Shown here: positions 1-22,270 of the stretch, one piece after another
How positions within the stretch are numbered: the first letter of the stretch is position 1
Layout of the letters: each line of letters opens with the position of its first letter
IMG/VR virus record: IMGVR_UViG_3300031566_000404
Coordinates: 1-22,270 of that record
Strand: one strand, 5' to 3'
DNA: 22,270 nucleotides
DNA from: a virus
Translations under genes and position numbers: made by a program
The notes under the pieces: model-generated
Databases searched by the model: none
What the model was told of the DNA's origin: nothing
The model's input: the letters and a program-made list of their open reading frames with translations, nothing else

Positions 1-90
1 GCCACGCACGTTTTTTCACGGGTTTTGGCCGGCACGGGTAATACGTTGAACGCGCGTGCATGGGTGTTGCGCAAAACAGGGTAAGAGCCG

Positions 91-591
91 ATGGGTAAAC
101 GTGGTCCAAAGCCAACGCCGACGCCGCTTCTGAAAATACGCGGGTCATGGCGGGGGAAGACCCGGGCGGACGAGCCCGCGCCAGACCGCACCCGCCCCGC
201 CTGTCCGTCCTGGCTTCGGAAAGAAGCCAAGCGCGTGTGGCGCGAAGTCGTCCCACAGCTCGAGGCCATGGGCGTCTTGGCAAAATGCGACCGCAACGCC
301 CTGGCGCGGTATTGCCAGACGTGGGCGAAATGGCGGACGGCCGAGGAAGTGCTCATAGCGGAGGGCGACACCCGCGAGGTCAAGGCGCTTGATCGCGCCG
401 GCCGCATCGTCGTGATGGACCTGAAGGACCGCCCCGAGGTCGCGCGCTCGATGAAACTCGGCGACCAGCTTCTGAGGCTCGAACAACAGTTCGGCTTGAC
501 CCCGAGCGCCCGGGCCTCGTTGACGCAGCCGCGCGAAAACCGCGACGAGAACCGCGGCAAGGACAGGTTCTTCAAGACCCACGCAGGTTGA
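91..591 (+). CDS. terS: Small terminase subunit, P27-like
   Basis: This 166-residue protein is the probable DNA-recognition subunit of the packaging motor; it would bind phage DNA and hand it to the large terminase encoded immediately downstream. The N-terminus (GKRGPKPTPT, residues 2-11) is the basic 'RGPKP' lead typical of P27-family small terminases. It is followed by a helical segment with Trp-rich pairs (around residues 41-83) and a C-terminal helix containing LGDQLLRLEQQFGLTPSAR (about 123-141), which is also characteristic of the family. Length fits the family (about 130-180 residues). The upstream ribosome binding site is weak (GGGTAAGAG). The gene overlaps or abuts terL. Family call is from motif recognition, not a search. 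Confidence 0.85.
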   Translation: MGKRGPKPTPTPLLKIRGSWRGKTRADEPAPDRTRPACPSWLRKEAKRVWREVVPQLEAMGVLAKCDRNALARYCQTWAKWRTAEEVLIAEGDTREVKALDRAGRIVVMDLKDRPEVARSMKLGDQLLRLEQQFGLTPSARASLTQPRENRDENRGKDRFFKTHAG

Positions 592-599
592 GGATCCGA

Positions 600-2276
600 A
601 TGACCGTCGCAACACGACCACGCACGAAGCGCATCGCGAAAGCCTGGCGGAAGATCCTCCTGGGCATCCCGGGCTACGATTCGATCGCGACCGCCGGGCC
701 CGCCTGGTTCGACCCGGAAGCCGCGCAGGAGCCCATCGACTTCATCGAGAGCTGCTGCATCCACATCGAGGGCGCGCTGGCGTATCAGCCGTTCCTCCTG
801 GCGCCGTGGCAGAAGAGCATCGTGGCGAACCTCTTCGGCTGGAAATGGCTGGACGAATTTGAGCGCACCGTGCGGCGCTATCGCGAAATGCTGCTCTTCG
901 TGGGGCGCAAAAACGGCAAGACGCCGTTTGTCGCGGCAATCGCGAACTACGTCTTTTTCGTGGACGACGAGGCCGGACAGCAGAATTACCTCGCCGCCTC
1001 GACGGCGGAACAAGCGAGCCTCGCCTTTCGCCACGTCTCCGGAATGATTGAAGCCGAGCGGAGAATGGCGGACCGGGCGCGGATTTACCGGAGCTTCAAG
1101 TCAGTCGTCAAGCTCGGCGAACAACAGAGCTTTATCAAGGTCCTGGCGGGCGATGAAAAGAAGGACGCCAAGGGCAAGCACGGGGGCAACCCCCACCTCG
1201 TCATCGTGGACGAGCTCCATGCGCAGCCGACGCCCGACCTGGTGGAGGCGCTGGCCACGTCGTTCGCCTCTGCAAACCGGGCTCAGCCGCTCTTCATCCA
1301 CGCGACGACGAGCGATTACGAGCGCCCGAGCATCTGCAACCGCAAACACGATTACGCCTGCCAGGTTCGCGACGGGATTATCAACAATCCCCGCTTCCTT
1401 CCGGTGATCTACGAGGCCAGCCGCGACGATGATTGGACCAAACTCCGAACGTGGCGGAAGGCGAACCCGAACCTCGGGGTCAGCGTCTCGGTCGATTACT
1501 TGCGGCAGGCGTGCCGGGACGCGCAGGCGCAGCCGGAGTACGAGAACACGTTCAAGCGGATGCATCTCAATATCAGAACCGAGCAGGCGACGCGCTGGAT
1601 GGTCATGTCCGAATGGGACGCTTGCGGCGGCGAGGTCGACCGCGAAGAGTTGAAAGGTCTCCAGTGCTGGGCGGGCATCGACCTGGCGCAGAAGGTGGAC
1701 ATAGCCGCCTGCGTGCTCTTCTTCCCGGATGCCGGCAATGCGCTCGTGCCGTTTTTCTGGCTCCCCCGCGATTCCGCGGAAGACCGCGAACACCGGGACC
1801 AGGTGCCCTACCTCACGTGGGCGCGGCAGGGGTTCATCGAACTGACGCCGGGCAACACGATCGACTATGCCTTCATCCGCAAGCGCGTAAAGGAACTCGC
1901 CGAGGAATACAAGCTCGTCGATATCGGCTACGACCCTTACGACGCCAGGCATTTCGCCCAGGAGTTGCAGGACGAGGACGGCTTTACGATGGTCGAGTTT
2001 CGCCAGGGCTTCATCTCGATGAACGAGCCGGCGAAACACCTCCAGACGCTGGTGCGGTCCGGGCAACTGCGGCATGGCGCCAACCCGGTACTGCGTTGGA
2101 TGGCGTCCAACGTCGTGGTCCGGGTCGATCCCTCGGACAACATACGGTTCGACAAGGCCAAGAGCGCCGAGAAGGTCGACGGCATTGTCGCGGCGGCCAT
2201 GGCGGTCGGCCGCGCTTTACAGGCGCAGAAAACGGCGCAATCGGTCTACGAGGAGCGTGGCGTGTTGACAGTGTAG
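600..2276 (+). CDS. terL: Large terminase subunit (ATPase/nuclease)
   Basis: This is the packaging motor that cuts concatemeric DNA and pumps it through the portal using ATP. With the ATG at 600 the protein has 558 residues. A Walker A variant GRKNGKT lies near residues 102-108 and Walker B VIVDEL near 201-206, followed by a coupling-type motif HATTSDYERP. The C-terminal RNase H-like nuclease shows its acidic residues in GIDLA (about D361), GYDPYDA (D445) and KVDGI (D527). This architecture is that of Terminase_1 family proteins. A TTG at 588 gives a four-residue longer form, but the ATG at 600 has GAGGA at 590-594 at good spacing, so I chose it; terS ends at 591. The gene is followed by a strong terminator. 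Confidence 0.95.
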   Translation: MTVATRPRTKRIAKAWRKILLGIPGYDSIATAGPAWFDPEAAQEPIDFIESCCIHIEGALAYQPFLLAPWQKSIVANLFGWKWLDEFERTVRRYREMLLFVGRKNGKTPFVAAIANYVFFVDDEAGQQNYLAASTAEQASLAFRHVSGMIEAERRMADRARIYRSFKSVVKLGEQQSFIKVLAGDEKKDAKGKHGGNPHLVIVDELHAQPTPDLVEALATSFASANRAQPLFIHATTSDYERPSICNRKHDYACQVRDGIINNPRFLPVIYEASRDDDWTKLRTWRKANPNLGVSVSVDYLRQACRDAQAQPEYENTFKRMHLNIRTEQATRWMVMSEWDACGGEVDREELKGLQCWAGIDLAQKVDIAACVLFFPDAGNALVPFFWLPRDSAEDREHRDQVPYLTWARQGFIELTPGNTIDYAFIRKRVKELAEEYKLVDIGYDPYDARHFAQELQDEDGFTMVEFRQGFISMNEPAKHLQTLVRSGQLRHGANPVLRWMASNVVVRVDPSDNIRFDKAKSAEKVDGIVAAAMAVGRALQAQKTAQSVYEERGVLTV

Positions 2277-2334
2277 GGACATAAAGGCGGGGCGTTCGCG
2301 GCCAGCTACCGCGGGCCCCTTGGGGTAAACGACG

Positions 2335-2370
2335 AAGGGCTGTACTGCCGGCAGCGGTACAGCCCTTTTT
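2335..2370 (+). terminator. Rho-independent terminator after terL
   Basis: The arms AAGGGCTGTAC (2335-2345) and GTACAGCCCTT (2357-2367) are perfectly complementary. The stem can extend to 14 bp (one T-G wobble) with a five-base loop, and it runs into five T residues at 2366-2370, then G and TTT. The reverse strand has no T-tract, so it acts on + strand transcription. It sits 59 bases after the terL stop and 33 bases before the next gene. It would insulate the packaging genes from the head genes unless it is leaky or antiterminated. CCCCTTGGGG (2316-2325) and CCCCCTTGGGGG (2386-2397) flank it on both sides. Confidence 0.85.
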
Positions 2371-2402
2371 GTTTGCGTCCCGCACCCCCCTTGGGGGTCG
2401 AA

Positions 2403-2588
2403 ATGAACGGACATAAACCAGAGACGAACCCGGGGCGCCGCCGCCTGCAGGTGGGCACGGCCCTCGTTGCCATTCTCGCGCTGGGGCTCGTCGGGACCGG
2501 CGTCTGGCTCATCCATCCCCCGACGGCGTTGATCGTGGTGGGCGTCTTGCTCTGGGCGGACCTGTTCGTGGAGAACCTGAAAACATGA
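2403..2588 (+). CDS. Small two-helix membrane protein, unknown
   Basis: This predicted protein of 61 residues has a polar, basic N-terminus (about residues 1-16) and then two hydrophobic segments (about 19-38 and 41-54) separated by HPP, ending in the charged sequence FVENLKT. It would be a small integral membrane protein with a hairpin topology. The ATG at 2403 follows GGGGGT; a TTG ten codons upstream is in frame but would start inside the terminator T-tract. The stop overlaps the portal start (ATGA at 2585-2588), which argues that it is translated. Small membrane proteins are sometimes found between terminase and portal genes in phages; I cannot assign a function. A holin-like role is possible but unsupported. 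Confidence 0.6.
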   Translation: MNGHKPETNPGRRRLQVGTALVAILALGLVGTGVWLIHPPTALIVVGVLLWADLFVENLKT

Positions 2589-4282
2589 GCATACTGCGAG
2601 CGATCTTTGCGGCCGAGGCCGCCGCCGACACTTGCGACAGCCAAAAACCATCCCCCTGGCTGGTGGACCATTTCGGCGGCCGGCGGACTTCCGCGGGGGT
2701 GACCATCACCCCGGAAAAGGCGCTGTCTCTGTCCGTGTATTATGCGTGCCTGCACGTCATTTCAGAAGACCTCGGCAAGCTCCCGCTCTTCGTCTATCGG
2801 CAAACGGCGGACGGCAAGAAGCGCCTGCTCGACCATCCCGCCTATCGCCTCCTCCACGTCAGCCCGAACGAGGACATGGGGAGCATGACGTTCCGCGAGA
2901 CGCTGACCCATCATGCAATGGGCTGGGGCGGCGGCTTCGCCGAGATCATCCGCGACGGCCAGAATCGGCCGGTTGAGCTGGGCGTGATCCACCCCAGTCG
3001 CGTGGAGGTGAAGCGCGACGAGGACGACCGGCTCGTATACCTGGTCCGGGAAGGCTCGCGCGGGTTCAAGAAGATACGGTTCCCGGCGCAGGATATCCTT
3101 CACATTCACGGCCTGGGCCCCACCGGCACCACCGGCTACGCCATGAGCGTCCTCGCCAGGGAGGCGATCGCCCTGGGGCTCGAGGCGGAAACGTTCGGCG
3201 CCAGTTTCTTCGCCAACAGCTCCGTCGCCTTCGGGGTTTTGGAGCATCCCGGCACGCTGACGCCGGAGGCGCACGCAAACCTGAAAAGCTCTCTTGTAGA
3301 GAACGAGCACAAGGGCGCGGGCAGGGCCCACGGCACCCTGATCCTCGAAGAGGGGATGAAGTGGGAACAAACGTCGATACCGCCGAACGACGCTCAATTC
3401 CTTGAGACCCGGCAGTTCCAGGTTGAGGACATCTGCCGGTGGTTCCGCGTGCCGCCGCACAAGATACAGCATCTGCTCCGCGCGACGTTCTCGAACATCG
3501 AGTCTCAGGCGATCGAATACGTGACCGACGCCCTCACGCCCTGGGCGGTGCGCTGGGAGCAGGAGCTCGCGCGGAAGCTCTTCCGGCGCGAACCGGATGT
3601 CTATGCCGAGCACCTGTTCGCGGGGCTGCTTCGCGGCGACCAGGCGCAGCGAAGCAACTATTACCGCCAGATGTTCTCGGTCGGCGCCATGTCGATCAAT
3701 GACATCCTCCGTAAAGAGAATGCCGACGGCATCGGGCCGCTCGGCGACATGCGCTTCGTGCCGGCGAACATGCAGCGGCTGGAGGTCGCGGCCACCGCCC
3801 AACCGAAAGCGACGGCGCCCGGCCCGGGCAGCGACCAGACCGGCGCTCCGGCGGATGATACGGGGGCACTCAAGGCCGCGCATCTCCCCCTCTTCGAGGC
3901 GGCGGCGGCGCGGTTCATGGGCAAGGAGGCGCTGGCGGTAACGCGGGCAGCGCGCAAGCACGCCGGCGATCCAGCGGCCTTTGAAAACTGGGCGAATGAG
4001 TTTTTCGCCAAACATGCGGAGTTTGTCGTCGACGCCCTTGAGCCGCCGGCGGTGGCCTTTGCCATGTTGGCCGACCCGTCCGGTGGGCTCGGCGCAGACC
4101 AAGCTGTCCGCAAATATGCAGAGAACTATGTCAAGTCAACGCGCGCAGACGCAGTGAGCGCCTTCGGACGTGGGACCGTCGAAGGCTGGTGCGCTGCGCG
4201 GTCGAACGGCGCGGCGGCGGCGGCGGCCGCGGAGACAATAGTGGAGGTCATTTGTGATGCCAACAACGCGACAGGCGCGTAG
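2585..4282 (+). CDS. Portal protein, HK97 family, with C-terminal extension
   Basis: The portal forms the dodecameric ring at the unique capsid vertex through which DNA enters and to which the neck attaches. Residues about 40-75 hold the typical start of the family (ALSLSVYYACLHVISEDLGKL, with the PLFVYR strand after it). The stem/wing region follows, with the characteristic RWFRVPPHKIQHL and FSNIESQAIEYVTDALTPW near residues 280-315. The core ends near residue 400. Beyond it is an extra, Ala-rich helical part of about 160 residues (about 405-565), ending in a poly-Ala run; ordinary HK97-type portals are about 400-430 residues. The gene starts inside the stop of the small membrane gene and overlaps the protease gene, so it belongs to one translationally coupled head operon. 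Confidence 0.93.
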   Translation: MSILRAIFAAEAAADTCDSQKPSPWLVDHFGGRRTSAGVTITPEKALSLSVYYACLHVISEDLGKLPLFVYRQTADGKKRLLDHPAYRLLHVSPNEDMGSMTFRETLTHHAMGWGGGFAEIIRDGQNRPVELGVIHPSRVEVKRDEDDRLVYLVREGSRGFKKIRFPAQDILHIHGLGPTGTTGYAMSVLAREAIALGLEAETFGASFFANSSVAFGVLEHPGTLTPEAHANLKSSLVENEHKGAGRAHGTLILEEGMKWEQTSIPPNDAQFLETRQFQVEDICRWFRVPPHKIQHLLRATFSNIESQAIEYVTDALTPWAVRWEQELARKLFRREPDVYAEHLFAGLLRGDQAQRSNYYRQMFSVGAMSINDILRKENADGIGPLGDMRFVPANMQRLEVAATAQPKATAPGPGSDQTGAPADDTGALKAAHLPLFEAAAARFMGKEALAVTRAARKHAGDPAAFENWANEFFAKHAEFVVDALEPPAVAFAMLADPSGGLGADQAVRKYAENYVKSTRADAVSAFGRGTVEGWCAARSNGAAAAAAAETIVEVICDANNATGA

Positions 4283-5165
4283 GTGCGCGGCACAGCATTT
4301 CGGACTCTGGATGATCGACCCGACGTGGTTCTCGCGCGCGGTGGCCGCCGTGAAAGCCGGCACCCTGAAACCCCGCGCAGACGACCTTGACGGAGATTTT
4401 GACGACGGCCGGCCATTGTCGGAAATCCTCGACGACGGCATCGGCCTGATCGCCCTTCACGGGCAGATGACGAAGGGCGTGTCGAGTTTCGGCGGCGTCT
4501 CGAGCGTCCAGGCGCGGCAGGCTGTCCGCGCATTCACGCGGGACGGCGAGGTCAAGGTCATCCTCCTGCATATCGACTCCCCCGGGGGCACGGTTGCCGG
4601 CACCGCGGAACTGGCGGCGGATGTCCGGACCGCGAACGCAGCGAAACCGGTCTATGCGTATATCGAGGACCTCGGGGCCTCGGCGGCCTATTGGGTCGCG
4701 GCCCAGGCGGGGCGGGTCTCCGCCAACGTCATGGGCCAGATCGGTTCGATCGGGGTCCTGGCGATACTCGAGGATTCAAGCGGCATGGCGGAAAAGGAGG
4801 GGATCAAAGTCCACGTCATAACGAGTAAGAACGCGGATGGGATCAAGGGCCTGGGCGTGCCCGGCACCCCGGTCACCGAGGATCAACTCGCCTACGTTCA
4901 GGAAGAGGTGGACGCGATGAACGAGCATTTTCTACAGGCGATAAAGGCCGGTCGGGGGCTTTCACTGGCCGCCGTCCGAAAACTCGCCGACGGGCGGCTT
5001 CACCAGGCTGATGAAGCCCGGGAACTCGAGCTGATAGATGCCGTCGAGTCCGAGGATGAGCTGTACGCATTGATCCGCAAGGACATCGGCCCGAGCACAA
5101 GGGCGCGGTCCGCCAGGGCTGCCAGGGGCCGGGCCGCGGCGGTTGAACGACTGAGGTTGAGTTGA
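4257..5165 (+). CDS. Prohead protease, S49/SppA-like serine peptidase
   Basis: This protein of about 302 residues is the likely maturation protease that trims the capsid protein's N-terminal scaffold domain. It has the S49 fold signatures: the oxyanion strand HIDSPGGTVAG (about 105-115), the catalytic Ser in LGASAAYW (Ser about 142), MGQIGSIGV after it, and the general-base Lys in GIKGLGVPGTPVTEDQ (about Lys197). It is of the short lambda gpC-like type rather than ClpP-like. GTG at 4254 and ATG at 4257 are both possible starts behind GGAGG (4243-4247); both overlap the portal end by about 26-29 bases. The C-terminal tail is Arg/Ala-rich, which may interact with DNA or the scaffold. It lies directly before the capsid gene, as expected. 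Confidence 0.9.
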   Translation: MPTTRQARRCAAQHFGLWMIDPTWFSRAVAAVKAGTLKPRADDLDGDFDDGRPLSEILDDGIGLIALHGQMTKGVSSFGGVSSVQARQAVRAFTRDGEVKVILLHIDSPGGTVAGTAELAADVRTANAAKPVYAYIEDLGASAAYWVAAQAGRVSANVMGQIGSIGVLAILEDSSGMAEKEGIKVHVITSKNADGIKGLGVPGTPVTEDQLAYVQEEVDAMNEHFLQAIKAGRGLSLAAVRKLADGRLHQADEARELELIDAVESEDELYALIRKDIGPSTRARSARAARGRAAAVERLRLS

Positions 5166-5310
5166 CGACTCACCGTGCGAGCGCAGATGCGTTTGCAAGG
5201 TGAGCAGTTTCCGCGAACTTGGCGCGCAGAGGCGGCCAGCGAGCTCGCGGGCAAGAGGCGAAGGGACAACGAATAGAACGACAGACAACAAACGCAAAGG
5301 GGTATGACCG

Positions 5311-6669
5311 ATGAACGAACTGGAAAAACTGAGACAGAAGAAAGCGGACGCCCTCGCGAAAATCGACGCCATCAACCTGGCGGCGACGGCGGAGGAGCGC
5401 GAGCTGACGGAGGAACAGGAGGCGAAGCTCGACGCGCTCCTGGCCGAGGCCAAGGAGGCCGATACCGGGATCAAGGCGCTGGAGGCGAGGCTGGAACTTC
5501 GCGCCGCGCGCAGCACGGAGATCGCGGCGCTCAATGCGCCGAGAGGCCGTCGGGCTTCTCCCGATGCCGTCCCCGCGCCGACGGCAGTGATAACCACCGG
5601 CGTGCATGAGCGGGCCGAGGATGACCCCAACCGCGGCTTCCGGCACCCCCGCGAGTTCATGATGGCGGTGTTGGCCGCCGGTTGCCAGCGAGGGGTTGAC
5701 CCGCGGCTGGCGGTGCTCCGCGTGAAACCGAGCGCGACGGCGGGGTCCGACGAACAGGGGACCTACGCGGACCCGTACGGCGGCTTCCTCGTGCCGGCCG
5801 GGTTCAGCCCGGACCTCCTGCAGATCGGCCCCGAGGCCGACCCGGTGCAAGGGCGCGTGACGCAGATCCCCATGGAATCTCCCGTCGTGAAGATGCCCGC
5901 GCGGGTGGACAAGGACCACTCCACCAGCGTCTCCGGCGGGCTGCGCGTCTATCGCCGGGCCGAGACCGACACGAGCGCCTCGAGCCGGGTGGCGTTCGAG
6001 CAGGTCGTGCTCAACGCTATGGGGCTCTTCGGGCTGGCGTACGTGAGCGAAGAATTGCTCACTGATTCGCCGATCAGTTTCGCCGCGCTCCTGGCGACGA
6101 TGTTCGGGGATGAATACGCCAGCGTGATCCTCAACGAGCGCCTCAACGGTACGGGCGTCGGCGAGTTCATGGGCGTGATGACGTCGCCCTGCCTGATTTC
6201 GATCACCAAGGAGACCGGCCAGGCGCCGGATACCATCGTCTACGGAAACGTCGTCAAGATGCGCGCGCGCGTCTGGGGTTATGGCAACGCCGTGTGGTTG
6301 GCGAACCAGGACTGCCTGCCGCAGCTTGCAACGCTCAACCTGCAAGTCGGCACGGCAGGGATACCCGTCTGGCAGCCGAGCCTCCGCGAGGACGTCCCGG
6401 ACATCCTGATGGGTCGTCCGCTCTTCTTCACCGAGTACATGAAGACGGTCGGGGACACAGGGGACATCGGCTGTTTCAACTTCAGCCAATTCCTCGAGGG
6501 CGTATATCAGCCCCTGGAGCAGGCGGAGAGCATCCACGTGCGCTTTATCTACAACGAGCGCGCGTTCCGCTTCACCATGCGCAATGCCGGCGCCCCCTGG
6601 TGGAAGTCGGAACTCACGCCTAAGAACGGCGCGACGTTGTCGCCGTTCGTGGTGTGCAAGGCGCGGTAA
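5311..6669 (+). CDS. Major capsid protein, HK97 fold
   Basis: This 452-residue protein is the main shell protein. Residues about 1-75 are a highly charged predicted coiled coil (ELEKLRQKKADALAKID, then many Glu/Lys/Ala), which matches the delta scaffolding domain that HK97-type capsid proteins carry at the N-terminus and lose on maturation. A linker of about 75 residues leads to the GGFLVPAGFSPDLLQ segment (about 156-170), the usual beginning of the mature HK97 core. ATG at 5311 follows AAAGGGG (5296-5302). The 145 bases between the protease stop and this start hold no gene. A separate scaffold gene is absent, consistent with the built-in delta domain. Cleavage in the linker around residues 90-150 is inferred, not seen. 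Confidence 0.93.
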   Translation: MNELEKLRQKKADALAKIDAINLAATAEERELTEEQEAKLDALLAEAKEADTGIKALEARLELRAARSTEIAALNAPRGRRASPDAVPAPTAVITTGVHERAEDDPNRGFRHPREFMMAVLAAGCQRGVDPRLAVLRVKPSATAGSDEQGTYADPYGGFLVPAGFSPDLLQIGPEADPVQGRVTQIPMESPVVKMPARVDKDHSTSVSGGLRVYRRAETDTSASSRVAFEQVVLNAMGLFGLAYVSEELLTDSPISFAALLATMFGDEYASVILNERLNGTGVGEFMGVMTSPCLISITKETGQAPDTIVYGNVVKMRARVWGYGNAVWLANQDCLPQLATLNLQVGTAGIPVWQPSLREDVPDILMGRPLFFTEYMKTVGDTGDIGCFNFSQFLEGVYQPLEQAESIHVRFIYNERAFRFTMRNAGAPWWKSELTPKNGATLSPFVVCKAR

Positions 6670-6678
6670 CGAACGACC

Positions 6679-6701
6679 ATCAATCACACAACGTGGTTGA
6701 T
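6679..6701 (+). other. Stem-loop after the capsid gene
   Basis: ATCAATCAC (6679-6687) pairs with GTGGTTGAT (6693-6701) with one G-T wobble and a five-base loop. There is no T-tract, so it is not a normal intrinsic terminator. It could stabilise the abundant capsid mRNA or mark a processing site; this is inference. Confidence 0.35.
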
Positions 6702-6733
6702 ACGTGAGAAGGTAAAAACCGGAGGAACGGACA

Positions 6734-7189
6734 ATGGCAAGCCCACAAGCGAGCGACAAGCTCTTCTGCAACGTGAAAGCGGAGATGTACTGGGCGGACG
6801 ACGACTACTCGACATCCGCCGAGCTTTCGAGCACCTGGTTCGACATGCGGGATTACAACGAGTTCTCGGTGCTCATGACCGCGGGCAACCTGACCGGGGC
6901 CGGCGTCAAGGCGCTCGACATCTACGCCGATAGCGATCCGGCCGGCGGCGGCACCCCCACGAAGATCAAGGCCTTCGCGGGCAGCGCCGGCAGCGTGGAG
7001 GGCGATTACCTGGTGCTCTCGGTGACGGCGGAGGAGATCCGCCAGGAGGCCGAGGACGCCGGGGTCGACTTCCGGTACGTCATGCCCTACCTGACGCTGG
7101 CCAATGCCGCGGATGAGGCGGCTGTCTGCGTCATTCGCAGCGGCGCACGCTTCCCGCAGGACGGGCTCACCGCCGACGTCGTGACGTGA
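6734..7189 (+). CDS. Probable capsid-associated structural protein, unknown
   Basis: This is a 151-residue, acidic protein without cysteine clusters, signal peptide or membrane segment. The sequence alternates short hydrophobic strands and turns (FSVLMTAG, ALDIYADSD, YLVLSVTAEEI, FRYVMPYLTLANAA), suggesting a compact beta-sandwich. A good ribosome binding site (GGAGGA, 6721-6726) precedes the ATG. The gene follows the major capsid gene directly. Its layout of a central strand naming a physical measure plus spread, then a late strand with 'YVMPYLTLAN', resembles the product at 8693-9124 in general style, so I infer a capsid decoration or accessory virion role. No specific family was recognised. 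Confidence 0.7.
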   Translation: MASPQASDKLFCNVKAEMYWADDDYSTSAELSSTWFDMRDYNEFSVLMTAGNLTGAGVKALDIYADSDPAGGGTPTKIKAFAGSAGSVEGDYLVLSVTAEEIRQEAEDAGVDFRYVMPYLTLANAADEAAVCVIRSGARFPQDGLTADVVT

Positions 7190-7208
7190 TGTGAGAAATG
7201 ACCCGGCG

Positions 7209-7269
7209 CTCCGGGGCGGGCCTCCATGTCCGCCCCGGGGGGCCTACCCGGCAATGGCCGCCCGGCCAT
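7209..7269 (+). other. Two GC-rich hairpins between capsid-region genes
   Basis: CCGGGGCGG (7211-7219) pairs perfectly with CCGCCCCGG (7230-7238) around a ten-base loop and extends by one wobble and one G-C pair. A second element, ATGGCCG (7254-7260) with CGGCCAT (7263-7269), follows at once. Neither is followed by a T-run. They occupy most of the 125-base gap between two structural genes and could act as an mRNA stabiliser, processing site or partial attenuator that tunes relative expression. The function is inferred. Confidence 0.45.
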
Positions 7270-7314
7270 AGAGCCCGGGCGGGATGAACCCGGACAACTG
7301 AAGGAGATTTGATT

Positions 7315-8640
7315 ATGAGCGCAAAGACGGAACTGTTTTCACGATGGTTGGGCGGCAACCTGGTGGTCGCCGATCAGGGGCTTTCGACGGGTCGGCGCGT
7401 GTTCGTCCACAGCACGGACGGAACAGACGCCGCGGGCTACGGCGCGAGCCCCGATGCGCCGGTGGCCACCCTCGACTATGCGGTCAGTCTGTGCACGGAC
7501 AACGAGCATGACATCATCTACCTCATGCCCGGCCACACGGAGAGCCGTGCGGTCACCGGGGAGCTGGCGGACCTCGACATCGCCGGTATCGTCGTACAGG
7601 GCATGGGCGCCGGGGCGGACCGGCCCATCTTCACCCTCGGCCACGCGACCGCGAAGATCACGGTCGATGGCGCGAGCATCACCATCCGGAATATCCGCGT
7701 GGTTTCCGACGTCGCCGACTGCGCCCAGGCGCTCGACGTCGGGGCCGCCGCCGACGGCCTGACCATCGAAGACTGCGAGTTCGAGGACGGCGGCACTGAC
7801 GTCACGGAACTCAAAGAGGCGATCAAGATCGCTGCGGCCTGCGATGACGTGACGATTCGCAACTGCCGGTTTCTGACGGCTGCCGGCGGCACCATCACCA
7901 GCGCCATCACCTTCGAGGGCGCCAGCGACAACAGCCGCATCGAGCGGTGCTATTTCAACGGTGATTTCGGGACCTCCGCGATCCTCGGCAGTGCCGCAGC
8001 GCAGACGCGACTGCTGCTCCTCAACAACTGGATGAAGGTGCTGGACGGCGAGCCGGGCATCGAGCTCCACGCCAACAGCGAGGGCGTCATCGCCGACAAC
8101 CGCATCGAGTCCACGTCGATCACGGATCCGGATGCCGCGATCGTCGCGGCCGACTGCTCCTGGTTCGAGAACTACGTGGTCGATGCCGACGGCGGCACGG
8201 CACAGTTGATCGGAACGGGTACGGAAAGCGTCCAGGGCATCGGCACGCTCTTCTCAGTCAAGAAGACCATCACGAAGACCGCGATTGTGGCGGCAGGGGT
8301 CGATGTCACCGCCGCGAGTTCGGGCGGCGCCCTGCTCCTGGAGGACTGCATTCTCCAGAACGACACGACCGAGATCGATTCGGCCGGACACGCCGAGGTC
8401 ATCGAGTTCTACACCAACAACGCCGCGGGCTCGACGTCGTTCATGACGATCGCCGCGAGCGTCTTGGCCAGCGAGATGAGGGACCTGCGCGACGCGACGA
8501 CCGGCATGAGGGTGGTGCTCGAAAGCGGCAAGAAGGTGACGGTCAAGGCGACCACCGAGGACGTCACCAGCGGCGGCACGTGCGACGTCTACCTCATTTT
8601 CCGGCGTCTGGCCGCTGGGGCCGCCGTCGCAGCTGCGTAA
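7315..8640 (+). CDS. Parallel beta-helix virion protein (capsid region)
   Basis: This protein of 441 residues has an N-terminal segment (about 1-85) containing FVHSTDGTD, GYGASPDAPVATLDYA and IIYLMPGHTES, a combination I recognise from beta-helix proteins encoded beside phage capsid genes. Residues about 90-330 are rungs of a right-handed parallel beta-helix: ITIRNIRVVSD, GLTIEDCEFEDG, DVTIRNCRFLTA, SRIERCYFNGD and VIADNRIEST recur at about 22-35 residues. The last 110 residues form a separate domain rich in strands. There is no signal peptide. ATG at 7315 is set by AAGGAG (7301-7306); a TTG two codons earlier is less likely. The position argues for a capsid fibre or decoration rather than a tailspike, but a sugar-binding or sugar-cleaving activity cannot be excluded. 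Confidence 0.8.
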   Translation: MSAKTELFSRWLGGNLVVADQGLSTGRRVFVHSTDGTDAAGYGASPDAPVATLDYAVSLCTDNEHDIIYLMPGHTESRAVTGELADLDIAGIVVQGMGAGADRPIFTLGHATAKITVDGASITIRNIRVVSDVADCAQALDVGAAADGLTIEDCEFEDGGTDVTELKEAIKIAAACDDVTIRNCRFLTAAGGTITSAITFEGASDNSRIERCYFNGDFGTSAILGSAAAQTRLLLLNNWMKVLDGEPGIELHANSEGVIADNRIESTSITDPDAAIVAADCSWFENYVVDADGGTAQLIGTGTESVQGIGTLFSVKKTITKTAIVAAGVDVTAASSGGALLLEDCILQNDTTEIDSAGHAEVIEFYTNNAAGSTSFMTIAASVLASEMRDLRDATTGMRVVLESGKKVTVKATTEDVTSGGTCDVYLIFRRLAAGAAVAAA

Positions 8641-8692
8641 GCAATGAGGGCTCAAGGGCTCAAGGGCCAGAACCAGAAACGGAGAACCACAT

Positions 8693-9124
8693 ATGCTTGA
8701 AAAGAAAAAGGACTACGACGCGATCGAGCTGCTGGCCAGTGCCGCGCGCACGGCGGCCACCGGCAGCGGCGACGCCGTGCGCATGCCGGGCATGGTGCCC
8801 GCCTTCGGCCTGGTGCTCGACGTGACGGCGGCCGCCACCGACGTCGGCGACCTCCTTGACGTCTACATCCAGACGAAGGTGGACGGCACCAACTGGCTCG
8901 ACGTCTACCGCTTCACCCAGTGCCTGGGCAACGGCGGCGCGAAACGCTACATCGGCAAACTGGTCGCCGATGCCGCGCTCACCGAGTTCGAGAATGGCGC
9001 GGCGCTGGGCGAACACACGAGCCGCGCGCTCTTGGGCGACGACTGGCGGGTCCGCTGGGCGATTACGAACGCCGGCGCCGACGACGCGAGTTTCACGTTT
9101 TCGGTCAGCGCATGTCCCATGTAA
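8693..9124 (+). CDS. Probable head decoration/accessory structural protein
   Basis: This is a 143-residue protein. Its core contains the pattern GLVLDVTAAATDVGDLLDVYIQTKVDGTNW (residues about 43-72, given here as a motif of hydrophobic strands ending in DGTNW), then RFTQCLGNGGAKRYIGKL and a final strand pair WAITNAGADDASFTFSV. This 'LDV-x-Q-T-x-x-DG-x-x-W' arrangement recurs in small proteins of phage structural clusters and fits a beta-sandwich. GGAG at 8681-8684 precedes the ATG. It stands between the beta-helix gene and the head-tail connector, which supports a capsid role. The exact role is unknown to me. Confidence 0.7.
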   Translation: MLEKKKDYDAIELLASAARTAATGSGDAVRMPGMVPAFGLVLDVTAAATDVGDLLDVYIQTKVDGTNWLDVYRFTQCLGNGGAKRYIGKLVADAALTEFENGAALGEHTSRALLGDDWRVRWAITNAGADDASFTFSVSACPM

Positions 9125-9137
9125 GCGAGGCAGGACG

Positions 9138-10019
9138 ATGGGATTGAAACAGACGATAGCACCGCGGGCGCTGCCGGTGACGGTGGACGAGTTGAAGCTG
9201 CACTCGCGCATTGACATCGACACGGACGATACCATCGTGGCGACGTACCTCGCGGCGGCACTCGCCAGGGTCGAGGCCTACCTTGGCCGGCAGTTGATCT
9301 CGGCCACGTACGAGTTGGCGCTTGCCGCGTTGCCGAGTGAGATTGTGCTGCCCCGTCCGCCGCTCGTCTCGGTCAGCTCAATCACCTACGTCGACGGAAG
9401 CGGGGAGACGCAGACGCTCGCGACAAGCTACTACACCGTCGACACGCGGGCCTACGTCGGCCGCGTCATCCCCGCCTACAACCAGACCTACCCGACCGTC
9501 CGCGGCTACCCGGCCGACGTGCTTGTCACGTATGTCGCGGGTTACGCCGTGCCCTTCACCGCCGCGCCCGGCAGTGGAAGCGGTAGTGGTTCGGGGTCCG
9601 GGTCCGGCAGTGGGAGCGGTAGCGGTTCGGGGTCCGCGGAGACGGACATCCTGACGTTCCTCGGCCGCAACCCCGTTGACGGCGAGGCGGCGGTGCTGAC
9701 CAATTCGGGCGGGTCGACGCGCGCGCTCCCGGCGGGCCTGGCGGAGGACCTCACTTGCTACGTCCGGGACGCTGAGGGCGCCACCTGCAAACTCGCCGCG
9801 ACGGCGGACGGCGACGCCATCGACATCACGGACACCGGCACCGGCACGCACTTCTTCGGTTGCGTCCCCGCGAACATCCGCGCGGCGATTCTCCTGACGG
9901 CGGCCGATTTCTATGAAAACCGCGAGGAGATGATTACCGGTGCCCCGATAGCCACGATCCCGCACGGCGTCGAGGCGCTCTTATATCCCTATCGCGTCTT
10001 CAACCGGGGGAGCGACTGA
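9138..10019 (+). CDS. gp6-like head-tail connector with an inserted GS linker and beta-domain
   Basis: This 293-residue protein should form the first connector ring below the portal. Residues about 11-60 are the canonical helical start (VTVDELKLHSRID, LAAALARVEAYLGRQL), and 74-135 hold the strand region ending in DVLVTYVAGYA. In normal gp6-like proteins a helix with 'xxAxLLxxxxxYENRE' follows directly; here that helix (NIRAAILLTAADFYENREEM) comes only at about residue 245. Between them lie a 22-residue (Gly-Ser)11 tract (145-166) and a domain of about 75 residues containing RALPAGLAEDLTCYVRD and AIDITDTGTGTHFFG. That pattern recalls a small beta-domain repeated in other phage virion proteins. 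ATG at 9138 follows GAGG; a longer upstream reading of this frame overlaps the previous gene and was discarded. Confidence 0.88.
   Translation: MGLKQTIAPRALPVTVDELKLHSRIDIDTDDTIVATYLAAALARVEAYLGRQLISATYELALAALPSEIVLPRPPLVSVSSITYVDGSGETQTLATSYYTVDTRAYVGRVIPAYNQTYPTVRGYPADVLVTYVAGYAVPFTAAPGSGSGSGSGSGSGSGSGSGSGSAETDILTFLGRNPVDGEAAVLTNSGGSTRALPAGLAEDLTCYVRDAEGATCKLAATADGDAIDITDTGTGTHFFGCVPANIRAAILLTAADFYENREEMITGAPIATIPHGVEALLYPYRVFNRGSD
9570..9635 (+). repeat. (Gly-Ser)11 coding tract, built from a duplicated 30-bp unit
   Basis: The 66 bases encode eleven Gly-Ser pairs inside the connector protein. The DNA consists of a 30-bp unit (9570-9599), a GGGTCC spacer (9600-9605) and a second copy of the unit (9606-9635) that differs at two third-codon positions only. 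Both changes are silent, so the dipeptide sequence is conserved while DNA drifts. Confidence 0.85.
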
Positions 10020-10429
10020 TGCGAGCCGGGCGGTTGCGCCACCGAATCACGATCCAGAGCCTGACCGAGACGCGGGACGGCGCCAATCGCGTCACCGGCG
10101 AGATGTGGACGGCGGTATACGAGAATGTCCCCGCGCGCATCCGACCCATGTCCGTCAACGAGCGCCTCGCGGCGGCGCAGACCGCCGGCAGCACCATGCA
10201 CGTGGTCGAAATCAGGTATCACAGCGGCGTCACCGCGGACATGCGCATCCTTGCGGGCTCGCGCGTCCTGGAGGTCGTCGGGATCCGCGACCCCGAAGAG
10301 CGTCACCGGGAACTGTGGATTGACTGTATCGAGACCGGCGCCGAGGTCGGCGCGGGGTCCGGTAGCGGTAGCGGTAGTGGTAGCGGTTCCGGGTCCGGCA
10401 GCGGGTCCGGCAGCGGGAGCGGCGAGTAA
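10019..10429 (+). CDS. Head closure / head-tail joining protein (SPP1 gp16-like)
   Basis: This 136-residue protein probably forms the ring that closes the filled head and receives the tail. The start MRAGRLRHRITIQSLTE, the WTAVYENVPARIRPMS segment and the late strands 'HVVEIRYHSG' and 'RVLEVVGIRDPEER' are the standard order of the phage head-tail joining family, which is normally about 105-115 residues long. The extra length is a (Gly-Ser) tail of about 23 residues followed by Gly-Glu and stop. The gene starts in the stop codon of the connector (TGATG at 10017-10021) and its own stop overlaps the next gene, so the neck genes are coupled. Confidence 0.9.
   Translation: MRAGRLRHRITIQSLTETRDGANRVTGEMWTAVYENVPARIRPMSVNERLAAAQTAGSTMHVVEIRYHSGVTADMRILAGSRVLEVVGIRDPEERHRELWIDCIETGAEVGAGSGSGSGSGSGSGSGSGSGSGSGE
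10355..10423 (+). repeat. C-terminal (Gly-Ser)n tail of the head closure protein
   Basis: The 69 bases encode Gly-Ser pairs that end two codons before the stop. Codons are mixed (GGT, GGG, GGC with AGC, AGT, TCC). No domain follows it, unlike the internal tract in the connector. Confidence 0.85.
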
Positions 10430-10884
10430 TGGCGCGCACGGATGTAGAGCTTATCGGAGACAAGCAGCTCATGCGACGGCTTGCCGTGTTGAAAAACTCA
10501 ACCCTCAACCGGGTTATGCGGCCGGCCATCAACCAGGCGCTGACCCCGATCGCGCGAGCCGCCAAGCAGAAGTGCCCGAAAGAATCGGGGGCGCTGCGCC
10601 GCTCGATCGGCAAGAAAACCATGACGGCGCGGCAGGGCGTCATCGGCCTCGTCGGGCCGCGGGTGGGCGACCAATTCACCCGGGACTATAACGGCGAGAA
10701 GCGCGTGCCGAACAACTATGCGCACCTGGTCGAATACGGACACGGCGGGCCCGGGCCAGCCCCCGCGCACCCGTACCTGCGACCGGCGCTCGACGAAAAT
10801 CGCGCAACGTCGCTCGGCATCGTTGCGCGCGTGGCGGCGGAGAAGTTCAACGCATTGGCCGAAGAGGCGAAGAAGGTGCAATGA
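10429..10884 (+). CDS. HK97 gp10-like neck/tail-joining protein
   Basis: This 151-residue protein matches the HK97 gp10 family of small proteins acting at the head-tail interface. The order is VELIGDKQLMRRLAVL at the N-terminus, then a basic helix with KCPKESGALRRSI (residues about 44-57), the central NNYAHLVEYGHGG (about 98-110) and HPYLRPALDENR (about 117-128). SGxLRxSI, YAHxVEYG and PYLRPA are the family's conserved elements. The start overlaps the stop of the head closure gene (TAATG) and the end overlaps the next gene by four bases. Length is normal for the family. Confidence 0.92.
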   Translation: MARTDVELIGDKQLMRRLAVLKNSTLNRVMRPAINQALTPIARAAKQKCPKESGALRRSIGKKTMTARQGVIGLVGPRVGDQFTRDYNGEKRVPNNYAHLVEYGHGGPGPAPAHPYLRPALDENRATSLGIVARVAAEKFNALAEEAKKVQ

Positions 10885-11300
10885 GCATAGAGACAGCTCT
10901 CACATACGAGGTCACGAACGACGAGACGGTCTCGGAGCTCATCGGTTCCCGCTTCTACCCCATCGGCGAGGTGCCGACGAGCGCGGCCCGGCCATACGCG
11001 ACGTATCAGAAGATTTCCGGCATCGGCCATCGCCACCAGGTCGGCGCCAGTGGACTGCACCAGGCGCGCTACCAGATCAACGTCTACGCGGATACGGGCG
11101 CGTCGGCGGACGCAGTCCGCGACGCCCTCTACGCGCTGCTGGGACGCTTCGTCGGGAATATGGGGGAGGAGGGCAGTCAGGTCGCCGTGAAACTGGCGGC
11201 GATCGAGGATGACAACGTGAGTTTTGAATCACCCGCGTCAGCCAAGCAGCGCGGCACGCAGATACGCACGATGGACCTTATCGTCTGGCACGAAGAGTAG
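10881..11300 (+). CDS. Tail terminator/completion protein, DUF3168-like
   Basis: This 139-residue protein is the expected cap of the tail tube that docks onto the head closure ring. It shows the DUF3168 order: a short helix, then 'GSRFYPIGEVPTSAARPYATYQKISG' strands (residues about 22-47), 'HQARYQINVYADT' (about 60-72), a helix with ADAVRDALYALLGRF and a last strand TMDLIVWHEE. The gene overlaps the gp10-like gene by ATGA, and it precedes the tail tube gene with a 14-base gap. The position and strand order agree with SPP1 gp17/lambda gpU-type proteins. Confidence 0.87.
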   Translation: MSIETALTYEVTNDETVSELIGSRFYPIGEVPTSAARPYATYQKISGIGHRHQVGASGLHQARYQINVYADTGASADAVRDALYALLGRFVGNMGEEGSQVAVKLAAIEDDNVSFESPASAKQRGTQIRTMDLIVWHEE

Positions 11301-11314
11301 AAAGGAGAAAGACC

Positions 11315-11728
11315 ATGTCCGCTCCAAAGATCTACACTGGCGTCACAATCGGTTTTGGCACTTCGGAGTTCGACCTTGAAGTCCTGGCGGTGACGCCGCC
11401 GGGCGGTTCGGTGGGGAAGGTTCAGACCAGCCATCAGGGGACCACCGGTACGCACACATTCCTGCCATTGAAGCTGGTGGAGCCAAAGTCGCTGGAGTTC
11501 GATGCCCACTATGACCCAGAGGTCACGCCACCCCTCGGTGTCTCGCAGACGATCACCGTGACGTATCCCGATGGCGGCGAGACGGAAGCCTTCACGGGAT
11601 GGCTCGAGGACTATACCCCCGGCAGCGGTTTCGAGGACAAGGGCACGGTACATTGCGTGGTTGCATATTCCGGGGCTATCGAACGCGGAAGCGGCTCCGG
11701 AAGCGGATCGGGGAGCGGAAGTGAGTAG
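11315..11728 (+). CDS. Major tail (tube) protein
   Basis: This small 137-residue protein is the best candidate for the tube subunit, which stacks as hexameric rings around the tape measure protein. It contains beta strands typical for tube proteins (KIYTGVTIGFGTSEFDL, GTHTFLPLKLVEPKSLEF, QTITVTYPDGGE, FTGWLEDYTPG). The last residues are a (Gly-Ser)6 tail ending in Glu. AAAGGAG lies just before the ATG. It is followed by the frameshifted chaperone gene pair and the tape measure gene, the standard siphovirus order. Family identity is based more on position and fold pattern than on a signature motif. Confidence 0.85.
   Translation: MSAPKIYTGVTIGFGTSEFDLEVLAVTPPGGSVGKVQTSHQGTTGTHTFLPLKLVEPKSLEFDAHYDPEVTPPLGVSQTITVTYPDGGETEAFTGWLEDYTPGSGFEDKGTVHCVVAYSGAIERGSGSGSGSGSGSE
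11687..11722 (+). repeat. C-terminal (Gly-Ser)6 tail of the tail tube protein
   Basis: The 36 bases encode six Gly-Ser pairs, followed by Glu and stop. The arrangement parallels the tail of the head closure protein, including the final Glu. Confidence 0.85.
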
Positions 11729-11773
11729 GCGACGGGCCTTCGTGCGCTTTGCGAGAACTTGAAAGGAGAGGCT

Positions 11774-12178
11774 ATGGAGAGGCTTTCACGAGAGACGATT
11801 CTCGGCGCGGCGGACATGCCGTTCGAGGATGTCGAGGTCCCCGAATGGGGCGGCGCCGTCCGCGTCCGCACCATGACCGGGGCGGTGCGCGACGAGTTTG
11901 AGCAGGAGGTCCAGGACCGCAAACGGGGCAAGGGCAGGAACGCCTCCATCGACGTGCGCGGCATGAAGGCGCGGATCGTCGCCCTGACCGCGTGCGACGA
12001 GAACGGGGAACTCCTGTTCGGCATCGACGATATTGCGGCCCTGAATGCGAAGAATGCGAAGGCGCTCGATAGGCTCTTTCAGGTCGCCTCGCGCCTCAAC
12101 GGCCTGTCCGACGAGGATGTCGAGGACCTGGCAAAAAACTCCGACAGCGGCCCGAGCGGCGCGCCTGGTTCCGACTAG
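11774..12178 (+). CDS. Tail assembly chaperone, gpG-like
   Basis: This 134-residue protein is the unshifted product of a lambda gpG/gpGT-type chaperone pair that coats the tape measure protein during tail assembly. It contains MPFEDVEVPEWGGAVRVRTM (residues about 14-33) and the helical FEQEVQDRKRGKGR, ending with the sequence LSDEDVEDLAKN before the slippery site and SDSGPSGAPGSD after it. The start codon is the ATG at 11774, fixed by AAAGGAGAG (11762-11770); a TTG at 11759 would lie within the ribosome binding region. It lies between tube and tape measure genes, exactly where gpG is expected. Confidence 0.88.
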   Translation: MERLSRETILGAADMPFEDVEVPEWGGAVRVRTMTGAVRDEFEQEVQDRKRGKGRNASIDVRGMKARIVALTACDENGELLFGIDDIAALNAKNAKALDRLFQVASRLNGLSDEDVEDLAKNSDSGPSGAPGSD

Positions 12179-12465
12179 CGCGGGACCTGGGCTGTTCGGT
12201 CCGGGAGGCGCAAGCACGCATAGACGCACGGGAGTTCGCGGAATGGTTGGCCTGGTACGAGCTGGAACCGGTGGGCGATGTGCGCGCGGATTGGCATGCA
12301 GCGCAGGTGGTTCATGCGATCGAACGGGTCTTCGGCGGCCAGAAGCGCGCGAAGGTCAAGGATTATCTATTGCGCTTCGGCCCACGCGAGCAACAGACGC
12401 CCCGCCAGGTTGCGGCGCATGTGAGAAGTTGGCTGCGAACACAGCACATGGCGGAGACAGGGTAA
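11774..12465 (+). CDS. Tail assembly chaperone gpG-T fusion, by -1 ribosomal frameshift
   Basis: A -1 shift at A AAA AAC (12133-12139) leaves the gpG frame after codon 122 and continues at 12139 with CTC CGA CAG. I read this frame through to the TAA at 12463-12465 without a stop, giving a fusion of about 230 residues. The T part contains REFAEWLAWYELEPVGDVR and a helix with WHAAQVVHAIERVF; the 'WLAWYELEP' motif is a hallmark of gpT-type extensions. The T frame has no good independent start or ribosome binding site, which argues for the fusion. The gpG stop (12176-12178) lies 37 bases downstream of the slippery site. The fusion would link the chaperone to the tail tube protein, as known for lambda. 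Confidence 0.85.
12133..12139 (+). promoter_or_regulatory. Slippery heptamer A AAA AAC for -1 frameshifting
   Basis: The frame-0 codons are GCA AAA AAC, so the heptamer is in the correct X XXY YYZ register. Re-pairing both tRNAs one base upstream moves into the only open frame that continues through the gpT-like segment. GC-rich sequence follows, which could form a stimulatory structure, but I did not define one. Confidence 0.85.
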
Positions 12466-12472
12466 ACAGGAC

Positions 12473-14278
12473 ATGGCAAAAACGACCATAGGTAAGCTGC
12501 TGGTAACACTCGGCGGCGATTCCAAGGGCTTCGGCAAGATGATCAACAATGCCGAACGGACCCTCGCCGGGTTTCAGAAGGGCGTCCACGAGACCGGCAA
12601 ATGGGTTGAGGGACTGGGCAAGGGGATGCTGGTCGGCTCGGACGCCGTCCAGGCGGTTCTCACCGGCATGTCGGTGGGATTTGCCCGGTGGGCGGACAAC
12701 ATCGCCAAGGCGGCGAAGCGCATGAGCGTTTCGACGGAATGGCTGTCCGCGATGGGTCACGTGGCCGGGTTGGCGGGGGGGGACATGGAGACGCTCGAAA
12801 AGGGCGTCAAGCGCATGTCGAAGACGATCTCCGACGCCAACGACGGCATGGCCACTTATGTGCGCAGCTTCGACAAGCTGGGCCTTCATGCGGAGGACCT
12901 GATCAACCTGTCGCCCGAAAAGGAGTTCATGAGGATCGCCGATGCGATCGGCAAGATGAAGAATCCCATCCTTCAGGCGGCGGTCGCCCAGGACATGTTC
13001 GGGCAGGCGGGGACACGATTGTTGCCGATGATCCAGCAAGGCGCCGAGGGGATGCACCACTACATGAAAGAGGCCGAGCGGCTGGGCCTCGTGCTGCGAG
13101 GCAAGGATGCCGTTGCGGCGGAGAATCTCGTTGACATGCTGACGCGCATGAAGGGCGCGTGGCAGGGGATCGTCAACGTGGTGGGGGTGACCGTCGCCCC
13201 TGTTCTCGGCAAGGTCGCGACGTGGATAACGAATATTACCGTGGCGGTGCGCCGCTGGCTCGACGTCCATCCCGGCTTCATCGACGGCCTGATGAAACTG
13301 GCGAAATGGGCGGCGGTCGCCGGGGTGGCGCTCGTCGTCCTCGGCAAGGGGATTCAAGTGTTGTCGGGCCTGTTGAGCCCGGGGGGGTTGTTTGTTGTCG
13401 CCGTGGCCGGGTGCATTGCATGGAGCGGGGCGCTCGACGGCGTGATATCGAGATTCGGGAAACTCGTCGGCGACATTCGCGTCGGCGGCAGGACGATTGC
13501 CGAGTGGGCTCGAACGGTCGGCGAGACCTGGGCGGCGCTCGTGCCGACGTTCAGGGCTATCGGCGACGGCATCCTCAGCACGTTCGGCTGGCTCTGGGAA
13601 AACATCAAGTACGGCTTCAACAAGGTATGGTCGGATGTCGCGTTCGGCATGGGCGTGATGATTGACAACCTGGGCGCAAAACTCCTCGAGGGCATGAATT
13701 GGGCAGACCCCATCGGCAACAAAATAAAGCTCGAGCTGTCAAACGCGCTCCGGGGGGTGGGCGGCGCCTTCATGGAAAGCGGCGCGAAGGCGGAGGCTGG
13801 GCTCTTTGGGGGCAAGGAGAGCATCGGTGCGGCCGCCGACGCCATGAAGGACTCGTGGGCGAAGGTCCCGGGCGTAGTCCGGGGGAGTTTCGCGGATATC
13901 GCGGACATCGGCGGGAAGGCCCTTGCCGACATCAAGGCGAGCGAAGGCGGCCAGTTCATGATGAACCTGCTGGACAAGGTGAATCGGGATTTCGACGAGT
14001 TCGACGCCAACGTGCGGAAACGGATAGGCGATATTCAGGACGCGACGGGCGGCCGGCTCACCGGGCAAGCGGCGCGCCCGGCGGCCATCGAACGCGGCTC
14101 TGCCGCCTCCTACAGCATCGCCGCGGGCGCGACCTACGGCCCCCGCATCTGGGAGAAGACGGCCGGACATACCCGCCGCACGGCGGCGGCGACCGAACGG
14201 ATGGTCAAGGGTCAGAACGATACGAACACCAAGCTCGACGCGCTCGTCGCGGGTCAGGCCGTGGTGGTGGCGATATGA
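12473..14278 (+). CDS. Tail tape measure protein
   Basis: At 601 residues this is the longest gene in the tail module, lying directly after the chaperones. It acts as the ruler and core of the tail tube and passes into the host envelope on infection. Residues 1-60 hold a GGDSKGFGKMINNAERTLAG segment common at the start of tape measure proteins. Several amphipathic helices follow, and residues about 273-325 form a hydrophobic Gly-rich stretch (VAGVALVVLGKGIQVLSGL, LFVVAVAGCIAW) that could cross a membrane. At about 0.15 nm per residue the tail would be near 90 nm, short for a siphovirus. No peptidase or lysozyme motif was seen. The start lies eight bases after the gpT stop. Confidence 0.88.
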   Translation: MAKTTIGKLLVTLGGDSKGFGKMINNAERTLAGFQKGVHETGKWVEGLGKGMLVGSDAVQAVLTGMSVGFARWADNIAKAAKRMSVSTEWLSAMGHVAGLAGGDMETLEKGVKRMSKTISDANDGMATYVRSFDKLGLHAEDLINLSPEKEFMRIADAIGKMKNPILQAAVAQDMFGQAGTRLLPMIQQGAEGMHHYMKEAERLGLVLRGKDAVAAENLVDMLTRMKGAWQGIVNVVGVTVAPVLGKVATWITNITVAVRRWLDVHPGFIDGLMKLAKWAAVAGVALVVLGKGIQVLSGLLSPGGLFVVAVAGCIAWSGALDGVISRFGKLVGDIRVGGRTIAEWARTVGETWAALVPTFRAIGDGILSTFGWLWENIKYGFNKVWSDVAFGMGVMIDNLGAKLLEGMNWADPIGNKIKLELSNALRGVGGAFMESGAKAEAGLFGGKESIGAAADAMKDSWAKVPGVVRGSFADIADIGGKALADIKASEGGQFMMNLLDKVNRDFDEFDANVRKRIGDIQDATGGRLTGQAARPAAIERGSAASYSIAAGATYGPRIWEKTAGHTRRTAAATERMVKGQNDTNTKLDALVAGQAVVVAI

Positions 14279-14310
14279 CACAACCGACGAGTGCGGAACG
14301 CGGAATTCAC

Positions 14311-14422
14311 AGTTCGGAGTGTGGAGTTCGGAGTTCGGAGTTTTTCACTCCGCATTCCCCGTTCGGCACTCCGCATTCCCCGTTCGGCACTCCGCATTCC
14401 CCGTTCGGCACTCCGCATTCGG
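14311..14422 (+). repeat. Intergenic 21-bp repeat array with inverted left arm
   Basis: Three identical 21-bp units (CACTCCGCATTCCCCGTTCGG) occupy 14346-14408, with a partial fourth copy to 14422. The preceding bases (about 14311-14340) carry GTTCGGAGT-type units that are roughly the reverse complement, separated from the array by a T5 run, so the whole could fold back as an imperfect hairpin. It fills most of the 160-base gap between the tape measure gene and the next gene. Similar short GGAATTCGG/CATTCCGCACTC repeats are scattered in intergenic regions of several bacterial genomes (from memory). Reading frames through it encode meaningless seven-residue repeats. Confidence 0.8.
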
Positions 14423-14438
14423 AAGAGGCGGTGACGAC

Positions 14439-15296
14439 ATGGCGGTTGTAAGCGTCAATGAGGATTACTCCGGCAGGCGCGCCCAGGTGACTGAGGCGGG
14501 GGCCTCCTATACGCGGGTGTTCAAGGTCGTGGTGGGCGCGGCAACGGACGGGCCCTATGTGGCGATCTATGCCGCCAGCATCCCCGATTACGGCGACGCC
14601 CACCCGCACGATACGAGCGCGAAGGTGACGACGATCACCGCCGAGCCGGTCGACAACGACGACTGGCAGGTCCACCGGGTCACCGTCACCTACAACGACA
14701 AGCCCTCCGGGTGGGCGGCGAGCCCCCTGGACGAAGACCCGAAGATACAGTGGTCCGGCGTCGAGCGGACGGCGGTGCAGGCCCGCGACAGAAACGACAA
14801 CGCGATTCTCAATTCCGCCGGCGACCTCTTCGACCCGCCGCTTGAGGGGACGCTCCACGAGCCGGAAGTGACGATCGTGAAGAATCAAGCGCATTGGAAC
14901 CCGTTCCTGGCGGCGCAGTATCGAGGGGCGATCAACAGTGACACCGTGAAGATCGCCGGTTTTGCGGCGGCCCCCGGCCAGGCGCTGATGACGGTCATGG
15001 ACGGGACGACAGCCAACCGGAACGGCGTGGACTACATCGAGGCCACCTACAGGATCAGGTTCTGGCCGACGTACAGAACGTTCCTCCTGGACCACGGGCT
15101 CCATTATCTCGTGACGATCGGGGCGACGACCTACAAACGGCGGATCATGGTGAACGGCGAGGAGGTTCAGGAGCCCCAGCGACTGGACGGGTCGGGAGGT
15201 GTTCTGGCGCTGGACGGCGACAGCGTCTTTCTGGAGTTCGACACGAAACGCGAAAAGGTCTTTGGCGACCTCAATCTGCCGACTGATTTTGAATAA
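14439..15296 (+). CDS. Tail-tip/virion structural protein, unknown
   Basis: This 285-residue protein has no recognised family. It looks strand-rich: RVFKVVVGAATDGPYVAIYA near residues 25-45, 'WQVHRVTVTYNDK' near 79-91, a middle segment naming DPPLEGTLHEPEVTIVKN (about 131-148), then IEATYRIRFWPTYRTFLLDHGLHYLV (about 191-217, given as landmarks RIRFWPTYRTFL and HYLVTIGATTYKRR) and LDGDSVFLEFD near the end. Charged residues dominate, and there is no membrane segment. A start at 14319 would read through the repeat array; the ATG at 14439 with AGAGG upstream is preferred. Position after the tape measure gene suggests a distal tail or baseplate component. Confidence 0.7.
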   Translation: MAVVSVNEDYSGRRAQVTEAGASYTRVFKVVVGAATDGPYVAIYAASIPDYGDAHPHDTSAKVTTITAEPVDNDDWQVHRVTVTYNDKPSGWAASPLDEDPKIQWSGVERTAVQARDRNDNAILNSAGDLFDPPLEGTLHEPEVTIVKNQAHWNPFLAAQYRGAINSDTVKIAGFAAAPGQALMTVMDGTTANRNGVDYIEATYRIRFWPTYRTFLLDHGLHYLVTIGATTYKRRIMVNGEEVQEPQRLDGSGGVLALDGDSVFLEFDTKREKVFGDLNLPTDFE

Positions 15297-15309
15297 GGAC
15301 TCAAGTTTC

Positions 15310-15828
15310 ATGCCCGGCGTACTCTTTGATAAGGATTCCGCAAAACGGATTGCGCACGTTGTGCGCACGGTCGAGCGCACGCCGACAGGCCTGTTGAGGA
15401 TTCGGCGCAACCGGCAGGCCACCCCGGCGAGCACCGTCGGCATCTACAATATGGACGCACAGACAATCCCGGCATACGGCCTCGTCTGGCTCGGCGCCTG
15501 GCGCGCGAACAACGGCGACATGCAGGGGAAACGGTGCGAATACGGGGGCGTGACCGAGGTCGCGATCGCCGCCGGCCCCATCCCCGTCGGCGCGGTCGGC
15601 ACCGGCTGGCGGCTCGGCGTCCACCCGGTCATTGTGACCGGTTACGCCGCGATCTCGACGAAGGTCCGCCTCGGTGTCACGCCCGCCTCCTGGTACGCGC
15701 GGGTGAACCCGATAGGGCCGATGATGGTCGTCGGCCACGTCCCGGCCATTGACCAGCCGGCGGGACTGCCCGCCGGCACAGGCCTCATAATGGTGCGGTT
15801 CGACCGGTTCCGCCCCGAATGTCTCTGA
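15310..15828 (+). CDS. Virion-associated protein, unknown
   Basis: This 172-residue protein follows the previous gene by 13 bases and uses AAGGA (15294-15298) as a possible ribosome binding site. It starts with a basic segment (RIAHVVRTVERTPTGLLRIRRNRQ) and then has a Gly/Val/Tyr-rich part with strands IYNMDAQTIPAYGLVWLGAW and GPIPVGAVGTGWRLGVHPVI, ending in a PAGTGLIMVRFDRF strand. Such sequences fit a beta-rich tail or fibre component. I did not recognise a family. It precedes the repetitive fibre gene by 16 bases and is therefore part of the same transcription unit. Confidence 0.7.
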   Translation: MPGVLFDKDSAKRIAHVVRTVERTPTGLLRIRRNRQATPASTVGIYNMDAQTIPAYGLVWLGAWRANNGDMQGKRCEYGGVTEVAIAAGPIPVGAVGTGWRLGVHPVIVTGYAAISTKVRLGVTPASWYARVNPIGPMMVVGHVPAIDQPAGLPAGTGLIMVRFDRFRPECL

Positions 15829-15844
15829 TGTAGGGAGAGGGATA

Positions 15845-16441
15845 ATGCCGCTAGTCTGGGTCGACGAAAACGGAGATGACCAGTACGTCGGGGTCATGAA
15901 GCTCGGGGGCGGCCTGACCATGACCGACCTGGGCGACGGCGTCTGGGAGCTTGCCTCTACCGGCGGTTCGGCTTCCGGCTCGGGTTCCGGGTCGGCTTCG
16001 GGTGGTTCGGGGTCGGCTTCGGGTGGGTCCGGATCGGCTTCGGGCAGCAGTTCAAGCGGCCCCACGGGCTCGGGCAGCAGTTCAAGCGGCCCCACGGGCT
16101 CGGGCAGCAGTTCAAGCGGCCCCACGGGCTCGGGCAGCAGTTCAAGCGGCCCCACGGGCTCGGGCAGCAGTTCAAGCGGCCCCACGGGCTCCGCTTCGGG
16201 CTCCGCTACCGGCTCGGGCAGCGGGCCTCCCGAACCAGGCTTTTACTGCATATGGCAGGATGTCTGGATCGGGAAACTGAATTGTCCCGGCGACCCCACC
16301 ACCTCGATGGCCCAGGGCTGCGTTTATTACTACGATCGCCCGGCGGAGGAAGAATGCGAGAATTCTCTGCCGGACTCATCGAAAATTCGCTACGCCGGAC
16401 CGTATGAGGACGCGATGGACTGTGATATGGGATGCTTCTAA
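15845..16441 (+). CDS. Ser/Gly/Pro/Thr-rich repeat fibre-like protein with six-cysteine domain
   Basis: This 198-residue protein has three parts. Residues 1-37 form a small folded N-terminus (MPLVWVDENGDDQYVGVMKL, then GDGVWELAS) of a type seen at the start of fibre proteins. Residues about 38-135 are low complexity, first Gly-Ser-Ala rich, then five copies of SGSSSSGPTG (about 66-115). The C-terminal 65 residues hold six Cys (FYC, LNC, QGC, EEC, MDC, GCF), which would suit disulfides or metal binding, plus the landmarks VYYYDRP and YAGPYEDAMD. The mucin-like middle could be an O-glycosylated stalk and the Cys domain a tip. A strong site (GGGAGAGGG) precedes the ATG. It lies just upstream of the modification genes. 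Confidence 0.75.
   Translation: MPLVWVDENGDDQYVGVMKLGGGLTMTDLGDGVWELASTGGSASGSGSGSASGGSGSASGGSGSASGSSSSGPTGSGSSSSGPTGSGSSSSGPTGSGSSSSGPTGSGSSSSGPTGSASGSATGSGSGPPEPGFYCIWQDVWIGKLNCPGDPTTSMAQGCVYYYDRPAEEECENSLPDSSKIRYAGPYEDAMDCDMGCF
16040..16189 (+). repeat. Five identical 30-bp coding tandem repeats
   Basis: The unit runs from TCGGGCAGCAGTTCAAGC to GGCCCCACGGGC and repeats without a single difference at 16040, 16070, 16100, 16130 and 16160. Identity at silent positions indicates a recent expansion. Each unit adds SGSSSSGPTG to the fibre-like protein, so copy number changes would alter stalk length without changing the frame. Confidence 0.95.
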
Positions 16442-16453
16442 TAGGAGGATGCG

Positions 16454-16873
16454 ATGATGCCGGTTGATTGCACTTACGCGCGGAGGACGCGCAGGCATCC
16501 GACGATCGGTTGCACCATGAACGCCTGTACGCTCGCAGAGGCGGCAGGCGGCCATCGAGGGGTTTACGTGCCGCACTCGCACTGCGCGACGTGCGCCGGC
16601 ACCGACGACGGCGCAAGCCACGTCAGCAGGGTGATTGACGCGGCGCTCGCGCGCCGGATCGCGTTCGACTGGAACCGCGAGGTCGCGTGCGAGACGTGCG
16701 GCGGCCCGACGTTGACCCTTGATAAAGCTATCGAGGCGCTGAAGGCCCGTGACGCGCAGAAGGCGCAGGACGCCCTGGTGCGTGCGGTGGAGTCGGGCGG
16801 GATGCCCCAGGCGCAGGCCGAGGCGCTTGCCGAAGCTCATTTCGGTGGCGCTCCCGTCGAGGCGCCCGCATGA
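16454..16873 (+). CDS. Cys-rich putative zinc-binding protein, unknown
   Basis: This 139-residue protein (or 138 if the ATG at 16457 is used; AGGAGG at 16443-16448 suits both) has seven Cys in the first 82 residues: C6, C20, C25, C44, C47, C79 and C82. CATC and CETC form two Cys-x2-Cys pairs that could hold zinc. The rest is helical and ends in a low-complexity Ala/Glu segment (AQKAQDALVRAVESGGMPQAQAEALAE). No membrane segment is seen. It lies between the fibre gene and the glycosyltransferase gene, with which it shares ATGA. The glycosyltransferase has its own Cys-x2-Cys near its start, so the two may be functionally linked. No function is assigned. Confidence 0.65.
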   Translation: MMPVDCTYARRTRRHPTIGCTMNACTLAEAAGGHRGVYVPHSHCATCAGTDDGASHVSRVIDAALARRIAFDWNREVACETCGGPTLTLDKAIEALKARDAQKAQDALVRAVESGGMPQAQAEALAEAHFGGAPVEAPA

Positions 16874-17925
16874 CGGCATTAAGCGAACGCATCCGCGAGG
16901 CCGCCGCCCATCCGAAACCCCGGCGGGACCTCCGTAATTGCGGCACCTGCAAGGAACGGATGCTGGCCAAGATGCGAATTGATGTCGTGGCGCAGCGGGC
17001 AGCCGGATTTGAGGGTCGGATCGTCGTCGTCATGCCGGTGCGGAATGAGGGCGTCAAGGCGGTCGAAACCGTCCGCCAGCTTCGCGCCATGAAGGCCCCC
17101 GGAACGCATCTTCATTTTGCCGTCGTGGATGACGGCTCGACGGACCGCTGTTGCGAGATTTTCAAGCCGGCGCGCGATTGCACCGTCTGGCGCAACGTGG
17201 AACCGATGGGCCAGGGCGTCGCGCGCAATCTGGGCGTGCTCGCGCAGGAGGCCGATGCGTATCTTTCTATCGATGCTCATATAGAGATCGGCCCACATGA
17301 TGCCGAAAAGCTGGCCGTGCTCGCCGAAGAGTCCGGCGGCGTCGTCGGATGTCTTTCCGGGAGCCTGGCCAACAGAAAGAACTTCCGCGGGTGCGGCCAC
17401 CGATGGGAGCGCAAACCGAATCCGGTGGGTCGCGCGATCATGGGCAGCGTCTGGAATTATCACCGCGTTGACACGCGCGCGCTCATCCCGGTCCACCGTC
17501 ATGCCGGCGCCTGCTATGCGTTCACGCGAAAGACCTATGACCGCTTCGGCGGGTTCGGCGAGACGCGGGGCCTGTACGGGTTCTTCGAGCGGGACCTGGC
17601 GGTGCGCTGCCGGTTCACGGGCGTCCCGCAACTGGTGTACCCCGATGCCCTGGCCTGGCACTGGTATCGCAAAAACCGGCCCTACCGCATGACGGGACTC
17701 GGCTACTGGCAAGGGTACGTTGAGAGTCTCCGGACCACCTTTCGGCCGGATGTATGGAAGCGGGTGTTTGAGCCCGCGGCGCGGCGGACAAACGACAGCC
17801 GTCTTCACGACCCGGTCCTCGATTGGATGCTTCGCGACCCACGGCTCCTGATTCTCCAGGCTGATTTTGAGCGGAAGAAGGTCGTTTCGGATGAGGAGGT
17901 CCTGGGGTGGCTCGGCCTGACCTGA
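16870..17925 (+). CDS. Glycosyltransferase, GT2 fold, polypeptide GalNAc-transferase-like motifs
   Basis: This 351-residue protein is a GT-A fold glycosyltransferase. After an N-terminal 48 residues with NCGTCKERM (C24, C27), it contains VVVMPVRNEG (52-61), the nucleotide-binding VVDDGSTDR (85-93) and LSIDAHIEI (132-140). The DxH motif in place of DxD is the metal site of eukaryotic polypeptide GalNAc transferases, and GACYAFTR, FGGFGETRGLYGFFERD (225-242) and HWYRKNRPY (264-272) match the order of that family's acceptor region. I infer transfer of a sugar onto Ser/Thr, perhaps of the Ser/Thr-rich fibre protein nearby. The donor and acceptor are not shown. It starts in the stop of the previous gene and overlaps the methyltransferase gene by 19 bases. 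Confidence 0.85.
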   Translation: MTALSERIREAAAHPKPRRDLRNCGTCKERMLAKMRIDVVAQRAAGFEGRIVVVMPVRNEGVKAVETVRQLRAMKAPGTHLHFAVVDDGSTDRCCEIFKPARDCTVWRNVEPMGQGVARNLGVLAQEADAYLSIDAHIEIGPHDAEKLAVLAEESGGVVGCLSGSLANRKNFRGCGHRWERKPNPVGRAIMGSVWNYHRVDTRALIPVHRHAGACYAFTRKTYDRFGGFGETRGLYGFFERDLAVRCRFTGVPQLVYPDALAWHWYRKNRPYRMTGLGYWQGYVESLRTTFRPDVWKRVFEPAARRTNDSRLHDPVLDWMLRDPRLLILQADFERKKVVSDEEVLGWLGLT

Positions 17926-18530
17926 CCTATATCGACCAATACTATGGGTACGCCGCTGACCTGATGGGGCAGGCGCCGTGCGTCATTGAGGTCGGCACAT
18001 CGAGCCTTCATGCGACAGCGGCTCTCCGCAAAACCTGGCCCCTGGGGCGCTATGCGCTCTTCGAGGCGGACCCGGGCGCCTACGCGCACCTGGCTGCGCT
18101 CGACCTGCCGGACGGAGTGACGGCCCATCATGCAGCTCTGGCCGACGCAGACGGGCAGGCTCGGTTTCATCGGTCGAAGCGCGCGAGCGCCAACAGCCTG
18201 TTCAAGGGCGTCGCAACCGACGAAACGGTGACGGTCGAGGGCGTGCGGCTGTCGACGATGATGGGAGTAGCCGGGTTCGAGATGCTCGACCTCTTGCTCC
18301 TGAACTGCGAGGGGGGCGAGGTCTACGCCCTGGCCGAGCTCGTGAAACGGCCGGAACTGACGGAGCGCGTGAAGCAGGTCTGCGTGAGTTTCCACTGTTG
18401 CCACGTCCACCATTACCCGCCGGTCCTGCGGGATGTCCTGCTCGATGCACTCCGATGGGCCTATGAGGTCACGCCGCTGCGCTGTCGCGAATACGATTAC
18501 TGGTTGCTGACCTGGGAGGAGGGCCCCTGA
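17907..18530 (+). CDS. FkbM-like SAM-dependent methyltransferase
   Basis: This 207-residue protein has the Rossmann-type layout of the FkbM family: the SAM-binding strand VIEVGTSSLHATAAL (26-40), the acidic strand-end FEADPGAYAHL (52-62), and the family's LLLNCEGGEVYAL (130-142), which corresponds to the usual 'KIDVEGAE'. FkbM-type enzymes usually O-methylate sugars or polyketides. It starts with GTG at 17907 behind GAGGAGG (17893-17899) and overlaps the glycosyltransferase gene by 19 bases, so the two are coupled. I infer that it methylates the sugar added by its neighbour. N replaces the usual Asp in the NCEGGE motif, so activity is uncertain. Confidence 0.85.
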   Translation: MARPDLTYIDQYYGYAADLMGQAPCVIEVGTSSLHATAALRKTWPLGRYALFEADPGAYAHLAALDLPDGVTAHHAALADADGQARFHRSKRASANSLFKGVATDETVTVEGVRLSTMMGVAGFEMLDLLLLNCEGGEVYALAELVKRPELTERVKQVCVSFHCCHVHHYPPVLRDVLLDALRWAYEVTPLRCREYDYWLLTWEEGP

Positions 18531-19837
18531 TGCACATCTATGACCTCTGCCTTATCAATCCGCCGAAGCCGTACCTGGTGAACCCGCACGCGCAGGCGCC
18601 GCTGGGCCTCCTCTATCTGGCGGCGGCGGCCGAGACGAACGGGGCTCTCGTCCGCATCGTCAATCTCGCCGGGGCTGGTATGGAGGCTGCGCGCTGGCGC
18701 ATTCCGCGCGCGAACATCTACGGCATCACAGGCACCTATCTGGACGTCGAGGCCGTGAACGCGGTGGCCCGCGCGATCAAGGCGCGATACGGCAGCGATC
18801 GCCATGTGATGGTCGGCGGACCGATCGCACTGTCGGCGAACGAGCTGGACCGCGACGCGATTGACCTGGTCGTGGTCGGAGAGGGCGAAGGGGTTGTGCA
18901 GAGCATCACGAGCGACGACGGCTGGAACTATTACGATAGCTATATTTCCGGTGTCCCCGCCGACATAAACGCCCTGGCGCTGCCCGCCCGCCACCTCTGG
19001 CCCGGACCGTTCGGCGGCAACGTATTCATCGGCGGCACAAACTATTTCGGGGGCGGCTCCGCGACGCTGCTTACCTCCCGGGGCTGCCCCTACTCCTGTG
19101 CGTTCTGCGCGGGGCCCGCCCTCCGCGCGAGCGTGAAGGTGCGGTTCCGCGAACCGGGCAGCGTCGTTGCCGAAATGGAGTCCCTCGTCACGGACTACGG
19201 CGTGCGGCAATACCGCCTGTCGGACGAACATTTCACTTGTAGCCGCGAGCACGTCGAGAGTATCTGCGCGGGCATCCGGGCAAGCACTATCCTGAAGCAC
19301 GGCGCGGATCTGGCCTGGCGCGCCTCGATCGCGGTGAATCCGCACGACCTCGAGCTCTTCGGCACGCTCCGTTCCGCCGGTTGCCGCGAGGTGGCGCTCG
19401 GAGTCGAATCGGCGGACCCCGTCGTCCTCAATCTCATCGCGCGCAAGGGCGATCCGTTCGACGCGCGCGAGGCACTGAAAAACGCACGGACCGCCGGCCT
19501 CCGGACCAAGGCGCTGTTGATGGTGGGCCTGCCTGGGACATTGCCGATAACCGGCAGGCTCAATGCCGAGTTCATTCGAGCGGATGTGGCCGACGCGATC
19601 GCCATCACGGCCTTTACGCCGATACCCGGCTGCGCTATCGCGAGGGACCCCGAGAAGTACGGCTGCCGCCTCATCTCCGAGCGCGTGAAGCGGAGCTTAT
19701 GCGCCTACGGCCCGGACGGCCTGAATGCAATCGAACCGGCCATAGAAATCGACGGTATGCCGGATGCCGAGTTCGCCCGCCAGATGCGCGAGACGATCGC
19801 GGCGGCATCGGGGGCGGGATTGTTGGGGAAGGGATAA
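18530..19837 (+). CDS. Radical SAM enzyme, BchE-like with N-terminal cobalamin-type domain
   Basis: This 435-residue protein has the INPP motif near residue 10, a Rossmann-like N-terminal domain (GGPIALSANE, LVVVGEGEGVV near 115-123), and the radical SAM cluster motif CPYSCAFC (C186, C190, C193; Cx3Cx2C). GVESADPVVL and MVGLPGTLPITGR are typical later elements. BchE-like enzymes often methylate or rearrange unactivated carbons. The DxHxxG cobalamin-ligand motif is not visible, so B12 binding is doubtful. The start overlaps the methyltransferase stop by one base (TGATG). It is the last of three coupled enzyme genes, and I infer a role in building or altering the same product. The substrate is unknown. 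Confidence 0.85.
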   Translation: MHIYDLCLINPPKPYLVNPHAQAPLGLLYLAAAAETNGALVRIVNLAGAGMEAARWRIPRANIYGITGTYLDVEAVNAVARAIKARYGSDRHVMVGGPIALSANELDRDAIDLVVVGEGEGVVQSITSDDGWNYYDSYISGVPADINALALPARHLWPGPFGGNVFIGGTNYFGGGSATLLTSRGCPYSCAFCAGPALRASVKVRFREPGSVVAEMESLVTDYGVRQYRLSDEHFTCSREHVESICAGIRASTILKHGADLAWRASIAVNPHDLELFGTLRSAGCREVALGVESADPVVLNLIARKGDPFDAREALKNARTAGLRTKALLMVGLPGTLPITGRLNAEFIRADVADAIAITAFTPIPGCAIARDPEKYGCRLISERVKRSLCAYGPDGLNAIEPAIEIDGMPDAEFARQMRETIAAASGAGLLGKG

Positions 19838-19841
19838 GACG

Positions 19842-20060
19842 ATGGCGGTACAAGACAGACTGACGCGGAGCCTTGAGGTGATTGAAGCCACGCGCGACCT
19901 GGCGCGGCTGCTCCTGGACCTTCTGGGCCGGGACGACTGGCCGCGGCTTGAGGGCCATATTCGCACATGCCTCGCCCGTGCGGGCCTCGAGGATGCTTTC
20001 GTAAACTTCGTCGCCGGGATAACAAGCGATACCTTGAAGAAGAAAGGGATTGCGCCATGA
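19842..20060 (+). CDS. Small helical protein, unknown
   Basis: This 72-residue protein is mostly helical: MAVQDRLTRSLEVIEATRDL is followed by LARLLLDLLGRDDWPRLEGHI and a short tail ending in TLKKKGIAP. It is not clearly membrane-bound. The ATG at 19842 follows AAGGG; an in-frame ATG at 19764 lies within the radical SAM gene and gives a low-complexity Arg-rich leader, so it was discarded. Its end overlaps the next gene (ATGA), which supports translation. No family is recognised. Confidence 0.55.
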   Translation: MAVQDRLTRSLEVIEATRDLARLLLDLLGRDDWPRLEGHIRTCLARAGLEDAFVNFVAGITSDTLKKKGIAP

Positions 20061-20389
20061 CGGAACAGGCAACCATCAACCGGCCGGCGCGTGAGTGCCA
20101 GTCCGTCATGGACATGAAAATCGAGGCTTCAATCGGCAGGATCGAGGAATCCGTGAAAGGTCTTAAACATTCCGTGGACGAACTTCGCAACGACCTGCAT
20201 GGGCGCGAGGACGCGGATAAAGCCATTATGGTACAGCTGAACGCCATCTCGCAGCGCCTGACGATTCTGGAAACGACGCAGCGGGATGACCGCGAGGCGG
20301 CCAAGCGGTGGATGGCGTGGTGGGCGACGCTGTCGCCAGTACTGGGCGCGGCGGCCGCATGGATGTTGATGCGGTTCTTTGGCGGGTAA
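20057..20389 (+). CDS. XhlA-like coiled-coil protein with C-terminal membrane anchor
   Basis: This 110-residue protein has a polar N-terminal part, then a long helical segment with heptad-like spacing (IGRIEESVKGLKHSVDELRND, about residues 26-46, and MVQLNAISQRLTILETTQRD, about 58-77). A single hydrophobic segment (WMAWWATLSPVLGAAAAWML) comes near the C-terminus, followed by RFFGG. That layout recalls the XhlA/haemolysin group of phage lysis accessory proteins, in which a cytoplasmic coiled coil is held at the membrane. The start overlaps the previous stop. I propose a holin-accessory role, at low certainty. Confidence 0.6.
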   Translation: MTEQATINRPARECQSVMDMKIEASIGRIEESVKGLKHSVDELRNDLHGREDADKAIMVQLNAISQRLTILETTQRDDREAAKRWMAWWATLSPVLGAAAAWMLMRFFGG

Positions 20390-20410
20390 GGCCACGGAGG
20401 CGAAGAAGCC

Positions 20411-20665
20411 ATGAAAAACCTGAATGAGATATGGCATATCGCGTTGCGCTTTTTCAACAACCTCAAGGCATGGTTCGTGAGTATCGAGGTCCATAACCGG
20501 AGCATGACCGTCGAGACGCTCATCATTATCAACGACGTGCTCATGGACGGCATCGAACACGGCGGCGACGCGCACGCGAAACAGGCGGTGCAGCGTATCG
20601 CGGAATTGCGGGACGTCGAGCCGGAGCTCCACGCCCTGCTTGTGAAGAAAGGGTTCGCCAAATGA
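20411..20665 (+). CDS. Small protein of the lysis-type cluster, unknown
   Basis: This 84-residue protein is soluble-looking, with an amphipathic start (MKNLNEIWHIALRFFNNLKA) and two further helices containing NRSMTVETLIIINDVLMDGI and AVQRIAELRDVEPELHALLV. GGAGG (20396-20400) precedes the ATG by ten bases, and its stop overlaps the next start (ATGA). I see no catalytic motif. The two small membrane proteins around it suggest a shared membrane-related role. Confidence 0.55.
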   Translation: MKNLNEIWHIALRFFNNLKAWFVSIEVHNRSMTVETLIIINDVLMDGIEHGGDAHAKQAVQRIAELRDVEPELHALLVKKGFAK

Positions 20666-20862
20666 CCTGGCGGCTGATTGTGGGTCTGCTCATGTTGGCG
20701 GTCCCACTGTGGGCCACACTGAGTTGCGGAGTGTGGCTTCTGTGGCACATGGCGTATATCTCTGACGCCGGCACTCGCAGGCGGCGACTCGTAGTGTTTG
20801 GCGTCGGTTGGCTTGTGGTTAGCGCCTGGACGGCAGGCGGCATTCTGTTCGTGGTGCTGTAA
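20662..20862 (+). CDS. Two-helix membrane protein, holin-like candidate
   Basis: This 66-residue protein has two hydrophobic segments (about residues 5-29: LIVGLLMLAVPLWATLSCGV and the following WLLWHM; and about 43-64: VVFGVGWLVVSAWTAGGILF) separated by a basic DAGTRRRR loop, which places the loop in the cytoplasm. Small size and two membrane segments fit a class II-type holin, though many unrelated small phage proteins share this layout. It overlaps the previous gene by four bases. I cannot tell whether it or the gene at 21868 is the true holin. Confidence 0.55.
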   Translation: MTWRLIVGLLMLAVPLWATLSCGVWLLWHMAYISDAGTRRRRLVVFGVGWLVVSAWTAGGILFVVL

Positions 20863-20879
20863 GCAGAAGGAGAAGTGAA

Positions 20880-21203
20880 ATGAGAAAGCTGTCTATCGTT
20901 TTGGCCCTGATTGCCCTGGTCATCCTGTCCGGTTGCGGGTTTTTGAAGGAACAGGTTACGCCCCGAGTGCAAGAGGGATTGCTTCGGCTCGACACCGAAG
21001 TGCAAATGGCCCGTGCGACCGGCGAGGCGCTGGTCGAGGCGCCGGAAACCGTCTCCGACGCCGAGAAGAAACAGTTCCGTGAACGGCTGAAACTGGTCAA
21101 CGACATCACCTACATTCTCAATGTGCTCGTCGGAAACTACGACATGTCGGGACTCCTGGAAGGAGTATCAGCGGACCCGGCGGCGGACGCGGTTATTGAG
21201 TGA
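20880..21203 (+). CDS. Small lipoprotein, possible spanin component
   Basis: This 107-residue protein has a classic lipoprotein signal: MRK, a hydrophobic core LSIVLALIALVIL, and the lipobox LSGC with Cys19 as the lipidated residue. The mature part is helical and charged (QEGLLRLDTEVQMARATGEA, AEKKQFRERLKLVNDI). It would be anchored in the inner or outer membrane of a diderm host; residue 20 is Gly, not Asp, so outer-membrane sorting is plausible. AAGGAGAAG precedes the ATG. Its place in a cluster of membrane proteins suits an outer-membrane spanin, but no inner-membrane partner is identified with certainty. Confidence 0.65.
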   Translation: MRKLSIVLALIALVILSGCGFLKEQVTPRVQEGLLRLDTEVQMARATGEALVEAPETVSDAEKKQFRERLKLVNDITYILNVLVGNYDMSGLLEGVSADPAADAVIE

Positions 21204-21210
21204 GGCGGGA

Positions 21211-21423
21211 ATGATGACGCGAGCGGAACGCAGACGCCGAACGGAGACGGTTCACCAGCGTAGACGCGAGCAGTTGCGAAGGCTGACTTGTTTTCCTGAC
21301 TTCGACTATGGGCCTGTGTTTCTGGAGACATACACGCGGTGCAGTTGCTTTATGTGCGGGAATCCCCGACGGCACTGGGGACAACGGACGGTGCAGGAAC
21401 GGAGAGCGGAGACGACGGGATGA
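21211..21423 (+). CDS. Small basic protein with Cys-x2-Cys motif
   Basis: This 70-residue protein is very basic at its N-terminus (RAERRRRTETVHQRRREQLRR) and contains TRCSCFMCGNPRRHWGQRT (about residues 44-62). This 'CSCxxCGNPRRxxGxxTxxERR' segment recurs in small proteins of phages and prophages as I remember them. CSC and MC provide three Cys that could bind metal. The ATG at 21211 (or 21214) follows GAGGCGGG. It overlaps the next small gene by ATGA. A nucleic-acid binding role is plausible but unproven. Confidence 0.65.
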   Translation: MMTRAERRRRTETVHQRRREQLRRLTCFPDFDYGPVFLETYTRCSCFMCGNPRRHWGQRTVQERRAETTG

Positions 21424-21530
21424 ACGCAGTGCTGATGATTCTGCGCGGCGCGTGCCATGCGATAGGGCGCGGCCTGCGCGCTATACTCAACTTCGTGACG
21501 GGTGGTGCAGGCGACAGGCCCGTATCGTGA
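21420..21530 (+). CDS. Very small amphipathic peptide, unknown
   Basis: This 36-residue open frame begins with MNAVLMILRGACHAIGRGLR and ends in FVTGGAGDRPVS. It has an amphipathic or weakly hydrophobic helix and a Gly-rich tail. The start overlaps the previous stop (ATGA), which is the only support for translation; there is no separate ribosome binding site. Spontaneous open frames of this length are common, so it may not be real. Confidence 0.4.
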   Translation: MNAVLMILRGACHAIGRGLRAILNFVTGGAGDRPVS

Positions 21531-21548
21531 CCCTGTGGAGGCGAGCCC

Positions 21549-21866
21549 ATGATCAACACAATCATCGACTGGGTCCTGGCGAACCCAAAGGTGTTCACGC
21601 TGATGGGCGGCCTTGTGGTCGCCGTCTTTGAGGCGTTCCGTCAGCGAAAAAAGCGCCAGGCCACGGAGGATACGCTGGATGCCACGGTGAACTACATGCG
21701 CCGGCAGGGAATCGCCGAAAAGGATATCGTCCCGGCAACTGAGGCGATCCAAAGCCGGAGCCGGAAGAAAATGGCCATCGAACTTACCAAGGCGGGTATC
21801 CGGGTGGATACGGCCGCGAATCGGCAATGGCGGGATGAACAAGTCGCCAAGCTGAAAGGAGAATGA
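21549..21866 (+). CDS. Membrane-anchored helical protein, unknown
   Basis: This 105-residue protein has one hydrophobic N-terminal segment (FTLMGGLVVAVFEAF, about residues 16-30) and then a long charged helical part (RQRKKRQATEDTLDATVNYM, SRSRKKMAIELTKAG). The topology is compatible with an inner-membrane anchor, and an i-spanin-like role next to the lipoprotein gene is conceivable. GGAGG (21537-21541) precedes the ATG by seven bases. The stop lies one base before the next GTG. No family was recognised. Confidence 0.55.
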   Translation: MINTIIDWVLANPKVFTLMGGLVVAVFEAFRQRKKRQATEDTLDATVNYMRRQGIAEKDIVPATEAIQSRSRKKMAIELTKAGIRVDTAANRQWRDEQVAKLKGE

Positions 21867-21867
21867 C

Positions 21868-22098
21868 GTGAAAAACTTCCTGGCAAGACTCAGTTCCCGG
21901 CGGTTCTTGCTGGCGTTGGTGGCTTTGCTTGCGATGCTATTCGCCGGCGTCGGGGGTGCCGACGAGGAGATGCTCAAGACGATAGGCGGATACGTTATCG
22001 CTGCGCTCGGGATCTTCACCGGCTCCGAGACCGTCCTCGACGCAGTTCGAGCGAAGGCAGAGGCGGAGGCGGCGAAGCAGAAGAACAACACTGACTGA
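21868..22098 (+). CDS. Two-helix holin-like membrane protein
   Basis: This 76-residue protein starts with GTG behind AAGGAG (21856-21861). The sequence is a basic start (KNFLARLSSRRF), a first hydrophobic helix (LLALVALLAMLFAGVG), a short loop (GADEEML), a second helix (IGGYVIAALGIFTGSET) and a charged tail rich in Ala, Glu and Lys. The 'SRRFLLAL' start followed by two helices is common in small holin-like proteins of phages. It is the last gene before the terminator. A holin function is plausible but not demonstrated. Confidence 0.6.
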   Translation: MKNFLARLSSRRFLLALVALLAMLFAGVGGADEEMLKTIGGYVIAALGIFTGSETVLDAVRAKAEAEAAKQKNNTD

Positions 22099-22136
22099 AA
22101 AAACATTTTGAGTACTCCCGGCGGCAAACGCACAAC

Positions 22137-22178
22137 CCGTGTCCCTCCAAAGACTTGTGGGGGGCGCGGTTTTTTTTT
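22137..22178 (+). terminator. Rho-independent terminator closing the late cluster
   Basis: CCGTGTCCCTC (22137-22147) pairs with GGGGGGCGCGG (22159-22169) with three T-G wobbles, and is followed by nine T residues (22170-22178). It lies 38 bases after the last gene and ends the transcription unit. Confidence 0.85.
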
Positions 22179-22200
22179 CGGATTTCCCGGGATTTTTCGC

Positions 22201-22228
22201 TTGACTATTCCCATACATGTGGTATCAT
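22201..22228 (+). promoter_or_regulatory. Sigma70-like promoter for a gene beyond the window
   Basis: TTGACT (22201-22206) and TATCAT (22223-22228) are separated by 16 bases, close to the consensus for a -35/-10 pair. The AT-rich region contains ACATGT (22215-22220) and CATATATG (22226-22233) palindromes, which could be operator half-sites. No coding start is seen before the window end, although GGAGG occurs at 22259-22263. Confidence 0.6.
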
Positions 22229-22270
22229 ATATGTAGAGAGTTGGGAGAACGAGGGACTGGAGGCAGGCAA

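Follow-up and report, generated by a model that had tools for sequence, protein, structure and literature searches.

The IMG/VR record analyzed here, the full 22,270 bases of which are referred to as the window, is a fragment of an HK97-type siphovirus with terminase, portal, S49 protease, capsid, connector, and tape-measure genes. Among genomes, the nearest relatives of its terminase (47–50% identity) are found in prophage-like loci of Phycisphaerae/Planctomycetota, and the phage host is therefore probably a planctomycete. To our knowledge, planctomycete phages are almost unstudied. Directly after the minor tail genes, five tightly packed genes, all open and on the + strand, fill positions 15845–19837 (Table 1). 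They encode a Ser/Gly/Pro/Thr-rich stalk protein, a Cys-rich protein, a glycosyltransferase (GT), an FkbM methyltransferase (MT), and a radical SAM enzyme, and all five lie where an earlier note on this DNA had placed them. A 12-nt gap separates the stalk and Cys-rich genes. The remaining junctions are overlaps: ATGA between the Cys-rich and GT genes, 19 nt between the GT and MT genes, and 1 nt (TGATG) between the MT and radical SAM genes. All five reading frames are kept in two more IMG/VR contigs, L002 and L003, at 98–99.7% DNA identity across the region.

Other features of these phages lie outside the cassette. A right-handed beta-helix protein is encoded between the capsid and connector genes (7309–8640), and perfect 21-nt tandem repeats are found between the tape measure and the next gene (14311–14420); L002, which is 98% identical, lacks the stretch 14306–14439 that spans these repeats. 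A related phage, L014 (41% in TerL), carries a GT2–methyltransferase fusion between its terminase and portal genes (L014 2497–3921).

Table 1. Features of the cassette and candidate acceptor segments, in window coordinates
Feature	Positions	Strand	Remarks
(Gly-Ser)n insert, head-tail connector, further possible acceptor	9570–9636	+	
(Gly-Ser)n tail, head completion protein, further possible acceptor	10355–10429	+	found in L006 too
(Gly-Ser)n tail, putative tail-tube protein, further possible acceptor	11687–11728	+	
Tail stalk protein, proposed glycan acceptor	15845–16441	+	downstream of tape measure and minor-tail genes
Five perfect 30-nt repeats, coding SGSSSSGPTG	16040–16191	+	TRF; copy number differs between near-identical phages
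Small Cys-rich protein	16454–16873	+	weakly similar protein at same place in L111
GalNAc-transferase-like GT (GT-A fold), 351 aa, no transmembrane segment or lectin domain	16870–17925	+	
DAH, DxH metal-binding motif (D135, H137)	17272–17280	+	
HWYRKNRPY, third metal ligand H264	17659–17685	+	aligned with HVFRKQHPY of GalNAc-T2
FkbM-family methyltransferase	17907–18530	+	TIGR01444
Radical SAM enzyme, weak N-terminal B12-binding-like domain	18530–19837	+	CxxxCxxC at 19085–19108

The stalk protein, for which no match was found in Pfam or PHROG, is built from a short N-terminal domain, a Gly/Ser/Pro/Thr-rich stalk, and a Cys-rich C-terminal domain. Its repeat consists of 5.1 perfect, DNA-identical copies of the 30-nt unit (TRF score 304), and SGSSSSGPTG is present in five copies in the window, five in L002, and four in L003. 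A repeat number that varies between near-identical phages is expected of a slippage-prone stalk. The Cys-rich protein aligns with its counterpart in the chromosomal locus L111 at ~3 SD above shuffles, a score that is not significant alone.

By Pfam, the GT is a plain GT2 enzyme (PF00535, 1.3e-12). The earlier note had likened its DxH and HxxRKxxPY motifs, here IDAH (residues 134–137) and HWYRKNRPY (residues 264–272), to those of polypeptide GalNAc-transferases (GalNAc-Ts). With human GalNAc-T2, the sequence match is weak (phmmer, E 0.022) but extends across the whole catalytic domain, and DxH, AG(G/A), and HxxRKxxPY fall in register within one full-domain alignment. ArnC-type GTs slightly outscore the GalNAc-Ts by sequence, over a shorter stretch. 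The DxH and distal His residues of the metal site (D135, H137, and H264) are invariant across an alignment of six homologues, in which the window GT is joined by two from rare Planctomycetota genomes (L104 and L111) and three from planctomycete chromosomes (L103, L195, and L196), each 21–25% identical to it. GalNAc-Ts are also matched by sequence with the GTs of a distant phage, L271 (3.3e-10), of L195 (2.6e-11), and of Cytobacillus (6.8e-21); a sequence search with the L111 GT alone matched no GalNAc-T.

The structural comparison of GT27 with GT2 enzymes that had been proposed favors GT27. An AlphaFold2 model from the six sequences has a pLDDT of 74 and a pTM of 0.77 (a model from three sequences only, pLDDT 38). 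In a Foldseek search of the PDB with this model, the best 50 matches listed were all polypeptide GalNAc-Ts (GT27; best E 7e-16), and VIA-align placed GalNAc-Ts at ranks 1–29 (Z 22.8–26.7 over ~290 residues), with the next family at Z 18.7; identity over the aligned fold is 13–18%. As a control, the sequence of a generic GT2 that had come up in the same searches was compared; it matched chondroitin synthase but none of the GalNAc-Ts, so the GalNAc-T match is not given by just any GT2. No transmembrane segment was detected in the window GT (maximum 19-residue hydropathy 1.21), and a Pfam scan of its 351 aa found no ricin-type lectin domain. The enzyme probably works like a polypeptide GalNAc-transferase. 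No description of prokaryotic GT27 enzymes was found in the literature covered, a partial sample with most subscription journals outside it.

Related enzymes occur in other settings. In planctomycete chromosomes, a family of DxH GTs (L103 9891–10826, L195 7280–8263, and L196 8033–8959) neighbors waaA-like (Kdo-transferase-like) and sugar-symporter-like genes. The waaA-like neighbor could indicate a lipid acceptor for these sister enzymes; despite this neighborhood, the L195 GT finds GalNAc-Ts first by sequence. In Cytobacillus spongiae, a GT with DAH and HLFRKSHPY (L160 5989–6864), which matches GalNAc-T10, lies near cotE and a gene for a TPTPTPT protein, making glycosylation of a spore-surface protein possible there.

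The other two enzymes are also what the earlier note took them to be. The MT is an FkbM enzyme: its TIGR01444 score of 47.1 bits exceeds the cutoff of 37.7, and PF05050 falls below its own. The radical SAM enzyme matches PF04055 (1.8e-20) and carries its CxxxCxxC motif as CPYSCAFC; the B12-binding domain PF02310 scores 27.3 bits against a cutoff of 32.1, which the relatives L186 and L187 exceed. Its best PDB match is AprD4, a sugar-modifying enzyme that acts on an aminoglycoside. The best cellular relative (37%) is part of a radical SAM–MT–GT2–FliD operon, and the next three sit beside Gfo/Idh, DegT-like, formyltransferase, hexapeptide transferase, and CgeB-like GT genes. Around the phage relatives lie genes for GTs, MTs, epimerases, pyruvyl transferases, and sulfotransferases, with GT2 in 10 of 101 nearby ORFs versus 1 of 75 ORFs in a control set that was chosen differently. 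A glycan-tailoring role of the radical SAM enzyme is supported by these cellular and phage neighborhoods. Members of the B12-type radical SAM family occur widely among phages (L201–L278), often between structural genes and accompanied by GT, MT, CgeB-like, sulfotransferase, and epimerase genes. Two ORFs neighboring phage relatives contain a 5-hmdU DNA kinase helical domain.

Comparison of the window with L002 gives 35 differences in the MT gene (pN/pS 0.15) and 57 in the radical SAM gene (pN/pS 0.20), and both genes are therefore under purifying selection. These 92 differences form a diverged tract at about 18100–19350, while the GT and Cys-rich genes are identical; from this pattern, the stretch is taken to be a recombination tract. 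Since the MT and radical SAM genes diverged as one tract and are both under purifying selection, they appear to have been exchanged together.

Near-identical phages were the only ones in which the complete gene set was found. When viral contigs were scanned with the GT or the radical SAM enzyme as a single-protein query, no other phages were recovered, GT alignments used as queries gave no additional relatives, and GT searches of phage records gave no match. A strict HxxRKxHPY scan of viral contig DNA returned two stretches, with a GT seen in neither. The cassette was in none of the Planctomycetota prophages collected by TerL, several of whose contigs ended upstream of the tail genes, and an MT search across 382 Planctomycetota genomes produced a single weak match.

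The pairing of a GalNAc-T-like GT with a Ser/Thr-rich protein recurs in distant loci of phage type. In L111, a tail-like (TTTTxxP)n protein with a Cys-rich end is followed by a Cys-rich protein, a TTTTTTTP Cys-rich protein, and the GT, an arrangement that L104 resembles. These two loci share a chromosomal place, both near a prolyl-oligopeptidase-like gene, and so are not independent; no MT or radical SAM gene was found beside either GT. The phage locus L271 has an SPSPSSS-tailed structural protein ending SPSPSSSPSPSASVSSS, an ORF without a Pfam match, an MT, a pyruvyl transferase, a radical SAM homologue, and a GT, for which ranks 1–16 against the PDB are all GalNAc-Ts. Across 78 phage loci with the radical SAM enzyme, counted with the window relatives left out, no locus but L271 has a DxH GT of the GalNAc-T-like type, and none but L271 has a strongly S/T/P-rich protein (p 0.013). 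As for whether the genes stay together in relatives, the GT and its Ser/Thr-rich partner do so in distant loci, but the exact set does so only in near-identical phages. The use of a Thr/Pro-rich protein as a predictor of a nearby GT was rejected; of 38 viral contigs with TTTTxP repeats, 0 had a GT that passed the GalNAc-T-like model.

These data suggest a mucin-like sugar decoration that the phage applies to its own tail. Enzyme families, predicted fold, and gene coupling come directly from computation, as do the purifying selection on the MT and radical SAM genes and the recurrence of a mucin-like protein with a GalNAc-T-like GT. It seems reasonably probable that the Ser/Thr-rich tail stalk undergoes mucin-type O-glycosylation in the cytoplasm through this cassette, and that the MT and radical SAM enzyme tailor the sugar. 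In the scheme we infer for acceptor, sugar, enzyme activity, order of steps, and benefit, glycosylation of the virion protein would take place in the host cytoplasm, where the soluble GT-A enzyme, of the polypeptide GalNAc-transferase type, would put GalNAc or a similar sugar on Ser/Thr of the SSSSGPTG stalk. The host would have to supply the donor, probably a UDP-sugar, as no nucleotide-sugar genes were recognized in the window. The Gly-Ser tails of other virion proteins may also be glycosylated by this GT. The radical SAM enzyme would then tailor the sugar by deoxygenation, epimerization, or C-methylation, and the FkbM enzyme by O-methylation, with the outcome that the tail-tip stalk may be stiffened, protease resistant, or receptor tuned. 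For the glycosylation cassette proposed in the earlier note, the GT27-like fold, the recurrent pairing, and the sugar-gene neighbors speak in favor; against it, phages commonly encode Ser/Thr-rich, Thr/Pro-rich, and poly-Thr proteins in the absence of such a GT.

The main rival to stalk glycosylation is modification of the host surface, in which the GT, MT, and radical SAM enzyme alter a surface glycan or an S-layer or flagellar glycoprotein and block superinfection in the manner of Gtr seroconversion genes, with the stalk a mere neighbor. Phage GTs often modify the host surface, a weak match to the GtrB-like PHROG 841 was obtained (E 0.0025), sister GTs adjoin the Kdo-transferase-like gene, and radical SAM relatives are found in surface-glycan and flagellar clusters. 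We consider this unlikely, though the strongest of the alternatives: the GT is without a transmembrane segment, unlike lipid-linked GTs, and its fold matches protein-directed GTs first, while no flippase gene was found within the window and the genes are coupled to tail genes instead of forming a separate moron.

The small Cys-rich protein directly upstream of the GT also raises the prospect of peptide maturation in the style of glycocins or RiPPs, where a Cys-rich precursor modified by the three enzymes would serve as a toxin or immunity factor. Some RiPP clusters include FkbM enzymes, and the radical SAM enzyme matches RiPP-type and PhpK-type models, below cutoff. However, its relatives accompany sugar genes, not RiPP genes, L111 has a Cys-rich protein and a GT without an adjacent radical SAM gene, and no protease, exporter, or leader-recognition gene was found, making this improbable. 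Still further from likely is DNA hypermodification, with the three enzymes making and decorating a modified base of the phage genome. In its favor is the 5-hmdU DNA kinase domain near radical SAM relatives in other phages; against it, no gene of that type was found among the window proteins scanned, the cassette sits in the tail module and the GT fold matches polypeptide GTs.

Tail stalk glycosylation would have both parallels and differences among known systems. The window GT shares with GT27 enzymes (such as GalNAc-T2 and T10) the predicted GT-A fold, DxH with a distal His, and HxxRKxxPY, and it neighbors a Ser/Thr/Pro-rich protein that resembles a mucin acceptor. It differs in being phage encoded, soluble, free of a ricin-type lectin domain, and partnered with an MT and a radical SAM enzyme. 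GALNTs include a lectin domain (PMC4202792); the window GT is not filed as one because this domain is absent and its activity is a prediction. In the account of Freeman et al. 2023 given in PMC12363180, mycobacteriophages Che8, Corndog, and Myrna glycosylate their virions with phage GTs. The likeness is in phage-encoded GTs, proposed here to decorate virion proteins, but the mycobacteriophage enzymes modify the capsid and tail tube, and Che8 gp108–gp110 showed no convincing profile similarity to the window GT (hhalign probabilities 0.1–7.6%, three-sequence profile). We know of no radical SAM enzyme in mycobacteriophage virion glycosylation. A flagellin-type glycosylation operon, the FliD operon named above (G156), likewise couples a homologous radical SAM gene to an MT and a GT beside a filament protein, but it is chromosomal and uses other MT and GT families. 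Further parallels are phage sugar-gene islands (L204, L207, L208, and L220) that combine radical SAM, GT, and MT genes, often among structural genes; in islands with the B12-type radical SAM enzyme, no GalNAc-T-like GT or mucin-like protein was found, L271 excepted.

Virion glycosylation by phage GTs is already known, and the surprising part is a phage and bacterial GalNAc-T-like branch. Mucin-type O-glycosylation is regarded as belonging to eukaryotes. Mucin-type polypeptide glycosyltransferases may have a prokaryotic and phage branch that phages use, with radical SAM and MT enzymes, for a mucin-like glycosylated tail stalk; this is a tentative proposal that we put just short of even. If true, mucin-type O-glycosylation would extend to bacterial viruses, the many unannotated sets of GT, MT, and radical SAM genes in tail modules would be explained as virion decoration, and the cassette would offer a small cytoplasmic enzyme set.
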